Shown: positions 1 to 64,000 of the stretch, in pieces
Layout: each line of letters opens with the position of its first letter
How positions within the stretch are numbered: the first letter of the stretch is position 1
Assembly (NCBI GenBank): GCA_029262065.1
Contig: JAJDAC010000016.1
Coordinates: forward strand, 1-64,000
Length of the DNA stretch: 64,000 nt
Direction: 5' to 3'
DNA from: Candidatus Krumholzibacteriota bacterium
Lineage (GTDB): Bacteria; Krumholzibacteriota; Krumholzibacteriia; JAJRXK01
Program-made: the position numbers and the translations under genes
Notes under the pieces: generated by a model
Told to the model about the DNA's origin: nothing
The model's input: only the letters and a program-made list of their open reading frames with translations
Databases searched by the model: none

Positions 1-1045
1 AGTCGGTTGACGTGGGGGTGGAGCCGGAATGCGCGGCCTGGCGCAACATGGTTTCGGCCATGCGCACCTGCTTGGAACTACCCACGATCAGGGCCACGCG
101 TTCGTGCAGCGCCTGCGGTTGAAGTCTGAGCAGAGGCCCCGTTCCATCGCTGGCGTAACCGCCGGCTTGTTCGGCCAGGAACGCCATGGGTGCCGCCTCG
201 TACAACAATCGAAGTTTCGGCTTGGGCGGCGCATCGGGGGTCTCGCGCACTCCAGGGTACAAGAACACGCCGCCGCGCAAAAGGTTCCGGTGGAAGTCAC
301 CCACGAGGCTGCCCACATAGCGGCCGCTCAACGGTGGCGTCTTATCGTCGCCGTACTTGAATGTATCGATGACCTTGCGCGTCGCGTCGTCCCAGTAGCG
401 CGCGTTGCCTTCGTTCACCGACAGGTAGGGACCAGACTCAGGAGTCTTGATGTTCGGATGGGAGAGCAGGAACTCGCCCACCGAAGGATCCAGCGTGAAG
501 CCGTGGACCCCCAGGCCGGCCGAATACACCAGCATGGTACTGCTGCCATAGATCACGTAGCCCGCGGCGACCTGTCGGTAGCCGGGTTGCAGCAGGTCGC
601 GCAGTCCCGGTTCTTCGTGCAACGGAGTCACACGCTTGAGAATCGAAAAGATGGTACCGATGGTCGACAACACGTCGATATTGCTGGAGCCATCGAGCGG
701 GTCGAACAGCAGAACGTAGTCGCCGCGATCGTAGCCGTCGGGCACGGGAATCGGTCCCTCGTGCTCCTCGCTGCCCATGACCGCAACCTGGCCACCTCGG
801 CCGACGATTCGGATCAGGCAATCGTCCGCGAAGTCGTCCAGTTTCTGGACCTGCTCGCCCTGGACGTTTTCCTCACCGGTCGCGCCCAGGATATCCACGA
901 GCCCGGCCCGGCTGACGTGGCTGTTGATGATCTTGGCCGCGAACGCCACGTTCGACAGCAGATTCGTGAACCCACCGCGGGCGCCCGGAAACGCCCGTTG
1001 CGCTTCCTGGATATGGCTTTCGATGGTGATGATGTTGAAAGTCAT
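1..1045 (-). CDS. fbp: Fructose-1,6-bisphosphatase, class I (3' end off window)
   Basis: Hydrolyses fructose 1,6-bisphosphate to fructose 6-phosphate in gluconeogenesis, in the cytoplasm. Read on the minus strand from ATG at 1045, the protein opens MTFNIITIESHI, has the metal-binding region GSEEHEGPI (about residues 91-99) and the class I signature DPLDGSSNID (115-124). The frame stays open to base 1 (about 348 codons), past the usual family length of 330-340, so only the last residues are missing. It lies 40 bases behind a membrane-protein gene on the same strand and probably shares its transcript. The annotation is firm; the C-terminus cannot be seen. Confidence 0.95.
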   Translation of the reverse strand, partial: MTFNIITIESHIQEAQRAFPGARGGFTNLLSNVAFAAKIINSHVSRAGLVDILGATGEENVQGEQVQKLDDFADDCLIRIVGRGGQVAVMGSEEHEGPIPVPDGYDRGDYVLLFDPLDGSSNIDVLSTIGTIFSILKRVTPLHEEPGLRDLLQPGYRQVAAGYVIYGSSTMLVYSAGLGVHGFTLDPSVGEFLLSHPNIKTPESGPYLSVNEGNARYWDDATRKVIDTFKYGDDKTPPLSGRYVGSLVGDFHRNLLRGGVFLYPGVRETPDAPPKPKLRLLYEAAPMAFLAEQAGGYASDGTGPLLRLQPQALHERVALIVGSSKQVRMAETMLRQAAHSGSTPTSTD

Positions 1046-1085
1046 GATTTTCCAATGATAGCAGAGCGGAGCGCAGGGCGAAGCT

Positions 1086-2762
1086 TCAGAAACTGCGTTG
1101 GTAGCGGATGTTGAGGGCTCCACCTTCGGGGGGGATGCGAAACACCACGTGGGAGCTCGTCAACGAGTGCACCTTCCGCGCCGCCGCGGGCCAGCTGGAC
1201 CACCAGGTCGATAGCCACCAGCGTTGCCATTGCCGCGGAATCGCGATCCCGAGATCGGATCGGCCGGGGCCAGGATGGATCTGCAGCTGCAACACGGCGC
1301 CATCGAACGACCACTGGACTCTCTGATCACGGCGCGCTTCGGTGAACGCCAGGACTTCTTCCACGGTGGCAACGCGATGGTTGGCCGCGGCGGCCACGCT
1401 CGTCCATGGTGTGCTGTCGTTCGAAGTCGTCGCCAGGTGAATCAGACCGTGGTTTTCCGACCCGTTTCGCCGCAACCAGGTCGATGCAAGGGTTTGGCGC
1501 ACGTCCCCGCGCGCGGTAACGGGCAGTGACCAGATGGCGACGGAGCGCCCGTTGGCGTCGAGCGGCCGAAACGGCATTCCGCTGCTGAACACAAACGGTG
1601 GGCCGGGACCAACCACTGCGCGCACGCCGGCCGTAGCCAACGATCCAAAGGCGTTGGCGTGTTCGGACCAGGCTCCATTCGCCGGCATGACGACGGGCGA
1701 CGGGCCCGCGTTGGCCAACTGGCTTGCGATCGACGCCACGCGTCCGGCCGGTTGGAGCGGTCCAAAGCCAAGCATGTTGCGTGATACGTCGGCTGCGCGC
1801 CAGTCGGAAACGTCGGGCCAGGTAAAGACCGTGGCCACCGATTCCGAGCCGTCGGCATTGTCGTTCGTGTTCAGGGTGGGGTCGGTGCTGACGACCAGCC
1901 AGCCATCGTCGGCGTAGGGCGCTGACCACAACCGGGGCCACGGTGCGGGCCCGGTATCGGTAAGCAACGCGTCGAGCCAGGCATCCAACCACGGCTCGGC
2001 CGAAGCCAGCGTGGGTGGTGCGGTGGTAGAGGTGGGCTCGCCCGGCCCCGCCGCGCTGGTGGGTGGCGGGGCCTGACGCATGCGGGTGGCGAGCTCGCCG
2101 AAGTCGATGGCGATGCAGTTCCAGGCGCCGCGTCCTTCGCGGCGCTGCCACGCCAACGGTCGTCCCGCGGGCGACGCAATGGAGCGTGCGGGGTAGCCTT
2201 CGCCCGGCTGTGGGAAGTAACGAACGGCGGTGTATGGAATGGTCCGCGCCGAGGGTGGAATCAGGCGCTCGTGCGGTGCCAGACCGATGCGGCGCGAGGT
2301 TGGTCCGGTGGGCCAGCCCAGGTGCGAACGGGTCTCCACGCCATCGGCTCGAACGCCGACGATCTCGGCCCAGCGTCCCTCCGGCGCCTCCAGTATTACC
2401 GTCAGACCTGCTTCCACGTAGGGGCGAAGATCCTCGTGCGCCGCCTCGGGCAGATCGCCGGTCGCACCCCGCGCGAACATCACGACCGAGCGTCCCTCGA
2501 ACGCTCTTGTCGACAGCCGATCCAACGGCAGAAGGTCGACGCCCCCAAAGTATTGTTCGAGCAGGTTGGCCCACTGCAGGTCGTTGGCCAGGGTTGTCTC
2601 GGAAACGAAGAGAAGCACGGAGTGACCATCGTCCCGGTACGGGAGCGGGGTGGCCTCATAGGGCATGTTTGTCGGCAAGCGCAGGGGGTGATAGCTGAAC
2701 CAGGCCAGGGCCAGCACCACGAGACCCACGCTGCCCAGGATCACACTTCGGGTTCGGTTCAT
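1086..2762 (-). CDS. Membrane-anchored protein of unknown function
   Basis: A 558-residue protein with an N-terminal signal anchor (hydrophobic residues about 8-24 after MNRTR) and a long, presumably periplasmic, soluble part. I do not recognise a family with confidence. The N-terminal third (for example HSVLLFVSETT and a later GLTVILEAPEGRW) reads like an alpha/beta domain that could belong to a glutamine-amidotransferase-like or DUF4350-like fold. The C-terminal part is rich in Trp and Ser and ends in beta-strand-like sequence. No catalytic motif is evident. It precedes fbp by 40 bases on the same strand. Coding quality is good, with no frame break. Confidence 0.7.
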   Translation of the reverse strand: MNRTRSVILGSVGLVVLALAWFSYHPLRLPTNMPYEATPLPYRDDGHSVLLFVSETTLANDLQWANLLEQYFGGVDLLPLDRLSTRAFEGRSVVMFARGATGDLPEAAHEDLRPYVEAGLTVILEAPEGRWAEIVGVRADGVETRSHLGWPTGPTSRRIGLAPHERLIPPSARTIPYTAVRYFPQPGEGYPARSIASPAGRPLAWQRREGRGAWNCIAIDFGELATRMRQAPPPTSAAGPGEPTSTTAPPTLASAEPWLDAWLDALLTDTGPAPWPRLWSAPYADDGWLVVSTDPTLNTNDNADGSESVATVFTWPDVSDWRAADVSRNMLGFGPLQPAGRVASIASQLANAGPSPVVMPANGAWSEHANAFGSLATAGVRAVVGPGPPFVFSSGMPFRPLDANGRSVAIWSLPVTARGDVRQTLASTWLRRNGSENHGLIHLATTSNDSTPWTSVAAAANHRVATVEEVLAFTEARRDQRVQWSFDGAVLQLQIHPGPGRSDLGIAIPRQWQRWWLSTWWSSWPAAARKVHSLTSSHVVFRIPPEGGALNIRYQRSF

Positions 2763-2854
2763 GGCCGGATCGGCCCGGTCGGAAGTGGTCGGAAAAAATT
2801 GCCGAATGGGGCAGGAAGATCCCTCAATCTATTGCTGCGTATGGTACAATCGAA

Positions 2855-2870
2855 TGTTTCCCGTGAAACA
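2855..2870. other. parS-like ParB-binding site
   Basis: TGTTTCCCGTGAAACA matches the widely conserved chromosomal parS consensus TGTTTCACGTGAAACA at 15 of 16 positions. The outer half-sites GTTTC and GAAAC are an intact inverted repeat. It lies in the non-coding gap between the divergent genes starting at 2762 and 2984. Such sites load the ParB/Spo0J clamp for chromosome segregation and usually cluster near the replication origin. No parA or parB gene is in the window, so function rests on the motif alone. Confidence 0.7.
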
Positions 2871-2983
2871 ACGCGACCAAAAACCCTGAATTGATTGCAA
2901 GTATTGTAGTTACCGACATTGGTGTCGCGACAGTCTTGGCGCTTTGCGCCCGCGCGATGTGATTTGATCCCAAAGGACACACG

Positions 2984-3424
2984 ATGTACGTTGGCAACGT
3001 TCGCAGATGGGTTGGGCGTGGACTTCAGACACAGGGGCACACCTTGACGGGAAATCGAATGGTCGCGCTGTTGATGGGGTGCGCGCTCCTGGGAGCTTGT
3101 ATTGCCCTGGCCGCCTGCGGCGGCGACGGTGAGCCGGGGACGGAAACCATCGTCGAGGTCGACGTTCCCCAGTCCATCGATTGGGCCGAGGTGCCTGGCG
3201 CGGATTCGTACCGGGTCCAGGCCTGGTCGGGGTGGACCTTGTTGTTCGAGGAAACCGCCAGCGCCAACCAGCTTCAGATCGATCCGTCCATGCATCGAGC
3301 GATGAAGTCCTTTCCTCGCTGGCGCGTCGTGGTCCGGGCCCTCGCGGCGGACGGCGTGATTCAGAAGGAAGAGTTCTGGCTGGGGCCAGACGCAGCCAAT
3401 GGTCCTGAACAGTCGGGCTTGTGA
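2984..3424 (+). CDS. Small putative lipoprotein with fibronectin-III-like fold
   Basis: A 146-residue protein with a hydrophobic stretch ending in a lipobox (LAAC, Cys45), followed by GGDGEPG, so it is probably processed by signal peptidase II and lipid-anchored. The mature part contains IDWAEVPGADSYRV, typical of fibronectin type III or carbohydrate-binding beta-sandwich domains. The start at 2984 has AAAGGA upstream. An internal ATG at 3059 would give a more typical 19-residue lipoprotein signal and is a serious alternative. It is monocistronic. Function is unknown. Confidence 0.6.
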   Translation: MYVGNVRRWVGRGLQTQGHTLTGNRMVALLMGCALLGACIALAACGGDGEPGTETIVEVDVPQSIDWAEVPGADSYRVQAWSGWTLLFEETASANQLQIDPSMHRAMKSFPRWRVVVRALAADGVIQKEEFWLGPDAANGPEQSGL

Positions 3425-3428
3425 GCGC

Positions 3429-3515
3429 TGGTGCCGGAGGTGGGGATCGAACCCACACGAACCGAAGTTCACAGGATTTTGAATCCTGCGCGTCTGCCAA
3501 TTCCGCCACTCCGGC
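3429..3515 (-). tRNA. tRNA-Leu (CAA)
   Basis: Read on the minus strand, the acceptor arms GCCGGAG and CTCCGGC pair perfectly. The anticodon stem AGGA/TCCT encloses TTCAAAA (anticodon CAA). A long variable arm (class II) and the T arm GTGGG-TTCGATC-CCCAC follow. CCA is encoded at 3429-3431. All features fit leucine tRNA. Confidence 0.97.
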
Positions 3516-3587
3516 TAGAGGAGTCCGAGGAGGGTAGAAACGAGGCGCGGGCCTGTCAACTCCCGCGAAGCCGAGGCAGCGCACGGC

Positions 3588-3615
3588 TTGACAGATTCCA
3601 CAGAACCTTTATCGT
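3588..3615 (+). promoter_or_regulatory. Sigma-70-type promoter for tRNA-Ala
   Basis: A perfect -35 TTGACA (3588-3593), a 16-base spacer and TATCGT (3610-3615) lie about 20 bases before the mature tRNA-Ala 5' end at 3636. Confidence 0.65.
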
Positions 3616-3635
3616 TTCTCGCTCGGCCAAGATGT

Positions 3636-3711
3636 GGGGCCATAGCTCAGCTGGGAGAGCGCATGACTGGCAGTCATGAGGTCACGGGTTCGATCCCCGT
3701 TGGCTCCACCA
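3636..3711 (+). tRNA. tRNA-Ala (GGC)
   Basis: A 76-base class I tRNA: acceptor GGGGCCA/TGGCTCC (one G-T pair), D arm with AGCTCAGCTGGGAGAGC, anticodon loop CTGGCAG (anticodon GGC), T loop TTCGATC, and encoded CCA at 3709-3711. Confidence 0.97.
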
Positions 3712-3781
3712 TTTCGCCCCTTCCCCCTTTGGCCATCCTCCGCCGAAACCAGGATGATCCGTCGCTCCACGGGAGCCGGCT

Positions 3782-5077
3782 ATGAGCTTCGTGCTTTTCG
3801 AGGATGATCTCGGTGCCCAGTTCGCCCCGCTTGCCTACATGCGGCCGGTGCACGAGCTTCGCGTCGGCGCGCTGAACCTGCGCGAACGCTGCGAACTGGC
3901 CACGGGGTCCGACGTCTACGCCAGCGTACCCAAGCCACTCGCGCAGGTGCCGCGGGCGACGCTTCCGGTTTCCCAATTGGCCGAGCTGGGTTCCGCACGG
4001 GTTGTGCTTTTGAACTCCCGCGTCCTGGCCACGGTCGACGAGCTGCAAGTGTTGCTCGAAAGCGAAAGCGACGAAGCCGCATGGCAGGCGGACGTACTGA
4101 TCGCCGTGAGCGCCAAGGCCAGCGAGGCCGCCGCGATCCTGGCCGACCCCAGCTCGGTTCGAAACTGGAAAGCGTGGACCAAGGTGCAGGCGTTGCGAAC
4201 GGCGGCGCATACCTGGGAACTCGTACACGCCAACGAAGAATTCCTGTCGCATGACTTCGCGACCCTTGCGGCGCATGGCGCGCCGCTGCGGCGAACCTTC
4301 GGTTTCGAATTGGACGCCACGTCGAAGCGGCGGGAATGGATGAAGGCGCAGACCCTGAATCGCCCCATGTTCTCGGCCGAATCGGGTATCCACGTGTTGG
4401 GCAACAAAGCGATTCTGTTGGGGTCGGACGTCCGCATCAAACCGGGCGTGGTGCTCGACGCCGAGGACGGGCCCATCATCCTGTCGGCCGGCGTTTCGCT
4501 GGCCCCTCACGTGTCGGTGCAGGGGCCCGCGTTCCTGGGACCGGGCACCGTGGTCAATCCCGGCACGCGCGTGCGCGAAGGAACAAGCGTTGGGTGCTTC
4601 TGCAAGCTGGGCGGCGAACTCGAAGAGCTGGTCATGCTGGACTTCAGCAACAAGCAACACGACGGGTTTCTCGGACACGCCTACGTGGGGAGCTGGGTGA
4701 ACCTGGGGGCCGACACCAACGGCAGCGACCTGAAGAACAACTATGGCCCCGTGCGCGTGGACCTGGGCGATGGTCCGGTGGATACCGGTCAGCGTTTCGT
4801 CGGTCCGGCGTTGGGTGACCATGCCAAGACCGGCATCAACACCATGTTGAGTACGGGGGCCGTGGTGGGCGTGGCGGCCAACGTCTTCGGTGGGGGCTTC
4901 CCGCCGCGTTTCCTGCCCAGTTTCTCGTGGGGCGGGGTTGAGGGGCTGGATGTCCACGACCGCGAGAAGGCGATCGCGACCGCGAAGGTGGTCATGGAGC
5001 GTCGCGACGTGACGATGACGCCCGAATACGAGCGGTTGCTCGAACACGTCTACCAGATCACACGCCGTCATCGCTGA
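3782..5077 (+). CDS. GlmU-like sugar-phosphate nucleotidyltransferase/acyltransferase
   Basis: A 431-residue protein. The N-terminus (LFEDDLGAQFAPLAYMRP, then HELRVGALNLRER) carries the pattern of the NTP_transf_4 family, the alternative bacterial GlmU type that couples UDP-GlcNAc diphosphorylase to glucosamine-1-phosphate acetyltransferase. From about residue 210 onward there are left-handed beta-helix hexapeptide repeats, with the family-typical DFSNKQHDGFLGHAYVG and GSDLKNNYGPV. The likely role is making a nucleotide sugar for the cell wall or lipopolysaccharide. The exact substrate cannot be told. GGGAG precedes the ATG. The next gene follows after 22 bases and is probably co-transcribed. 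Confidence 0.85.
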   Translation: MSFVLFEDDLGAQFAPLAYMRPVHELRVGALNLRERCELATGSDVYASVPKPLAQVPRATLPVSQLAELGSARVVLLNSRVLATVDELQVLLESESDEAAWQADVLIAVSAKASEAAAILADPSSVRNWKAWTKVQALRTAAHTWELVHANEEFLSHDFATLAAHGAPLRRTFGFELDATSKRREWMKAQTLNRPMFSAESGIHVLGNKAILLGSDVRIKPGVVLDAEDGPIILSAGVSLAPHVSVQGPAFLGPGTVVNPGTRVREGTSVGCFCKLGGELEELVMLDFSNKQHDGFLGHAYVGSWVNLGADTNGSDLKNNYGPVRVDLGDGPVDTGQRFVGPALGDHAKTGINTMLSTGAVVGVAANVFGGGFPPRFLPSFSWGGVEGLDVHDREKAIATAKVVMERRDVTMTPEYERLLEHVYQITRRHR

Positions 5078-5099
5078 CCCCGTGCTACCGGGTTCGACC

Positions 5100-5852
5100 A
5101 TGTTCCTGATCGCCCAGACCTTCAACAGTTCGAGTCCCACGGTGCACGCCGCGTTGGCCGCGGGCGATCGGGGTTGGTTCGAATCGTCGGTGCGCGCGCA
5201 GCTGTCGGCGGGGTTGGACTACCTCGAGTGCAATGCTTCCAGTTTTGGCTCGGCCGAGCTCGATGTATTGGGATGGCTCGTGGAAGTCGTCGAGACCCTG
5301 GCCGAGCAACCGTTGTCGATCGACTCGCCGCATCCGGACGTGCTGGCCTCCCTGGTGAAGAAGCGTCGCTATCCGCCGCTGCTCAACTCGGTGGAATGCA
5401 CTCCCGATGTCTTGCGCACGCTGCCCGTCGAGATCCTGGATGCGCTTACCGGTGGTCGGGCCAGCCTTGTCGTGCAGCTGCGGCGGGGAGCCACCCTGCC
5501 CGAGGGAGCCGACCAACGCGAAGCCTGGGCGGGCGAGGCACTGGTGGAGCTGGGCCAGCATGGAGTGGCGCGAGACCGCGTCTGGGTCGATCCCGTCCTT
5601 CTTCCCTGGGGACCACAGCTCGAAGCCGGTCGTGGTGTGTTCGACTTCCTGGATCGGTCGGCGAAGACCTGGCCGGGATTGGTGCACCTGGTGGGGCTCT
5701 CGAATGTCTCCTTTGGGCACGACGACCGGCGCGCACTGCATCGACTGTGGCTTGACGAGCTCATGTCCCACGGATTGCGCGCGGCGATCCTGGATCCCTT
5801 CGACGCGGCACTCATTGCCCACGCGCGGCAGTCCGGTCCGGCCACCGGCTGA
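5100..5852 (+). CDS. Pterin-binding (methyltetrahydrofolate methyltransferase-like) protein
   Basis: About 250 residues with the dihydropteroate-synthase/methyl-THF:corrinoid methyltransferase barrel pattern: MFLIAQTFNSSS at the start, GLDYLECNASSFG after the first helix, and VGLSNVSFG near the end. The last motif holds the Asn typical of methyl-THF transferases. ATG at 5100 fits the family N-terminus better than the in-frame GTG at 5082. No corrinoid protein, CODH/ACS or methionine synthase domain adjoins it, so the methyl acceptor is unknown. A 401-base gap separates it from the microcompartment operon, so a link to that operon is not implied. Confidence 0.75.
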   Translation: MFLIAQTFNSSSPTVHAALAAGDRGWFESSVRAQLSAGLDYLECNASSFGSAELDVLGWLVEVVETLAEQPLSIDSPHPDVLASLVKKRRYPPLLNSVECTPDVLRTLPVEILDALTGGRASLVVQLRRGATLPEGADQREAWAGEALVELGQHGVARDRVWVDPVLLPWGPQLEAGRGVFDFLDRSAKTWPGLVHLVGLSNVSFGHDDRRALHRLWLDELMSHGLRAAILDPFDAALIAHARQSGPATG

Positions 5853-5935
5853 CGTGGGTTCTCCATGGTGCCCGCTAAGGGCGCTGGGCTGCCGTTGGTG
5901 CCGATTCTCCGGTAGGCACGACACTTGATACGGTT

Positions 5936-5950
5936 GGCGCTCACAGCGCC
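5936..5950. repeat. Short inverted repeat
   Basis: GGCGCT and AGCGCC form a perfect 6-base stem with a CAC loop, 84 bases after the pterin-binding gene. No T-run follows, so it may be either a weak terminator or a protein-binding site. Confidence 0.35.
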
Positions 5951-6128
5951 GCCTGCAAGACATGTGACTTACAGTGGCGGCCCGCGGACTCTTCGCAGGG
6001 TTCGTTTCTCGTCGTCCCCGTACGCGGTGGCGTGGGTGGCGCTGGTAACCCTCTTCTGTCGCTCCCGACCCCCCTACAGTCCAGCTTCGGTTCCGGCTCC
6101 GGTTGTCGTCGTCGTCGCCCGGCGTTCG

Positions 6129-6157
6129 TTGACAGCGTGTGTCCACGGGTCTAAGGT
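6129..6157 (+). promoter_or_regulatory. Putative promoter of the microcompartment operon
   Basis: A perfect TTGACA (6129-6134), 17-base spacer, then TAAGGT (6152-6157, weak -10). It is the only good candidate in the 400-base gap and lies about 95 bases before the first shell gene. Confidence 0.45.
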
Positions 6158-6253
6158 CGCGCGACGCGGCGGGAATTCCGCCCAACCGTATAGAGACCGG
6201 ACATAGAGCCAGCTTTTGGCCAGAGACTGATCCAGCGAAGGAGCGGGAGCGCG

Positions 6254-6544
6254 ATGAAGGAAGCCCTGGGTATGGTGGAGACGCGTGGATTTGCGGCCAT
6301 GGTGGAGGCGGCTGATGCCATGGTGAAGGCTGCCAACGTGGTGCTCGTGGGATACGAGAAGATCGGCGCGGGCTTCTGCACCGCCGTCGTGCGTGGCGAC
6401 GTCGCCGCGGTGAAGGCGGCCACCGACGCCGGCGCGGCCGCGGCCTCCAAGGTCGGTGAGCTCATCACCGTTCACGTCATTCCGCGTCCGCACTCGAATG
6501 TGCAGGAGGCGCTGCCCATCGGTGGCGTAGCCGACGGCAAGTAA
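6254..6544 (+). CDS. BMC-H microcompartment hexameric shell protein
   Basis: A 96-residue single BMC domain protein ([19 protein letters not shown], then [16 protein letters not shown]) of the PduA/CcmK/EutM class. It forms the hexagonal facets of a protein-shelled organelle. The central-pore loop KIGAG resembles the KIGSG of PduA, suggesting a narrow pore for small polar metabolites. GAAGGAGCGGGAG precedes the ATG. It is the first gene of a six-gene operon with very short gaps (3 bases to the next gene). Confidence 0.95.
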
Positions 6545-6547
6545 CCG

Positions 6548-6835
6548 ATGCAACTCGGCGAGGTCATCGGCACAGTCGTGGCGACGCAGAAAGAGCCGTC
6601 GCTGCAGGGTCTGAAGCTGCTCATCCTGAAGGCAGTCGACCTTCAACAAAAATCCCTGGGTCAGTACGTGGTCGCGGCTGACGCCGTGGGCGCGGGCGAG
6701 GGCGAGTTGGTGCTCTACGCGAGTGGCAGTTCATCCCGCTTGACCGATGTCACGCGTGATCGTCCCGTCGATGCGGTGGTCATGGCCATCGTCGACGCGC
6801 TCGAAGTCGACGGCGACTTCGTCTACCAGAAGTAA
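6548..6835 (+). CDS. BMC-P microcompartment pentameric vertex protein (first)
   Basis: A 95-residue EutN/CcmL-family protein: MQLGEVIGTVVAT, KLLILKAVD, VVAADAVGAGEGELVL and the C-terminal VDAVVMAIVD. Pentamers of this family cap the vertices of the icosahedral shell. It is the first of three different pentamer genes in the operon, as also seen in some other microcompartment loci. Confidence 0.95.
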   Translation: MQLGEVIGTVVATQKEPSLQGLKLLILKAVDLQQKSLGQYVVAADAVGAGEGELVLYASGSSSRLTDVTRDRPVDAVVMAIVDALEVDGDFVYQK

Positions 6836-6861
6836 TTGGCCATGAGATCCCGTGAGGCACC

Positions 6862-8349
6862 ATGGCGCTGAGCGAAGAAGCCATTGCCCGAATCGTCGCG
6901 GATGCGAGGGGGCGGGCCCACGCGGCCGAGGCGCCGGCTTCTCCCCGGCCGTCGGCCAGCCCGGTCGGTGGTGTATCGCTGGGACGGTCGCTACCGGGCG
7001 GCGGCAGCGACCCACGCGCCACCATGCATGGAATCTTCACGACCCTGGACGAAGCGGTCAACGCAGCGTCACGCGCGTTCATCGAGTTCCAGTCGTTCCC
7101 GCTGCGGTCGCGCGAAGCGATGATCGCCAACATCCGCCGCGAGCTCAATGAACGAACCGAGCTACTGGCGCGGATGGGTGTGGAGGAAACCGGGCTGGGG
7201 CGCTACGAAGACAAGCTTCGCAAGCACGCGTTGGTCATCAACAAGACTCCGGGGCCAGAGATCCTGCGACCGGAAAGCCAAAGCGGGGACCGCGGTCTCA
7301 TGCTTACCGAGTGGGCGCCCTACGGAGTCATCGGCGCCATCACACCGGTCACGAATCCCAGTGAAACCGTCATCAACAACGGCATCAGCATGTTGGCGGC
7401 GGGGAATGTCGTGGTCTTCAACGGGCATCCCACCGCCAAGAACGTCACGCGGTTGGCGATTTCGCTCGTGAACGGGGCGGCCATGGCCGTGGGTGCACCC
7501 GCCAACCTCATGACCGCCGTATTGGAACCCACGTTGGAAACGGCGCAGGCGTTGATGTCGCACAAGGGCGTCCGCCTGCTGGTCGTGACCGGCGGGCCCG
7601 GTGTGGTACGGGCCGCGCTCGACTCGGGAAAGAAGTGCATCACGGCGGGACCGGGCAATCCGCCGGCCGTGGTCGACGAGACGGCCGACCTCGACCGCGC
7701 GGCGCGTGATATCACGGCGGGTGCTTCGCTGGACAACAATATCATCTGCACAGCCGAGAAGTTGGTGATCGTGGTGGATTCGGTGCGGACGAAGTTCCTA
7801 CGCGCGATGCGCGAGCAGGGGAACTACGTTCTGAACGCCGACGAGGTCGCCCGCATCGAGAAGGTGATTTTCACCGAAACGCGCGGCCCCAGAAAACGGG
7901 CGCGAATTGATCGTCAGTACGTGGGCAAGAACGCCGCGATCATCCTGAAGAAGATCGGGGTGACGGTGGGCGACGAGTGCCGCCTGGCGGTGGCCCCCGT
8001 GGACAACGACCACCCGTTGTTGTGGACCGAGCAGATGATGCCCGTGCTTCCGGTGACCAGCGCGCCCCACGCCGACGCGGCTATCGACATGGCCGTGGAG
8101 ATGGAGGGCGGCAATCGACACACGTTCACCATGCACAGCAAACGTATCGATCGCCTGAGCGCACTGGCGCGAAAGTGCGACGCGTCCATCTTCGTCAAGA
8201 ATGGACCCAACTTCGCGGGGCTGGGTGAGGGCGGCGAAGGGCCCACCAGTTTTACCATTGCTACGCCGACCGGCGAGGGGCTCACCGACGCACGTTCGTT
8301 TTCGCGTCGACGCCGCTGCACGCTTGTCGACGATTTTCGCATCGTTTAG
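6862..8349 (+). CDS. Microcompartment aldehyde dehydrogenase (PduP/EutE type)
   Basis: A 495-residue aldehyde dehydrogenase of the CoA-acylating PduP/EutE group, which turns the aldehyde made in the lumen into acyl-CoA with NAD+. The nucleophile is Cys296 in DNNIICTAEKLVI; VVTGGPGVVRAAL and TAGPGNPPAVVDE are also typical. The first 18 residues (starting MALSEEAIARIV) make an amphipathic helix followed by a Pro/Ser/Gly linker, the usual encapsulation peptide. It sits between shell genes. The aldehyde substrate cannot be told because no aldolase, diol dehydratase or lyase is encoded nearby. Confidence 0.93.
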   Translation: MALSEEAIARIVADARGRAHAAEAPASPRPSASPVGGVSLGRSLPGGGSDPRATMHGIFTTLDEAVNAASRAFIEFQSFPLRSREAMIANIRRELNERTELLARMGVEETGLGRYEDKLRKHALVINKTPGPEILRPESQSGDRGLMLTEWAPYGVIGAITPVTNPSETVINNGISMLAAGNVVVFNGHPTAKNVTRLAISLVNGAAMAVGAPANLMTAVLEPTLETAQALMSHKGVRLLVVTGGPGVVRAALDSGKKCITAGPGNPPAVVDETADLDRAARDITAGASLDNNIICTAEKLVIVVDSVRTKFLRAMREQGNYVLNADEVARIEKVIFTETRGPRKRARIDRQYVGKNAAIILKKIGVTVGDECRLAVAPVDNDHPLLWTEQMMPVLPVTSAPHADAAIDMAVEMEGGNRHTFTMHSKRIDRLSALARKCDASIFVKNGPNFAGLGEGGEGPTSFTIATPTGEGLTDARSFSRRRRCTLVDDFRIV

Positions 8350-8372
8350 TTTTCGTTCAACTAGGGAGACCG

Positions 8373-8981
8373 ATGGCCAACGTGGACGCTCTGGGTATGA
8401 TCGAATGCAGCCGCATGTCGCTGGGGTCGGTTATTGCCGACGCCATGTTGAAGACGGCGAGCGTCGAGTTGTTGATGGCCCAGCCGGTACCGCCGGGAAA
8501 ACTGCTGGTGGTCGTACACGGCGGCGTGGCCGACGTCGAGGCAGCCGTGGCCGTTGGCCTGGACCGGGCGGGTGACGCGCTGGTCGACGCCTTCTTCATA
8601 CCACGACTCCATCCCAAGGTTGCCGCCGCGATCATGGCTCCGGTAGAGGGGCTCGAGGTGGAAGCCTTGGGCATGGTCGAAACCAAGACCGTGGCTTCCG
8701 CCATTCGCGCGGCCGACGCCTCGTTGAAGGCGGCCAAGGTCGATCTGGTTTCGATCAGATTGGGTCTGGGGATCGCCGGCCGAGCCATCTACTACGTGAC
8801 CGGTAGTGTGGCCGACGCGCAGGCGGCGGTCGAGGCGGGCCGGGCGGCGATTCGCGTGCCCGACCTGTTGATCGACTCCGCCGTGATTGCGCAGCCGCAT
8901 TCTTCGTACGCGCAGTACATGGCCTCCGGACCGGGGATCGTACGCCCCCTGCCCGGAGTTCAGGCTCCGGCTGAGGGCTGA
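8373..8981 (+). CDS. BMC-T tandem-domain trimeric shell protein
   Basis: A 202-residue protein with two BMC domains: about residues 5-88 (DALGMIECSRMSLG) and 97-182 ([14 protein letters not shown]). It forms pseudohexameric trimers in shell facets. There is no CxxC-type cluster ligand as in PduT-like Fe-S trimers, and the only cysteine is in domain 1 (IECS). This makes it more likely a plain or gated pore than an electron conduit. It starts 23 bases after the aldehyde dehydrogenase stop, behind AGGGAG. Confidence 0.93.
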   Translation: MANVDALGMIECSRMSLGSVIADAMLKTASVELLMAQPVPPGKLLVVVHGGVADVEAAVAVGLDRAGDALVDAFFIPRLHPKVAAAIMAPVEGLEVEALGMVETKTVASAIRAADASLKAAKVDLVSIRLGLGIAGRAIYYVTGSVADAQAAVEAGRAAIRVPDLLIDSAVIAQPHSSYAQYMASGPGIVRPLPGVQAPAEG

Positions 8982-8984
8982 TCG

Positions 8985-9296
8985 ATGCGCCTGGGCAGAG
9001 TTCTCGGCACCTGCGTGGCCAGCCGCAAGGCCTGTGGCCTGGGAGGGAAGCGGCTGTTGATTCTGCAACCCGTGGACTTCGAGTTGGTGCCCTCGGGAAC
9101 CGTACTGGTGGCCGTGGATACGGTGCAGGCGGGCCGGGGCGAGCTGGTGGCCTGGGTCGGCAGTCGCGAAGCGGCCAATTCCCTGCCAGAGCCCTTCTGC
9201 CCGGTTGACGCCGCGATCGTCGCGATCGTGGACGATCTGGGGCTCGAGGGTGACCGTGGCGACCTCGTCTGGCTGAGCGGTCAGGCCACGTCATGA
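8985..9296 (+). CDS. BMC-P microcompartment pentameric vertex protein (second)
   Basis: A 103-residue EutN/CcmL-family protein: MRLGRVLGTCVAS, KRLLILQPVD, VAVDTVQAGRGELV and PVDAAIVAIVDDL. It starts 3 bases after the trimer gene and its end overlaps the next gene by 4 bases (ATGA), indicating translational coupling. Confidence 0.93.
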   Translation: MRLGRVLGTCVASRKACGLGGKRLLILQPVDFELVPSGTVLVAVDTVQAGRGELVAWVGSREAANSLPEPFCPVDAAIVAIVDDLGLEGDRGDLVWLSGQATS

Positions 9297-9562
9297 AGAT
9301 CGCTCGCGTTACCGGTCAGATGGTCTCGACCCTCAAACATCCCCACCTGGACTCGCGCAGCATCCTCGTGGTCGAAATGGAATCGCTGAGCGGCCTCGAG
9401 GGGGGCCGGGCACTGCTGGCGGTGGATACGATCGGCGTGGGGGTGGGAGAACGGGTGCTCGTAGTCGACGACGGGGCCGCCGCTCGCACCGTATTGGGCC
9501 TAACGGGGCCGATTCGAACCCTCATCGTGGGCCGCGTGGACCAGACAAGTGTAGACCCCTGA
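9293..9562 (+). CDS. BMC-P microcompartment pentameric vertex protein (third)
   Basis: An 89-residue EutN/CcmL-family protein (MKIARVTGQMVST, RSILVVEMESL, LLAVDTIGVGVGERVLV, IRTLIVGRVD). It is the most divergent of the three pentamers at its C-terminus. It is the last gene of the operon, coupled by a 4-base ATGA overlap to the second pentamer. Confidence 0.92.
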   Translation: MKIARVTGQMVSTLKHPHLDSRSILVVEMESLSGLEGGRALLAVDTIGVGVGERVLVVDDGAAARTVLGLTGPIRTLIVGRVDQTSVDP

Positions 9563-9584
9563 TCGGCCAACCTCTATTTTTGCA

Positions 9585-9613
9585 TTGACTTGCCGCGAGG
9601 GCATTGGTATCAA
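9585..9613 (+). promoter_or_regulatory. Sigma-70-type promoter for the HU/IHF gene
   Basis: TTGACT (9585-9590), a 17-base spacer and TATCAA (9608-9613) lie about 45 bases upstream of the ATG. A T-rich stretch precedes the -35. Confidence 0.55.
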
Positions 9614-9657
9614 AGTTGGCGCGGCCAGAGGAACCCATTGGATAGGAGTCATCCGCA

Positions 9658-9984
9658 ATGACCAAGGCGGACCTGGTGGAAGTGATCGCGGACGGGACCG
9701 GCATCTCCAAGAAGGACACGGGCGTCGTCGTGGACCTCATCCTGGAGAACATCAGCCGGGCCCTGTGCGAGGGTGATAAGGTCGAACTTCGCGGTTTCGG
9801 CAGCTTCAAGGTGAAAGAACGTCGGTCCCGCAAGGCCAGGAATCCTCGCACCGGCGATGCCGTCGATGTTCCGGCCAAGCTGGTTCCCTACTTCAAGGCG
9901 TCCAACGAGCTGAAGGCTCTGGTGGACGTGGAGCCCAGCGTCTCCGATGACGCCATTGGCGAAACTTCCGGCGGAACCTTCTGA
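9658..9984 (+). CDS. HU/IHF-family DNA-binding protein
   Basis: A 108-residue histone-like protein: MTKADLVEVIADGTGISKKD dimerisation helices, ELRGFGSFKVKERR beta arm and RNPRTGDAVDVPAK, the DNA-intercalating Pro turn. It bends DNA in the nucleoid. IHF-type bending often helps sigma-54 promoters, which matter in this window. The last 15 residues (VEPSVSDDAIGE and on) are an acidic tail beyond the family core. Whether it is HU or IHF cannot be told from one subunit. Confidence 0.93.
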   Translation: MTKADLVEVIADGTGISKKDTGVVVDLILENISRALCEGDKVELRGFGSFKVKERRSRKARNPRTGDAVDVPAKLVPYFKASNELKALVDVEPSVSDDAIGETSGGTF

Positions 9985-10049
9985 TTTGAGTTAGCATAGA
10001 ACGCGGTCTTGGTGTGGGGATTCCCCTACCAGCCGCCCAAACAGCATTC

Positions 10050-10100
10050 GCCGCGACCATTCCTGGGTCAGGTCCCGGGTAAGGTGAGCGGCGCTTTTTT
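10050..10100 (+). terminator. Stem-loop with T-run downstream of HU/IHF gene
   Basis: The outer stem GCCGC (10050-10054) pairs with GCGGC (10088-10092). The inner stem CCTGGG (10062-10067) pairs with CCCGGG (10074-10079) with one G-T pair. T6 follows at 10095-10100. It could end the HU transcript, or act as a structured leader/attenuator for the small ribosomal-type gene 40 bases further on. Confidence 0.5.
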
Positions 10101-10140
10101 GGCTCCAGGCCCGTAGTGGCCTCGAAAGGAAGAACCGAGC

Positions 10141-10236
10141 ATGCCGAGTGGAAAGAAGCGTAAGCGCAAGAAGATCGCGACTCACAAGCGAAAGAAGCGC
10201 CTGCGTAAGAATCGGCACAAGAAGAAGAACAAGTAG
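10141..10236 (+). CDS. Tiny basic COX24/mS38-type (AURKAIP1-like) ribosomal peptide
   Basis: A 31-residue, almost wholly basic peptide: MPSGKKRKRKKIATH, then KRKKRLRKNRHKKKNK. It matches the AURKAIP1/COX24 domain (the bacterial relative of mitochondrial small-subunit protein mS38), whose hallmark is the Lys/Arg-rich SGKKRKRK...THKRKKRLRKNRHKKK pattern. It probably binds 16S rRNA in the 30S subunit. GAAAGGAAG lies upstream of the ATG. It lies 22 bases before the RNase R gene, so the two are likely co-transcribed. Confidence 0.85.
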   Translation: MPSGKKRKRKKIATHKRKKRLRKNRHKKKNK

Positions 10237-10258
10237 CGTCTTCGCCTGAGGTCCGAAC

Positions 10259-12457
10259 GTGGCGAAACGCATCCGAGGTGACGACTGGGAAGAGCAGGTC
10301 CTGCGTCACCTCACGGATCAGCCTCATCGTTCGTTCAAGGTCAAGGAACTCCAGCGCGCGCTCCGTGTGCCGCACTCTCGCTACAAGGAGTTCCGAACCC
10401 AGGTGCTCGAACTGGCCCGGGCGGGGAAGGTTGCAAGCCTTCCCCGCCGCAAGGTCCAGGCCCTCCAGGGCGCCTCACGTGTCGAAGCCATCGTAACGGG
10501 AGTCGGTCTCGACGCCACCGCCGTGCAGCTGCCCGACGGCAAACGTATCCGTCTGGATGTTCGCTCCCTGGAGCGAGTGGTTCCGGGAGATCGCGTCGAG
10601 ATCATGCGCGGCCGTGAGGAAGGCCGCCCCGTGGCCCACGTACGCCGCGTCCTACAGGCGGCGCCGCGAAGCCTGGTGGGAGTACTGGAGAAATTCGGCG
10701 AGCGCTGGGTGCTTCTCCCCGACGAGAACGTTCCTGGCTTTTCCGGCGGAGCCTTCATTGCCCCCGGCGCCGATACCACCCAATTCGAAACTGGCGCGAT
10801 CGCCACCGGCACCCTCGATGCGTTCGATCCGGCGACCACGCGTCCGCTGCTGGAATCGGTTCAGGTGCTCGGACACGCCGACCATCCCAAGGCCGCGTTC
10901 GCGCGATTGTTGTCGCGATCAGGTTGGCCACGCGGTTTCTCCGAGCAGGCATTGGCGCAGGCCGAGCGTCCGCTGGAGAAAGACCGCGAACGTCGCGATT
11001 GCACCCAGGAACTCGCCTTCACGATAGATCCCTTCACGGCGAAGGATCACGACGACGCGGTGGCGGTAACCCGCCATGAAAGCGGCGGTTTCGTGTTGTC
11101 GGTTCACATTGCCGACGTTGCCACCTACGTCGAGGAAGACTCCGTCCTCGACGAAGAAGCGCTGGCGCGCGCCACGAGTGTCTATCCACCGGGCCAGGTT
11201 CTGCCCATGTTGCCGTCGGCTCTGTCGGGCGGCGAATGCTCGTTGCACCACGGCCACGAGCGACGCACGTTGACCGCACGCATTCAGTACGACGCCAGCG
11301 GCGCGCGCCTCCGTTTCGATATTGGTCGATCGATGATCCGCAGCCGGGCATCGTTGAGTTACGAAATGGCCGAAGCCCTGCTGGAGGGCGATCTCGACGC
11401 GGTTCCCGCCGCGCGCACCGAGGTGGAGTGCGCCGATCTGGCCGCGGCGGTGGAGACCATGCACGAGCTGGCGGGGAGCCTGCGCGAACGCCGCCGCAGC
11501 GCGGGAAGCCTGTTCGTTGACCGCCCCGAGCGGGAATTCGTCCTGGCCGAAAATGGCCACGTGGAGTCCCTGCGTACACGACCGTCACTTCGCAGTCATT
11601 GGATCATCGAGGAGTTCATGCTCGAGGCCAATCGAGCGGTGGCCGAGACGCTCAACACCGCCGGCTTGCCGTTGATGTGGCGGGTGCATGAAGAACCCGA
11701 CGAGCGGAAAGTGGAAGCGCTGGCCGAGTTCGTGGGCGACCTGGGATTGCGGTGGCGTCCCGGCCATCCAATTACCGGCCACGACTACGCCGAACTGTTT
11801 GCCCTGGTCGCCAACACCTCGCAGGCCCGGTTGGTGGGCCTCATGGCCCTGCGTTCGTTGATGAAGGCTCGGTACCGGGTGGGATGGGATCGGCATTTCG
11901 GCCTGGCGTTCGACGAATACGCCCACTTCACATCGCCGATTCGTAGGTACCCCGATCTGCACAATCACCGCTGGCTACACGCGTTGATCGATGCGGTCGG
12001 CGAGGGTGGCTGGATCGAGAACGCGGCCAAGGTAGCCCGCACGCGTGGCCGCCAGACCTCGGTGAGCGCGGCCGATCGCTTCGCGGCCATGGCGCGGGCC
12101 GACCACTGCAGCGAGCGGGAGCAGGTGGCCCAGCGCCTGGAGCGTAGCGCTGGCGACATCTACGCGGCCGATTACGTGAAGGACCGTGAGGGGGAAACCC
12201 TGGAAGGAATGGTGGTGAGCGTGGTTTCCAGCGGATTGTTCGTGGAGCTGGATGCCGTGGGCTTGGATGGCTTCGTCGGGGTTGAACAGCTACCGGGGGA
12301 TTGGTATACCTTCCGCGAGCGTCGCCACGCTTTCGTGGGCGAACGATCCGGCAAGATCTTCCGAATCGGGCAGAGGGTGCGAGTCTTGCTTGAGCACGTA
12401 GACGTTACGAACGGCCGCCTGTGGCTGGGGTCGATCAAAGCGTTGCCCACCGCGTAG
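10259..12457 (+). CDS. rnr: Ribonuclease R
   Basis: A 732-residue 3'-5' exoribonuclease of the RNase II/R family, able to degrade structured RNA. In order: an N-terminal winged helix (VKELQRALRVPHSRYKEF), cold-shock OB domains, the RNB catalytic domain with FTIDPFTAKDHDDAVAV (about residues 253-270, metal-binding aspartates) and later HFTSPIRRYPDLHNH, and a C-terminal S1 domain (GMVVSVVSSGLFVELD). Start is GTG at 10259. It follows the ribosomal-type peptide closely, consistent with a translation/RNA-quality operon. Confidence 0.96.
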   Translation: MAKRIRGDDWEEQVLRHLTDQPHRSFKVKELQRALRVPHSRYKEFRTQVLELARAGKVASLPRRKVQALQGASRVEAIVTGVGLDATAVQLPDGKRIRLDVRSLERVVPGDRVEIMRGREEGRPVAHVRRVLQAAPRSLVGVLEKFGERWVLLPDENVPGFSGGAFIAPGADTTQFETGAIATGTLDAFDPATTRPLLESVQVLGHADHPKAAFARLLSRSGWPRGFSEQALAQAERPLEKDRERRDCTQELAFTIDPFTAKDHDDAVAVTRHESGGFVLSVHIADVATYVEEDSVLDEEALARATSVYPPGQVLPMLPSALSGGECSLHHGHERRTLTARIQYDASGARLRFDIGRSMIRSRASLSYEMAEALLEGDLDAVPAARTEVECADLAAAVETMHELAGSLRERRRSAGSLFVDRPEREFVLAENGHVESLRTRPSLRSHWIIEEFMLEANRAVAETLNTAGLPLMWRVHEEPDERKVEALAEFVGDLGLRWRPGHPITGHDYAELFALVANTSQARLVGLMALRSLMKARYRVGWDRHFGLAFDEYAHFTSPIRRYPDLHNHRWLHALIDAVGEGGWIENAAKVARTRGRQTSVSAADRFAAMARADHCSEREQVAQRLERSAGDIYAADYVKDREGETLEGMVVSVVSSGLFVELDAVGLDGFVGVEQLPGDWYTFRERRHAFVGERSGKIFRIGQRVRVLLEHVDVTNGRLWLGSIKALPTA

Positions 12458-12472
12458 CGAGAGGGATAGGAA

Positions 12473-12850
12473 ATGTCCGAACCGGCAGGTGCCGAGCGCC
12501 GCAAGTCAGATCGAGTCGATGCGGCGCTGCACATCAACCTTCATATCGACCTCGATGGTTACGAGACGTCCGAGTCTGACCTCGAGGCGCTCAACGTCAG
12601 CAGTTCTGGCGTGTACTTCCGCTCTGACACGTACATCGAGCCCATGACCAAGCTGGCTCTCAACTTCGACGTGCCACTGGGAGACGACAAGTTCGGCCGC
12701 GTTGACTGCGAAGGAATCGTGGCCCGGGTCATCCCGGAGATACCCGATCCCGAGATCGATCAGTACGAGGTGGCGGTGTTCTTCACCACCATCGACGCCG
12801 ACAGCCTCCACAATCTCGAAAAGTACGTGGCCCAGCGAATTTCGGTCTAG
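12473..12850 (+). CDS. PilZ-domain protein (c-di-GMP binding)
   Basis: A 125-residue stand-alone PilZ domain. The c-di-GMP-binding RxxxR is in ERRKSDRVDA (residues about 9-18), and the second motif, normally D/NxSxxG, is NVSSSGVYF (about 42-50). Such proteins relay c-di-GMP levels to motility, often slowing flagella. Its place just upstream of a kinase and the flagellar cluster fits that role, though the target is inferred. AGGGATAGGAA precedes the ATG. Confidence 0.88.
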   Translation: MSEPAGAERRKSDRVDAALHINLHIDLDGYETSESDLEALNVSSSGVYFRSDTYIEPMTKLALNFDVPLGDDKFGRVDCEGIVARVIPEIPDPEIDQYEVAVFFTTIDADSLHNLEKYVAQRISV

Positions 12851-12922
12851 CGCGTAGAGTTCCTAAAGGACTCGTACCCGTCAGCCGAAACCAAAGCGAA
12901 GGCCCAGAGAGGGGGTACCCGC

Positions 12923-14395
12923 GTGGTTCGCGACGGTGTTGGCGTCGATCGAGTTCTGATCGTTTCCGAAACAGAACAGTTCATCGAGGGCTTGCGGCAA
13001 GAATTGCCGGATGCCGCGGAACGCCTGGACTGGACCCCCGACGTCGTCACCGCGTTGCCGCGGGTGTTGAGCGGCGAGGTGTCGGTCCTCGTCCTCACAT
13101 CGGACTCGGTCGGTGGTGATCGTCGCCATTGGCTCGAGCGCGTAAGGCTTCATCCCCAGAGTCGTGAATGTTCGCTCGTGCTGGTCGAGACGAGCGACGA
13201 CTTCTCGCCGGCGCTACGGTCGGCCGTGGATGTGGTCCTGGAGCGAAGCGCTGGTATGGCGGCGTTGGCTCAACAGGTGCGGCGACTGATGTCTCGCGGC
13301 GAAGCACGCGGCGTGGCCCGCGAGCAGTGGGCTCGTTTGACGTCGGTGATCGATGCGCTGCCCCAGGCCATACTGTTGCTCGACGCGAATGGAAACGTCC
13401 GATCCACGAACACAGTCGCCCGGGAGTTGCTGGCGTTGACGCGGGAAATCACGCAGCTGTGGACCCTCGATCGGATTCTATGCGCCTTGGGCGTGGCCTC
13501 TGACGAAGCCAGCGAGCTGTCGCGCGGCGCGGCGATCGAGGGCGTGGAAATCCGGGTGCGACTGAACAATGAAACCCGCCAGCTGCGTGGACGCAGTCAT
13601 TGGCTTCCTGACGGTGGCCCCGATGCATCTCAGGATGCCATGCGCATGGTGGTGTTCGAGGATATCACCGCGCCTCGGGCCCAGGAGCAGCGGCGGTCCG
13701 CGTACCACGCGACCATTGCCCACGACCTGCGTACACCCATGGCCGTCGTGCGAGGCTACCTGACGCTCCTGGCTACCCAGGCAACCCACGCACTGACGGA
13801 AGCCCACGTAGAGTACCTCTCGCGAAGCCTGCATCGTCTCGACGATGCCGAATCATTGCTCGACGATTTCCTGGATCAGGCCCAGATGGAGGCGGGACGT
13901 CCCCAACTTCGCTGGGAGGCGATCGAGCTGCGGCCGACACTGCAACTCCTGGTGGACGACTTCCAGCCCGCACCCGGCACCGAGGGTGTCGCGCTGGAAC
14001 TGCACTACCCTGAAGAACTGGAACACGAGCACATGCGAGTCGATGCCCGTCGGCTCCGCCAGGTGATTGCCAATCTCATTACCAATGCGCAGAAGTACGC
14101 ACCGGAAAGTCCGAGCATCGAGGTCCACGTGCGGGAGCTTCCGCTGGGACTTCGCTTCGAAGTGCGAGACCGCGGTCCGGGCATCGACCCCGATGCGCGC
14201 GGTCGGGTCTTCGATCCCTATGTGCGCCTGGACGATCCGTCCGCCAAGGGCGCGGGACTGGGCCTTCTCATCGTCCGCTCCATCGTGGAAGCACACGGCG
14301 GTGAAGTAGGTGTCGATGGCCGAGACGGCGGGGGATCGGTGTTCTGGGTCGAACTTCCGGCCACGCTGCGAATGCAACCCATGGACGTGAGCTGA
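12923..14395 (+). CDS. Sensor histidine kinase with pseudo-receiver and PAS domains
   Basis: A 490-residue soluble kinase without membrane segments. Residues about 1-120 look like a receiver fold (RVLIVSETEQFIEGL) that lacks the acidic pocket. A PAS-like region follows (VIDALPQAILLLDANGNVRS), then HisKA with His267 in TIAHDLRTPMAV, and HATPase with N box NLITNAQKYAPE, DRGPGIDP and AKGAGLGLLIVRSI. Start is GTG at 12923 after GAGAGGGGG. No partner regulator adjoins it. It lies between pilZ and the flgF operon, so a motility or c-di-GMP-linked role is plausible but not shown. Confidence 0.88.
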   Translation: MVRDGVGVDRVLIVSETEQFIEGLRQELPDAAERLDWTPDVVTALPRVLSGEVSVLVLTSDSVGGDRRHWLERVRLHPQSRECSLVLVETSDDFSPALRSAVDVVLERSAGMAALAQQVRRLMSRGEARGVAREQWARLTSVIDALPQAILLLDANGNVRSTNTVARELLALTREITQLWTLDRILCALGVASDEASELSRGAAIEGVEIRVRLNNETRQLRGRSHWLPDGGPDASQDAMRMVVFEDITAPRAQEQRRSAYHATIAHDLRTPMAVVRGYLTLLATQATHALTEAHVEYLSRSLHRLDDAESLLDDFLDQAQMEAGRPQLRWEAIELRPTLQLLVDDFQPAPGTEGVALELHYPEELEHEHMRVDARRLRQVIANLITNAQKYAPESPSIEVHVRELPLGLRFEVRDRGPGIDPDARGRVFDPYVRLDDPSAKGAGLGLLIVRSIVEAHGGEVGVDGRDGGGSVFWVELPATLRMQPMDVS

Positions 14396-14591
14396 CCACT
14401 GCGCCCAAAATACGCCCACTGCTCGACGTATGATCCCTACCGTGTCGTGCGCATCCTTCCGGCCCAGGGGTAGATCCTACCCGTTCATGTGGTCGTGCAC
14501 GCCACCCGATTATTTCCGATTGTGCCCCGTGGTTCCCCGCAATACCCCATAGCTCCTTGCACGGGCGCCTGGTGGCTGGTTGCACCGCATC

Positions 14592-14606
14592 TGGCACGGC
14601 CATTGC
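14592..14606 (+). promoter_or_regulatory. Sigma-54 promoter for the flgF operon
   Basis: TGGCAC-GGCCA-TTGC is a full match to the -24/-12 consensus. The predicted start (about 14617) leaves a short leader that still contains the SD GGGAGGGAG before the flgF ATG at 14632. Confidence 0.85.
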
Positions 14607-14631
14607 GGAATGCGCCTCGGGAGGGAGCCCC

Positions 14632-15351
14632 ATGTTACGAACACTACAAGTCGCGCGCTCAGGTATGCGCGCGCAGGAGCGCAAGCTCGAGGTCCTGGCC
14701 AACAACCTGGCCAATGCGGCCACGACCGGGTTTCGACGCGTCCTTGCCAACCAGATGGAAGCGCCGCGCACGGCCGGTGGACCCGGCGATCTGCGTCCAC
14801 TTGAGGTCACGACCACGCTGGACATGCGGCAGGGTCCCCTGCAGCAAACCGGCAATCCGTTGGATGTGGCCATCGCGGGTGACGGTTTCCTGGTAGTGCA
14901 GAGTCCAGGAGGCGCGCGGTACACGCGAAACGGTTCGCTGTCGGTCGACCCCGAAGGGCGACTGGTGAATACGTCGGGATACCCGGTCATGGGCGAGGGT
15001 GGTGCCATCCAATTGCCGCCCGGTGCGGCCAGCATCGCGGCCGACGGGACGATCGCGGTCAATGGCCAGCCGGTCGACCGGATCCGTGTGGTCACCGTGC
15101 CCCAAGCGCGAACCATGCAGCCCGAGGGCGGCGGCCTGTTGGCGGCCCGGGGCAACGTTACGGCCCAGAATCTGGATCCATCGGAAGTCCGATTGATGTC
15201 CGGACACCTGGAGGGAAGCAACACCAATCCGGTGTCGGACCTCATTGCATTGATCACCGCGCAGCGAACATTCGAAGCCGGCCAGCGGGTGTTGACCGCC
15301 ACCGACGAATCGCTGCGCAAGACCGTGAGCGACATTCCGCGGGTCGGCTAG
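14632..15351 (+). CDS. flgF: Flagellar basal-body rod protein FlgF
   Basis: A 239-residue proximal-rod protein of the flagellar axial family: N-terminal MLRTLQVARSGM, the family motif NNLANAATTGFRR, the core GNPLDVAIAGDGFLVV, and a C-terminal heptad helix (NPVSDLIALITAQRTFEA). The ATG at 14632 is chosen because it follows GGGAGGGAG and lies just downstream of the sigma-54 promoter. An open upstream extension to 14557 would overlap that promoter. It is the first gene of a long operon followed by flgG. Confidence 0.95.
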   Translation: MLRTLQVARSGMRAQERKLEVLANNLANAATTGFRRVLANQMEAPRTAGGPGDLRPLEVTTTLDMRQGPLQQTGNPLDVAIAGDGFLVVQSPGGARYTRNGSLSVDPEGRLVNTSGYPVMGEGGAIQLPPGAASIAADGTIAVNGQPVDRIRVVTVPQARTMQPEGGGLLAARGNVTAQNLDPSEVRLMSGHLEGSNTNPVSDLIALITAQRTFEAGQRVLTATDESLRKTVSDIPRVG

Positions 15352-15385
15352 CGACCCGGGACTTTCGAGGGAGCTGAATAGAACC

Positions 15386-16177
15386 ATGCTTCGCGCCATG
15401 ACAACGGCGGCCAGTGGAATGCACGCGCAACAAACGCGTATCGATTCCATTTCCAACAATCTGGCCAACGTGAACACCATTGGCTACAAAGCCACCCGCC
15501 TGGAGTTCCAGGACCTTCTATACGAAAACCTCGCGCCGACCGGCGGCGTTCGCGCAGGCGGCGGCAGTGCGCCGGCGGCGATCGAGGTAGGGCACGGCGT
15601 GCGCGTCATGTCGACCGTGCGCAAAGCCAACCAGGGCGCGCCCGAACAGACCAGCAATCCACTCGATCTGATGGTCGACGGCGATGGCTTTTTTCAGGTT
15701 CGGCTACCCGACGGCGGTCTTGGTTACACGCGCGATGGCAGTTTCAAGATCGACCGGGACGGCAACGTGGTAACCAGCGCCGGTTACTACCTGGAGCCGG
15801 CCCTGAGCGTTCCTCCCGAGGCAGAAAGTATCGGCATCGCCAGCGACGGTACGGTCAGCGCGATACTTTCGGGATCCGATACCGAGGAACAGATTCTCGG
15901 GACCATAGAACTCGCGCGTTTCGTGAATCCCGCGGGGCTGTCGCACGCCGGCGAGAACCTGCTGGTGGCCACGCCCAACAGCGGGGAGCCCGAGGTGGGG
16001 ACCGGTGGCAGTCCCGGTTTCGGCAACATCACCCAGGGGTTCGTGGAACGAAGCAACGTGGAAGTGGTCACCGAGCTGGTGAACATGATCACGGCGCAAC
16101 GCGCCTACGAACTGAATTCGCGCACCATCCAAACCGCCGACGACATGATGTCGACGGTGAATTCCATCCGGAGATAA
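15386..16177 (+). CDS. flgG: Flagellar distal rod protein FlgG
   Basis: A 263-residue distal-rod protein: MLRAMTTAASGMHAQQ, the axial signature ISNNLANVNTIGYKA, TSNPLDLMVDGDGFFQV and the C-terminal coiled helix ELVNMITAQRAYELNSRTIQ. The length is typical (about 260). It forms the drive-shaft rod crossing the periplasm. It lies 34 bases after flgF, and flgA follows after 1 base. Confidence 0.97.
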   Translation: MLRAMTTAASGMHAQQTRIDSISNNLANVNTIGYKATRLEFQDLLYENLAPTGGVRAGGGSAPAAIEVGHGVRVMSTVRKANQGAPEQTSNPLDLMVDGDGFFQVRLPDGGLGYTRDGSFKIDRDGNVVTSAGYYLEPALSVPPEAESIGIASDGTVSAILSGSDTEEQILGTIELARFVNPAGLSHAGENLLVATPNSGEPEVGTGGSPGFGNITQGFVERSNVEVVTELVNMITAQRAYELNSRTIQTADDMMSTVNSIRR

Positions 16178-16178
16178 T

Positions 16179-17222
16179 GTGACGTCGTTCGGTCGCACAA
16201 TGGCATCGTTGCCGCTGCTGGTTCCGCTGGCGCTGGGTTGCTTGCCGCTCGATGCGGGCGCGATCCAGGATGCGCTCGGCCGACCCGCGTCGGGGCCCAG
16301 CGTGGTGGAGCTGCGCGCTTCGGTGCGCACCAGCTCCGCCCGCGTGCGCCTGGCCGACGTCAGCGTGCACCCGTTGCCGGCGGCGTGGGCCAAATTGGTG
16401 GTGGCCGACGCTCCCGCCCCGGGCCGCGCGAACGAGGTTTCGCGCGCCTATCTGCGGCGACGGCTTTCGGCGGTGGCGCCCGGTCGCATGCCCAATTTCG
16501 CTGGCGCCTGGTCGGTGAAGATCGCTCGGACCGGTCGCGCGGTACCCGACGCGGAATTACGGGCGCGGATCGAGTCGGTGCTGGCCGATCAACCGATTCC
16601 CGAAGGGGCCCACGACCAGCGGTTCAAGACGCTTTCGGTGCCGTCGCTGAACGTAGGCACGGGTCAATACGTGTTACGCGTCGTGGGTCCATTGCCGCGG
16701 ATTGGTCAAGGTAGCGTGCGCATGGAGATCATCGACCAGGGTGGAAGACCGCGCCCCTTCCACGCTGGCGTGCGGCGGAGCCTTCTGATCGACACCTTTG
16801 AATTGGTCCGCGCGGTGGATCCAAACGTGGACCTGACCGAGGTGCACGTTCGCAAGGCACGCAATTGGATCGAGCGGGCCGGCGACTGGGCCGATCACGA
16901 GCGCTTCGGTGCCACCTTCGGCGGTTGGACCACCCGCCGTGCTTTGGAGGCGGGACGACGCCTTCGGAGTCAAGACCTGCGTCCCACACCATTGGTACGA
17001 CGCGGAGAACTGGTGGAGTGGATAGTCCGGCGGGGCGACCTCCGGGTGAGCATGGAGGCGATCTCGCGCGGTGAGGGCGGTCGGGGCGATTGGATCTACG
17101 TACGTGGGCCGTTTGGCCCGCGCTCGCATCGAGTTCGCGTTCTCGACCGTGGTCGCGTTACCGATGATCCCACATTCATGAACGAACAGGGCAAGCATGC
17201 CGGCAGGGGGAGTTCACTTTGA
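16179..17222 (+). CDS. flgA: FlgA, chaperone for P-ring assembly
   Basis: A 347-residue periplasmic protein with an N-terminal signal peptide (LPLLVPLALG...LDAGA). The C-terminal SAF-type region (RRALEAGRRLRSQDLRP, LVRRGELVEWIVRRGDLRVS) is typical of FlgA. It helps FlgI assemble into the P-ring. GTG start. The gene ends in a 4-base TTGA overlap with flgH. It is longer than the roughly 220-residue enterobacterial form, with a larger N-terminal part. Confidence 0.9.
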   Translation: MTSFGRTMASLPLLVPLALGCLPLDAGAIQDALGRPASGPSVVELRASVRTSSARVRLADVSVHPLPAAWAKLVVADAPAPGRANEVSRAYLRRRLSAVAPGRMPNFAGAWSVKIARTGRAVPDAELRARIESVLADQPIPEGAHDQRFKTLSVPSLNVGTGQYVLRVVGPLPRIGQGSVRMEIIDQGGRPRPFHAGVRRSLLIDTFELVRAVDPNVDLTEVHVRKARNWIERAGDWADHERFGATFGGWTTRRALEAGRRLRSQDLRPTPLVRRGELVEWIVRRGDLRVSMEAISRGEGGRGDWIYVRGPFGPRSHRVRVLDRGRVTDDPTFMNEQGKHAGRGSSL

Positions 17223-17809
17223 GGTACGCATTCTTCACTCCATTGGCGTTGGCGGCGTTGGCCGCACTCGCGCTGCCTTCGCAGGCGAAAGCGGGGCGTC
17301 CATTCCTGGACCTGGTCCAGGGCACCGGTGGTATCAGCGATCTGAAGGCGCTCGCGGTGGGTGACATCGTGACCATCATCATTTCCGAGTCATCTTCCGC
17401 CAACAGCACGGCCAAGACCGACGCCAACAACAAGACCGAGGTAAGCGGCGGGCCCGGCCTGGGGATGCTGAGTCTGGTGACCGACTGGGGCCTGACGGCG
17501 GAAAACAAGTACAAGGGCGATGGCAAGACGTCACGCACGGGAAGTCTGAACGCCAAGATCAGCACGCGCGTGGCCGAAGTGTTGGAGAACGGAAACTACC
17601 GGCTCGAAGGTCAACGCATTGTCGAGGTCAACGGCGAGAAGCAACGGATCAAGCTGACCGGAGTCATTCGGCCGCAGGACGTGGACAGCGACAACACCAT
17701 TGCGTCTACCTACGTGGCTGACGCCAACATCATCTACGACGGCCGCGGTCCGATTGCGACGTCGCATTCGCCGGGCATCCTGACTCGACTCGTGAATTTC
17801 ATCTTCTAG
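17219..17809 (+). CDS. flgH: Flagellar L-ring protein FlgH (no lipobox cysteine)
   Basis: A 196-residue outer-membrane L-ring protein: ALAVGDIVTIIISESSSANS, then the C-terminal GVIRPQDVDSDNTIASTYVADANIIYDG pattern of FlgH. It has a cleavable-looking signal (LALPSQAKAG) but no cysteine anywhere, so it cannot be the usual lipoprotein. Start is TTG at 17219, overlapping flgA by 4 bases. The L-ring shows that the cell has an outer membrane. Confidence 0.94.
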   Translation: MRYAFFTPLALAALAALALPSQAKAGRPFLDLVQGTGGISDLKALAVGDIVTIIISESSSANSTAKTDANNKTEVSGGPGLGMLSLVTDWGLTAENKYKGDGKTSRTGSLNAKISTRVAEVLENGNYRLEGQRIVEVNGEKQRIKLTGVIRPQDVDSDNTIASTYVADANIIYDGRGPIATSHSPGILTRLVNFIF

Positions 17810-17817
17810 GAGCTTCC

Positions 17818-18921
17818 GTGAAACGTTGCACACTCATGGGCGCTGCATTGCTGGCGGTGGCGCTGGTCGCGCCGGTGGCGCAGGCCGAGCGAATCAAGGA
17901 CATCGCTGCGTTCACCGGTGATGGCGAATGGCGGGTCCTGGGCACCGGGTTGGTTACCGGCTTGGCCGGGACGGGCGATGGATCGGGATTCCGGGCGTCG
18001 ATCACCTCGTTGGTCAATAGCCTGGACCGCATGGGCCAGACGGTGGACGAAAGCAGCGTGCGCTCGAAGAACGTGGCCATGGTCACGGTGGAGGCTTCCA
18101 TACCGCGCACGGCGCGGCCCGGCACCCGGGTTGACGTTCGCGTTTCCTCGATCGGCGACGCCAAGAGCCTCGAGGGCGGAACGCTTCTGTTCACGGCGTT
18201 GACGGGTGTGACCGATGGCGAAACATATGTGGTGGCGGCGGGCGCCGTTTCGATCGGCGGGTTCAATGTGGAGGGTGGTGCCAACAATCGGGTGCAGAAG
18301 AACCACCCGACGGTGGGCGTCGTCACCAGCGGCGGTGAGGTGTACGAGCAGCCGCCCGGATTGGCCAATGCGCCGGCGCTGGGTGTCATCTTGAATCACC
18401 CCGACCATTCCACCGCGGCCAACGTGGCCCGCTCCGTCAACGCGGCGTTTCCCGGCGCGGCGCGCGCGCTGGACGCCGGTTTCATCGCGCTCACGCCTCC
18501 CGCGGCCCTGGCCGACTCTCCCGTTGAGTTCCTGGCGGCCGTGGAAGTTCTGGAGGCGAACACCGACACGGTCTCGCGGGTCGTGTTCAACGAGCGAACC
18601 GGGACCATCGTGGTGGGGTCGGGTGTTTCGATCGGCGAGGCGGCCGTAGCTCACGGAGGGTTGACCATTGAGATCCGCACCCGCTTTCGGGTAAGCCAGC
18701 CGAACAGTTTCAGTGAAAACGGCGAGACGGTAATCGTGCCGGATGTGCAGACGCAGGTGCAGGAAAGCGATGCCCACGTCCTACGGCTGCCGCCGATGAC
18801 CACGGTGCAGGACATCGTGGACGTGCTGAACGGAATGGGAGCCACGCCGCGCGACATCATCGCCATTCTGCAGGCGTTGCGCACCAGTGGAGCGCTTCAG
18901 GCCGAAGTGGTGGTGCTGTAA
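17818..18921 (+). CDS. flgI: Flagellar P-ring protein FlgI
   Basis: A 367-residue periplasmic ring protein with signal peptide (ALLAVALVAPVAQA) and the hallmark ERIKDIAAF...LGTGLVTGLAGTGDGSG. The end DIVDVLNGMGATPRDIIAILQALRTSGALQAE is also typical of the family. The length is usual. GTG start behind AGGAGCTTCC. The stop TAA shares its last base with the flgJ ATG. Confidence 0.97.
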   Translation: MKRCTLMGAALLAVALVAPVAQAERIKDIAAFTGDGEWRVLGTGLVTGLAGTGDGSGFRASITSLVNSLDRMGQTVDESSVRSKNVAMVTVEASIPRTARPGTRVDVRVSSIGDAKSLEGGTLLFTALTGVTDGETYVVAAGAVSIGGFNVEGGANNRVQKNHPTVGVVTSGGEVYEQPPGLANAPALGVILNHPDHSTAANVARSVNAAFPGAARALDAGFIALTPPAALADSPVEFLAAVEVLEANTDTVSRVVFNERTGTIVVGSGVSIGEAAVAHGGLTIEIRTRFRVSQPNSFSENGETVIVPDVQTQVQESDAHVLRLPPMTTVQDIVDVLNGMGATPRDIIAILQALRTSGALQAEVVVL

Positions 18922-19403
18922 TGATTCCGCTGACCCCCGCGATGCACATGACGCCGCTGCGGGACTCTCAGCCCGGGCCGATCGCCATGCCGGGCGAACA
19001 AGCCGCCGCCCCGCCCGACGCGTCGGTTGATGGGCAGACCGACGCCCAGGCCGCGGTTCGGGCCGCGGAACTGAAGGCGGCCGCGTCGCAATTCGAGGGT
19101 CTGCTGATCCACATGATGCTCAAGGCCATGCGATCCACGGTTCCCGAGTCGAGTCTGTTCGCCGATAGCAGCGAACTGAAGACCTACGAGGAGCTTCGGG
19201 ACGAAGAACTGGCCAGCGTAGTGGCCAAGCGCGGCGGCCTCGGGCTGGCGCCCGTGATCGAGCGGCAACTGACCTACGACCTGGACACCCAGCGCGCACT
19301 GGATGAAGCACTCAGCGGCGCGCGTGAAGCCGGCATCCGGGCACGCGTGCTCGATCACAGTCCGGTGGCTGGATTCACCGATACAAAGAGAGGGAAGCCA
19401 TGA
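18921..19403 (+). CDS. flgJ: Rod-binding protein FlgJ (N-terminal domain only)
   Basis: A 160-residue rod-capping/scaffolding protein. AAASQFEGLLIHMMLKAMRST is the FlgJ N-terminal (Rod-binding) signature. The C-terminal glucosaminidase domain of enterobacterial FlgJ is absent, as is common outside gamma/betaproteobacteria, so a separate peptidoglycan hydrolase would be needed. No such gene is in the window. It overlaps flgI by one base and flgN by 4. Confidence 0.9.
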   Translation: MIPLTPAMHMTPLRDSQPGPIAMPGEQAAAPPDASVDGQTDAQAAVRAAELKAAASQFEGLLIHMMLKAMRSTVPESSLFADSSELKTYEELRDEELASVVAKRGGLGLAPVIERQLTYDLDTQRALDEALSGAREAGIRARVLDHSPVAGFTDTKRGKP

Positions 19404-19906
19404 GCGCACAAAGCGGCGCCTTGACGGAATTGCTCGGGGCACTGGAAGCCGAAACGGATCTCTACGATCGTCTCTTGAGCCTGGCCGAACGCCAGGGTCG
19501 CTACCTGGTGCACCGGCGCGAGCGGCGACTCCATACCGTGGCCCAGGTGATCTCCAACCTGGTACCGCGGGGTCGTCGTCTGTCTCGGTGTCGCGAGGAA
19601 TTGTTGGCTCCCTACGTGGTGGGAGGCTCCGTCGGTGGCAATCAGATTGACCTCACGGCCCTGGCCGCCGTGGGCGATGAGCAGGAGGTTCGCCGTGTGC
19701 GACTGGCCCTGGCTCGTCTGACCGAGGTTGGGTTGGCCCTGTACCGCAAGAATTTCCAGAACCATCAACTCGCCGGGTTTTCGATTGGCCTGGTGCGCGA
19801 GGAAATGCGGGCGATGGTGGGAGTCAGTGGTGCCTCGGACGAGTATACCCACGAGGGCGAGCAGGAGGCCGGCGTGGGTCAAGGCATCTGGACCGGGAGA
19901 GCTTGA
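19400..19906 (+). CDS. flgN: FlgN-family export chaperone
   Basis: A 168-residue helical protein directly before flgK and flgL, the substrates FlgN escorts to the export gate. LTELLGALEAETDLYDRLLSLAERQ fits the FlgN helical hairpin. Sequence conservation of this family is low, so position carries much of the weight. It starts in an ATGA overlap with flgJ. Confidence 0.78.
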   Translation: MSAQSGALTELLGALEAETDLYDRLLSLAERQGRYLVHRRERRLHTVAQVISNLVPRGRRLSRCREELLAPYVVGGSVGGNQIDLTALAAVGDEQEVRRVRLALARLTEVGLALYRKNFQNHQLAGFSIGLVREEMRAMVGVSGASDEYTHEGEQEAGVGQGIWTGRA

Positions 19907-19909
19907 TCC

Positions 19910-21280
19910 ATGTCACTCTTCAGTACCCTGAACGTCGGCATCAGCGGCATGTTCGCCAGTCGCCTGGCGACCACCATCATCAACCACAATATCGCCAACG
20001 CGAACACTCCCGGCTACTCGCGCCAGACCCTGTCGCTGTCGACCCGCATGCCCAGCCTGACGCCGCAGGGCGCGGTGGGTCTGGGTGTTCAGATCATTGG
20101 CGTGAACCGCAACACGGATCCGTTTCTCGAGCGGCAATTGCTCGACCAGACCTCCTTGCTTGGAAGCTACGCGACGATCGACATGTCCCTCACCTCGATC
20201 GAGGACATCATGGGGTCGGTGGACAACGATCGCATCGGCGATGCGTTGAACTCCTTCTTCGATTCCTGGGGCGATCTGGACACGCCCACCCTTGACGCGG
20301 GCGACAAGCAGGCGGTGGTTTCGGCCGCCGAGTCCCTGGCCCTTCAACTGCGAGAAGTAGACGGCGGCCTGGCGCGGCTGGAGGACGACTCGCAGGAGTT
20401 GCTTGAACGGCAGATTGGCCACATCAACTCCATCATCGAGCAAGTTGGTCAGTTGAACGGCCAGATTCTGCGCGGGCAGTCGTCTGGCAATGCACCGAAC
20501 GATCTGATGGATCGGCGTGGCGCGCTTCTTCAGGAACTGTCGGGCATGACGCGCATGAAGGTCCACGAGCGGTCCGATGGAACGATCGACGTGGCCATCG
20601 AGGGTCGAAACGTGGTGACGCGTGATACCACCAATCCGCTGCGGCTGGTGCAGAAAACCGAAGGCAATGTTACCAAGCGGGTGGCCGTGATCGGCACCAG
20701 CAACGACCTCGAGGTCAACTTCGAGGGTGGCCAACTGGGCGGTCTGTTGCGGACGGTGAACGAGTTCGTGCCGCAAACGAGGGCCAAGATGGACTCGGTC
20801 GCGCGGTCGTTGATGGATCGGGTAAATGAATTGCATCGACAGGGCCTGGGGCCGGCGGGTACCGGCATAGACTTTTTCATAGGAACCGGGGCGGGAGACA
20901 TCCGGGTCAACCCCGCGGTCGTGGGACCGCCGCCCGCCGTGGCCACCGGTCGATCCGGTGAGTCTGGTGACAATGAGTTGGCCGGTGAGATTGCCGCGCT
21001 GCGCGACTCGGTATCGGGGCAGCACGACCTGAGCATTACCGACGAATACAATCAGGCCCTGATAGGCCTGGCCACCGACCGTGGTAGCTATCAGACCCTA
21101 CGTGAGGGGCAGCAAAGCATCGTGGAATCGATCTACAACCGCTTGGAATCGGTGCGCGGCGTAAACATCGATGAGGAACTGACCAACCTGCTTCAGTTCC
21201 AGCGCACCTACGAGGCCAACGCTCGCGTCATCAGCTCGGTCAACGAAATGCTCGACACCTTGATCAACCGCATGATCTAG
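19910..21280 (+). CDS. flgK: Hook-filament junction protein FlgK (HAP1)
   Basis: A 456-residue hook-associated protein 1: N-terminal MSLFSTLNVGISGMFASR, the axial motif HNIANANTPGYSRQ, QIIGVNRNTDPFLERQL, and a C-terminal D0 helix (NIDEELTNLLQFQRTYEANARVI). It joins hook and filament. It sits 3 bases after the flgN chaperone gene and 19 bases before flgL. Confidence 0.96.
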   Translation: MSLFSTLNVGISGMFASRLATTIINHNIANANTPGYSRQTLSLSTRMPSLTPQGAVGLGVQIIGVNRNTDPFLERQLLDQTSLLGSYATIDMSLTSIEDIMGSVDNDRIGDALNSFFDSWGDLDTPTLDAGDKQAVVSAAESLALQLREVDGGLARLEDDSQELLERQIGHINSIIEQVGQLNGQILRGQSSGNAPNDLMDRRGALLQELSGMTRMKVHERSDGTIDVAIEGRNVVTRDTTNPLRLVQKTEGNVTKRVAVIGTSNDLEVNFEGGQLGGLLRTVNEFVPQTRAKMDSVARSLMDRVNELHRQGLGPAGTGIDFFIGTGAGDIRVNPAVVGPPPAVATGRSGESGDNELAGEIAALRDSVSGQHDLSITDEYNQALIGLATDRGSYQTLREGQQSIVESIYNRLESVRGVNIDEELTNLLQFQRTYEANARVISSVNEMLDTLINRMI

Positions 21281-21299
21281 ATTTCAGAAGAGAGTCCCT

Positions 21300-22823
21300 A
21301 TGCGCATCAGTCATGCTTCCATTACGCGTCAAGCGGTCTACGAGATGCAGCGTTCGTTTTCGCGAATGAGCAGTTTGCGGTTGTCCCTCTCGAGCGGGCA
21401 GCGAATTTCGAGTTTTGCCGACGACCCCAGCGGACTGGGGTCGATTCGCCGATTCGGCACCTTGCAGGCCGCGAACGAGCAGTACACCCGAAATCTCGGC
21501 AGCGCCCGGACGTTCCTGGAGTCCGCCGATTCGAATCTTCAGGGCATGTCCGGGGTGATGGCCAAGCTACGGGAGGTCCTGATCCGCGAGACCGGCGCCT
21601 TGGCCAACCCGGAGTCGAACGCCAGTGCCGCCGTGGAGTTGGAAGGGCTGCGTGAGCAGATGTTGGCGCTGGTGAACGCCGAAGTAGAAGGTACCTATAT
21701 TTTCGGCGGTTTTCGTACCGACGCACCGCCGTTTCGCCTGGATGGTAACGGCGTGGTGTACGAAGGCGACGACAACGTTCAAGCGGTCCAGGTGGGAGCT
21801 TCGTTGCGGATTCCGGTTTCCATCGCGGGCCAGGAGATGCTGGGAAGCAACGTCGCGTTGTTGGGCGGGAACGCCGACCTGTTGCCGCGCGTGACGGGAG
21901 CTACCAGCTTGAGCTCGCTGAACGAGGGGGCGGGGATGGCGCTGGGCAGCATCACGCTGAAGGATGGCACCGCTTTGCCGGTCGAGGTGGATCTCAGCAC
22001 CGCGGCCACCGTGCAGGACGTCATCGATGCGATCAACGGCGCCGGGACGGGCATTACCGCGCGCATCTCGGACGACGAACGGGGGATCACCCTGGACTCG
22101 GGCGACCCGATCGCGGTGGGCGAAGTCGATGGGTCAACGGCCGCCGATCTGGGACTTCTGGGCACCGACGCGGGCACGTTGGAGGGCACCGACATCCGTG
22201 CATCGCTCATGGGGAGCACGGCGCTCACCGACATCGCCGCTTTCGATGGTTCCCTGCCGTTGGGCACGATCCAGATCGAGATCGGCGACACGATTACCGA
22301 TGTGGACCTTTCTGCCGCTCTCACCATCGACGATATGCGCGGCACCATCCAGTCGTTGGTGCCCCAGATGGATCTCGACATCACAAACGGTTTTCTCAGC
22401 CTTCAGCTCAACCAGGCCGACCCGTTTCGCGTGTACAGCCCGCCGGGAGACACCACCAGTCAACGCCTGGGCCTGGATGGCGACGCCAGCCCGGCCCGAC
22501 TCTTCGACCTTTTCGAGGATGCTATCGATGCCCTCAAAAGCGGCGATACGCTCCGAATTCGGCAGGGAATGGTAGAAGTCGAAGATGTGCACGCCCATCT
22601 CCTGGAGCTCAACGTCCGGATCGGCGCCCGGCAGCAAACCCTGGATCAAACCGAACGACTGCTGCTGGGACGTTCTGAGGCATTGGCCTTGCAACGAAGT
22701 CGTATCGAAGACACCGATATCATCTCGGCGGCGAGTAATCTGAGTTTCGCGGAAACCGCGTATCAAGCCTCTCTGGCGTCGTCATCGCGGCTTTTCAGTC
22801 TATCCCTCGTCAACTACCTGTAG
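21300..22823 (+). CDS. flgL: Hook-filament junction protein FlgL (HAP3), enlarged
   Basis: The N-terminus (MRISHASITRQAVYEMQRSFSRM, SSGQRISSFADDPSG) and C-terminus (ETAYQASLASSSRLFSLSLVNYL) are the D0/D1 helices of FlgL/flagellin. At 507 residues it is much longer than the usual roughly 300. The extra middle has at least one Flagellin_IN-like unit (TVQDVIDAINGAGTGITARIS, about residues 235-260) and a second weaker one (about 325-400), probably outward-facing domains. It is the last structural gene before fliW. Confidence 0.93.
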   Translation: MRISHASITRQAVYEMQRSFSRMSSLRLSLSSGQRISSFADDPSGLGSIRRFGTLQAANEQYTRNLGSARTFLESADSNLQGMSGVMAKLREVLIRETGALANPESNASAAVELEGLREQMLALVNAEVEGTYIFGGFRTDAPPFRLDGNGVVYEGDDNVQAVQVGASLRIPVSIAGQEMLGSNVALLGGNADLLPRVTGATSLSSLNEGAGMALGSITLKDGTALPVEVDLSTAATVQDVIDAINGAGTGITARISDDERGITLDSGDPIAVGEVDGSTAADLGLLGTDAGTLEGTDIRASLMGSTALTDIAAFDGSLPLGTIQIEIGDTITDVDLSAALTIDDMRGTIQSLVPQMDLDITNGFLSLQLNQADPFRVYSPPGDTTSQRLGLDGDASPARLFDLFEDAIDALKSGDTLRIRQGMVEVEDVHAHLLELNVRIGARQQTLDQTERLLLGRSEALALQRSRIEDTDIISAASNLSFAETAYQASLASSSRLFSLSLVNYL

Positions 22824-22828
22824 GTCCC

Positions 22829-23317
22829 ATGAGAATCGAAAGCGAACGTCTGGGAGCGCTGGACGTCGACGATGCCAGCGTCATCACGTTTCCCCGCGGA
22901 CTTATCGGCTTGCCCGGGCGCAAGCGATTTGTCATTCTGGAGTTCGGCGAGGGTATTCCTCTGGGCTGGATGCAGTGTGTCGACGACGGAGCATTCGGAT
23001 TGCCGGTAAGCGATCCCCAGATCTTCCGGCCCGAATACCGCGTCGAAGCGTCTTCGCCGGATGTCTCCGACCTCGAACTCGAGTCGGCCGAAGATGCGGT
23101 GATTCTCGTGGTAACGACGGTTGGTGCCGGTGGTGACCTGATGACGGGGAACCTGCGTGCGCCTCTACTCGTGAACACGCGCAACCGAATTGGCCAACAG
23201 ATCGTTCTGGATGGTCCAGATGCCGAGCTTCGGGTAGAGGTGGATCCATTGGCGTTTGCCCAGGCGGTCAACCAGCCGGGCGAACGCGCTCCCGACGTCT
23301 CGACGGTGGCTCCCTGA
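22829..23317 (+). CDS. fliW: Flagellar assembly factor FliW
   Basis: A 162-residue FliW protein: VITFPRGLIGLPGRKRFVI, then LGWMQCVDDGAFGLPVSDP, are family signatures. FliW binds CsrA and blocks its repression of flagellin mRNA; free flagellin in turn titrates FliW. csrA follows 40 bases later and the flagellin leader in this window carries matching CsrA sites, so the whole circuit is encoded here. Confidence 0.95.
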   Translation: MRIESERLGALDVDDASVITFPRGLIGLPGRKRFVILEFGEGIPLGWMQCVDDGAFGLPVSDPQIFRPEYRVEASSPDVSDLELESAEDAVILVVTTVGAGGDLMTGNLRAPLLVNTRNRIGQQIVLDGPDAELRVEVDPLAFAQAVNQPGERAPDVSTVAP

Positions 23318-23357
23318 GGGATGCCAATCGTGACGCGCCAACGACAAGGAGGTCTTG

Positions 23358-23648
23358 GTGCTCGTACTCAGCCGCAAACGAAACGAGAGCATCGTCATTG
23401 GTGACAATGTCATCATTACGATACTCGACGTGCGTGGAGACCAGGTGCAGATTGGCATCGCGGCCCCGCGCGAGATCCCTGTTCATCGGCAGGAAGTCTA
23501 CGATTCCATCAAGAAGGTCACGGAGGAGGCGGCCGAAACGCCACCGGATGTGATCGAAGGGTTGCGTCGACTGGCGCAGAGTTCGCCGAAGGACAAGACC
23601 GACAAGGCCTCTACCGAGGAGTCGGACGACACGCCCACCGAGGACTAG
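23358..23648 (+). CDS. csrA: Translational regulator CsrA with extended tail
   Basis: The N-terminal 60 residues are canonical CsrA ([36 protein letters not shown], with the RNA-binding Arg of PVHR). The protein continues to 96 residues with a Lys/Asp/Glu/Ser/Thr-rich tail ([14 protein letters not shown]). Start is GTG at 23358, 6 bases after AAGGAGG. It binds ANGGA in mRNA leaders. It is convergent with fliT, with only 7 bases between stops. Confidence 0.95.
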
Positions 23649-23655
23649 GCGCCGA

Positions 23656-24009
23656 TCAGGCGTGGCGGTCGAGTACCGCTGCGTCTTCGACTTCGTCGCG
23701 GTAAGGGCGTTCGCGGCGACGCCGCAGGTGCGTGAGTGCCGCCAGCGTCTCGGACTTCTCCCGCTCGAGAAATTCGGCCAGCTCTTTTTCCTGGGTGCGC
23801 AGACGCGCTACCTCGCTGGCCAACGGCTCTTCGTTTCGGGCCGCGAGTGAGGTCTGGGCGTCGAACGCCTTCAGGGCTTCCAACCTTTGGTCCAGGGCTT
23901 CGTCAAGCGCGTCCCACTGCCCGTCCTGGGCCAGGGTTCGCACCAGCTGGGTGGCGTTGTCGACCCTCTTCAGGGATTCCAGGGCGAAGGTTGGCGCGTC
24001 CTTGTGCAC
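23656..24009 (-). CDS. fliT: FliT-like flagellar chaperone
   Basis: A 117-residue, all-helical acidic protein (LVRTLAQDGQWDALDEALDQRLEALKAF) downstream of fliD-fliS on the same strand, the usual place for FliT, the FliD chaperone. A heptad coiled coil spans about residues 60-100 (EVARLRTQEKELAEFLEREK). FliT sequences diverge strongly, so the call rests on size, composition and context. Two bases separate it from fliS. Confidence 0.7.
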   Translation of the reverse strand: MHKDAPTFALESLKRVDNATQLVRTLAQDGQWDALDEALDQRLEALKAFDAQTSLAARNEEPLASEVARLRTQEKELAEFLEREKSETLAALTHLRRRRERPYRDEVEDAAVLDRHA

Positions 24010-24011
24010 GT

Positions 24012-24458
24012 CTACACACTCAAGGAGAGGCGCGGAGTATCCGAGGTCGATCGGTTGACAGGCGGCGTGTCCTGGGCCTCTTCGGCGCTCCGGGATTCCA
24101 CTCGTTTCCAGCTGACCAACAACGTGCGCAGGATGCGCAGGGCGTTCTTGACGTGGGCGGCCTCGTTGATTCGGTTGGCCTCGCTCAGCTCGAACTCCAC
24201 GTATTCGTACAGCGCCGCGAGTTGTTGGGTGAGTTCGGGGGCCACGCTATGGTCCAGGGAATTGTTCAATTCCTGCACGATACTCAGGGCCCGGTTGATC
24301 TGGGTCCCGCGGCGCGGAATATCTCCACTGGCAATGGCTTGTTGAGCCTCGTCCGCGAAACGAATGGCTCCCTCGTACAGCATTACGACCAGGCGCTCCT
24401 TCGAGACCGTTTCAACATGATTGGTCCGATACTGGTCTACGGCATTCTGCAAAGACAA
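24012..24458 (-). CDS. fliS: Flagellin chaperone FliS
   Basis: A 148-residue cytosolic chaperone that keeps flagellin unpolymerised before export. NAVDQYRTNHVETVSKERLVVMLYEGAIRF is the diagnostic N-terminal helix pair, followed by INRALSIVQELNNSLD. In other bacteria FliS also influences the FliW/CsrA switch through flagellin. The C-terminal 20 residues (QDTPPVNRSTSD) look disordered. It lies 37 bases behind fliD. Confidence 0.95.
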   Translation of the reverse strand: MSLQNAVDQYRTNHVETVSKERLVVMLYEGAIRFADEAQQAIASGDIPRRGTQINRALSIVQELNNSLDHSVAPELTQQLAALYEYVEFELSEANRINEAAHVKNALRILRTLLVSWKRVESRSAEEAQDTPPVNRSTSDTPRLSLSV

Positions 24459-24495
24459 AGTGCGATCCCTCCGGCGTTACTTGGATCTAGCACCC

Positions 24496-25797
24496 TTAGA
24501 ACAGGAAGCCCGACTGCGATTGCAGACGGCTTACCAGGACTTCGAGTGCGGTGAACTTGCGGTTGAGGAGCTCTTCGTAACCGGCGACCGAGCGTTCTTC
24601 GCGCTCGATCCGGCCGTCGATGTTCTTGATCTGAGCATCGATGGCGTTCTCTCGTGTCTTGAACAATCCCTGGGTGAAGTCGGTGATGTCATCGACGACG
24701 TTGGTCAGTTGAGCGGCCACGCCCACCGAACCGTTCTCTTCGATGAACAGGCTGGTTACGCTCTCGAAATCAGTCCCCAGGGCCTCTTCCAGTTTGGCGC
24801 CGTCGAGCGCCAGGATACCCTCCTGGTCGAGGCTCAAACCGGCTTCGGCGACCACGCGATAGCTACCGGGGTTGGCTACCGAACGATTCAGTACTCCGGT
24901 CACACGATCCTGGATCGCACGCACCAGCGAACTACCGTTCAACGGGGCGCCGCGTTCGGACTGTCCGTTGACGATGGTCATCACGTCGTTGTAGGCATCC
25001 ACGAAGGACTGAAGGTTTTCCTTGAGCTCTTCGTTGTCGGCTCCCACGGTCAGGGTCCCCGCGCCAACACTCTCCAGGCTTATGGTGATGCCTTCGATTG
25101 CAGTGGAGGGCGAGTTGCTGGAGCTGACGATGGCGATGCCGTCGATCGTGAAATTGGCGTCGCCGGCGGCGACCTGATCGTTCACGTCGAACGCCGGTTG
25201 GAGTCCGCCCGACAGCCCTGAAGCGTCCAGGCTGAAGGCGCCGCTGGAACCCGTTTCGTTCGAGCTCACCACCAACCGGAAGGCCGGGTCCACGCCGTCG
25301 TTGATGATGGTCGCGGTCACGCCGGCGCCGGCCCCGTTGATGGCGTCCTTGAGGTCGGCCAAGGTGCTTCCGGGGTTGACGGTTATGTCGGTGGTCTCAC
25401 CGTTGGCGGTGACCGAAAATGTTCCGCTGCCGACTCCGGTGGTGGCTTCGGCAAATCCCTGGCTTACGTCGCGCTGCGCGGTGGCCAGGTTCTGGATATC
25501 GATCGCATAGCTACCCAACGCAGCAAAGCTGGTCGCGGTGGCGGTAAATGCGTCTTCGTTGGAGCTGGTGCCGCCTTTGGCGACGAAGCCGTTGCGTGAG
25601 CTGAGTTTTTCGGCCGCGGCACCGAACGCGGTGACTGCGGTCTTGAGATCGCCCAGGATGGACAGGCCCTGGTTCAGGCTGTCTTTTTGCGTCTGGAGGC
25701 GAAAAATTGGTTGGCGTCGTAGGCCGACGAGCGACGCTACGATGTTCTGGGTATCGAGTCCGGAGGCGATACCGCCGAACGAAATTGGTGAACCCAT
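24496..25797 (-). CDS. fliD: Filament cap protein FliD (HAP2)
   Basis: A 433-residue filament cap: SFGGIASGLDTQNIVASLVGLRRQPI at the N-terminus, a central Flagellin_IN-like unit (TLADLKDAINGAGAGVTATI), and the C-terminal EREERSVAGYEELLNRKFTALEVLVSRLQSQSGFL with the closing coiled coil. The length is normal. It lies in the fliC-flaG-fliD-fliS-fliT group on the minus strand, with flaG 19 bases upstream. Confidence 0.95.
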   Translation of the reverse strand: MGSPISFGGIASGLDTQNIVASLVGLRRQPIFRLQTQKDSLNQGLSILGDLKTAVTAFGAAAEKLSSRNGFVAKGGTSSNEDAFTATATSFAALGSYAIDIQNLATAQRDVSQGFAEATTGVGSGTFSVTANGETTDITVNPGSTLADLKDAINGAGAGVTATIINDGVDPAFRLVVSSNETGSSGAFSLDASGLSGGLQPAFDVNDQVAAGDANFTIDGIAIVSSSNSPSTAIEGITISLESVGAGTLTVGADNEELKENLQSFVDAYNDVMTIVNGQSERGAPLNGSSLVRAIQDRVTGVLNRSVANPGSYRVVAEAGLSLDQEGILALDGAKLEEALGTDFESVTSLFIEENGSVGVAAQLTNVVDDITDFTQGLFKTRENAIDAQIKNIDGRIEREERSVAGYEELLNRKFTALEVLVSRLQSQSGFLF

Positions 25798-25816
25798 GTT
25801 GCTCCCTTGGTTGCCG

Positions 25817-26209
25817 TCAGCTCTTGTCGTCGAACAGCAGGCCCCTGAGTTCCCTCAGGTTCTTGCCGGCCGCGAGAAGTTGTTCCGGCGGGAACTGCCG
25901 CAGCGTGTCCCCGGTCTTGTCGTCGACGAGTGACACGACGAAACGTGAGACTTCATCGTCGTACGCCATGTCGAGCCGGTAGGAACTCATTGCGGTGAGT
26001 TCTTCCGATACCGCATCGACAATCTCGGAAATCTGTTCCAGATCGGTTGATTGGCTCCCGAGAGTCGTTTCAGCAGGTTCGGTGCCACGCTCGCGGGGCG
26101 AACCATGAACCGCTTTGGCGGATTCGGTTGGCGCGACGTCCCGTGCAATGGGGCGCTCTCTTGGTTCGACTGGCCGCGGCGCGGTCAGCGCGTTGATCAG
26201 TGATTCCAT
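25817..26209 (-). CDS. flaG: FlaG family flagellar protein
   Basis: A 130-residue protein whose C-terminal half is the FlaG domain: YRLDMAYDDEVSRFVVSLVDDKTGDTLRQFPPEQLL. The N-terminal half is Pro/Arg/Glu-rich and probably disordered. FlaG is linked with filament length control and lies next to fliD in many genomes, as here. Confidence 0.88.
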   Translation of the reverse strand: MESLINALTAPRPVEPRERPIARDVAPTESAKAVHGSPRERGTEPAETTLGSQSTDLEQISEIVDAVSEELTAMSSYRLDMAYDDEVSRFVVSLVDDKTGDTLRQFPPEQLLAAGKNLRELRGLLFDDKS

Positions 26210-26230
26210 GACCTATCTCCCGTCGGGTAC

Positions 26231-26259
26231 CACCCCGGGGCACGAACGGCCCCGGGGTG
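26231..26259 (-). terminator. Strong stem-loop behind flagellin
   Basis: CACCCCGGGG (26231-26240) and CCCCGGGGTG (26250-26259) form a perfect 10-base stem with a 9-base loop, 22 bases after the flagellin stop. No T-run follows on the minus strand, so it may be a partial terminator or an mRNA-stabilising/processing hairpin that lets flagellin transcript exceed flaG-fliD. Confidence 0.55.
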
Positions 26260-26281
26260 ATCACCGAATCTTCGAACGGTT

Positions 26282-27121
26282 CTATCCGAGCAGACTCAAA
26301 GCTGCCTGCGGCGCGAAGTTCGCCTGCGACAGAATCGAGATGCCCGCCTGCTGCAGAATCTGCAGGGAGGTCATGTTCGCGGCCTCGCTGGCCACGTCCA
26401 CGTCCCGGATTCGCGAGTTCGCAGCGCTCAGGTTCTCGACCGTAACGCCGAGGTTCCGAACCGTTGATTCGAGGCGGTTCTGGACCGCACCGAAACCAGC
26501 TCGGGTCTGGGAGATGGACGTCAGGGCAGCGTCGACAGCAGCCAGCGCCACGGTAGCCGTGGCGTTGTTGGTGCCAGCGATGTTGACCGTTCCGGCCGTC
26601 AGTCCCAGCGCGGACGAACTGATGGTGGTGCTGAACGAGATCTGGATCTGATTGGCCGCGGAGGCGTTGGCGCCCACCTGGATATCGATTGATCCGCCCG
26701 ATCCGTTCAGAAGCTGCGTACCGTTGAACTCGGTCGTGTCGGAGATACGCGTGACTTCCGCCAGCAACGCCTGGAACTCCTGATCGAGGAATCCGCGCTC
26801 AGCGGAACCGATCGTTTCGTTCGCGGACTGCTCGGCCAGTTCACGCAGTCGGATGGCGATGTTGGAGACCTCGTTGAGGGCACCTTCCGCCGTCTGGACC
26901 ATGGAAATGCCGTCGTTGGCGTTTCGGCCAGCCTGCTGCAATGAACGGATGTCCGCACGCAGAGACTCGCTGATGGCCAGACCGGCGGCGTCGTCGCCCG
27001 CCCGGTTGATGCGAAGACCACTCGAGAGCTTCTCGAGCGACTTGCCCAGCTTGACGTTCGTGTTGAAGAGATTCCGTTGTGCGTTGAGGGACGCAACGTT
27101 CGTGTTTACTCGCAGACCCAT
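26282..27121 (-). CDS. fliC: Flagellin
   Basis: A 279-residue filament protein. N-terminal MGLRVNTNVASLNAQRNLF with SSGLRINRAGDDAAGLAISESLRADI, and C-terminal ANMTSLQILQQAGISILSQANFAPQAALSLL, are the conserved D0/D1 helices. The middle is short (about residues 160-195), so there is little or no D2/D3 surface domain. The ATG at 27121 follows AAGGAGGA; the frame is open further upstream but that would run into the leader. A sigma-28 promoter and CsrA sites lie upstream. It is the only flagellin in the window. Confidence 0.97.
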   Translation of the reverse strand: MGLRVNTNVASLNAQRNLFNTNVKLGKSLEKLSSGLRINRAGDDAAGLAISESLRADIRSLQQAGRNANDGISMVQTAEGALNEVSNIAIRLRELAEQSANETIGSAERGFLDQEFQALLAEVTRISDTTEFNGTQLLNGSGGSIDIQVGANASAANQIQISFSTTISSSALGLTAGTVNIAGTNNATATVALAAVDAALTSISQTRAGFGAVQNRLESTVRNLGVTVENLSAANSRIRDVDVASEAANMTSLQILQQAGISILSQANFAPQAALSLLG

Positions 27122-27125
27122 GGCT

Positions 27126-27185
27126 TCCTCCTTGAAGACGGGTACGGAGAGGTTGAGCCGGACCCGGGACCCATTCCATCGGGTC
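27126..27185 (-). promoter_or_regulatory. CsrA-binding leader of flagellin mRNA
   Basis: On the transcript, a hairpin with stem GACCC/GGGTC (27181-27185 with 27168-27172) displays GATGGAAT in its loop, an exact ANGGA core (27175-27179). A second ANGGA, AAGGA (27129-27133), lies inside the Shine-Dalgarno AAGGAGGA. This two-site layout is the one described for CsrA repression of flagellin in bacteria that have FliW. Confidence 0.75.
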
Positions 27186-27216
27186 GATCCGGGACGGCAC
27201 TTGTCACTGGGGGCAG

Positions 27217-27243
27217 GTATCGGCACTGGCCAGTCCGACTTGA
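27217..27243 (-). promoter_or_regulatory. Sigma-28 (FliA) promoter of flagellin
   Basis: On the minus strand TCAA (-35 core, 27240-27243), a 15-base spacer and GCCGATAC (-10, 27217-27224) match TAAA-N15-GCCGATAA with two mismatches. The leader from the predicted start is about 90 bases long, enough for the CsrA hairpin. fliA is in the same window. Confidence 0.85.
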
Positions 27244-27291
27244 GCCGAGAATTTCTCGAGAGAGGCACGAAGCTTGAGGGGGCAGGACTTC

Positions 27292-28194
27292 ATGGGAACC
27301 ACGGGCAACACCGAGATATTGCTGCGGACGATAGTCCCTGGCGAATTCGCCGCGGTCGAGGCGCTGATACGCGACTCGTTCGGGGTCCGAACCGGCGCCG
27401 GGCCCGGGAAAGATTTTCCTACGGCGATGCATCCGAGTAACCACGATCACATCTACGTGGGGGAGATCAGCGGGCAGCTGGTATGCGCCGCGACGGTCCT
27501 GATCCGTCTTTGGCATACGTCGGTGGGCCCGCGTCTTACCGCCTGCCTGGGGTCATTCGCAACTCCGACAGCTTGGCGGGGGCGCGGATACAGCGCCGCG
27601 CTGCAACAATACATACTCGGCGATCTGAACGACTCCGGAGTGGATTGGGCCCTGCTGTGGACCGATCGTCCCGAGGTCTATCGGGGCCGGGGCTTCGCGG
27701 CGCTGGGGTACGAGCAGCACGGTCGGATCGACGGGTGTCACTGGCCTCAGTCTGACCCGGGTGGGTTCGTGCGGCGAGCCGACCCGCTCGATGCTCCGCA
27801 ACTGCTGGAGTTGTACGAGGGTCATGACCTGAGGGCTCAGCGTACGCAGACCGATATGCTTGCCTATATCGACCCCACCGTGTCGCAGACATTCGTGGTT
27901 GAACGCGGTGGTCGGGTTCTGGCCTACGCCAGTCTCGGCAAGGGCCGCGACTTCGCCGGCTACGTGCACGAGTACGCGGGTCCCGTGGATCTGGTCCACA
28001 TGCTCTGGGGCAAGGCAGTCGAGCACGGCGCCCAGTTCGTGCTGGTTCCCCAGGGAGCCGAGCGCTACATGGCCGACACCGCGATTCCCACCCGTATCCA
28101 GGCGGGGGCGCTGGCCAAAGTGCTTCGCCACGAACGATTCCCCACCCCGATCGACGATTTGCGATGGGCCGCCTGGGGTTTCGATTCCGCATGA
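27292..28194 (+). CDS. GNAT-family N-acetyltransferase
   Basis: A 300-residue protein. The N-terminal half is a GNAT domain: LLRTIVPGEFAAVEALIRDSF, IYVGEISGQLVCAATV, LGSFATPTAWRGRGYSAAL (acetyl-CoA pyrophosphate loop) and YRGRGFAALGY. The second half (from about 170) resembles another GNAT-like fold, as in two-domain acetyltransferases. It is divergent from flagellin and coupled (ATGA overlap) to a glycosyltransferase, so modification of flagellin or of its sugar is a reasonable guess. ATG at 27292 is preferred over the upstream TTG. Confidence 0.82.
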   Translation: MGTTGNTEILLRTIVPGEFAAVEALIRDSFGVRTGAGPGKDFPTAMHPSNHDHIYVGEISGQLVCAATVLIRLWHTSVGPRLTACLGSFATPTAWRGRGYSAALQQYILGDLNDSGVDWALLWTDRPEVYRGRGFAALGYEQHGRIDGCHWPQSDPGGFVRRADPLDAPQLLELYEGHDLRAQRTQTDMLAYIDPTVSQTFVVERGGRVLAYASLGKGRDFAGYVHEYAGPVDLVHMLWGKAVEHGAQFVLVPQGAERYMADTAIPTRIQAGALAKVLRHERFPTPIDDLRWAAWGFDSA

Positions 28195-29807
28195 GCCGAC
28201 CGCAACTTTCCGTATGCATGATCGCACGCAATGAAGCCGACATTCTGGGGATGTGCCTCGAGTCGTTGAAAGGACTGGCCGACGAGGTAGTCGTCGTGGA
28301 CACCGGGAGTACCGATGACACGGTACAGATCGCGGCCGCGTACGGCGCCCGGGTGGTGGAAAGCGTTTGGCGGGACGACTTCTCGTTGGCGCGGAACGAG
28401 AGTCTGCAGTTGGCGAGCGGTGAGTGGATTCTCGTACTGGACGCCGATGAGATCCTGTCGGCCGCCGACCACGACGCCATCCGCGAAGTCATGAATGGAC
28501 CGCGTGACTGTGCGTACGTGCTGGTGCAGAGGAACTACACCACGCATACCAACGTGGCCGGTTGGAAGCCCAACGACGGTGCATGCGTGGAAGCCGCGGC
28601 CTACCCCGGATTCGTGCCCGCCGTTCAATTCCGGCTGATTCCCGCCGACCCGCGAGTCGAGTTCACTGGCGCGGTGCACGAGGACATGGGCGACAGTCTC
28701 CTGGCCCTCGGTCTGCGGACCGAAACGCTGGAGATCCCTATTCACCATTTCGGTAAGGTTCGCTCGCAGGCGGTCATGGAACGCAAGAAGCGCCTGTATA
28801 CCCAACTCGGCGAGGACAAGCTGCGCACCGCTCCCAATTCGCCACAGGCCATGTTCGAGCTGGGAGTGCAATACATAGAGATCGGCAAGCGGCCCGAAGC
28901 CATCGCCACGCTCGAGACGTTCTTGCAGAGCGAGAGCCATCCGTACTTCCATAGCCGAGCCGTGGGATTCCTCGGGCAGATGTACACGTTCGAGGGGCGC
29001 CACGAAGAGGCGATCGCGGTACTCGAGGATGGCGTTCGTGAACATCCAGACTCGATCGTGCTGCGTGAGTCGTTGGCGTGGGCCCGAATTCGAAACGGGC
29101 AGGCATTTGCCGCGGTCAAGGTGCTCGATGAGGCGTTGTCGTATTGGCCCGAGCAGCTGAGCCTGCTGGAATTGTTGGGGCTGCAGTACGTTGATCTGCG
29201 ACAATTCGACGCGGCGGCTACGATCTTCGCCCGCGCGTCGGCCATCTACCCCGACAGTGCGTCGGTGAAGCGCGGCCTGGCCGTGATGGATCTGGCCACG
29301 CATGGAGCCGACGTCGCCGCGGAAGTCGCGGGCCGATTGACAAGCGCTTCGTCGGCCGCCACGGCGCAGAACCTGATTCTGGTGGTCAATGCGTTGGTGG
29401 AGCAGTCGCGTGGCGATGTGGCTTTGCGGTTGTTGTTGACCGCTGACCCGAACCTGCGCTCGCGCCTGATGGCGGCTTGGGTTCGGACGGCGCGAGCCGC
29501 GAACCGCCGCGACGAAGAAAGCTGGGCGATGGCGCAGATGGCTCGACGCAGCGAGATGGCCGTGGGGGATCTCGAGGCGAGCCTGCCACGACTGATGGTT
29601 CCCGGATCCATGGGGACCGCGTTCGCGCTGATTGAAATGGGGGCCGACCAGGGGCACCCCAGCTCTTCGTTGGCGCGAGCCGGCGTGCTGTCGCGTTGGG
29701 GTTGTGGGGCGTGGGCGCGAGAGTGCCTGGCAAACCTGCAGTCAGATCCCCGGTTGGGGTCCATCATCGACCAGGCGCGATCCCGGCTGCAAACTTCGTC
29801 GACCTGA
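28191..29807 (+). CDS. Family 2 glycosyltransferase with TPR repeats
   Basis: A 538-residue protein. Residues about 4-200 form a GT-A domain: LSVCMIARNEADILGMCLESL, DEVVVVDTGSTDDT, RNESLQLASGEWILVLDADEIL (DxD motif). From about 210 onward there are TPR-like helical repeats (QAMFELGVQYIEIGKRPEAI, AVGFLGQMYTFEGRHEEAI). Such GT2-TPR proteins glycosylate proteins, in several bacteria flagellin. It starts in a 4-base overlap with the acetyltransferase gene. The acceptor is inferred from location only. Confidence 0.85.
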   Translation: MSRPQLSVCMIARNEADILGMCLESLKGLADEVVVVDTGSTDDTVQIAAAYGARVVESVWRDDFSLARNESLQLASGEWILVLDADEILSAADHDAIREVMNGPRDCAYVLVQRNYTTHTNVAGWKPNDGACVEAAAYPGFVPAVQFRLIPADPRVEFTGAVHEDMGDSLLALGLRTETLEIPIHHFGKVRSQAVMERKKRLYTQLGEDKLRTAPNSPQAMFELGVQYIEIGKRPEAIATLETFLQSESHPYFHSRAVGFLGQMYTFEGRHEEAIAVLEDGVREHPDSIVLRESLAWARIRNGQAFAAVKVLDEALSYWPEQLSLLELLGLQYVDLRQFDAAATIFARASAIYPDSASVKRGLAVMDLATHGADVAAEVAGRLTSASSAATAQNLILVVNALVEQSRGDVALRLLLTADPNLRSRLMAAWVRTARAANRRDEESWAMAQMARRSEMAVGDLEASLPRLMVPGSMGTAFALIEMGADQGHPSSSLARAGVLSRWGCGAWARECLANLQSDPRLGSIIDQARSRLQTSST

Positions 29808-29889
29808 ACGCGGCTGAGCGTTCAAGGTCGGAGCCCCTCGCGTCGATACCTTCTCTGGGACCGGACGTCTCTTCCTCGAGGCGGTGGAA

Positions 29890-29904
29890 TGGACCTGGAC
29901 TTGC
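29890..29904 (+). promoter_or_regulatory. Sigma-54-like promoter for flgM
   Basis: TGGACC-TGGAC-TTGC keeps the essential GG and GC at 10-base spacing and the TTGC box, with two mismatches in the -24 element. The predicted start at about 29916 precedes the flgM ATG by 40 bases. Confidence 0.5.
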
Positions 29905-29955
29905 TATCATGAGCCAGGACTGGAAACCGTGTTGCCCCCCGGGGGAAGGATGAAG

Positions 29956-30336
29956 ATGGCGACCAACCCACTTGGCGGTCTCGGACCGCGCCAGCAGGAC
30001 TCGCTGCCCGGATCGACGCCGGAGCGGACAAAGACGGCAGCACGGCCCCAGGACGGGGAACGGGCTGACGCCAAGGGCCCTCAGACCACGCCGGTCGATG
30101 CTGCCGCGGGCGAGAAGGTACAGATCTCGAAGGAGGCCAGGGATCTCCTGGAGTTGACAGATCTGATGAGCGCAGCACGCAAATCCCTTGATGAATCGCC
30201 TGATATCCGCGCCGATCGTGTGCGTGAGGTAAAGGAACGTCTGAAGTCCGGGGTCTATGAGACCAAGGGCATTCAAGACGAGTTGGCACACCGTCTTGCC
30301 AGCATTCTGCGCGATGCTCCGCTCTCTGACGGCTGA
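29956..30336 (+). CDS. flgM: Anti-sigma-28 factor FlgM
   Basis: A 126-residue protein whose C-terminal half is FlgM-like: KVQISKEARDLLELTDLM, then DIRADRVREVKERLKSGVYET and a final helix (IQDELAHRLASIL). It binds FliA until the hook is complete, then leaves through the export channel. ATG at 29956 is chosen because GGAAGGA lies 5 bases upstream; the ATG at 29950 would abut the SD. The N-terminal half is Pro/Gly-rich, as expected for a largely unfolded secreted protein. Confidence 0.85.
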   Translation: MATNPLGGLGPRQQDSLPGSTPERTKTAARPQDGERADAKGPQTTPVDAAAGEKVQISKEARDLLELTDLMSAARKSLDESPDIRADRVREVKERLKSGVYETKGIQDELAHRLASILRDAPLSDG

Positions 30337-30391
30337 TCCAGCCGCTATCCTGTAAGAAAGACACTGGACGCTCCCCGGGGCGCGTGGTAGG

Positions 30392-30418
30392 AAAAGGCGC
30401 ATACGTGGTCGCCGATCT
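30392..30418 (+). promoter_or_regulatory. Possible sigma-28 promoter of the sensor kinase gene
   Basis: AAAA-N15-GCCGATCT resembles TAAA-N15-GCCGATAA (one mismatch in the -35 core, two in the -10). It would start transcription near 30425, favouring the GTG at 30440 (after GGGGG) as the true kinase start. Confidence 0.4.
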
Positions 30419-30424
30419 ACCACA

Positions 30425-32509
30425 ATGCCTGGGGGTTACGTGTCCTCGCGACCGAATATCCTGGTGCGAAGTGATGACCGGCAGCTGAAAGCTGCCGTCC
30501 AGTCGCTCGCCGTTGATCCGGCGCCATCGGCCTCGTTGCCGGTGGATCTGGTCGTTCTGGACCTCGACGGTCAGAGCGAGGCGTCGGCCATCGTCCAGGC
30601 CACGGCCGAGTTCATCGATACTCCCATCGTCGTCGTCAGCCAGGATAGTTCGCCCCAGCGGGTGGTGGCGGCCATGCGAGCCGGCGCCCACGACTGGATC
30701 CCGCGTCCGATCGTCCAACGCCAACTGGAACGCGTTCTGACGGCGGCGTTGGAACGTACGGCGGCCCGCCACGCGTCGCGCTCGATGACCAAGGCTCTGC
30801 GCGCGAGAGGGCAAGAGGCCCAGGACGACCGACAACACCTTGCGCAACAATTGGGCACCATGGCCGAAGAGCTCGATGCCGCGCATCGCGAGCTCCAGAG
30901 CCGCGTGTCGCAGTTGGTCATGTTGTACCGGATCGGACGTGATCTGAGTTCGCAACGGAACTGGGATGAAGCGCTCGAGGGCTTCCTGCGTAGCTTCTGT
31001 GATTTCCTGCGCGCCGATGGCGCGGCGCTCTTGCTGGTGAGTGAGTCGGGTCACCGCTTGGCGCCGCGAAGTTCATTTCGCATGGAGCAGAAGACCCTCG
31101 AAGCTACCTGCGAGGATCTGCGTACGGGTGACATGCCGGCCCCGCGTGACCCTGCGCTGTGGACCCGGGGCGACGACGATTGTTGGATCGCTTGCCATGA
31201 GAGTGCTGGCTGGAGCGAGACCGTCGTGCCACTTGTGCATCGCCAGCGCACCCTCGGCTACCTGGCGTTCGAGAAATCCTACGACTCGTGGGATGACGCG
31301 CAGGGCGACCTCTACTTCCTGATTACGGTTCAGACGATCTTGACCGAAGAGGTAGCCGGCGCCCAGGCATTGTCCGAGCTGCGCCGACTGCAACGATTCC
31401 AGCAGATGACACTGGACCGCGTGGGCAGTGGCATCCTTACCGTGGATGCGCAGGGGCGCGTCCTGTACGCGAACGCCACCGCGCGCGAGTTGTTGCAGTC
31501 TGAGCCCACGGGCATGGTGCTGGCCGACTTGCTTCAGGTGGGGGCCGAACGGGTCCCGCTCGATCGCTGGCTGGCGTATGTGGATGGCCACGGCCCGGCG
31601 GTGGCGGATGCGTGGCTCATCACCGATCCCGAATCAGTCATTCCCGTGAGTATCGCGGCCTCCCAATTGCCGGGTGATCGACCGGGCGAGGTACACTTCG
31701 TCACGATCCTGGAAGACCTCAGAGAACGCCGCGAGCTCGAAGCCGAACGCCGTCGAGCCGCGCGTCAGGACGAACTGCTCATCATGGCGGCGGAATGGGC
31801 GCACGACGTGCGCACTCCGCTTACGGGCATTCTTCACGGCGCTGAGTTGTTGGCCGATGCGTTGCCGGCGGACTCGGCCAAGCGACGCCATTTCCGGATG
31901 ATCCATAGCGAAGTGGATCGCATCAACGACCTGGTTTCCAACTTCCTGGACTTCGCGCGTCCGGCGCGGCTGAAAGCGGCGGAGTGTGATCTTTCCGAGG
32001 TAGCCCGGCAGGTCGTGGAGGCAATGAGCGGTACCGCGGCGGCGCGCGACGTACGCGTCGAGCTCATCCTGGACGGTGCCGATGCGCGAGGCTTCGTGGA
32101 TCCGGGGCAGCTGAAGCAGGTCCTTCTGAATCTGGTGCACAACGCCATCGATGCGTCGCCGTCGGGCGATATCGTGCGCGTGCGCGTCCAGCGCGAAGAG
32201 TCCCCGACTGAACTCACAAATCTGGTGTTGTTCGACGGCGCATTGTCGCTGGAGATCGAGGACGGCGGCACTGGCGTCGCCTCGGCGCATCTCGATCGTC
32301 TTTTCATTCCGTTCTTTACCACGAAGTCCCACGGCACCGGCCTGGGCCTGGCGATATCGGAAAAGATCGTCCGAGCCCATCACGGGCATCTTCGGTACGA
32401 GCGTCGCCGCGATCGCACTATCATGCGGGCGGTATTGCCCGCGCAACTCGTCGAGCATGGCCGTCCGCCTGTCGAGGGCGTGTCGTCACCCCTGGAAGCA
32501 AGAGGTTGA
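30425..32509 (+). CDS. Sensor histidine kinase (receiver-like, GAF, PAS), flagellar
   Basis: A 694-residue soluble kinase. Residues about 10-120 are receiver-like (LVVLDLDG, VVVSQDSS, but WIPRP in place of the Lys-Pro). A coiled coil follows (130-160), then a GAF domain (VMLYRIGRDLSSQRNWDEAL), a PAS domain (VGSGILTVDAQGRVLYANATA), HisKA with His460 in EWAHDVRTPLTG, and HATPase (NLVHNAIDASP, TKSHGTGLGLAISEKIV). It lies 5 bases before an NtrC-type regulator, its evident partner. The GTG at 30440 is an alternative start (see promoter entry). Confidence 0.9.
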   Translation: MPGGYVSSRPNILVRSDDRQLKAAVQSLAVDPAPSASLPVDLVVLDLDGQSEASAIVQATAEFIDTPIVVVSQDSSPQRVVAAMRAGAHDWIPRPIVQRQLERVLTAALERTAARHASRSMTKALRARGQEAQDDRQHLAQQLGTMAEELDAAHRELQSRVSQLVMLYRIGRDLSSQRNWDEALEGFLRSFCDFLRADGAALLLVSESGHRLAPRSSFRMEQKTLEATCEDLRTGDMPAPRDPALWTRGDDDCWIACHESAGWSETVVPLVHRQRTLGYLAFEKSYDSWDDAQGDLYFLITVQTILTEEVAGAQALSELRRLQRFQQMTLDRVGSGILTVDAQGRVLYANATARELLQSEPTGMVLADLLQVGAERVPLDRWLAYVDGHGPAVADAWLITDPESVIPVSIAASQLPGDRPGEVHFVTILEDLRERRELEAERRRAARQDELLIMAAEWAHDVRTPLTGILHGAELLADALPADSAKRRHFRMIHSEVDRINDLVSNFLDFARPARLKAAECDLSEVARQVVEAMSGTAAARDVRVELILDGADARGFVDPGQLKQVLLNLVHNAIDASPSGDIVRVRVQREESPTELTNLVLFDGALSLEIEDGGTGVASAHLDRLFIPFFTTKSHGTGLGLAISEKIVRAHHGHLRYERRRDRTIMRAVLPAQLVEHGRPPVEGVSSPLEARG

Positions 32510-32514
32510 GAGGT

Positions 32515-33918
32515 ATGGCGAAGAAATTCACCGTTCTGGTTTGCGATGATCAGAGCACGATTCGTTCGTCCCTGCGCGAGGCGCTGAGTGATGACGGTCA
32601 TCGGGTCGTGGAAGCTGAAGACGGTGCGGCCGGTCGTACTGCCATTCGCAACGAGGATCCCGACCTCGTGCTGTTGGACCTGAAACTCCCCGACACCACG
32701 GGTATCGAGGTGTTGAGGGAGCTGCGCAACGAAGGCAATCCGGTCTCCGTGATCTTGATGACCGCCTACGGTGATCTCGCTACCGCGGTCGAGGCCATGA
32801 AGTTGGGAGCCTACGACTTCGTGCAGAAGCCTTATAGCCTGGCCGAAATGAAGGCCAAGGTCTCGGCCGCGCTCAAGGTGCGCGAGCGCATCAAGGTGAA
32901 CGATCGTCGCAGTCCCCACGCTCACGCCGGTAGTGTCCACTACCTGCCCATGCTCGAGGCCACGCCAGGCATGGCCGACGTGGTGGAAAAGCTGGGCAAG
33001 GTTGGACGGTCGCGAGCGGGGCAGGAAGTTTCTGTCCTGATCGAGGCCGAGAGTGGCTGCGGTAAGGAACTGGTAGCACGCGCCATTCACGAAGTGAGCC
33101 ACCCGGGCGCGCCGTTCATGGAGATCAACTGCGCCGCCGTGCCCGACACGTTGCTGGAGAGCGAGCTCTTCGGTCACGAGAAGGGCGCCTTCACCGATGC
33201 GAAATCGGCCAAGGAGGGGCTGTTCGAGCTGGCGGGTCAGGGCACGATCTTCCTGGATGAAATCGGTGAAATGGGAATCACCCTGCAGAGTCGTTTGCTG
33301 CGGGTCATTGAAAACCGTCGTTTCCGCCGCGTGGGTGGCAAGGCCGACAAGGAAGTGAAGGCGCGTATCGTGGCCGCCACGAACCGCCGGTTGCAGCAGG
33401 CGATCGCTGAGGGCCTGTTCCGGAACGACCTCTACTATAGGCTGCAGGTCATCGAGATCGATATCCCGGCGTTGCGCGAGCGTCCCGACGACATTCCGGT
33501 CCTGACGCGTCGTTTCGTCGAAACGTACAACGAAGAGCTGGGCCTCGACTGCAAGGTCCCGTCCGACAAGGTGTGCGAGGTCCTGCAGACGTATCCCTGG
33601 CCAGGAAACGTGCGCGAGCTCAAGAACATGATCCGACGCATCATGATCCTGGAGGAGCCGCGTGAGATGTTGCCGTCGCACCTGCCCGACCATGTCGTGC
33701 GTGGCAAGAATCCGCGCGGTAGCAACCAACTGGACATCGAACGCATCGGTCGCGAGTTGATGCCCCTGGCCGAGGTCGAGAAGCTTCACCTGCTCCACAC
33801 GTTGGACGCCACAAACAACAACAAGAGCAAGGCAGCGCGGATTCTGGGCATCAGCCGCCAGACGCTGCGCGAGAAACTGAAATCCTACGATGCTCAGGAG
33901 CGCGCCGAGCAAGCCTGA
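32515..33918 (+). CDS. NtrC-family sigma-54 response regulator (first)
   Basis: A 467-residue regulator with receiver (Asp55 in VLLDLKLPD, Lys in QKPYS), AAA+ ATPase (Walker A ESGCGKEL, GTIFLDEIGEM Walker B) and a C-terminal Fis-type helix-turn-helix (NNNKSKAARILGISRQTLREKL). The sigma-54-contacting loop reads GAFTDA (224-229) rather than GAFTGA. ATG at 32515. Paired with the kinase just upstream, it is likely the upper-tier activator of the sigma-54 flagellar promoters in this window. That ranking is inferred. Confidence 0.92.
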   Translation: MAKKFTVLVCDDQSTIRSSLREALSDDGHRVVEAEDGAAGRTAIRNEDPDLVLLDLKLPDTTGIEVLRELRNEGNPVSVILMTAYGDLATAVEAMKLGAYDFVQKPYSLAEMKAKVSAALKVRERIKVNDRRSPHAHAGSVHYLPMLEATPGMADVVEKLGKVGRSRAGQEVSVLIEAESGCGKELVARAIHEVSHPGAPFMEINCAAVPDTLLESELFGHEKGAFTDAKSAKEGLFELAGQGTIFLDEIGEMGITLQSRLLRVIENRRFRRVGGKADKEVKARIVAATNRRLQQAIAEGLFRNDLYYRLQVIEIDIPALRERPDDIPVLTRRFVETYNEELGLDCKVPSDKVCEVLQTYPWPGNVRELKNMIRRIMILEEPREMLPSHLPDHVVRGKNPRGSNQLDIERIGRELMPLAEVEKLHLLHTLDATNNNKSKAARILGISRQTLREKLKSYDAQERAEQA

Positions 33919-33962
33919 TGCAGGTCCACCCCTGGCTGGAATACTGCCAGCCCCCGTCGGCA

Positions 33963-33988
33963 TGGCACCGGGCGTGGGTCCGGTGCCA
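33963..33988. terminator. Stem-loop after the first NtrC-type regulator
   Basis: TGGCACCGG and CCGGTGCCA form a perfect 9-base stem with an 8-base loop, 45 bases after the stop codon. There is no T-run. It separates the kinase/regulator pair from the next sigma-54 operon. Confidence 0.45.
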
Positions 33989-34126
33989 GGGGCGGATCCC
34001 AAGTCCGGGGCGCCACTCGTCTGAGCAGGGAAGTCTCTATTCTGTAGGCGGATAGAGCGATAGATTCGACCGGTTTCCAGTTCCGGTCGACGCCTGCGGC
34101 AAGTCCTTCCTGGCCGCGGGAAGCAT

Positions 34127-34141
34127 CGGCACCTGTCTTGC
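34127..34141 (+). promoter_or_regulatory. Sigma-54 promoter for the TPR/flgB operon
   Basis: CGGCAC-CTGTC-TTGC differs from consensus only in the first base. The predicted start (about 34153) sits just before AAGGAGG (34161-34167). The genes downstream are tightly packed up to fliJ, so this may be the main promoter for flgBC-fliEFGHIJ. Confidence 0.75.
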
Positions 34142-34177
34142 GATTGGGACACACGATCTTAAGGAGGTCGTGTGCCC

Positions 34178-35191
34178 ATGTCCGGTGCCAACGGTTTCAC
34201 ATTCTGGCTGAGTATGACGGTCGCGCTGAGCGCCCTGGGTGCTGGTGAACAGCATCTGGTGGACAAAGCGTTGGACCGACTCGACCAGGCCGGTGGCGAC
34301 CCCATGGCCGTGACCATGCCCGCGAGTGAACCGTCCGAAGTTGATGGTCGTCCTCGACTGGCCATGGCTCGCTCCATAGTGACCTTTCACGCCGAGCTGG
34401 ATACCCACCTGGCCATTCTCGACGGCGACGTCCTACCGTTGCTGTCTCTGGCGCGCAACAACCGACACCTGGGCCTGCGCGAACGCGCCCTCGATTGGTA
34501 TCGACGGGCGGAGCTGGCCGATCGTGACGGAACCTTCATGGGTCAGATCCGCGAGGAGATGGCCGACACCGCCATTGAAATCGGCGATAGCTCCATCGTC
34601 CTGAACCACGCCCGTCTGTTGCTGGCTCGGGACGACGCGGTGATGTACGCCGACCGGATCGGCAACATGCTGGGGGTACTTCTTCAGTACCCGTTGGGGC
34701 CTGGCCAACTCGAGTTGGCCCGGTCGCTCGATCGTTTTGGTGCGCGTCTACCGGTGGGTTGCGCGTTGACCGTGGCCCGAACCTACGAGCTCGATGGCAA
34801 CTTGCCGGCTTGGCACGCGCATCTGCGGGGTCTGCTGGCGCGTGGCGACGAACTCTCGCTGCACCAGCTTGCGGTGGTTCTGCAGGGGATTGCCGACAGC
34901 TTCTACCGGGTCGGACACACGGCATGGTCGCGATCGCTCTACGAGCGCTTTCGCGAGCACAACGTGGGCACGCTATCGGCCTGGGCAACCTACCAACTGG
35001 GCGTGCTGGCGAGTCTCGATGGAGCCCATGATGTGGCGCAGAAACATTTCCGCAGTCTGTGCGAGCGCGAGCAGGATCTGCCTTGGCGGGAAGAAGCCTG
35101 TTGGCGCCAGACACAGAGCGAAGCCATGGCGCGGATCTACACGCAGCTTCGCGAACATTCATGGCAACCATCCCGGGAGGATGCCCCTTGA
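34178..35191 (+). CDS. TPR-like protein of unknown function, first gene of a sigma-54 operon
   Basis: A 337-residue helical protein with TPR-like units (LLSLARNNRHLGLRERALDWY, AWATYQLGVLASLDGAHDVAQ). A weakly hydrophobic stretch (FTFWLSMTVALSALG) near the N-terminus might be a poor signal or a buried helix. I do not recognise a named family. It heads an operon with a FlgN-like chaperone, a kinase and an NtrC regulator, so a flagellar assembly or regulation role is likely. AAGGAGG lies 10 bases from this ATG and 4 from the GTG at 34172, so the start is uncertain by two codons. Confidence 0.7.
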   Translation: MSGANGFTFWLSMTVALSALGAGEQHLVDKALDRLDQAGGDPMAVTMPASEPSEVDGRPRLAMARSIVTFHAELDTHLAILDGDVLPLLSLARNNRHLGLRERALDWYRRAELADRDGTFMGQIREEMADTAIEIGDSSIVLNHARLLLARDDAVMYADRIGNMLGVLLQYPLGPGQLELARSLDRFGARLPVGCALTVARTYELDGNLPAWHAHLRGLLARGDELSLHQLAVVLQGIADSFYRVGHTAWSRSLYERFREHNVGTLSAWATYQLGVLASLDGAHDVAQKHFRSLCEREQDLPWREEACWRQTQSEAMARIYTQLREHSWQPSREDAP

Positions 35192-35538
35192 GCGGCACGG
35201 TGTGTCGGCTGATCGAAGCCTATCGGCGGGAGCTGGACCTGTACGACCAGGTTCTGGCGCTCGCCAAGGAAGCGATGGACGTGGTTCGCGATGGTCGATC
35301 GCTGGCTGATCTCCACGCGGTGAATCAGAAGAAGAAGGAGCGGCTGGATGAGGTTGCGGGCATCGAGGTCGAGATTGCCCGTGACAAGGAAACCTGGAGG
35401 CGCGGCGTTCGTCTGGACGAACCCAACGCCCAGCTCGACGCGCTGCTGGCCGAACTCAGCCGGCGTATCGAGCAGATTCTGCGAGTGGAAGAAGAAACCG
35501 ATTCCTGGATCCTGCGCACCAGTGTGCAGGTGTCCTGA
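35188..35538 (+). CDS. FlgN/FliT-like small helical chaperone (second copy)
   Basis: A 116-residue all-helical protein. CRLIEAYRRELDLYDQVLALAKEAM resembles the opening helix of the FlgN-like protein encoded at 19400 (EAETDLYDRLLSLAERQ). A Lys/Glu-rich coiled coil (NQKKKERLDEVAGIEVEI) follows. Start is TTG at 35188, 8 bases after GGGAGG and overlapping the previous stop (TTGA). An export-chaperone role is inferred, and its cargo is unknown. Confidence 0.62.
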   Translation: MSGTVCRLIEAYRRELDLYDQVLALAKEAMDVVRDGRSLADLHAVNQKKKERLDEVAGIEVEIARDKETWRRGVRLDEPNAQLDALLAELSRRIEQILRVEEETDSWILRTSVQVS

Positions 35539-35551
35539 GAGGAAACCAACT

Positions 35552-36258
35552 TTGGTACAGACGCATCCCATGCCCGACACGGTCGCAAGCCCAGAGTCAC
35601 AAACGATTCAGGATTGGGGTCGTGCCTTTCATCGCAGCCGCAACCTGATCATGTCCATGAGGGGTTACGCCGAACTCATCCAGTGTTCTGAGAGCCGGGG
35701 CGAACGACACGGCGAATGGGCCGAGAAGATCGTCTCCCAGCTCGACCGCCTGAACGATCTGCATTGCGTGGCCGAACGTCTTCTGGTCGACGTTTCGCCG
35801 CGAACCGAACTACTACCCGTGGCGTTGTTGCTGCGATCGGCCGACCGGCTGGTTCGTCAGCGTGCCCACGGTTCCTTCCGGATACCCGCACGCTTCGATC
35901 TGCGCGACGAGGCATGGGTACGAGGCCACGGGCCGGACCTGATCGAGGCTCTGGCCGCGGTACTGGAAAACGCCTTCGAAGCGTCACCTGATGACGCGCA
36001 AGTCGAAGTGTCCCTGGATGGAGTTGGTCGCTCCTGGCGAGTGACCATTTCCGATCAGGGGTCGGGCTTCGAGCCCGGAACCGAGGCCCGCGTTGGCGAG
36101 GCCTTCTTCAGCCGCAAGGCGGGTCACGCGGGCCTGGGACTGTTCCTGGGGCACACCCTACTTCGGCGTCACGGTTGTGAACTCGAATTTACGTCCAACC
36201 CAAACGGGGGAACGCATGCCGTGATTTCTTCCAACGGGGATCTTTCAGGAGGAAACCA

Positions 36259-36262
<4 letters not shown>
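35552..36262 (+). CDS. Flagellar sensor kinase, FleS/FlrB-like, with degenerate H box
   Basis: A 236-residue short soluble kinase. The dimerisation helix reads AFHRSRNLIMSMRGYAELI, keeping the candidate phospho-His but with Arg instead of the usual Glu/Asp after it. The ATPase part has ENAFEASPDDAQV (N box), ISDQGSGFEPG and RKAGHAGLGLFLGHTLL. It directly precedes (ATGA overlap) an NtrC-type regulator, as FleS-FleR or FlrB-FlrC do. Start is TTG at 35552 after AGAGGAAA; ATG at 35570 is an alternative. Confidence 0.82.
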
Positions 36263-37632
<1,370 letters not shown>

Positions 37633-37651
37633 GACCTTGGAGGTGAGATCG

Positions 37652-38068
37652 ATGTTGGGTGAAGTGTTGTTCGACAGTCAGCATCTCCACCTGATGAAAC
37701 GGGCGCTACAAACGTACGCTCTGCGTCATCGGGTGGTCGCCGACAACCTGGCGAACATCGAAACTGTGGGGTACGACGCCCGAAAGGTCGACTTCGAGTC
37801 GGCGCTTGAGGGATTCGGAGACTCATCGTCCGGTTTGAAGTCGGTCGCCGGCCACGAGGGGCACTTGCCGCTCGGGCGGCCCGACGTCCCGCCGGCGCCG
37901 GAAGTCAATGCAGTGGATGAGGGATTTGACAACGGTGTGAACGACGTGAACGTGGATCGGGAAATGGCCGAAATGGTCAAGAACGATCTCGCGTACCGAC
38001 TGGCGACCCGGTTACTCGGTCGCCGCTACCAGGGGATGAGAACCGCCATCATTGGCCAGAACAGATAA
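37652..38068 (+). CDS. flgB: Flagellar proximal rod protein FlgB
   Basis: A 138-residue rod protein: LHLMKRALQTYALRHRVVADNLANIETVGYDARKV carries the axial signature, and the C-terminus (NVDREMAEMVKNDLAYRLATRLL) is the usual closing helix. ATG at 37652 follows TTGGAGGTGAG. First in the order flgB-flgC-fliE-fliF-fliG-fliH-fliI-fliJ. Confidence 0.95.
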   Translation: MLGEVLFDSQHLHLMKRALQTYALRHRVVADNLANIETVGYDARKVDFESALEGFGDSSSGLKSVAGHEGHLPLGRPDVPPAPEVNAVDEGFDNGVNDVNVDREMAEMVKNDLAYRLATRLLGRRYQGMRTAIIGQNR

Positions 38069-38121
38069 CTGACAGATAAATAGCGATAGATGAAGCGGAC
38101 CCTTTTGAGGAGGGAGATCAA

Positions 38122-38628
38122 ATGAGTCTGCGAATCTTCGGCGCGATCGACTTGAGTGCGAGTGGTCTGAGGGGACAACGTACCAAGCTCGAAGTCGTAT
38201 CCGAAAACATTGCCAATGCCGAGACCACCCGTACTGAAGAGGGTGGTCCTTACCGTCGCAAGCGTGTCGTCATGGAGGCGGCGGGCAACGAAACGGCCAA
38301 GCGAATTCCGAGTCCCTACCAGGACGCGAATTTTTCGAGCCTACTGCGCACCCACGAGTCCCATCTGAGACCGTCGGGCTTGGGCCAGGAGTTGTCGCTG
38401 CCGCAGGGTAGCACGGTTGACGTGTCCGAAGCACTCGACGCCGGACGTTTCAAGCAGATCTACGATCCCGGCCACCCCGATGCCGACGAAGAGGGCTACG
38501 TCTTGTTGCCCAACGTGAACGTCGTGTCCGAGATGGTCGACATGATAGCAGCCACCCGCGCCTACGAAGCCAACGTAAGTGCAATCGAGAGCGCCAAGGA
38601 CATGTTCCTGCAAGCGCTCGAGATATAG
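38122..38628 (+). CDS. flgC: Flagellar proximal rod protein FlgC
   Basis: A 168-residue rod protein: IFGAIDLSASGLRGQRTKLEVVSENIANAETTRT at the N-terminus and NVNVVSEMVDMIAATRAYEANVSAIE at the C-terminus are FlgC hallmarks. The middle is slightly longer than in enterobacteria. GAGGAGGGAG precedes the ATG. Confidence 0.96.
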   Translation: MSLRIFGAIDLSASGLRGQRTKLEVVSENIANAETTRTEEGGPYRRKRVVMEAAGNETAKRIPSPYQDANFSSLLRTHESHLRPSGLGQELSLPQGSTVDVSEALDAGRFKQIYDPGHPDADEEGYVLLPNVNVVSEMVDMIAATRAYEANVSAIESAKDMFLQALEI

Positions 38629-38644
38629 GCGGGGAGGACCAACC

Positions 38645-38950
38645 ATGAAACCCATTCAATCTGGTGTCCCCACGCAGATGGTGCGCGACGCCTACGAACT
38701 GTCCAACAAGGCGGATCCCAAGGTCGAATCCGGCGGGTTCGCGGAACGCCTGGGCGAGTTGGTGGGCGGCGTTGACGAGCTGTTCGACCATTCGGGAGAG
38801 GTTCAGCGGCAATTCTTCACTGGCGAGGCCACCGACGTCCACGAAGTGATGGTGGCCGGCCAGGAAGCAGGCCTGGCGTTCGCGTTGATGATCGAAGTTA
38901 GAAACAAACTGGTGGATGCGTACCAGGAACTCAGCCGCATGCAAGTGTAG
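38645..38950 (+). CDS. fliE: Hook-basal body protein FliE
   Basis: A 101-residue protein that joins the MS-ring to the rod. The C-terminus (ATDVHEVMVAGQEAGLAFALMIEVRNKLVDAYQELSRM) matches the FliE signature in which a TDxHxVM motif is followed by a long helix. The start at 38645 follows GGGGAGGACC; the frame is open further upstream but would enter flgC. Confidence 0.94.
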   Translation: MKPIQSGVPTQMVRDAYELSNKADPKVESGGFAERLGELVGGVDELFDHSGEVQRQFFTGEATDVHEVMVAGQEAGLAFALMIEVRNKLVDAYQELSRMQV

Positions 38951-38968
38951 GGAAGGCGAGACTGACCC

Positions 38969-40459
38969 ATGGATTCGATGCAAGTCATCCTGGAGCGCTG
39001 GCGGGAAATATGGTCGCGCTTCTCTTTCAATCAGAAAGCCATTCTGGCCATTGTGCTGGGGGCTTCGATGCTCAGCCTGGTGATCTTCACCGCTTGGCTG
39101 CGAAGCGATTCGATGGTGGTCCTGTATAGCAACCTGGGCCCCGAACAGGCTACTTCAGCCATGGAAATGGTGAGCCAGCAGGGAATCAAGCTGGAAATGC
39201 GAAACGGCGGAAGCACGCTGCTGGTTCCCAGTCAGGATGTGGATCGGCTTCGTATGGAGCTGGCCGTGGAGGGCATTGGTGGCGATGGCCTGCGCGGCTG
39301 GGATCTCTTCGACGAACGCGCCATGGGAGAAACCGAGTTTGGCTTGAACGTGCGTCTCAAGCGCGCCCTGGAAGGCGAGTTGGCGCGCAGCATCGGGTCG
39401 ATCGATCGCGTTTCGGGGGCCCGTGTCCACATTACGATGCCCAAGGACAGTGTGTTCCTGCGCGAACGCCACGCACCCACGGCGTCGGTCCTGTTGTCGC
39501 TGCAAGGGCGCGGGGTGCCCTCGCGCGAGCAGATCGAGGGCGTGCAGAACCTGGTGGCGAGCGCTATCGAGCAGATGACGCCGGACAACGTTTCGGTCAT
39601 CGATGCGGGGTCGGGACGCGTTCTGAGTGGCGGGTCGTCACAGGATTCCGTGGGCATGAGCAGTTCGCAGCTGCGCGTGCGCAAGGAAGTCGAGGACTAC
39701 CTGGCGGGCAAGGCCTCGGACATGCTGACCGACATGCTGGGACGTGGCCGCTACGTGGTTCGGGTGAACGCGGATCTGGACTTCGAACAATTGGAGCGCA
39801 GTAGCAAGACCTTTGATCCGCAAACCGTCGTACGTAGTGAGGAGACGAAGGAAACCACCGGCGACGGAGCGGGCGACAGTTCGGTGGCCACCACCAACTA
39901 CGAAGTGCCCAGTACCGTTGAGAACGTGCTGCGTAACGGTAGCATTCTGAACAAGCTGAGCGTCGCCGTGGCCGTCGACGGAAAGTACGCGCAGGCCGAC
40001 GGAGCAGGCGAGCCGGTCTACGAGGCGCGTACCGCCGAAGAGCTTCAACAGATCCAGCGCATCGTGTCGGGCGCAATCGGTCTGGACGACACCCGCGGCG
40101 ACACGATCGAGGTGGTCTCCACCCAGTTTGATCCCGCGGTACCCTACGAACCGTCGATTCTGGAAAATCCGTGGCTGCACGAGCTACCCCAGATGATCGG
40201 CAAGATCCTACTGTTCCTGGTCGCCGTGATCCTGGTCCTGAGCCTGCGCAAGAGCATCTCGAACATCCTCGTCGACGCCAGCCGGCCCGTGCCCGTGGCG
40301 ACGCGAGGCGCCATGGGCGCCGCGGCGGTCGGCGGTGCGACCATGGCTTCCGGAGCGGGATCGACTCAGGAAGCTTCGGAGATCGAGGACTGGGCGCGCC
40401 AGAGTCCGGAAGAAGTGGCCAGCCTCATTCGTTCGTTCGCAACGCAGGAAGATCAGTAG
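38969..40459 (+). CDS. fliF: Flagellar MS-ring protein FliF
   Basis: A 496-residue inner-membrane ring protein. TM1 (AILAIVLGASMLSLVIFTAWL) is near residue 20-45, with the periplasmic YscJ-like domain after it (VLYSNLGPEQATSAMEMV, DRVSGARVHITMPKDSVF). TM2 (KILLFLVAVILVLSL) is near residue 412. The C-terminal FliG-binding tail ends IEDWARQSPEEVASLIRSF. Slightly shorter than the roughly 550-residue enterobacterial form. Confidence 0.97.
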   Translation: MDSMQVILERWREIWSRFSFNQKAILAIVLGASMLSLVIFTAWLRSDSMVVLYSNLGPEQATSAMEMVSQQGIKLEMRNGGSTLLVPSQDVDRLRMELAVEGIGGDGLRGWDLFDERAMGETEFGLNVRLKRALEGELARSIGSIDRVSGARVHITMPKDSVFLRERHAPTASVLLSLQGRGVPSREQIEGVQNLVASAIEQMTPDNVSVIDAGSGRVLSGGSSQDSVGMSSSQLRVRKEVEDYLAGKASDMLTDMLGRGRYVVRVNADLDFEQLERSSKTFDPQTVVRSEETKETTGDGAGDSSVATTNYEVPSTVENVLRNGSILNKLSVAVAVDGKYAQADGAGEPVYEARTAEELQQIQRIVSGAIGLDDTRGDTIEVVSTQFDPAVPYEPSILENPWLHELPQMIGKILLFLVAVILVLSLRKSISNILVDASRPVPVATRGAMGAAAVGGATMASGAGSTQEASEIEDWARQSPEEVASLIRSFATQEDQ

Positions 40460-40462
40460 ACG

Positions 40463-41461
40463 ATGGAAACTCCGTCCATCCGCAAGGCAGCGATCATTCT
40501 CATCGCGCTGGGCCCACGGGTGAGCGGTGAGATACTCAAGCGCCTCCCCGAGCAGCTCGTGGAACGGCTCACGGCCGAAATTGCCACCATGAAGAAAGTG
40601 GACTCGACCGAGAAGAACGCGGTGTTCCAGGACCTGTTCGAGTACCGGATCCTGGCCGATGGCTACGCGCGCGGCGGCGAAGATTTCGCCAAGGAGATGC
40701 TCGAGCAGGCGGTCGGCAAGCATCGCGCGGCAAAGCTGATGAGCCAAGCGACCGGATTCGGCGAGGACACAAATTTCGAAATGCTGAAGAAAGCCGATCC
40801 GTTGATGGTGGCCAACTTCCTGAAAGTGGAGTTGCCACAGACCACGGCGCTCGTCCTGGCGCATATGGATCCTCGGCACGCCGGACCCATCCTCTCGCTG
40901 TTGCCAAGTTCGATGCAGGCCGAAGTCTCCTACAAGATGGCCATACTCGAGAAACCCCGGCCCGACTTCGTGCGCCTGGTGGAAGAGACCCTGGGCAAGC
41001 AGATCAAGGGAGACTACGAACGTTCGGGCAAGCAGTACGGTGGCAAGAAACAGGTAGCTGAGCTGCTGAACGAGATCGAGCAAGAGGTCTGGACCGAGAT
41101 TCTTGACGAGATGCGCGAACTCAATGAGGAAACCGCGGTCGATGTGAAGAACCTGATGTTCGTGTTCGAAGACATCATGACGCTCGAGGTGCGCTACGTG
41201 CAGGAGTTCCTGAAGGAAATCGACAGCAAGGAGCTGACGATGGCGCTCAAGGCCGCAAGCGCCGAAGTGAAAGAAAAGATATTCGACAACATGTCCAAGC
41301 GTGCCGCCGCGGGCATCCAGGAGGACATGGACTACATGGGCCCCGTGCGCCTGGCGGACGTGGAGGAAGCCCAACAGCGGGTAGTCGATGTGATTCGCCG
41401 CCTCGAAGAGGAAGGCACCATCGTGCTCGGCGGCGGCAAGTCGGGTGACGTCATTGTCTAG
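40463..41461 (+). CDS. fliG: Flagellar motor switch protein FliG
   Basis: A 332-residue rotor protein: IRKAAIILIALGPRVSGEILKRLPE, then the middle domain (ALVLAHMDPRHAGPILSLLP, the EHPQ-region equivalent) and the C-terminal torque domain with charged helix (VQEFLKEIDSKELTMALKAA, FDNMSKRAAAGIQEDMDYMGPVR). It binds FliF and FliM and meets MotA. Three bases separate it from fliF. Confidence 0.97.
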   Translation: METPSIRKAAIILIALGPRVSGEILKRLPEQLVERLTAEIATMKKVDSTEKNAVFQDLFEYRILADGYARGGEDFAKEMLEQAVGKHRAAKLMSQATGFGEDTNFEMLKKADPLMVANFLKVELPQTTALVLAHMDPRHAGPILSLLPSSMQAEVSYKMAILEKPRPDFVRLVEETLGKQIKGDYERSGKQYGGKKQVAELLNEIEQEVWTEILDEMRELNEETAVDVKNLMFVFEDIMTLEVRYVQEFLKEIDSKELTMALKAASAEVKEKIFDNMSKRAAAGIQEDMDYMGPVRLADVEEAQQRVVDVIRRLEEEGTIVLGGGKSGDVIV

Positions 41462-42092
41462 CCCGCAGCCGCATCCGTTCGATCTGGACCTGGAACTACC
41501 GACGCCCAAGCCAACCCTGGACGCGTTCGACGATGGCACGGGTTTTGTGCCGTCCTTTGGCGATGTGGACGATGCCGCGTTGCGGGCCGTTCCGCGCGAA
41601 GTACGCGACACCATCTACGCCGAAGCCAAGGCCGCGGCGAGCCAGGAGGTCGAGGAGCGCCTGCAGCAGATCGAAGGGCGTCAGCAGGAACTTCTGGGAT
41701 CACTGCTGGGCGAACTGAGGGCGGAGTGGGAAGTGCTTTTCACCGACCTGACGCGGACCACGCTCGATCTGGCCCTGCTGGTAGCGGAACGAATTCTTCG
41801 CCGCGAGCTCGACCTGGACCCGTCAGTGGTCGAGCGCGTCGTACACAACGCCTTGTGGAAGATACCGCAAGCACGACGGCTCCACGTGCGCGTGAATCCC
41901 GATGACGCCGACCGCCTGCAATCGGACCCGGAGTTGTTGAAGGATCTTCGCATTGATGAGGTCGTGGCCGATCGTCGTGTACAGCGCGGCGGTTGTTTGA
42001 TCGAAGTCGAGGGGCAGACGCTCGACGGGACGATCGACGGGCAGCTGGAGCAGGTACGTGCGGCCATGGACAAGGCCCTGGAGGAGGCGTGA
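41445..42092 (+). CDS. fliH: Flagellar export ATPase regulator FliH
   Basis: A 215-residue protein with a long central coiled coil (AEAKAAASQEVEERLQQIEGRQQELL) and a C-terminal FliH/V-ATPase-E-like domain (AERILRRELDLDPSVVERVVHNAL, ADRRVQRGGCLIEVEGQTLDGTIDGQL). It docks FliI to the export gate. The GTG start overlaps fliG by 17 bases, and the end overlaps the fliI start by 4. Confidence 0.92.
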   Translation: MTSLSSPQPHPFDLDLELPTPKPTLDAFDDGTGFVPSFGDVDDAALRAVPREVRDTIYAEAKAAASQEVEERLQQIEGRQQELLGSLLGELRAEWEVLFTDLTRTTLDLALLVAERILRRELDLDPSVVERVVHNALWKIPQARRLHVRVNPDDADRLQSDPELLKDLRIDEVVADRRVQRGGCLIEVEGQTLDGTIDGQLEQVRAAMDKALEEA

Positions 42093-43411
42093 GTGCGCCC
42101 CTGTTCGACCGCACGCGGCAGGCCATCCAATCGGTGGACCTCATCCGCCCGGTCGGTCACGTTCGCCAGGTGGTCGGTACGGTGGTGGAGGTCGAAGGCC
42201 TCGCGGCATCCTTGGGTGACCTGTGCCGCATACGGCACCGTCGCCAGGAGAGTGGCATCCTCGCCGAAGTCATCGGCTTTCGCGACGACACGCTGCTGCT
42301 CATGCCCTACACCGATCTGGAAGGCATTGCCTCAGGATACCAGGTAACCACCTCGGGAGAGACTCTGCGCGTTCCAGTTGGGCCGCATCTGCTGGGACGC
42401 GTAATCGACGCATTCGGCAACGTGATAGACGGTGGGCCACCCCTGGCCGGTGGCGAGCGCGTGGGACGTCGCGGTCGCACGCCGAGCCCTTTGTCCCGCC
42501 AACGCATCGACTCAGCGCAGCGCACGGGGGTTCGCGCCATTGACGCGTTCATCACCTGCGCCAAGGGTCAGCGGCTGGGAATTTTCGCCGGTAGCGGCGT
42601 CGGCAAGAGCGTCTTGTTGGGCATGATCAGTCGTCATAGCGACGCCGACGTGAACGTGGTGGCCTTGATCGGAGAGCGAGGGCGCGAGGTTCGCGAATTC
42701 ATCGAAGAGGACCTGGGTCCCGATGGCTTGAAACGATCGGTCGTGGTCGTGGCTACCAGCGACGAGAGTCCGGTGTTGCGTATCCGGGCCGCTGAGAGTG
42801 CGATGGCCATCGGCGAGTGGTTTCGTGATCGTGACCACAACGTCATGTTCATGATGGACTCAGCCACGCGATACGCCATGGCGCAGCGTGAAATCGGATT
42901 GGCCGCCGGCGAGCCACCGACCACCAAGGGATATCCACCCTCGACGTTCGCGCAGCTACCGCGCCTTCTCGAACGAGCGGGCACGAGCGCCATAAATGCC
43001 ATGACCGCTTTCTTTACCGTTCTGGTCGAGGGCGACGACATGAATGAACCGGTGGGCGATGCCGTGCGATCCATCGTGGACGGACATATCGTGCTCACGC
43101 GGGATCTTGCGAGGCGTGGCCACTACCCGGCGATCGATGTCATGGGTAGTGTCAGCCGGCTGATGCAGAAGATCGCGTCGGAGGAGCATCTAAGTAGCAG
43201 CCAACATATCCTGGGACAGTTGAAGCTCCTGGAAGAGAACCAGGACCTCATTACCATCGGCGCCTACAAGCCCGGCAACAACCACGAGCTCGACGCCGCG
43301 CTCGCGGCGAAACCCCGTATTGAGCAATTCCTGCGGCAGGGCCTGGAAGACCACGTGCCCATGGCCCAGACCCTGGCCGAGCTGGCCGCGCTGACCGCGC
43401 CGGGCGCTTAG
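42089..43411 (+). CDS. fliI: Flagellum-specific ATP synthase FliI
   Basis: A 440-residue F1-beta-like ATPase of the type III export system: Walker A GSGVGKSVLLG, Walker B NVMFMMDSATRYAMAQRE, the T3SS family signature PPTTKGYPPSTFAQLPRLLERAG. GTG at 42089 sits in a GTGA overlap with fliH and gives the family's normal N-terminus. The open frame upstream is a shadow inside fliH. Confidence 0.97.
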   Translation: MSAPLFDRTRQAIQSVDLIRPVGHVRQVVGTVVEVEGLAASLGDLCRIRHRRQESGILAEVIGFRDDTLLLMPYTDLEGIASGYQVTTSGETLRVPVGPHLLGRVIDAFGNVIDGGPPLAGGERVGRRGRTPSPLSRQRIDSAQRTGVRAIDAFITCAKGQRLGIFAGSGVGKSVLLGMISRHSDADVNVVALIGERGREVREFIEEDLGPDGLKRSVVVVATSDESPVLRIRAAESAMAIGEWFRDRDHNVMFMMDSATRYAMAQREIGLAAGEPPTTKGYPPSTFAQLPRLLERAGTSAINAMTAFFTVLVEGDDMNEPVGDAVRSIVDGHIVLTRDLARRGHYPAIDVMGSVSRLMQKIASEEHLSSSQHILGQLKLLEENQDLITIGAYKPGNNHELDAALAAKPRIEQFLRQGLEDHVPMAQTLAELAALTAPGA

Positions 43412-43416
43412 TTGCC

Positions 43417-43875
43417 ATGTTTCGTTTCCGACTACAGCGACTTCTCGACTACCGCCGGCAGGAACTCGATGCGGCGCGCCTGGTTCTGGCCCAGTGTCAG
43501 CGCATAGCCGACGATTGGCGAACCCGTCTCGAGGTGCTTCGGGAAGAACGTCGGGTGGGATCGCAGAGGTATCTCCAAACCAATCAGGTTCTGACCCCGG
43601 CTGAACTTCAACTGCGCGTCGGTGTGACGCGAAACCTGGAAGCCCATGAAGAGGCTCTGGGTTTGAAACTGGCCCACGCCGACCACGAGGTTGAACTGGC
43701 GCGCGAGAATGTGGTGGAGGCGCACCGCGAGGTCCGGGGCCTGGAGAAACTGCGCGAGCGGCGAAAAGAACAACACGGCCAGGAAATGCGCACTCAAGAG
43801 GCCAAGGAAATGGACGATATACGGGTACGACACGGCGAGATGCGCCCGGCAAGTCCTACCCGAAGCCGACGGTAA
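43417..43875 (+). CDS. fliJ: Flagellar export protein FliJ
   Basis: A 152-residue antiparallel coiled-coil protein: FRFRLQRLLDYRRQELDAARL at the N-terminus and LEKLRERRKEQHGQEMRTQEAKEMDDI near the C-terminus are FliJ hallmarks. It acts as the central stalk of the export ATPase. Directly after fliI. It ends the flgB operon, as a separate sigma-54 promoter follows. Confidence 0.9.
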   Translation: MFRFRLQRLLDYRRQELDAARLVLAQCQRIADDWRTRLEVLREERRVGSQRYLQTNQVLTPAELQLRVGVTRNLEAHEEALGLKLAHADHEVELARENVVEAHREVRGLEKLRERRKEQHGQEMRTQEAKEMDDIRVRHGEMRPASPTRSRR

Positions 43876-43982
43876 CGGCTGCCCCGCCCGGCGACGACTG
43901 CTTGCGCGGCGCACCTCGGTAGTTCCGCTTAACACCAATCGATACAACTGCTTCCCTCGACGATGAACTCCGTGCCAATCGG

Positions 43983-43997
43983 TGGCACATGGGTTGC
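43983..43997 (+). promoter_or_regulatory. Sigma-54 promoter for motE-like/fliK/flgD/flgE operon
   Basis: TGGCAC-ATGGG-TTGC is a full consensus match. The predicted start near 44009 lies just before the SD GAGGGAGGA (44014-44022) of the gene at 44029. A gene call starting at 43963 would bury this site and is therefore not used. Confidence 0.87.
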
Positions 43998-44028
43998 GCT
44001 GCTGCGCGGCCGTGAGGGAGGAAAATTC

Positions 44029-44556
44029 ATGAAGACAGTGTTCTTCGCGTCCATAGTCAGTTTTCTGCTGATCTTCAGCGGTACTTTCCTATGGGTTCAA
44101 CGCCAGGCCAAGGATGCGCTGGTCGATGTTCCCGGCTCGCCTCTGCGTCCGGGCGATGTCGACGCAGCCGAGCTGAGTTTCGCGGCGCTCGAGCACGAGC
44201 GCGCGCAGCTGGCCTCCGAGCGGCAACGACTGTTGCAGCTACGGGGCAGTGTGGAAACCCGCGAACTGGGCCTCACCAACCAACGCGCTGAAATCGAACG
44301 CGTCATCGCCGAGTTGCAAGCCGAGCAACAGCGCTTTGGCGAGGCCCGCTCGGCGAGCGCCCAGCGGTTGGCCAAGATGTTCGACTCCATGAAGCCCGAC
44401 CGCGCGGCAATCATCTTCAAGACGCTTGATCGCCGGACTTCGTTGGAAATCCTGGCGCATATGAAAGAGAAAACGGCGGCGAAGCTCTTGTCGGCGCTGG
44501 ATCCGGCCTTGGCGGCCGATCTGAGCACCCGTCTGAGCCTCAGGGGTGCGCGGTGA
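44029..44556 (+). CDS. MotE-like (MgtE_N-type) membrane-anchored flagellar protein
   Basis: A 175-residue protein: one N-terminal membrane anchor (TVFFASIVSFLLIFSGTFLW), a long coiled coil (AALEHERAQLASERQRLLQLRG to about 110), and a C-terminal MgtE-N-like domain (LAKMFDSMKPDRAAIIFKTLDRRTSLEILAHMKEK). This architecture is that of MotE/YlxF-type proteins between fliJ and fliK, which act as periplasmic chaperones or scaffold parts for the motor. ATG at 44029 follows GGGAGGAAAA. Confidence 0.82.
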   Translation: MKTVFFASIVSFLLIFSGTFLWVQRQAKDALVDVPGSPLRPGDVDAAELSFAALEHERAQLASERQRLLQLRGSVETRELGLTNQRAEIERVIAELQAEQQRFGEARSASAQRLAKMFDSMKPDRAAIIFKTLDRRTSLEILAHMKEKTAAKLLSALDPALAADLSTRLSLRGAR

Positions 44557-46646
44557 TCGCATCCTTCGATTCGCTGGCGGCCCTGATGTCGCTGTGGGGA
44601 GCAAATCCGCTTCCCGACGATGCCCCCGCGACCGGCGGGGGCGACCCTGCGTCCGGGTCGTTTCTGTCGTTGCTGGGCCAGTGGACGGCGCCCGACGACA
44701 ACATGGGTGATGGTATCACCGAACCCCGCGACGGCGCGGATGTCGAAACGCAGTCATTACAGGATGAGGTGGCCGACGCCGGCGGCGCCGCCGGCGGCCC
44801 GTCTTCGCTCGTGATCTTGTCGCCGCCGGTCTCCAGCGTACAGGCGGAAGCCACCACCACGATTTCCGCACCAACCGAAGGTGCGCGCGACGCGGGTCCG
44901 TCGGTTGTCCAAACCAACCAGACTCAGCCTGCTCCAATGGTCCCCGTGACGTTGCCCGGCGACACGCCTGCCGCGGCAGACAACCTATCGCCGACGTTCG
45001 CGGGCGAAACCAGCGACGCCGGACCCAAGGGCTTTATCACCGCCATGTCTCAGATCGCCCCGGTCGGCGTGGAGAACGAAACGCTTCCCACTCCGCCGGC
45101 GCCGTCTTCGGCGCCGGTTGCAGCGAGCGTCGAGACTTTGCCGAAGACGTCGGCCCAGACATCGGCCCATACGTCGGCACAGACGCCGGCGGTGATACCG
45201 GCACCGACGTCGGCGCAGGCGGGCGCGAGCCCGGCCGCGAGCTCTACGATGGTGAACGCAGATGTCGCGGCGTCGGGTGATCCGGTTGCCGCAGCGTCGG
45301 AGCCGCGAATGGGTGGCTTGGGGGCGGCCCCGAACTCACTGTTTGCCACGCAGTCGCCGGTTGGCCACCCAATAGCCGTACCGCGGCCTGTAGCACCCGT
45401 GGACACGCCAATCACGCCACCGGCTATTTCGCCGGCGGCAAATACATCGCCCGTGGCCACGGTCGCGCCGCCGCCAACGGATCTGATTCAAACCTCGCTC
45501 GGGTCTACAAACATCCCGAGCGCGACCGAGGGTCGGACTCCTCAGCTATTTCAGACCAGCAACAACCTGATGGCGCCAGCCGCAACTACTTCATCGTCGG
45601 CGCCAGCGCCCGACACGGCGACGGTAGCGTCTGCCCCCGAGCCGACACCAGCGGTTCCTTTGGTCCGGGTTCAATCCGCAATCGATATGTCGGCGCCCGT
45701 TGGTTCCGGTCGTGTTGCAGACCTCGCTGAATTGACTCCGCCGACGGGTACGGCCACGCAAGCTTTGCCCACGACGGCGACGGAATCGGGACGGCGCCTG
45801 CAGTTGCTACGCGACGCTGGCGCCACGCCGCGGGGGGCGGCGGCGGTCGATGCGCGTGGCTTGGTGTCGCTGTCGGCCACTGACGGCGAGCCGATGTGGT
45901 CCGATGCTGATTCGCCTCTGGCGTCGGAGGTATTCGAGACAGAAACAGAACGCCTGGAGTCATTCGACGACACCCTGGGTATCCAGGGGCAGGCGACGCC
46001 GGATCTGGCCGCGACCGCGGCCGCGCCGACGACGGTTGGGCACGAAGCGAAAGAGTCCGCGAACCACGTGCCGGTGGAAGCAACCCTGGCCCCGGCATTG
46101 GCCGAACTGCCCACGAGCATCAATCCGACCGCGATGGTGGCGTCGCCACCGACCGCGACCATGCCCGCGGTGGGACCTGATTCCCTGGGCGCCGATGTGA
46201 TGCGGGCCGTGGCCGAAGCGGTGAACGATCAGGCTCGCCAGGCGCTGGTATCGACTCTGGGCGTATCGCGCGCGGTGGTAGCCGTTGATCCGCCGCATCT
46301 GGGTGAGGTCCTGATCGAGGTCACGGTGGACGCGGCGGATCGCTTGCGAGTGCAGCTTCAGCCCACGCATGAAGCGGCACGGGAAATTCTCGAGGGCGAG
46401 ACCGACGAAATCATCGACAGCCTGGTGAAGCGCGCCTTCGAGGTGGCGGAAGTCACAGTGAAGGGCGCGCCCAGCGACACCGCGACGGGAGACTCCGGGC
46501 GCGGCAGCCGATACGAAAAGCAGAACCACGACGGTGGATTCTCACGTGAATCACGCCGGGACGAAACCCCAGCTGAAGACGAGCCACGCCGACGCAATCC
46601 GGGCGCAAGGCCCGGACGCGCCGGTCGCCTCGATTTACAGGCCTGA
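44553..46646 (+). CDS. fliK: Hook-length control protein FliK
   Basis: A 697-residue protein. The first roughly 450 residues are a low-complexity Ala/Pro/Ser/Thr-rich ruler (for example TSAQTSAHTSAQTP). The C-terminal Flg_hook domain (about 575-640: VDPPHLGEVLIEVTVDAADRLRVQL, EILEGETDEIIDSLVKRAF) switches FlhB substrate specificity. Long relative to the 400-residue enterobacterial FliK. GTG start overlapping the previous stop by 4 bases. Confidence 0.9.
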   Translation: MIASFDSLAALMSLWGANPLPDDAPATGGGDPASGSFLSLLGQWTAPDDNMGDGITEPRDGADVETQSLQDEVADAGGAAGGPSSLVILSPPVSSVQAEATTTISAPTEGARDAGPSVVQTNQTQPAPMVPVTLPGDTPAAADNLSPTFAGETSDAGPKGFITAMSQIAPVGVENETLPTPPAPSSAPVAASVETLPKTSAQTSAHTSAQTPAVIPAPTSAQAGASPAASSTMVNADVAASGDPVAAASEPRMGGLGAAPNSLFATQSPVGHPIAVPRPVAPVDTPITPPAISPAANTSPVATVAPPPTDLIQTSLGSTNIPSATEGRTPQLFQTSNNLMAPAATTSSSAPAPDTATVASAPEPTPAVPLVRVQSAIDMSAPVGSGRVADLAELTPPTGTATQALPTTATESGRRLQLLRDAGATPRGAAAVDARGLVSLSATDGEPMWSDADSPLASEVFETETERLESFDDTLGIQGQATPDLAATAAAPTTVGHEAKESANHVPVEATLAPALAELPTSINPTAMVASPPTATMPAVGPDSLGADVMRAVAEAVNDQARQALVSTLGVSRAVVAVDPPHLGEVLIEVTVDAADRLRVQLQPTHEAAREILEGETDEIIDSLVKRAFEVAEVTVKGAPSDTATGDSGRGSRYEKQNHDGGFSRESRRDETPAEDEPRRRNPGARPGRAGRLDLQA

Positions 46647-46656
46647 GGAGATAACC

Positions 46657-47448
46657 ATGATTGAAGGAATAGGCGGCGGTAGTGGACCGGTTGGACTGGG
46701 CGTGGAGGGCAACGGGGCCGGCGAGTTGCGGACCGAGTTCATGAACCTGTTGATCACGCAGATGAAGAACCAGGATCCTTTCTCGCCCATGGACAGTTCG
46801 GCCATGGTCGAGCAGCTGGCCACGTTCAGCAACCTGGAGCAGCTGCAGGGGATCAACGATCGGCTCGATGCGAGCATGGTCCTGAACCAGTCTCTGAACA
46901 ACACCATGATGATGGATCTGGTTGGCAAGCGTGTGACGGTGGCGGGCAACGAGGTGCAATTGAAGGGTGGAGTTCCCAGCCGCACGCTGATCCGAACCAG
47001 CACGGGCGGCAAAGCCACCGCCGAGATCAAGGATTCAACCGGCGTCGTGGTACGAACGGTCGATCCACAGAACGTCAAGGCCGGGTTCAATACGATCGAG
47101 TGGGACGGCAACGACGACAATGGCGATCCGCTGCCCGACGGTCAGTACACGATCGAAGTCACGGTCAGCGATCCCGACGGAGTACCTGGTGGCGTCGTTA
47201 CGTTCCAGAGCGGCATCGTCGAGGCCATTCAGTTCGACAACAATTTCCAGACCCTGATCGTGAACGGGCGGCCTTACAGCCCGGCCGATGTGGTCGAGGT
47301 GGGCGTCGGCGATCCGATCGTCGTGGCCGCGCCGCCAGGGTCGGAAGAGGATGATGAGGAGGGAGAAGGCCCGCCCGCGGGGAACGGTCAGCCGGTGGGT
47401 CTACCAGATCCCCTGCCATGGCCGCCAAGCGGGGACGATTTGGAGTAG
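46657..47448 (+). CDS. flgD: Hook assembly scaffold FlgD
   Basis: A 263-residue hook cap. The N-terminal signature is ELRTEFMNLLITQMKNQDPFSPMDSSAMVEQLATFSNLEQL. FlgD Ig-like/Tudor domains follow (VRTVDPQNVKAGFNTIEWDGNDDNGDPLPDGQY). The last roughly 35 residues are an acidic Pro/Gly-rich tail. ATG at 46657 follows GAGGAGA. Confidence 0.95.
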   Translation: MIEGIGGGSGPVGLGVEGNGAGELRTEFMNLLITQMKNQDPFSPMDSSAMVEQLATFSNLEQLQGINDRLDASMVLNQSLNNTMMMDLVGKRVTVAGNEVQLKGGVPSRTLIRTSTGGKATAEIKDSTGVVVRTVDPQNVKAGFNTIEWDGNDDNGDPLPDGQYTIEVTVSDPDGVPGGVVTFQSGIVEAIQFDNNFQTLIVNGRPYSPADVVEVGVGDPIVVAAPPGSEEDDEEGEGPPAGNGQPVGLPDPLPWPPSGDDLE

Positions 47449-47538
47449 AGCAGTGAAGCGCAAGGACGCGCGATCACGATGGTTTTGAAGATAGAAGACT
47501 GAGTAAGCAAGCCACTTCAACGAGGGAGCCGAGGGAGC

Positions 47539-49614
47539 ATGCTTCGATCACTATTCGCCGGAGTCACCGGACTAGCGAGCAATATCGTCGAGCTGGATGT
47601 TGTGGGTAACAACATCAGTAACGTGAACACCGTGGGATTCAAGTCAGCCCGCGTGACGTTCCAGGAAATTCTCACCCAGAATCTGCGCACCGCCACGCGA
47701 CCGTCGGCGACCGGTGGTCTGGGCGGTACGAACCCACAACAGATTGGCCTGGGCACGATCGTGGGATCGATTGACAGCGAATTCTCGCAGGGCAACATCC
47801 GGGTTACCGGCAACAAGACCGACCTGGCCATCCAGGGCGACGGGTTCTTCGTCGTGAGCGATGGTATTTCCCAGCAGTTCACGCGCGCCGGTAACTTCAC
47901 GTTCGACGCGAACAATTCGCTGGTAAGCGCGGGAACGGGCATGAAGGTGCAGGGTCAGATTGCAGGTCCCGACGGCACGTTCGGCGCGGGTAGCATTGGT
48001 GACATCCAGATCGACCCCAGCGTGGTCGTGCCGGCCGAAGCCACGTCCGAGGTTCAGGTGTGGGGCAATCTCAGCAGCGCATCGGACGCGTCGGGCACCA
48101 GCCTGATCCAGACCGGCGCCCTTCTGGCCGATGCGATCGGGGCCGACGATCTGACCACACTCCGGAGCGGATCCGACGGCACGGCGCTCGGACTCAGCAA
48201 CGGCAACGTGATCGCCCTTCTGGGCTCGGTAGGAGGCAGCTCCATCAGTAGCGTGCAGTTCACGGTGGGAGAGGTCGTGGATGGCGGTGACGGCACCTCG
48301 ATCGAGCAACTTCGATCCTGGTTCGAGACCGAGCTGAACAACGCCGGGGCGGCGGGCGCGTCGGTGACGCTGAACGGCGACGGCAGTATGACGGTGAACA
48401 ATGCCAGTGGCCAGCTGATGGAGGACATCCAGCTCCAGGTTGGTGGCCGGCCCGCGTTCAACCAGGCCATGTTGTTCGGACAACAGATCCCCGCCGGCGA
48501 AACAGCCAGCAGTACCAGCCTTCTGAGCCCGGCCGAAGAGGGCGATGTTCTGGACACGCTGTACAACGGATCAGCCGATCGTCTGGACTTCAGCTTCGTG
48601 GGTGGCAGCACCGAGATCGATATCAGCGGTACGCGGGGCGGCGAGGCGATTACCCCGGGCGGTTTGACCGTGATTCAGGGAACCACCACGCTTGGCGATA
48701 TGCTCAGCGTGATGGAGTCGTCGTTCCAGATCTCGAATCAGGACGGCATCGCGATCGATTCCTCGGGTCGAATCACCGTGCAGGGAGACGAGGGCCTACC
48801 CAGCGGAATCGGCAACATCAGCATTACCGAGGCGGGCAACATCAACTCGAACATCACGAGTTCGATCGACTTCTCGGTTCTGTCACCCGCGCGCGACGCC
48901 GACGAGTTCTCGGTGACGAGTGTCATCTACGACAGCCTGGGCGCTCCCCACAACCTCACCATGTCGTTCGAGAAGCGAACGGGCGAGAACACCTGGGACT
49001 GGTTCGCCAGCCTGGATGGGGATGAGACGATCACGTCGGGTGCCGCCGGCACGGTGAACTTCGACGACAGCGGTAGTCTTCAGTCGTTCCTGTACACCGA
49101 CGGCGGTGGTCAGATCGTCATTCAGCCGCAGGCGGCTGGCGAGTCGGGCGCGGCCCCGATGTCGATCACGATCAACCCGGGTGATATCGGTGGTTCCACC
49201 GGTCTTACCCAGTTCGAGCCGGAAGGGCAGATCCAGTCGGTGGCCAATGGCTTCACCGTGGGTAGCCTCATCGATTTCGACATCGATCGTAGTGGAGTCA
49301 TCAGTGGGCGGTTCAGCAACGACACCGTGCGCGACCTGGCCCGGATCGGCATGGCCCGATTCAGCAATGCCAATGCCCTGACCCGCATCGGTGGCAACAC
49401 CTACGCGGTCTCCGGCAACAGCGGTACTCCGATCGTTGGCTTTGCCACCGAGGGTGGTATCGGCGAGCTGAACAACGGTGCGCTCGAGGCCAGCAACGTC
49501 GACCTCTCGGACCAGTTCACACGGCTGGTAGTGGCCCAGCGGGCTTTCCAGTCCAATGCGCGGGTCATTTCCACCTCGGATGAGGTGCTTCAGGAACTGG
49601 TCAACATCGTCTAG
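47539..49614 (+). CDS. flgE: Flagellar hook protein FlgE
   Basis: A 691-residue hook subunit: MLRSLFAGVTGLASNIVELDVVGNNISNVNTVGFK, then LAIQGDGFFVV, and the C-terminal NVDLSDQFTRLVVAQRAFQSNARVISTSDEVLQELVNI. The N- and C-terminal D0/D1 are canonical. The enlarged middle (about residues 150-470) contains extra surface domains, including a Flagellin_IN-like unit. Enterobacterial FlgE is about 400 residues. Confidence 0.95.
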   Translation: MLRSLFAGVTGLASNIVELDVVGNNISNVNTVGFKSARVTFQEILTQNLRTATRPSATGGLGGTNPQQIGLGTIVGSIDSEFSQGNIRVTGNKTDLAIQGDGFFVVSDGISQQFTRAGNFTFDANNSLVSAGTGMKVQGQIAGPDGTFGAGSIGDIQIDPSVVVPAEATSEVQVWGNLSSASDASGTSLIQTGALLADAIGADDLTTLRSGSDGTALGLSNGNVIALLGSVGGSSISSVQFTVGEVVDGGDGTSIEQLRSWFETELNNAGAAGASVTLNGDGSMTVNNASGQLMEDIQLQVGGRPAFNQAMLFGQQIPAGETASSTSLLSPAEEGDVLDTLYNGSADRLDFSFVGGSTEIDISGTRGGEAITPGGLTVIQGTTTLGDMLSVMESSFQISNQDGIAIDSSGRITVQGDEGLPSGIGNISITEAGNINSNITSSIDFSVLSPARDADEFSVTSVIYDSLGAPHNLTMSFEKRTGENTWDWFASLDGDETITSGAAGTVNFDDSGSLQSFLYTDGGGQIVIQPQAAGESGAAPMSITINPGDIGGSTGLTQFEPEGQIQSVANGFTVGSLIDFDIDRSGVISGRFSNDTVRDLARIGMARFSNANALTRIGGNTYAVSGNSGTPIVGFATEGGIGELNNGALEASNVDLSDQFTRLVVAQRAFQSNARVISTSDEVLQELVNIV

Positions 49615-49647
49615 CAATGAGATAGGTCTCTCGGCTTGGAGCTTGAA

Positions 49648-49866
49648 ATGATTCAAGTTACGCGCTTGAACGGAACCCCGATGGTGCTCAACGCGGACCT
49701 GATCGAAACGGTGGAGTCCACACCTGACACTTTAGTCAGTCTCACGACTGGCCGAAAACTCATGGTGACGGAATCGATCGATGAGCTGGTCCAGCGCACG
49801 TTGGAGTATCGGGGGAGGGTGCGGGCGTATCCCGTACCCACCGGAGGAGAAAGTGCCGCCGTGTGA
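49648..49866 (+). CDS. flbD: FlbD family protein
   Basis: A 72-residue protein of the small FlbD family (not the Caulobacter regulator): MIQVTRLNGTPMVLNADLIETVESTPDTLVSLTTGRKLMV matches the pattern MIxLTRLNG...NxxLIExIExTPDTxIxLxxGKKxxV. It is usually found between flgE and motA, as here. The exact function is not established. ATG at 49648 preferred over TTG at 49636. Confidence 0.9.
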   Translation: MIQVTRLNGTPMVLNADLIETVESTPDTLVSLTTGRKLMVTESIDELVQRTLEYRGRVRAYPVPTGGESAAV

Positions 49867-49897
49867 ACCCCGCCAAGGGGAGATCCGGTCGAGCAGC

Positions 49898-49917
49898 AGC
49901 GGTAACCATTTACCGCT
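49898..49917 (+). repeat. Hairpin directly upstream of the motA ribosome site
   Basis: AGCGGTAA and TTACCGCT form a perfect 8-base stem with a CCAT loop. It ends at the base before AGGGGGA, the likely SD of motA (GTG 49930). It may tune motA translation or mark an mRNA processing point. Confidence 0.5.
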
Positions 49918-49929
49918 AGGGGGACATCC

Positions 49930-50697
49930 GTGGATATCTCAACGGTAGCTGGGCTTGTCGGAGGAATTGCCCTGATCCTCCTCTCGATTCTATCGGGAGG
50001 GGATCTGGGTATGTTCATCGACCCAGCGTCGCTGATGGCCGTGGTGGGCGGTACCACCGCGGCCATCTTTATCAACTATCCCCTGCCCAAAGTCATTGGC
50101 GTCGCGAAGATCGTGAAGAAAACCGTTCTCTTCTCGGCCGCGGACACCAGCGAGATCATCGAGAAGATGGTGAACTACGCAGAACGGGCGCGCAAGGAAG
50201 GGATGCTGGCGCTAGAAGAGGAAAGCGAGAAAGAGCCGGACAAGTTTCTCGCCAAGGGACTGCGGCTCGCCGTGGACGGCACAGACCCGCAGTTGTTGGC
50301 TCGGATCATGGAAACCGACTTGTCGGCGTTGGAAGGGCGACACAAGGAGGGCAAGGGCATCTTCGAGTCCATGGGCATGTTCGCGCCCGCGTTCGGCATG
50401 ATCGGAACGCTCATTGGGCTGGTCCAGATGTTGGCCAACCTCAGCGACCCGTCGAGTATTGGTAGCGGTATGGCTATCGCGTTGCTCACCACGTTCTACG
50501 GTGCAGTGCTGGCCAATCTCTTCGCTCTGCCGTTGGCCGGAAAGCTGAAGGCACGTAGCGACGAAGAGCTTCACGCGCGCGAAATGATCATCGAGGGCGT
50601 GTTGTCGATCCAGAGTGGCGACAGTCCCCGCATCGTTCAGGAGAAGCTGAAGAGTTACCTGACGCCGACGCAGCAGGAATCGCTGGCGGCGAAGTAG
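49930..50697 (+). CDS. motA: Flagellar stator protein MotA
   Basis: A 255-residue inner-membrane proton/sodium channel subunit with four hydrophobic segments (TVAGLVGGIALILLSIL, LMAVVGGTTAAIFINYPL, FAPAFGMIGTLIGLVQML, IALLTTFYGAVLANLFALPL) and a large cytoplasmic loop between TM2 and TM3 (about 55-145). GTG start after AGGGGGA. Paired with motB 12 bases later. Confidence 0.97.
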   Translation: MDISTVAGLVGGIALILLSILSGGDLGMFIDPASLMAVVGGTTAAIFINYPLPKVIGVAKIVKKTVLFSAADTSEIIEKMVNYAERARKEGMLALEEESEKEPDKFLAKGLRLAVDGTDPQLLARIMETDLSALEGRHKEGKGIFESMGMFAPAFGMIGTLIGLVQMLANLSDPSSIGSGMAIALLTTFYGAVLANLFALPLAGKLKARSDEELHAREMIIEGVLSIQSGDSPRIVQEKLKSYLTPTQQESLAAK

Positions 50698-50709
50698 CCG
50701 GGGTGACGC

Positions 50710-51465
50710 GTGGCCAAGAAGAAGAAACAGGAAGATCCGCCACTGGGAGCACCCTTGTGGATGGCGACGTTCGCGGATATGGCCACGCTGCTTCTGGCGT
50801 TCTTCATCATGTTGTTGTCGTTCAGCAGCATCCAGGAATCAAAGTTCCAGGATGCCATTTCTTCTCTGCAGGGAGCATTGGGCGTCATGCAGCACCCGCC
50901 ATCGGTCATCAAGATGCCGGAAACGATTCTTCCGCAGCCCGACGATGAACTCGAGGACATCTTCGTGGAGATCCAGGAGATGCAGATCGAACTTACCGAA
51001 GAGGGCCTGGCCGATCAGCTGGAGGTGACGCTCGAAAAGGACGGCATCGCCCTGCGAATGAAAGCCCCATTCTTGTTCGCGCCGGCGAATGCCGAGCTGT
51101 TGGGCGACAGTTTGCCCTTGCTGGACAAGATCGCCGGGATCCTCTCGGGCGTACCGAACGCGGTCCGCATCGAAGGCCATACCGACAACGTTCCGATCAG
51201 CAACGACGAATTTCCTTCCAACTGGGAGCTGTCGTCCTCGCGCGCAATGGCCGTGCTCAGACGCTTTCTGGATGGTTCGATTGCGCCCACCCGGCTGTCG
51301 GCGGTGGGTTACGGAGAGCATCGGCCTCGTGCCGACAACGCGACCGAGGACGGAAGAGACGAGAACCGTCGTGTCGAGATCTTTGTGGAATACAAGAATA
51401 CGCAGGCAATTGCCGGATCGCCGGCGGTGACCGGTCCCACGACGGAGGTATCTGATGGCCGATGA
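50710..51465 (+). CDS. motB: Flagellar stator protein MotB
   Basis: A 251-residue stator. A short basic N-terminus (MAKKKKQED) is followed by one TM helix containing the ion-binding Asp23 (MATFADMATLLLAFFIMLLSF), and a C-terminal OmpA-like peptidoglycan-binding domain (IEGHTDNVPIS, SSSRAMAVLRRFL, GYGEHRP, ENRRVEIFV). GTG start. It overlaps fliL by 11 bases. Confidence 0.97.
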   Translation: MAKKKKQEDPPLGAPLWMATFADMATLLLAFFIMLLSFSSIQESKFQDAISSLQGALGVMQHPPSVIKMPETILPQPDDELEDIFVEIQEMQIELTEEGLADQLEVTLEKDGIALRMKAPFLFAPANAELLGDSLPLLDKIAGILSGVPNAVRIEGHTDNVPISNDEFPSNWELSSSRAMAVLRRFLDGSIAPTRLSAVGYGEHRPRADNATEDGRDENRRVEIFVEYKNTQAIAGSPAVTGPTTEVSDGR

Positions 51466-51970
51466 AAAAACGGAAGAACTGGCCGAGGGAGTGGCCCAAG
51501 CCAAGCCAGGTCTGCTCGACAACAAATTTTTACTGGTGGGCATCATCATGGTTCTCCAGGCGGGCATGGCGTTTGCCGCTACCAAGTTCTTGATCCAACC
51601 CGCGACGCAGGCTCAGACAGAACAAGCTGGCGGCGCGGGGAGCGAGGAAGAGGCAGGCGAGCGTCCGCGAGGAACGCTGGTGAGCCTCGACGAGATGGTC
51701 GTAAGCCTCAGCGCGGCCGGGCGTCCCAGGTTTCTGCGCACGACAATAGCGCTGGAGGCCGAGGATGCGGCGGTGGCTGCGGTTTTGACCGAGCGAATGG
51801 CTGAGTTTCGCGATGCGGCGATCATGCGGCTCTCAAGCCACGATCCCGACGCCGTGAAGTCGTTTGAAGGAAAGGAAGCGGTGAAGGCCGAGATAAAGCA
51901 GGCGCTGGAGGACCTCCTGGAGGAGGGAAACATTCTCAACGTCTACTTCAGTGACTTCGTCGTGCAATAG
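51455..51970 (+). CDS. fliL: Flagellar basal body protein FliL
   Basis: A 171-residue single-pass inner-membrane protein that supports the stator. The TM is about residues 28-47 (LLVGIIMVLQAGMAFAATKF). The periplasmic domain has VSLDEMVVSLSAAGRPRFLRTTIALE and the C-terminal EEGNILNVYFSDFVVQ, typical of FliL. Between motB and fliM. Confidence 0.94.
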   Translation: MADEKTEELAEGVAQAKPGLLDNKFLLVGIIMVLQAGMAFAATKFLIQPATQAQTEQAGGAGSEEEAGERPRGTLVSLDEMVVSLSAAGRPRFLRTTIALEAEDAAVAAVLTERMAEFRDAAIMRLSSHDPDAVKSFEGKEAVKAEIKQALEDLLEEGNILNVYFSDFVVQ

Positions 51971-51973
51971 TTC

Positions 51974-52978
51974 ATGGACAACCTGTCGCAGGAAGATATC
52001 CACGCGATTCTCGACGATGCCGCCGAGGAATCGCCCGGCGTGGCCACGGCCACGTCCGACGAAGATGTCGATAGCGTGGACGCGACGGAGGGTCCGGCCG
52101 ATCTGGTCGAGGCCCATGACTTCAATCGACCCTTCAATCTCAGCCGGAACTTCGAACGCACGCTGCGCGGCGTTTGCGAGAATTTCTCGAAGACCAGCAC
52201 GCTGGCGTTCAGCAATCTGGTGCGAGCCAACTGCGCCTTTTCGTTCGGCGGCGTCAGTCTGTCATCGTTCGGCGAAGCATTTGCCGGTGTGGAGAACCCC
52301 AGCTGCATCATCATTTGCTCCATGCCACCCCTGAAAGGCCCGGTACTGCTGAGCGTCGACGCGGGACTCATGTATTCGCTGTTCACGAAACTATTGGGCG
52401 GCCCGCTGGAGGAAACGACCCAACTGCGCGATTTCACCGAGATCGAGCACGGCATGGCGCGACGCATCGTCGACGAAATTCTAGGACATTTTCGCACCGC
52501 GGCCGAAAAGGTCGTAGCGTTGCAGCCCGAGATCGTGCGGATCGAAAACAACCCAAGCTACCTGAATGTGTTGAGTGAAACGGAAACGGTGCTCAGCCTG
52601 CAGTACTCCATCGGCATCGAGAACATCGACGGTGGAATGACATTCTATCTGCCATTGGCCGCGTTCGAGCCCGTTCGGGATCTTTTCGATCCCAAGGAAG
52701 CCGGCGGAGTATCGGCGGGGGGCGACCCCCGGGTACGTTCGCAGGTGTCACAGTTTCTCCACGATACGCCCGTGCATGTGTCGGCTCGGCTTTGCACGCG
52801 GGAGCACCCGTGCGAAGAGTTGGTCGCGCTCAAGATTGATGACGTATTGCCCGTGGGACATCCCGTGAATCGCCCGGTCGAGGTGCTGGTTGAGGGACGT
52901 CCTATGTTCGAGGCCACCGTGGGCAAGGTGGGAGAGTCCCGCGCCCTTCGCATTCTGAGTCGCAAAGAGGAGTCCTGA
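51974..52978 (+). CDS. fliM: Flagellar motor switch protein FliM
   Basis: A 334-residue C-ring protein. The N-terminal MDNLSQEDIHAILDDA is the CheY-P-binding peptide. The CheC-like middle domain (LSVDAGLMYSLFTKLLGG, LRDFTEIEHGMARRIVDEIL) and the C-terminal SPOA domain (PVHVSARLCTREHPCEELVALKIDDVLPVG) follow. Three bases after fliL. Confidence 0.97.
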   Translation: MDNLSQEDIHAILDDAAEESPGVATATSDEDVDSVDATEGPADLVEAHDFNRPFNLSRNFERTLRGVCENFSKTSTLAFSNLVRANCAFSFGGVSLSSFGEAFAGVENPSCIIICSMPPLKGPVLLSVDAGLMYSLFTKLLGGPLEETTQLRDFTEIEHGMARRIVDEILGHFRTAAEKVVALQPEIVRIENNPSYLNVLSETETVLSLQYSIGIENIDGGMTFYLPLAAFEPVRDLFDPKEAGGVSAGGDPRVRSQVSQFLHDTPVHVSARLCTREHPCEELVALKIDDVLPVGHPVNRPVEVLVEGRPMFEATVGKVGESRALRILSRKEES

Positions 52979-52979
52979 T

Positions 52980-53339
52980 ATGGCCGACGAGCATGATGTT
53001 GGCGCGAGCGCGGCCAGTGAGACCGAGGCCATGGCGCAGACCATGGCCGAGGTAGCGCAGACGGTGCAATCCGCTCCAACCCCAACCGGGCTCGAGATGC
53101 TCAAGGGTGTAAACCTGACCATCTCCGTGGAGCTCGGTCGCACGCGTCTACGCATCAGCGAAGTACTGAAGCTGGGCGCGGGTTCGGTGGTCGAGCTACA
53201 TCGGTTGGCCAACGAACCCGTGGATGTCCTGGTAAACGACGTTCTCTTTGCCCACGGCGAGGTCGTGGTCATCGATGATGCGTTCGCGATCCGGATCACC
53301 GAGCTGGTTGATTCCAGCGCCGCGCTGGGGATTGGCTGA
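52980..53339 (+). CDS. fliN: Flagellar motor switch protein FliN
   Basis: A 119-residue C-ring protein. The C-terminal SPOA domain (LKGVNLTISVELGRTRLRISEVLKLGAGSVVELHRLANEPVDVLVND) is canonical. The N-terminal 30 residues are Ala/Glu-rich. It starts one base after the fliM stop. Confidence 0.96.
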   Translation: MADEHDVGASAASETEAMAQTMAEVAQTVQSAPTPTGLEMLKGVNLTISVELGRTRLRISEVLKLGAGSVVELHRLANEPVDVLVNDVLFAHGEVVVIDDAFAIRITELVDSSAALGIG

Positions 53340-53340
53340 T

Positions 53341-53712
53341 ATGCAGAACTGGATCTGGGCAACTTCGGCGGTCCTGCTCATGGTGGTGCTGGTGGGTCGC
53401 GTGGCCACCTGGCTGCTGCGCCGGGGGCACGCTCCCGTGGCGGTAGCGTCTCAGCGAGGGAACTGGCGCGTAGCCCCCGACGCCCACGTGCGCGCGGTGC
53501 AGGTGCTGGGGCAGGTCCATCTCGTCTACGAGCGGGGTCGTCAGTCGACGCCGCTGGAATCGTTGTCGATCGACGAGTTCGAGCAACGGTTGTTGGATTT
53601 TGGCGAGGCCGCGTCTCCCCGGCGCGATCTGTTTCGGGGTGCCCGACCCCTGGGCATGCCTGGTCGAAACTCGGCCGCAGCTTCCCGTGCGGACGCCGCT
53701 TCGAGTTCCTGA
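53341..53712 (+). CDS. fliO: Flagellar biosynthesis protein FliO
   Basis: A 123-residue protein with one N-terminal membrane segment (WATSAVLLMVVLVGRVATWLL) and a small soluble FliO-like domain (APDAHVRAVQVLGQVHLVYERG). It helps assemble the FliP export-gate core. The family is weakly conserved; size, topology and position after fliN support the call. It starts one base after fliN; the frame open from 53248 is inside fliN. Confidence 0.85.
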   Translation: MQNWIWATSAVLLMVVLVGRVATWLLRRGHAPVAVASQRGNWRVAPDAHVRAVQVLGQVHLVYERGRQSTPLESLSIDEFEQRLLDFGEAASPRRDLFRGARPLGMPGRNSAAASRADAASSS

Positions 53713-53760
53713 AGTCCTTTAGAATCAACAATGTGGGTCGTTTTTTCCAAGGCCGTGGTC

Positions 53761-53775
53761 CGGCACATGGGTTGC
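53761..53775 (+). promoter_or_regulatory. Sigma-54 promoter for the fliP-flhBAF operon
   Basis: CGGCAC-ATGGG-TTGC differs from consensus only in the first base and shares its spacer with the site at 43983. The predicted start (about 53787) lies only 3 bases before the annotated fliP ATG. Confidence 0.75.
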
Positions 53776-53789
53776 CGTAGTCCACTGTC

Positions 53790-54572
53790 ATGAGGGAGCG
53801 ACAATTCAACCTACTTGCGAGCCGGATCGTGATCCTGCTCCTGATCGCCTTGGTGTGTTCACCGGGGTTGGTCCATGCGCAGGCCGTCGAGGCTTCGCCG
53901 CGTCTGACCGTGGCCGTGGAGGGCGCGGACGACGGCGAGCTGGCGCTGTCTATCCAGATCGTGCTGCTCATGACCATGCTCACGCTGGCGCCCGCGCTGA
54001 TCATGCTCACCACCAGTTTTACTCGCATCATCATCGTGTTGGGATTCCTGCGGCAGGCCATCGGAACGCCCCAGATGCCGAGCAACCAGATTCTCGTGGG
54101 GCTGGCTCTGTTCCTTTCGGTCGTGATCATGATGCCGGTGATCGACGAGATCCGGGAAGTCGCGCTCGACCCCTATCTGGAAAAAACCCTCAGTCAGAAG
54201 GAAGCGGCAACCAAGGCGCTCGAGCCCATCAAAGCGTTCATGCTGCACCACACGCGCGAAAAAGACCTGACCATGTTCCTGGAGATCACCGGTAGCGAGG
54301 TACCGGTGGATCGCAGCGACCTGAAGCTTTCCGTCGTGGTCCCCAGTTTCATAACCAGTGAGCTGAAAACCGCGTTCCAGATGGGCTTCCTGCTCTACAT
54401 CCCGTTCCTGATCGTCGACATGGTCGTTGCCTCGGTTCTCATGAGCATGGGCATGATGATGTTGCCGCCCATCCTGATTTCGTTGCCCTTCAAGATTCTG
54501 CTGTTCGTCATGGTCGACGGTTGGCACCTGATCACCCGTAGCCTCGTCACGGCGTTCGCCGTGACCAGTTGA
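53790..54572 (+). CDS. fliP: Flagellar export gate protein FliP
   Basis: A 260-residue polytopic export-gate protein with a cleaved signal (VILLLIALVCSPGLVHAQA). TM segments include LLMTMLTLAPALIMLTTSFTRIIIVLGFLRQAIGTPQMPSNQILVGLALFL, the FliP family signature, and FLLYIPFLIVDMVVASVLMSMGMMMLPP. The ATG at 53790 sits almost on the predicted sigma-54 start point. The in-frame GTG at 53829 would leave a shorter but still usable signal peptide, so the start is uncertain. Confidence 0.95.
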   Translation: MRERQFNLLASRIVILLLIALVCSPGLVHAQAVEASPRLTVAVEGADDGELALSIQIVLLMTMLTLAPALIMLTTSFTRIIIVLGFLRQAIGTPQMPSNQILVGLALFLSVVIMMPVIDEIREVALDPYLEKTLSQKEAATKALEPIKAFMLHHTREKDLTMFLEITGSEVPVDRSDLKLSVVVPSFITSELKTAFQMGFLLYIPFLIVDMVVASVLMSMGMMMLPPILISLPFKILLFVMVDGWHLITRSLVTAFAVTS

Positions 54573-54585
54573 ACTGGAGTTCGCC

Positions 54586-54858
54586 GTGAGTCCGGAAACC
54601 GTAGTAGAGATCGGGCGCGAAGCGCTTTGGACCCTGATGACGGTATCGGCGCCGATGCTGGCCGCCGGCCTCATCGTCGGTCTGTTGATCTCCATATTCC
54701 AGGCGGCCACGCAGATCAACGAGATGACCATGACCTTCGTGCCCAAGATCATTGCGGTCCTGGTGACGACTCTGGTTCTGTTGCCCTGGATCCTTTCCAA
54801 CCTGACCGCGTTCACCAGGATGATCTTCGACCGTATCGCCGGGCTGGGTGCCGCGTGA
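54586..54858 (+). CDS. fliQ: Flagellar export gate protein FliQ
   Basis: A 90-residue protein with two TM helices (TLMTVSAPMLAAGLIVGLLISIFQAATQINEMTMTFVPKI, a FliQ signature, and AVLVTTLVLLPWILSNLTAF). GTG start after GGAG. It overlaps fliR by 4 bases. Confidence 0.96.
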   Translation: MSPETVVEIGREALWTLMTVSAPMLAAGLIVGLLISIFQAATQINEMTMTFVPKIIAVLVTTLVLLPWILSNLTAFTRMIFDRIAGLGAA

Positions 54859-55643
54859 ATTTCGAGATCGATCTATCGATGTTCGTCGTGGGCGGGCTCG
54901 CCTTTGCGCGCATCCTGACGTTCGTCATGGCCACGCCGATCATTGGCATGCGCAACATTCCGCCGCTGGTGAAGATCGCCCTGGCCCTTTGGTTGGCCGC
55001 GGCCGCGGTGCCGTCGCTGGCGCAATGGTCGGCCGTGGTTCCCACCTCGGCGGCGGGCATTGCGTTGGCCCTGACGCGGGAGTTCTTCGTGGGGCTGTTG
55101 CTGGCGTTCTCGCTGGTCATGGTGTTCGCCGGAATCCAGCTGGCTGGTCAGATCGTAGGCGTACAAATCGGTTTCGCGTTGGTCAACGTGCTTGACCCCC
55201 AGACCCAAGCCCAGGTCTCGGCCGTGAGTCAATTCTACTACCTCATGGCGGCTCTCTTGTTCGTGGCGCTCGACGGTCCTTTGCTGGTCATCGGTGGCGT
55301 CGTCAAGAGTTTCGGCGCCTTGCCGCCGTCGGTGCCCGCGGGCATGAACCTGGGAGCCGTATTCGCCCTGGTGCGCAGCATGAGTGGTGTGTTCGCGGCG
55401 GCCCTTCAGATTGCCGCGCCACCGGTCGTGGCGCTGCTACTGGTGAGCATCACCATGGGCATCATGGGGCGCACGGTTCCCCAACTGAACGTTCTGGTGG
55501 TGGGGTTTCCGCTGAAGATCCTGGTGGGTCTGCTCGTAATGACGGCCAGTATGGCGTTGTTTGGCGATGTGGTTTCCAGTTCGTTGCGCGATGTGCACGA
55601 GCAGCTCGCGGGTGTTGCCGTGGGCCTGTCGGCGGGGAGGTGA
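54855..55643 (+). CDS. fliR: Flagellar export gate protein FliR
   Basis: A 262-residue polytopic gate protein: FARILTFVMATPIIGMRNIPPLVKIALALWLAA, GIQLAGQIVGVQIGFALVNVLDPQTQAQVS, and VALLLVSITMGIMGRTVPQLNVLVVGFPLKILVGLLVM are FliR signatures. The GTG at 54855 in a GTGA overlap with fliQ gives the right N-terminus; the frame open from 54627 is a shadow within fliQ. Confidence 0.95.
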   Translation: MNFEIDLSMFVVGGLAFARILTFVMATPIIGMRNIPPLVKIALALWLAAAAVPSLAQWSAVVPTSAAGIALALTREFFVGLLLAFSLVMVFAGIQLAGQIVGVQIGFALVNVLDPQTQAQVSAVSQFYYLMAALLFVALDGPLLVIGGVVKSFGALPPSVPAGMNLGAVFALVRSMSGVFAAALQIAAPPVVALLLVSITMGIMGRTVPQLNVLVVGFPLKILVGLLVMTASMALFGDVVSSSLRDVHEQLAGVAVGLSAGR

Positions 55644-55649
55644 GCATCC

Positions 55650-56726
55650 GTGTCCGACGATAGCATGCAAGACAAGACTGAGGACGCGACTCCCAAGAAG
55701 CGTCAACAGGCGCGGCAACAGGGTCAGGTAGCCAAGAGTCAGGAAGTGAATTCGGCCGCCGTGGTATTGGGCGGGACCGTGGCCGTGGTGCTCAGCATGG
55801 GCGCGATGGGGCAGGGTTTGCAGGAGGTGGCGCGGACATGTTTCGGTGGCCTCGGGCAGCTCTCACTGGAGTCCACATCATCGAGCGTCTTCTTGCTTTC
55901 GTGGCTGGGAAACCGCGGCGCGACGGTGTTGGCCCCGGTCCTGGGTATCACGTTTCTGGTGGGTTTCGGCGCCGCTTTCGCGCAGGTGGGATGGAGCTTC
56001 TCCACCGAAGCCATGTCGTTCAAGGCCGACAAGCTCAACCCGTTTCAAGGCATCAAGCGGCTGGCCAACAAGCAGGCATTGTTCGACCTGGTGAAAAACA
56101 TGGCCAAGGTGTCACTGCTGGGTCTGGTGGCGTGGCTGTTCATGCAGGACCTCCTGCCGGAAATCGTGCACTTGAGCGCCGAACCGGCGGCCGTGGCGTG
56201 GAGCGAAGCCGCGGCCATGATGCGCCAACTCGTGCTGCGTCTTCTCGCCGTCATGATCCTGTTGGCGCTGTTCGATCTCGTGTGGCAACGCTACCGGTTC
56301 GAAGAGAGCATTCGCATGAGCAAGACCGACGTGAAGAATGAGATGAAGGACGCCGAGGGCGATCCGCAGGTAAAGGCCCGTTTGCGCGCGCTTCAGGCCG
56401 AGACCCGGCGCAATCGAATGATGCTGGACGTAAGCACGGCCGACGTGGTCGTGACCAACCCCACGCACTTCAGTGTGGCCATTCACTACGATCGCGGCGA
56501 GCCCGCGCCCAAGGTGGTCGCGAAGGGTCGCGGGTTCCTGGCCCTGAGAATCCGTGAGGTAGCCCGGGACTCGGGTGTGCCCATTGTCGAAGATCCGCCC
56601 CTGGCGCGTGGCCTGTACAAAGCGGCCAAGGTGGGCGACTTCGTGCCCACGAAGTTGTTCGAGGCCGTCGCACGCGTGTTGGCCGTGGTCTACAAGGCGC
56701 GCCGCGCCAAACAGGCAAAGGCGTAG
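55650..56726 (+). CDS. flhB: Flagellar export switch protein FlhB
   Basis: A 358-residue protein: DKTEDATPKKRQQARQQGQVAKSQEVNSA at the N-terminus, four TM segments to about residue 215, then the cytoplasmic autocleavage domain with NPTH (about 270) in VVTNPTHFSVAIHYDRG and VPIVEDPPLARGLYK. FlhB changes export from rod/hook to filament substrates under FliK control. GTG start. Confidence 0.97.
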   Translation: MSDDSMQDKTEDATPKKRQQARQQGQVAKSQEVNSAAVVLGGTVAVVLSMGAMGQGLQEVARTCFGGLGQLSLESTSSSVFLLSWLGNRGATVLAPVLGITFLVGFGAAFAQVGWSFSTEAMSFKADKLNPFQGIKRLANKQALFDLVKNMAKVSLLGLVAWLFMQDLLPEIVHLSAEPAAVAWSEAAAMMRQLVLRLLAVMILLALFDLVWQRYRFEESIRMSKTDVKNEMKDAEGDPQVKARLRALQAETRRNRMMLDVSTADVVVTNPTHFSVAIHYDRGEPAPKVVAKGRGFLALRIREVARDSGVPIVEDPPLARGLYKAAKVGDFVPTKLFEAVARVLAVVYKARRAKQAKA

Positions 56727-56729
56727 GTC

Positions 56730-58865
56730 ATGGCCGCCGTTCGCGAAGATCTATCGGGTGACCTGGTACTGGCCAACAGCAACGTCATGGCCGCGGTGGG
56801 TATGGTGGCCATCCTGGGACTCATGGTCATTCCCGTGCCCACGGCCATGCTCGACATTCTGCTTACGTTCAACATCGCCATGGCCATGGTGGTCATGTTG
56901 GTCACCATCTACCTGCAGCGTCCACTCGACTTTTCGGTGTTTCCGTCGCTGCTGCTCATTGCCACGCTCTTTCGCCTTTCCTTGAACGTCGCCAGTACGC
57001 GACTGATCCTGAGTCAGGGTGACGCGGGACGCGTGATCGAGGCGTTTGGTGAGTTCGTGGTCGGCGGTAACACGATCATCGGGATCATTGTGTTCGTGAT
57101 CCTCGTGGTTGTGCAGTTCATGGTGATCACCAAAGGATCAGGTCGCATCGCTGAAGTCGCCGCGCGTTTCACGTTGGACGCGATGCCCGGCAAGCAAATG
57201 GCGATCGATGCCGACCTGAACAGCGGTCTCATTACCGAAGACGATGCTCGGACGCGTCGTGTCGAGATCGCTCGCGAGGCGGAGTTCTACGGCGCCATGG
57301 ACGGTGCGAGCAAATTCGTGCGGGGCGACGCCATTGCCGGAATCATGATCACCGTCGTGAACATTCTCGGCGGGCTGGTCATTGGTACCTTCCAACGGGG
57401 CATGCCCCTGGCCGAGAGCGCGCGCACCTACACGCTGCTTACGGTGGGCGACGGACTCGTCAGTCAGATCCCGGCGCTGCTGGTGAGCACGGCCGCCGGC
57501 ATGGTCGTGACCCGGTCGAGCAACGGTGTGAATCTGGGATACGATCTGGCTTCGCAGCTCATGCGAGATCATCGGGCATTGCTGGCGAGCTCCGGCGCTC
57601 TGTTCCTGGTGGCGGCCGTTCCGGGTCTGCCGACGATTCCGTTCCTGGTCCTGGGCATCGTCATTGGCCTGGCGGGACTGCAGGCGAAGGGCCGCAAGGC
57701 CAAGGAGCGCGAGCAGGAGCTGGCCGAGGTCGAGGAAGTGGCCGCGGACGAAGAGGTCGAGGACAACTCGGTTGATGACATATTCGTGGTCGACCGACTC
57801 GAGCTGGAAATCGGCTACGGTCTCATTCCGCTGGTGGATGCCACGCGCGGCGGGGATCTGCTCACGCGCATCACCAACGTTCGTCACAAGACCGGTGCGG
57901 AGCTGGGCGTGCGCGTAGCACCGATCCGAATTCGGGACAATCTGCAGCTGGATAGCGTCGAGTACGCCGTCAACTTGCGAGGCGTGGAAATCTCCCGCTT
58001 TCGCCTGGAATTGGACCGTCTGCTGGCCATGAAAGTTCGCGACGGTGGCACCGATGTTCCCGGCATGGACACGATCGAGCCGGCGTTCAACCTACCCGCG
58101 CGGTGGATTCGCCCCGACGACCGGGCCGCCGCCGAAATGGCCGGGTACACCGTGGTGGAACCGAGCGCCGTTGTCGCCACTCACCTGTCCGAGGTCATCA
58201 AGTCGCACGCCGACGAGATCCTGACCCGCCAGGATGTCCAGGAGATGCTCGATGGGTTGAAACGCCACGCGCCGGCCCTGGTCAACGAGGTGTTTCCCGA
58301 CAAGGTCTCGTTGACCACGTTGCAAGGCGTGTTGCAGGGACTGCTACACGAGCGCGTTTCGGTGCGCGATATGGTGACCATCCTGGAGACCCTGGCCGCC
58401 GCCGGCGGCGAAGTCAACGTGGACAAGTTGGTCGAGCGCGTGCGCCTTGCGCTGGCTCGGTCGCTGTCGCACATGCACGCCGATGAGAATCGGACCGTAT
58501 GGGCGCTGACGGTGCATCCCGAAACCGAGCAGGCGTTGTATCTGGCCTTCCACGAATCCGAGCGCAGTGGAAACGTGGTTATGGATCCGGGATTCGCGGA
58601 ACGTTTTGTGGCCCGCCTCGGTGCGGGCGTCGATGAAATCGTAAAGAAGGGGCGTTCGCCACTGATCGTGGTAAGCAGCCCAATCAGACTCTTCACCCGT
58701 CGTCTGTTGGAAGCTTCTTTTCCGACGGTTGGGGTGTTGGGCTACACGGAGATCGCACCGGGCTATCAGGTGCGATCCATGGGGACGGTGATTGCACATG
58801 GAAACGCAACCCAGGCCGCCGCGGCGGGACACAACGGCCAGCACGCGAGTCATTCGCGGGTCTAG
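56730..58865 (+). CDS. flhA: Flagellar export gate protein FlhA
   Basis: A 711-residue protein with eight hydrophobic segments in the first roughly 330 residues (family motifs LFRLSLNVASTRLIL, RFTLDAMPGKQMAIDADLNSGLI, VRGDAIAGIMITVVNI). The cytoplasmic nonameric-ring domain follows, with an acidic linker (EVEEVAADEEVED) at about 330-345. FliI/FliJ and chaperones dock to it. The length is typical. The flhF start lies inside its 3' end. Confidence 0.97.
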   Translation: MAAVREDLSGDLVLANSNVMAAVGMVAILGLMVIPVPTAMLDILLTFNIAMAMVVMLVTIYLQRPLDFSVFPSLLLIATLFRLSLNVASTRLILSQGDAGRVIEAFGEFVVGGNTIIGIIVFVILVVVQFMVITKGSGRIAEVAARFTLDAMPGKQMAIDADLNSGLITEDDARTRRVEIAREAEFYGAMDGASKFVRGDAIAGIMITVVNILGGLVIGTFQRGMPLAESARTYTLLTVGDGLVSQIPALLVSTAAGMVVTRSSNGVNLGYDLASQLMRDHRALLASSGALFLVAAVPGLPTIPFLVLGIVIGLAGLQAKGRKAKEREQELAEVEEVAADEEVEDNSVDDIFVVDRLELEIGYGLIPLVDATRGGDLLTRITNVRHKTGAELGVRVAPIRIRDNLQLDSVEYAVNLRGVEISRFRLELDRLLAMKVRDGGTDVPGMDTIEPAFNLPARWIRPDDRAAAEMAGYTVVEPSAVVATHLSEVIKSHADEILTRQDVQEMLDGLKRHAPALVNEVFPDKVSLTTLQGVLQGLLHERVSVRDMVTILETLAAAGGEVNVDKLVERVRLALARSLSHMHADENRTVWALTVHPETEQALYLAFHESERSGNVVMDPGFAERFVARLGAGVDEIVKKGRSPLIVVSSPIRLFTRRLLEASFPTVGVLGYTEIAPGYQVRSMGTVIAHGNATQAAAAGHNGQHASHSRV

Positions 58866-59940
58866 TCTGGCTGAGGCGCTAGCACGTGTTCGCCTGCAAT
58901 ACGGTGAAGACGCGTTGGTGGTGGAAACGCGCGAGGTGGAAGCCGCCGAGGGTTCGGCCATGGCTCCGCGCCGCGAGTTCGAGGTGGTGGTGATCGAAGC
59001 CGATGGCCCCATCGAGGCGTCGGACGAATCGGTGGCCGAGCCCGATGAGGGAGCGAGTCACTTGCGACGACAGCTGGCGCGGCTCGAGCGTCTGATCCAC
59101 GACGTGGAATCGGTGGCCGTGAACGTGCGCGATTTCAACCTGGCCGGCGAGGAATATCCCTTGGCCGAAGCGTTGATCGACGCGGGCTGCTCGATTACAA
59201 CGGTGCGTCAATTGGCGACGGGCTTCGCCATGGCCAGCGCCAAGGGCCCGCGCAACTTCACGTCGGCCGTGCGGCACCTGCACGCGGTGCTACGTACGAC
59301 GAGTGCAACGCATTGGTCGCATGTGCGCGGCGAACACTGGTTCTACGGGCGAGCTGGCGTCGGCCGAACGACGATGGTGCTGCATCTGGCCGCCACGCTG
59401 CGCCGAGAAGGCATGCATCCCGCCATCATCTGTGTGGGGCCACGGCACGAGGGTGATCTGCAGCGGATCCAGTCGGCCGCGAAGGCCCTGGATGTTTCTG
59501 CCGCCGCCGTGTTCGAAGAGGACGACCTTGACCAGGCCCGGCAGCATTTTGCCGACCGCGACGTCGTCCTGGTCGACACGCCGTGTTTCCTGACCTATCG
59601 GCCGCCTTCGGTGCGGCGGGCGTCGGCTCGCCGGCACCTGGTGGTTCCCTTGGCCGAGGACCCGGTGTTGCTCAGGGAGTGTCTGGGGTCGCAGGGTGAC
59701 TGGCGTCCCGACACGATGGCCATCACCCAGATCGATATCTGCCCCCGACCGGGGCACCTGCTCGACCTGGTGCGCGAAATCGGGGCTCCGTTGTCGTTCC
59801 TGCAGCGATTCGAGGGGGGGCTGGCCCAGGTGGAGCTGGCCGATTCCGAGCGGCTGGTCGGGGGCATCTTCCGACCAGAACCGGGATTGGCCCCGACGAC
59901 CGCAAGCGCGGCCCCTGAAGCCATGGCGGCGCAGGGCTGA
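58792..59940 (+). CDS. flhF: FlhF-like SRP-GTPase family protein with altered P-loop
   Basis: A 382-residue protein placed right after flhA, as FlhF usually is. The N-terminus (STRVIRGSSLAEALARVRLQYGEDALVVETR) is the FlhF B-domain signature. The GTPase domain is present but eroded: the P-loop reads GRAGVGRTT (186-194) with Arg192 where Lys is invariant, and the G3 motif is VLVDTPC instead of DTAG. FlhF sets flagellar number and polar placement. Nucleotide hydrolysis here is doubtful. Start TTG 58792 (GGGGA 6 bases upstream) or ATG 58798; it overlaps flhA by about 70 bases. Confidence 0.85.
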   Translation: MHMETQPRPPRRDTTASTRVIRGSSLAEALARVRLQYGEDALVVETREVEAAEGSAMAPRREFEVVVIEADGPIEASDESVAEPDEGASHLRRQLARLERLIHDVESVAVNVRDFNLAGEEYPLAEALIDAGCSITTVRQLATGFAMASAKGPRNFTSAVRHLHAVLRTTSATHWSHVRGEHWFYGRAGVGRTTMVLHLAATLRREGMHPAIICVGPRHEGDLQRIQSAAKALDVSAAAVFEEDDLDQARQHFADRDVVLVDTPCFLTYRPPSVRRASARRHLVVPLAEDPVLLRECLGSQGDWRPDTMAITQIDICPRPGHLLDLVREIGAPLSFLQRFEGGLAQVELADSERLVGGIFRPEPGLAPTTASAAPEAMAAQG

Positions 59941-59945
59941 TCGCC

Positions 59946-60200
59946 ATGTTGCAACGCGTAGTGCGCCTGTTTGCCACCGGAGCCGCCCTGGCCGCGGTCC
60001 TTCTGGGATTGCACGCCGGGTGGGATTTCTGGACCGTCGCCAAACGGTCGGTGGCCAGCTATTTCGTGATCTTCGCCGTGGGTGGGGGGCTGGCCGCATT
60101 GGGACGATTAGCCGTGTTGACCGACGACGCGAAATCAACGACCGCCACCGGAAGTGCCTCGGAACAATCCGGGACCGATGGCACAAATACTGCAGTTTGA
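59946..60200 (+). CDS. Small two-TM membrane protein in the flhF-fliA gap
   Basis: An 84-residue protein with two hydrophobic segments (about 8-22, FATGAALAAVLLGL; about 38-57, ASYFVIFAVGGGLAALGRLAV) and a Ser/Thr/Gly-rich tail. I recognise no family. It occupies the place where flhG (fleN) usually lies, between flhF and fliA, but has no ATPase motif. A role in the membrane base or polar placement is only a guess. It starts 5 bases after flhF. Confidence 0.65.
   Translation: MLQRVVRLFATGAALAAVLLGLHAGWDFWTVAKRSVASYFVIFAVGGGLAALGRLAVLTDDAKSTTATGSASEQSGTDGTNTAV
60179..60193 (+). promoter_or_regulatory. Sigma-54-like promoter for fliA
   Basis: TGGCAC-AAATA-CTGC has a perfect -24 box and the essential GC at correct spacing, with one mismatch (C for T) in the -12. 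It overlaps the end of the small membrane-protein gene, and the predicted start near 60205 is 34 bases before the fliA ATG. Confidence 0.55.
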
Positions 60201-60238
60201 CGCCTATCGAGTGATGGAGCCCTAGCAAACGATCCCCC

Positions 60239-61063
60239 ATGGACCGAGCATCGACACCAGTGGAACCGCTGTGGATTGCCTTCAAGGAGCGCCACGAAGA
60301 AGACGCACGCCGTCGTCTCGTGGAGAACTACGTCGGCCTCGTCAAGTACGTGGCCGGGCGCATGGCGGTGGGTCTTCCGCACTACCTGGAGTTCACCGAC
60401 CTCTACAGCGCGGGCCTGGTGGGATTGATTCAGGCCGTTGACCATTTCGACCACCAGCGCGGTATCAAATTCGAAACCTACGCGGTACCGCGCATTCGTG
60501 GGTCGATCCTCGATGAGCTGCGCGCCCAGGATTGGTTTCCGCGCAGTCTGCGTCGCAAGGCCCGTCAACTCGAAGAGGCCTACGCCGTGCTCGAGATGAA
60601 ACTGGGTCGTCCCGTATCGGACGAAGAAATTGCCGCGGAGCTCGACATCAGCGTGAAAGATTTTGACCGTTGGGTTGGGGAAGTGGCCGTGGCCACGATC
60701 GTCTCGCTCGATAGTGAGGGCGACGATACCGGTGGAACGCCGATGGTCGACACCTTGGCCGACCCCAATCACGTGGTGGCCGACGAAGCCGTCGCCGACG
60801 GCGAAATGCGCCAGGCGGTAGTGGAGGTCCTGGCTGACCTTCCCGAAAAGGATCGCCTGGTACTGACGCTCTACTACTACGAAGAACTGACTCTGCGGGA
60901 AATCGGCGAGGTTCTCGAGGTTACTGAATCCCGGGTGTGCCAGATCCACACCAAGGCGATTCTTCGGCTGCGCGGCAAGCTGCACCGCAAGTTGAATCAG
61001 AAGCCAATCGCTCGGTTGGGAGCGGAAGTCGCGGCAGCGATGAAGCAGAAGGTGCAAGTCTAG
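60239..61063 (+). CDS. fliA: Flagellar sigma factor FliA (sigma-28)
   Basis: A 274-residue sigma-28: region 2 (LVENYVGLVKYVAGRMAVGLPHYLEFTDLYSAGLVGLIQAVDHFD, then GIKFETYAVPRIRGSILDELRAQDWFPRSLRRKARQLEEAY, a FliA hallmark), region 3, and region 4 (LPEKDRLVLTLYYYEELTLREIGEVLEVTESRVCQIHTKAILRLR). It drives the late genes, such as the flagellin promoter in this window, and is held by FlgM. Confidence 0.97.
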   Translation: MDRASTPVEPLWIAFKERHEEDARRRLVENYVGLVKYVAGRMAVGLPHYLEFTDLYSAGLVGLIQAVDHFDHQRGIKFETYAVPRIRGSILDELRAQDWFPRSLRRKARQLEEAYAVLEMKLGRPVSDEEIAAELDISVKDFDRWVGEVAVATIVSLDSEGDDTGGTPMVDTLADPNHVVADEAVADGEMRQAVVEVLADLPEKDRLVLTLYYYEELTLREIGEVLEVTESRVCQIHTKAILRLRGKLHRKLNQKPIARLGAEVAAAMKQKVQV

Positions 61064-61077
61064 GGAGCGGTTGAGCC

Positions 61078-61353
61078 ATGGCAGACGGAATCAGCATTTT
61101 GACCAATGTGACCCAGGTCGTCTCGGCGTCCAAGGTTCAGCAGGGTCAGCAACCGGCGGCCGAGGCGCAGGATCAGGCAAACAAGGCGGAGCGTGGCCAG
61201 GAAACCGATGCCAAGGCCATGTCGCAGGTGAAGGAAACGGAAGAGACCAGCGTGCAGGCGCGGCGAGACGAAGCACGTCGCCGCCGGCAGAAGAAGAAGA
61301 AGCGGAAGAGGAAAGCCCAGGAGGGCCGCTCTTCCATCGACATCAAAGCGTGA
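61078..61353 (+). CDS. Small highly charged protein of unknown function, next to fliA
   Basis: A 91-residue hydrophilic protein. It begins MADGISILTNVTQVVSASKVQQ, is Gln/Glu/Ala-rich in the middle, and ends in a strongly basic cluster (EARRRRQKKKKRKRKAQ) with a short tail. No family is recognised. The first 25 residues look like a short amphipathic element and the rest is probably disordered or coiled. GGAGCGG precedes the ATG; it lies 14 bases after fliA and 20 bases before another unknown gene. Confidence 0.65.
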   Translation: MADGISILTNVTQVVSASKVQQGQQPAAEAQDQANKAERGQETDAKAMSQVKETEETSVQARRDEARRRRQKKKKRKRKAQEGRSSIDIKA

Positions 61354-61373
61354 TCGGGACGAGGTAGGCCAAA

Positions 61374-61766
61374 GTGATCAGCTGGATTCCACATGAACTG
61401 TTGCCCGTGCTCGGAGCGCTGTTGTTCGTATTGGGTCTGGGTACGTTGATCGTCACCGCGGTTTCGGTACTGCGTGGTCAAAGAGTCGTCGAGCACTGGG
61501 ACGGCGTGGACATCACGATCGATGACCTGGTGCCGGCCGTGCAGCCGCCCGTGATCGAAGAGGTATTTGCCCGGGGAGAACTCGGGGAGCTGGCCCAGGG
61601 ACTCGACGCGCTCGAGGCCCGCCTGGGATCCATGCGACGTGGAGTGCAGACCCTCATGCACGGACGCCGTTCGCCTGTGAGAGCCGTACCACCGCGCGTG
61701 GACATGGTGGCGGCAGGCATGTTGGGAGAGAGGGAATCGTTGCGGCAGGTGCTCCGACGCACCTGA
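61374..61766 (+). CDS. Single-pass membrane protein of unknown function
   Basis: A 130-residue protein with one N-terminal TM helix (about residues 9-33, LPVLGALLFVLGLGTLIVTAVSVL) and a cytoplasmic-type helical tail with Leu/Glu/Arg heptads (GELGELAQGLDALEARLGSM). GTG start. It sits between fliA's small neighbour and two HDOD genes. No homologue is recognised; a motor or polar-organiser role is possible but only positional. Confidence 0.65.
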   Translation: MISWIPHELLPVLGALLFVLGLGTLIVTAVSVLRGQRVVEHWDGVDITIDDLVPAVQPPVIEEVFARGELGELAQGLDALEARLGSMRRGVQTLMHGRRSPVRAVPPRVDMVAAGMLGERESLRQVLRRT

Positions 61767-61806
61767 CCGCAGGCTTTCGACACAGGCCATATCTGGGAGC
61801 AATACG

Positions 61807-62661
61807 TTGGCTGTCGACTCGAGCGAACTCAAGGATATCATTCTCAACGCCAAGGATCTGCCGGCCATGCCCCACGTGGCCAGCAAGGTGCTGGAATTGG
61901 CCGGGAATCCGGACACCACCGCGGCCAAGCTGCAGCAGGTGATCGCGGATGACCAGGCCATGGCCGCTCGCATCCTGAAGATCGCCAATTCGGCGCTGTA
62001 CGGGTGCAGTCGGAAGATCAAGACGCTCACCGACGCGATCGTGATGCTGGGGTTCAACACCATCCGCAGTCTCGTCGTCACCAGTGCGGCGCGGAACATG
62101 TACATCAAGAGTGGCAAGACAATGGGTCTCAAGGAGCGCCTGCTGTGGGAGCACTCCATTGGTTGCGCCATCGCCTGCCGGATCCTTGTCTCCGTGCGTC
62201 ACCCGCAACTGGCGGAGGAAGCCTTCCTGGCGGGTTTGATGCACGACATCGGCAAGCTGGTTCTCAATCAGTACGCATCCGACGTCTTTGATGAGATCGT
62301 GCAGGATGTATATAACGAAGGCCGGGGGTTCATCGAGGTTGAGCGTGAGCTGTTGGGCTTCGATCATACCGAGGTGGGCTTCATGCTCGTGAACAAGTGG
62401 AAGCTGTCATCCCAGTTGGAAGAAGCAATCCGTTTCCACCACAGCGAAGAAGAATTCAACGAGAACCGCCTGGTGCTTTGCTACCTCGATCTGGGCAACA
62501 ATCTTTGCAAGAAGCAGGGAATTGGATTCATCGAGGATCCCGACATCGACCTGGTTTCTTTGAAGAGCAACGAGGTCCTGGGATTCAACGAGGGAGAGTT
62601 CGAGGCCTTGACCGAGCAGCTGAGCAAGACCCTGGAATCGGAGATGGAGATCTTTGTCTGA
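61807..62661 (+). CDS. HDOD-domain protein (first)
   Basis: A 284-residue HDOD protein: DLPAMPHVASKVLELAGNPDTTAAKLQQVIADDQAMAARILKIANSALYG is the family signature, followed by AIVMLGFNTIRSLVV, and MHDIGKLVLNQYA keeps an HD-like pair. HDOD proteins lack known enzyme activity and act as regulatory scaffolds in motility, c-di-GMP and stress networks. TTG start 7 bases after GGGAG. It overlaps the next gene by 8 bases. Confidence 0.9.
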   Translation: MAVDSSELKDIILNAKDLPAMPHVASKVLELAGNPDTTAAKLQQVIADDQAMAARILKIANSALYGCSRKIKTLTDAIVMLGFNTIRSLVVTSAARNMYIKSGKTMGLKERLLWEHSIGCAIACRILVSVRHPQLAEEAFLAGLMHDIGKLVLNQYASDVFDEIVQDVYNEGRGFIEVERELLGFDHTEVGFMLVNKWKLSSQLEEAIRFHHSEEEFNENRLVLCYLDLGNNLCKKQGIGFIEDPDIDLVSLKSNEVLGFNEGEFEALTEQLSKTLESEMEIFV

Positions 62662-63541
62662 TCTCGCCCCATCACCGGTTGCCGTGGACGGCGACGCTCT
62701 CGAGGAGATTCTCGAGGGCTTCCACGACATTCCGACCATACCCGAGGTATTGGTGCGGATATGGCAGATCGTCGACGACCCCAAGTCCAGCGCAAGCGAC
62801 CTCGAGGAGGTCGTGCGTCTGGAACCACCGTTGGCGGCAAAGGTTCTTCGCCTCGCCAACAGTCCTTACTTTGGCGGCCGGGGTCGCATCGCCGACGTTC
62901 GGATGGCTATTACCACGCTGGGTTTCGAGACACTGCGTAACCTGGCGGTGTGTTTGAGTGTGGCCAGCGGATTGGCGGGGCGTCAGCCCACCGAATCCCG
63001 CCTCGATACGCGTCAACTCTGGCAGCATTGCGTGGCCACCGGCGTGGTTGCGCGTGCCTTGGCGAAGGAGCGCGGTCTGGATCGGCCGGACGAAGCGTTC
63101 ACGGCCGGACTACTGCACGACATCGGAAAGTTCGTGATCGGCATGGGCCGACCGGACGCCTACGGCGAGGTGGCCCGCTTGGTGGTTGACGAGGGCCTCG
63201 ATCCCCGGGCCGCCGAAGTTGCGGTTCTGGGTTTCGACCATGCCATCGTCGGCATGGCCTTCGCCGCGCGTTGGAATTTTCCACCGCGCCTGCAGGCCGT
63301 ACTTTGTCACCACCACGACACCGGCCGCGACGACCTTGACGATGTGTTCCACGCGGTGGTACTGGCCAACCGGATTACCTACGCCCTGGACGACTACGCG
63401 ATTATACCCGGTTGCCCGGGACACGGCCCCGACGACGCGCACTTCGAAGCTTTCAAGATGGAACCGGCTTGGTTGGACGAGCACTCCGACGAATTGCGCA
63501 GTGAGATCGACGAAGCGCACGAGTTCATGAACCTGGTGTGA
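62654..63541 (+). CDS. HDOD-domain protein (second)
   Basis: A 295-residue HDOD protein related to its neighbour: FHDIPTIPEVLVRIWQIVDDPKSSASDLEEVVRLEPPLAAKVLRLANSPYFG, MAITTLGFETLRNLAV, AGLLHDIGKFVIG and the closing AVLCHHHDTG. It is probably a tandem duplicate, translationally coupled (TTG start within the first gene's end). A CheY-like gene follows 7 bases after its stop. Confidence 0.9.
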   Translation: MSDLAPSPVAVDGDALEEILEGFHDIPTIPEVLVRIWQIVDDPKSSASDLEEVVRLEPPLAAKVLRLANSPYFGGRGRIADVRMAITTLGFETLRNLAVCLSVASGLAGRQPTESRLDTRQLWQHCVATGVVARALAKERGLDRPDEAFTAGLLHDIGKFVIGMGRPDAYGEVARLVVDEGLDPRAAEVAVLGFDHAIVGMAFAARWNFPPRLQAVLCHHHDTGRDDLDDVFHAVVLANRITYALDDYAIIPGCPGHGPDDAHFEAFKMEPAWLDEHSDELRSEIDEAHEFMNLV

Positions 63542-63548
63542 GGCAGCG

Positions 63549-63950
63549 ATGACGAAGACTCCCGAAATACTCGCCGTGCGCGCCGTCATTGCCGATGACG
63601 AAGCGTTCATTCGTCAGGTCTTGCTGAAGATGCTCGAGCGTTTGGATGTCGACGTCGTGGGCGTGGCTGAGAACGGTCGGGAGGCCGTGGAGTTGTTCCA
63701 GCAGCATCGCCCCGACCTGGTCATACTGGATATTGCCATGCCCGAAATGGATGGCCTGGACGCCGTGCGGCGCATCATGGAAATCGATCCCGAAGCCAGG
63801 GTGCTGATGTGCACCAGCTTTTCCAGCAAGCAATATGTGGTCGAAGCCGTGAAGTTGGGGGCGAAGGGGTACTTGAACAAACCGTTCGACCTGAACAAGA
63901 TTCGCGAGAAGATCAGCAAGATCTGTAGCGTGGGACACGTATCTCCCTGA
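63549..63950 (+). CDS. CheY-like single-domain response regulator
   Basis: A 133-residue receiver: acidic pair in AVIADDEAFIRQVLLKM, phospho-Asp61 in VILDIAMPEMDG, Thr/Ser in LMCTSF and Lys in YLNKPFD. There is no output domain. It may be the CheY that binds the FliM N-terminal peptide, or a partner of the two HDOD proteins with which it is co-transcribed. No cheA/W/R/B is in the window, so the kinase is unknown. Confidence 0.9.
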   Translation: MTKTPEILAVRAVIADDEAFIRQVLLKMLERLDVDVVGVAENGREAVELFQQHRPDLVILDIAMPEMDGLDAVRRIMEIDPEARVLMCTSFSSKQYVVEAVKLGAKGYLNKPFDLNKIREKISKICSVGHVSP

Positions 63951-64000
63951 GCGAGCCCCTTGACATGGTTGCGAGCCGCCGCGACCATCCGAATCATGGC

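Follow-up and report, generated by a model that had tools for sequence, protein, structure and literature searches.

FlhF normally places flagella, using GTP. Its GTPase is stimulated by an enhancer helix of FlhG, which returns the FlhF dimer to the monomer (PMC12826062). Other work, summarized in PMC12713375, indicates that GTP binding favors the contact of FlhF with FliG, that the contact with HubP is GTP independent, and that GTPase activity is dispensable for flagellar position in some species. FlgV, a two-TM protein that forms a ring at the MS/C-ring junction, is encoded between flhG and fliA (PMC10655999). Its Type-1 form, which is marked by an Arg in TM2 and exemplified by BB0268 of Borrelia, occurs in many phyla, among which the text of the paper defining the types does not name Krumholzibacteriota (PMC11607428). 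Here, we describe a flagellar locus of Krumholzibacteriota in which flhF has a degenerate GTPase site, flhG is absent, and a FlgV-like gene directly follows flhF.

A divergent FlhF in a flagellar gene cluster

The window, that is, the whole stretch of 64,000 nucleotides analyzed here, belongs to one contig of a 5.77-Mb draft genome that is 95.6% complete. Its flagellar cluster begins with a two-component pair (positions 35348–37629), fliF (38969–40459, + strand), a FliG-like ORF (40463–41461, + strand), fliH, fliI, fliK, flgD, and flgE, and continues with motA, motB, fliL, fliM, fliN, flhB, flhA, flhF, a small ORF, and fliA. The products of fliF and of the FliG-like ORF, the latter called from its translation and place without a family search, are the expected early partners of FlhF. 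The export gate gene flhA (56730–58865, + strand; FHIPEP, E = 1e−258) overlaps the annotated start of flhF (58792–59940, + strand), whose product has 382 amino acids when read from the TTG at 58792; the ATG at 58798 is the likelier start. No flhG lies directly 3′ of flhF. The small ORF (59946–60200, + strand) starts 5 bases past the flhF stop and ends 38 bases ahead of the sigma-28 gene fliA (60239–61063, + strand; identified by family search). This order, with an 84-residue two-TM protein and not FlhG between flhF and fliA, agrees with the preliminary description of the locus.

The flhF product, recognized from its ORF, family matches, and predicted fold, is a divergent homolog of the SRP-type GTPases. 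It matched TIGR03499 with an E-value of 8e−19 and 68.7 bits, far below the equivalog cut-off of 174 (NCBIfam), and matched Pfam SRP54 with 29.1 bits, above the cut-off of that family. Its AlphaFold model (mean pLDDT 84.8) has an SRP-type NG fold, for which the best PDB match was FlhF of S. putrefaciens (8r9r; TM-score 0.77 by target length); the FlhF structures 2px0 and 2px3 and other SRP GTPases were also among the matches of the fold search. The window FlhF resembles these known FlhF proteins in the flhA-flhF gene order, the N-terminal B region motif, the NG fold, and the single copy per genome. In contrast to them, it has not kept the G1 Lys, G2 DTxR, G3 DTxG, G4 TKxDE, or G5, has no FlhG partner, and scores well short of the FlhF equivalog. 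FlhF relatives were present in 50 of 98 genomes chosen around the window. None of the 80 genomes of the phylum encoded an FlhF above the TIGR03499 cut-off or a canonical FlhF, and no second, canonical FlhF was found in the window genome. Homology to FlhF is clear, whereas functional equivalence is not.

Order of decay of the GTPase site

A canonical FlhF combines G1 GxTGxGKT, including its Lys, with G2 DTxR and G3 DTxG. When the window FlhF was aligned, its P-loop (G1) read GRAGVGRTT (residues 186–194; 59347–59373, + strand) within the stretch H-W-F-Y-G-R-A-G-V-G-R-T-T, with Arg192 (codon CGA, 59365–59367, + strand) in the position of the Lys. The G2 region is CVGPRHEGD (59431–59457, + strand), where Gly216 and His219 replace the canonical Asp and Arg; G3 is DTPC (residues 262–265; 59575–59586, + strand), with Cys for the canonical Gly; and G4 is TQID (59725–59736, + strand) against the canonical TKxD. 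The Arg in the P-loop and the DTPC motif, both pointed out earlier, can thus be read directly in the window. Turning a Lys codon into CGA takes two base changes, so that one miscalled base cannot explain Arg192.

We compared the phylum FlhF sequences, of which 48 could be read at residue 192, with 70 FlhF sequences of other phyla, two genomes of which had been fetched twice. Residue 192 was Lys in 70/70 outside the phylum; within it, Arg occurred in 23 sequences, a count that takes in some members without a P-loop whose alignment still places Arg in this column, and Lys in 20, Gln in 2, Thr in 2, and Ser in 1. Nearly all of the Arg codons (22/23) were CGN, mostly two changes from AAR. Outside the phylum, the G2 Asp (position 216), the Glu following G4, and the G5-region Gly were invariant (100% each), and the G3 Gly (position 265) and G4 Lys were conserved at 99% and 96%, respectively, whereas the G2 Asp and Arg, the G3 Gly, the Glu after G4, and the G5-region Gly were lost throughout the phylum. 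Its P-loop glycines were conserved at 87%–96% and the G3 and G4 Asp residues at 84%–87%. Six members (L024, L025, L172, L173, L174, and L184) had no recognizable P-loop; examples of sequences from which it has vanished are FLGPRSADSFEL, FLAEHAAERLGL, and FLGFDRHARQEL. The phylum also has conserved FlhF positions of its own, namely G180 and H182 (100%), P217 (96%), and H282 (98%).

When a tree was computed after removal of the P-loop columns, the phylum FlhF sequences formed a single clade (SH-aLRT 100), within which at least four changes between Lys and non-Lys at residue 192 are required, the inner order being tentative owing to the quick method and the long branches. The Arg of the window is private to its own lineage: the closest relatives, L009 and L010 of the same family, keep Lys, indicating that the window Arg arose separately. 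Lys-bearing relatives already lack the G2 Asp and Arg and the G3 Gly, so that the active site was broken before the Lys was lost. Arg192, to which the preliminary description had given the central place, is certainly present; judged from the alignment and the tree, it is one late step of a phylum-wide decay.

That every G motif, and the P-loop itself, was lost step by step would suit a functionless relic that is decaying like a pseudogene. We find that explanation hardly credible, since almost every flagellated genome of the phylum has flhF as an intact, full-length ORF, and the new phylum-specific positions are conserved. Furthermore, pairwise dN/dS was 0.09–0.46, with pairs lacking the P-loop included and some synonymous distances near saturation, indicating that flhF is maintained by purifying selection.

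Absence of FlhG and the small gene behind flhF

A profile was built from FlhG proteins with the DQAxxLR motif encoded at canonical FlhF loci. FlhG proteins adjoining most FlhF genes elsewhere scored about 220–370 bits with it; in the window genome the best score was 59.6 bits, and neither FlhG nor a MinD-like ATPase with DQAxxLR was found there. The seven CbiA-family proteins of this genome are ParA-like (four), Mrp/ApbC, a tyrosine autokinase, and Ffh, that is, members of other families, which rules them out as an FlhG encoded elsewhere. Across the 80 phylum genomes, no FlhG was found in 79, and apart from a single strong but doubtful match they scored at most 90 bits, the range of ParA-like proteins. 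Since 49 of these 80 genomes encode FlhA, those with flagella as a rule have no FlhG. The predicted pairing of a lost GTPase function with a lost FlhG, first suggested from the window, is supported on the scale of the phylum. The strong match (L119 in G076, 298 bits) is fused behind a DnaJ-like N-terminus, lacks DQAxxLR, and neighbors PEP-CTERM and NtrC-type or response-regulator genes in a metagenome-assembled genome with 7% contamination; it is probably a contaminant contig or a nonflagellar relative. No match to DUF2802/FipA, a candidate partner, occurred in the phylum or in the control genomes.

These are draft genomes of uncultured organisms, and the 95.6% complete window assembly would alone be no proof that FlhG is absent, although 79 of 80 phylum genomes agree. 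That flhG is present but missing from the assemblies, or that the Arg is a sequencing error, has a close to negligible probability: tens of genomes have flhF next to the small gene on an unbroken contig, with no gap for flhG, and Arg occupies residue 192 in 23 genomes with, in the window, a codon two changes away from Lys.

Among 68 genomes of other phyla, FlhG adjoined flhF in 59 and was encoded elsewhere in 3 (G370, G148, and G289); 2 had an ATPase-dead homolog (G271 and G129), 3 had none (G234, G367, and G107), and 1 was unclear (G276). The dead homologs belong to a family outside the phylum, f58, in which the FlhG/FleN/YlxH slot, empty in Krumholzibacteriota, is still occupied directly behind flhF (L214, 1976–2966, − strand; L226, 2202–3099, − strand). 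The P-loop of these homologs is now GLPSGCGCS or GLPAGLGAS, and DQAxxLR is missing; a FlgV-like two-TM protein comes after them, and the FlhF retains Lys and DTPG. The f58 locus, a possible INTERMEDIATE, could be a picture of a step toward flhG loss; on the FlhF tree, f58 is not sister to Krumholzibacteriota. FlhF with no FlhG found in the genome occurs in this phylum and in at least three other lineages, L207 (G234), L222 (G367, with G229), and L227 (G107, with G254). These three keep the P-loop Lys, indicating that losing FlhG is not by itself enough to bring about decay. In L207, a small two-TM protein is encoded between flhF and fliA.

The small ORF of the window had no family match above cut-off. 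Its product has two hydrophobic helices (2–23 and 28–63 in a model with a mean pLDDT of only 72) and a low-confidence tail, and a fold search with this model gave no match. A small two-TM ORF lies directly 3′ of flhF in 46 of 50 Krumholzibacteriota loci examined, and in family f3 it stays behind flhF even though fliA is not adjacent. In the window, as in most of the phylum, the ORF occupies the slot that separates the FlhF/FlhG module from the sigma-28 one. A basic residue marks TM2 in nearly all of these 46 proteins (Arg 35, Lys 10, Gln 1), and the conserved basic residue of the window protein, Arg34, begins TM2. Many members have an Asp or Glu in the TM1–TM2 loop (GWDFW, QDWG), at an uncertain position. 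Canonical flhF-flhG-(small two-TM)-fliA loci were found in other phyla, and the Krumholzibacteriota profile matched the ORF right after flhG in G201 (1.9e−7) and G338 (1e−4). In hhalign, the family matched a set of 17 small two-TM proteins encoded behind flhG (or flhF) in other phyla with a probability of 97.2% (E = 2.9e−11), against 2%–3% for reversed controls.

By family features and position, the small protein fits a Type-1-like FlgV. It shares with Type-1 FlgV (BB0268) the two TM helices, the basic TM2 residue, a polar tail, and the slot before the sigma-28 module; it differs in that the module has no flhG. The short, conserved, hydrophobic C-terminal peptide of Type-1 FlgV, which includes a basic residue, was not obvious by eye in the window protein, whose tail ends in TDGTNTAV. 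Type-2 FlgV of Campylobacter and Helicobacter (PMC10655999) likewise has two TM helices and the slot before fliA, but its GFFxG motif is missing here. A direct profile match to two GFFxG (Campylobacterota-type) FlgV sequences was not significant (1.5%). Because the FlgV slot normally lies between flhG and fliA, flhG would have dropped out in front of the small gene, without any move of the latter into its place.

The preliminary description had the small protein take the place of FlhG, and its nearly constant position right behind flhF in flagellated phylum genomes, f3 included, would agree with a functional replacement that regulates FlhF. Such a role is very unlikely: proteins of this kind occur side by side with an intact FlhG in other phyla, 84 residues with two helices and a polar tail hold neither an ATPase domain nor DQAxxLR, and the protein fits FlgV, which is a basal-body ring protein (PMC11607428, PMC10655999).

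A possible scaffold role for FlhF

We propose, with a probability of about 0.6, that flhG was lost and that FlhF, encoded next to FlgV, serves the early assembly of the basal body as a pseudo-GTPase scaffold. In the flagellated Krumholzibacteriota, an ancestral block flhA-flhF-flhG-flgV-fliA would have become flhA-flhF-flgV-fliA. With FlhG gone, hydrolysis would have been free of FlhG control and its residues could drift: the G2 Asp and Arg and the G3 Gly would have been lost first, in every lineage, and the P-loop Lys later, several times separately, with disappearance of the P-loop as the end point in some genera. The N-terminal B region and the NG fold of FlhF have been retained, whereas GTP hydrolysis would have been lost. 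As a nucleotide-independent or at most GTP-binding scaffold, it would recruit or stabilize FliF and FliG at the membrane, and FlgV, its neighbor, would have the same site of action as in Helicobacter and Borrelia, the MS/C-ring junction. The simplest account of the sequences is that FlhF continues to deliver the earliest components of the basal body to the membrane but has given up switching, with whatever effect this may have on flagellar number and position. Gene order, the loss of motifs, the absence of FlhG, purifying selection, and the FlgV-like features are read from the sequences; the lack of hydrolysis, the scaffold, and any consequence for flagellar number or position are inferences drawn from them. 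A literature search found no Krumholzibacteriota isolate or flagellar micrograph.

Another explanation is that FlhF is still a slow GTP-binding switch. In that case, GTP would be held by Arg192 (by Lys in relatives), FlhF would form its homodimer, and a factor different from FlhG, such as concentration, FliG, or FlgV, would drive turnover. Since Lys is present in 20 of 48 sequences and most keep the Gly-x-x-Gly-x-Gly pattern and the G3 and G4 Asp residues, nucleotide binding may survive in many members, and Arg, the commonest replacement of the Lys, could keep a phosphate contact. We nevertheless consider a slow switch unlikely, because the G2, G3, post-G4, and G5-region residues are lost throughout and purifying selection on the gene persists even in several genera from which the P-loop has vanished altogether. 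The scaffold reading can be extended to a nucleotide-free FlhF across the whole phylum, which after FlhG loss would use a surface of its own (G180, H182, P217, and H282) to place or license flagella with FlgV; this extension is tentative, and we rate it just short of an even chance. If it is true, the FlhF/FlhG switch can come apart with FlhF retained.

Lys-bearing, Arg-bearing, and P-loop-less FlhF proteins, all without FlhG, stand on one tree and therefore form a natural series for asking which FlhF task needs GTP, a matter in which species differ. The small protein, for its part, would extend FlgV to a phylum that the paper defining the types does not name.

Several minor observations were made on neighboring and related genes. 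Two further loci, L185 (G008) and L186 (G004), lie in genomes that lack FlhA; each encodes an FlhF-like protein carrying Lys and DTPC, and these genes adjoin NtrC-type regulator genes, not flagellar genes. In the window, 3′ of fliA, positions 61078–61353 encode a small charged protein without a family match, which is possibly a small protein of the sigma-28 module; its C-terminus, (I/L/V)D(I/L)(K/R/H)(A/V), is shared with proteins of L070, L072, L074, L075, L083, L085, L173, and L177. It is followed by a 130-aa protein (61374–61766) with one N-terminal TM and no family match, a candidate for the “TM+HTH” protein that has been reported from the vicinity of sigma-28 (PMC11607428).
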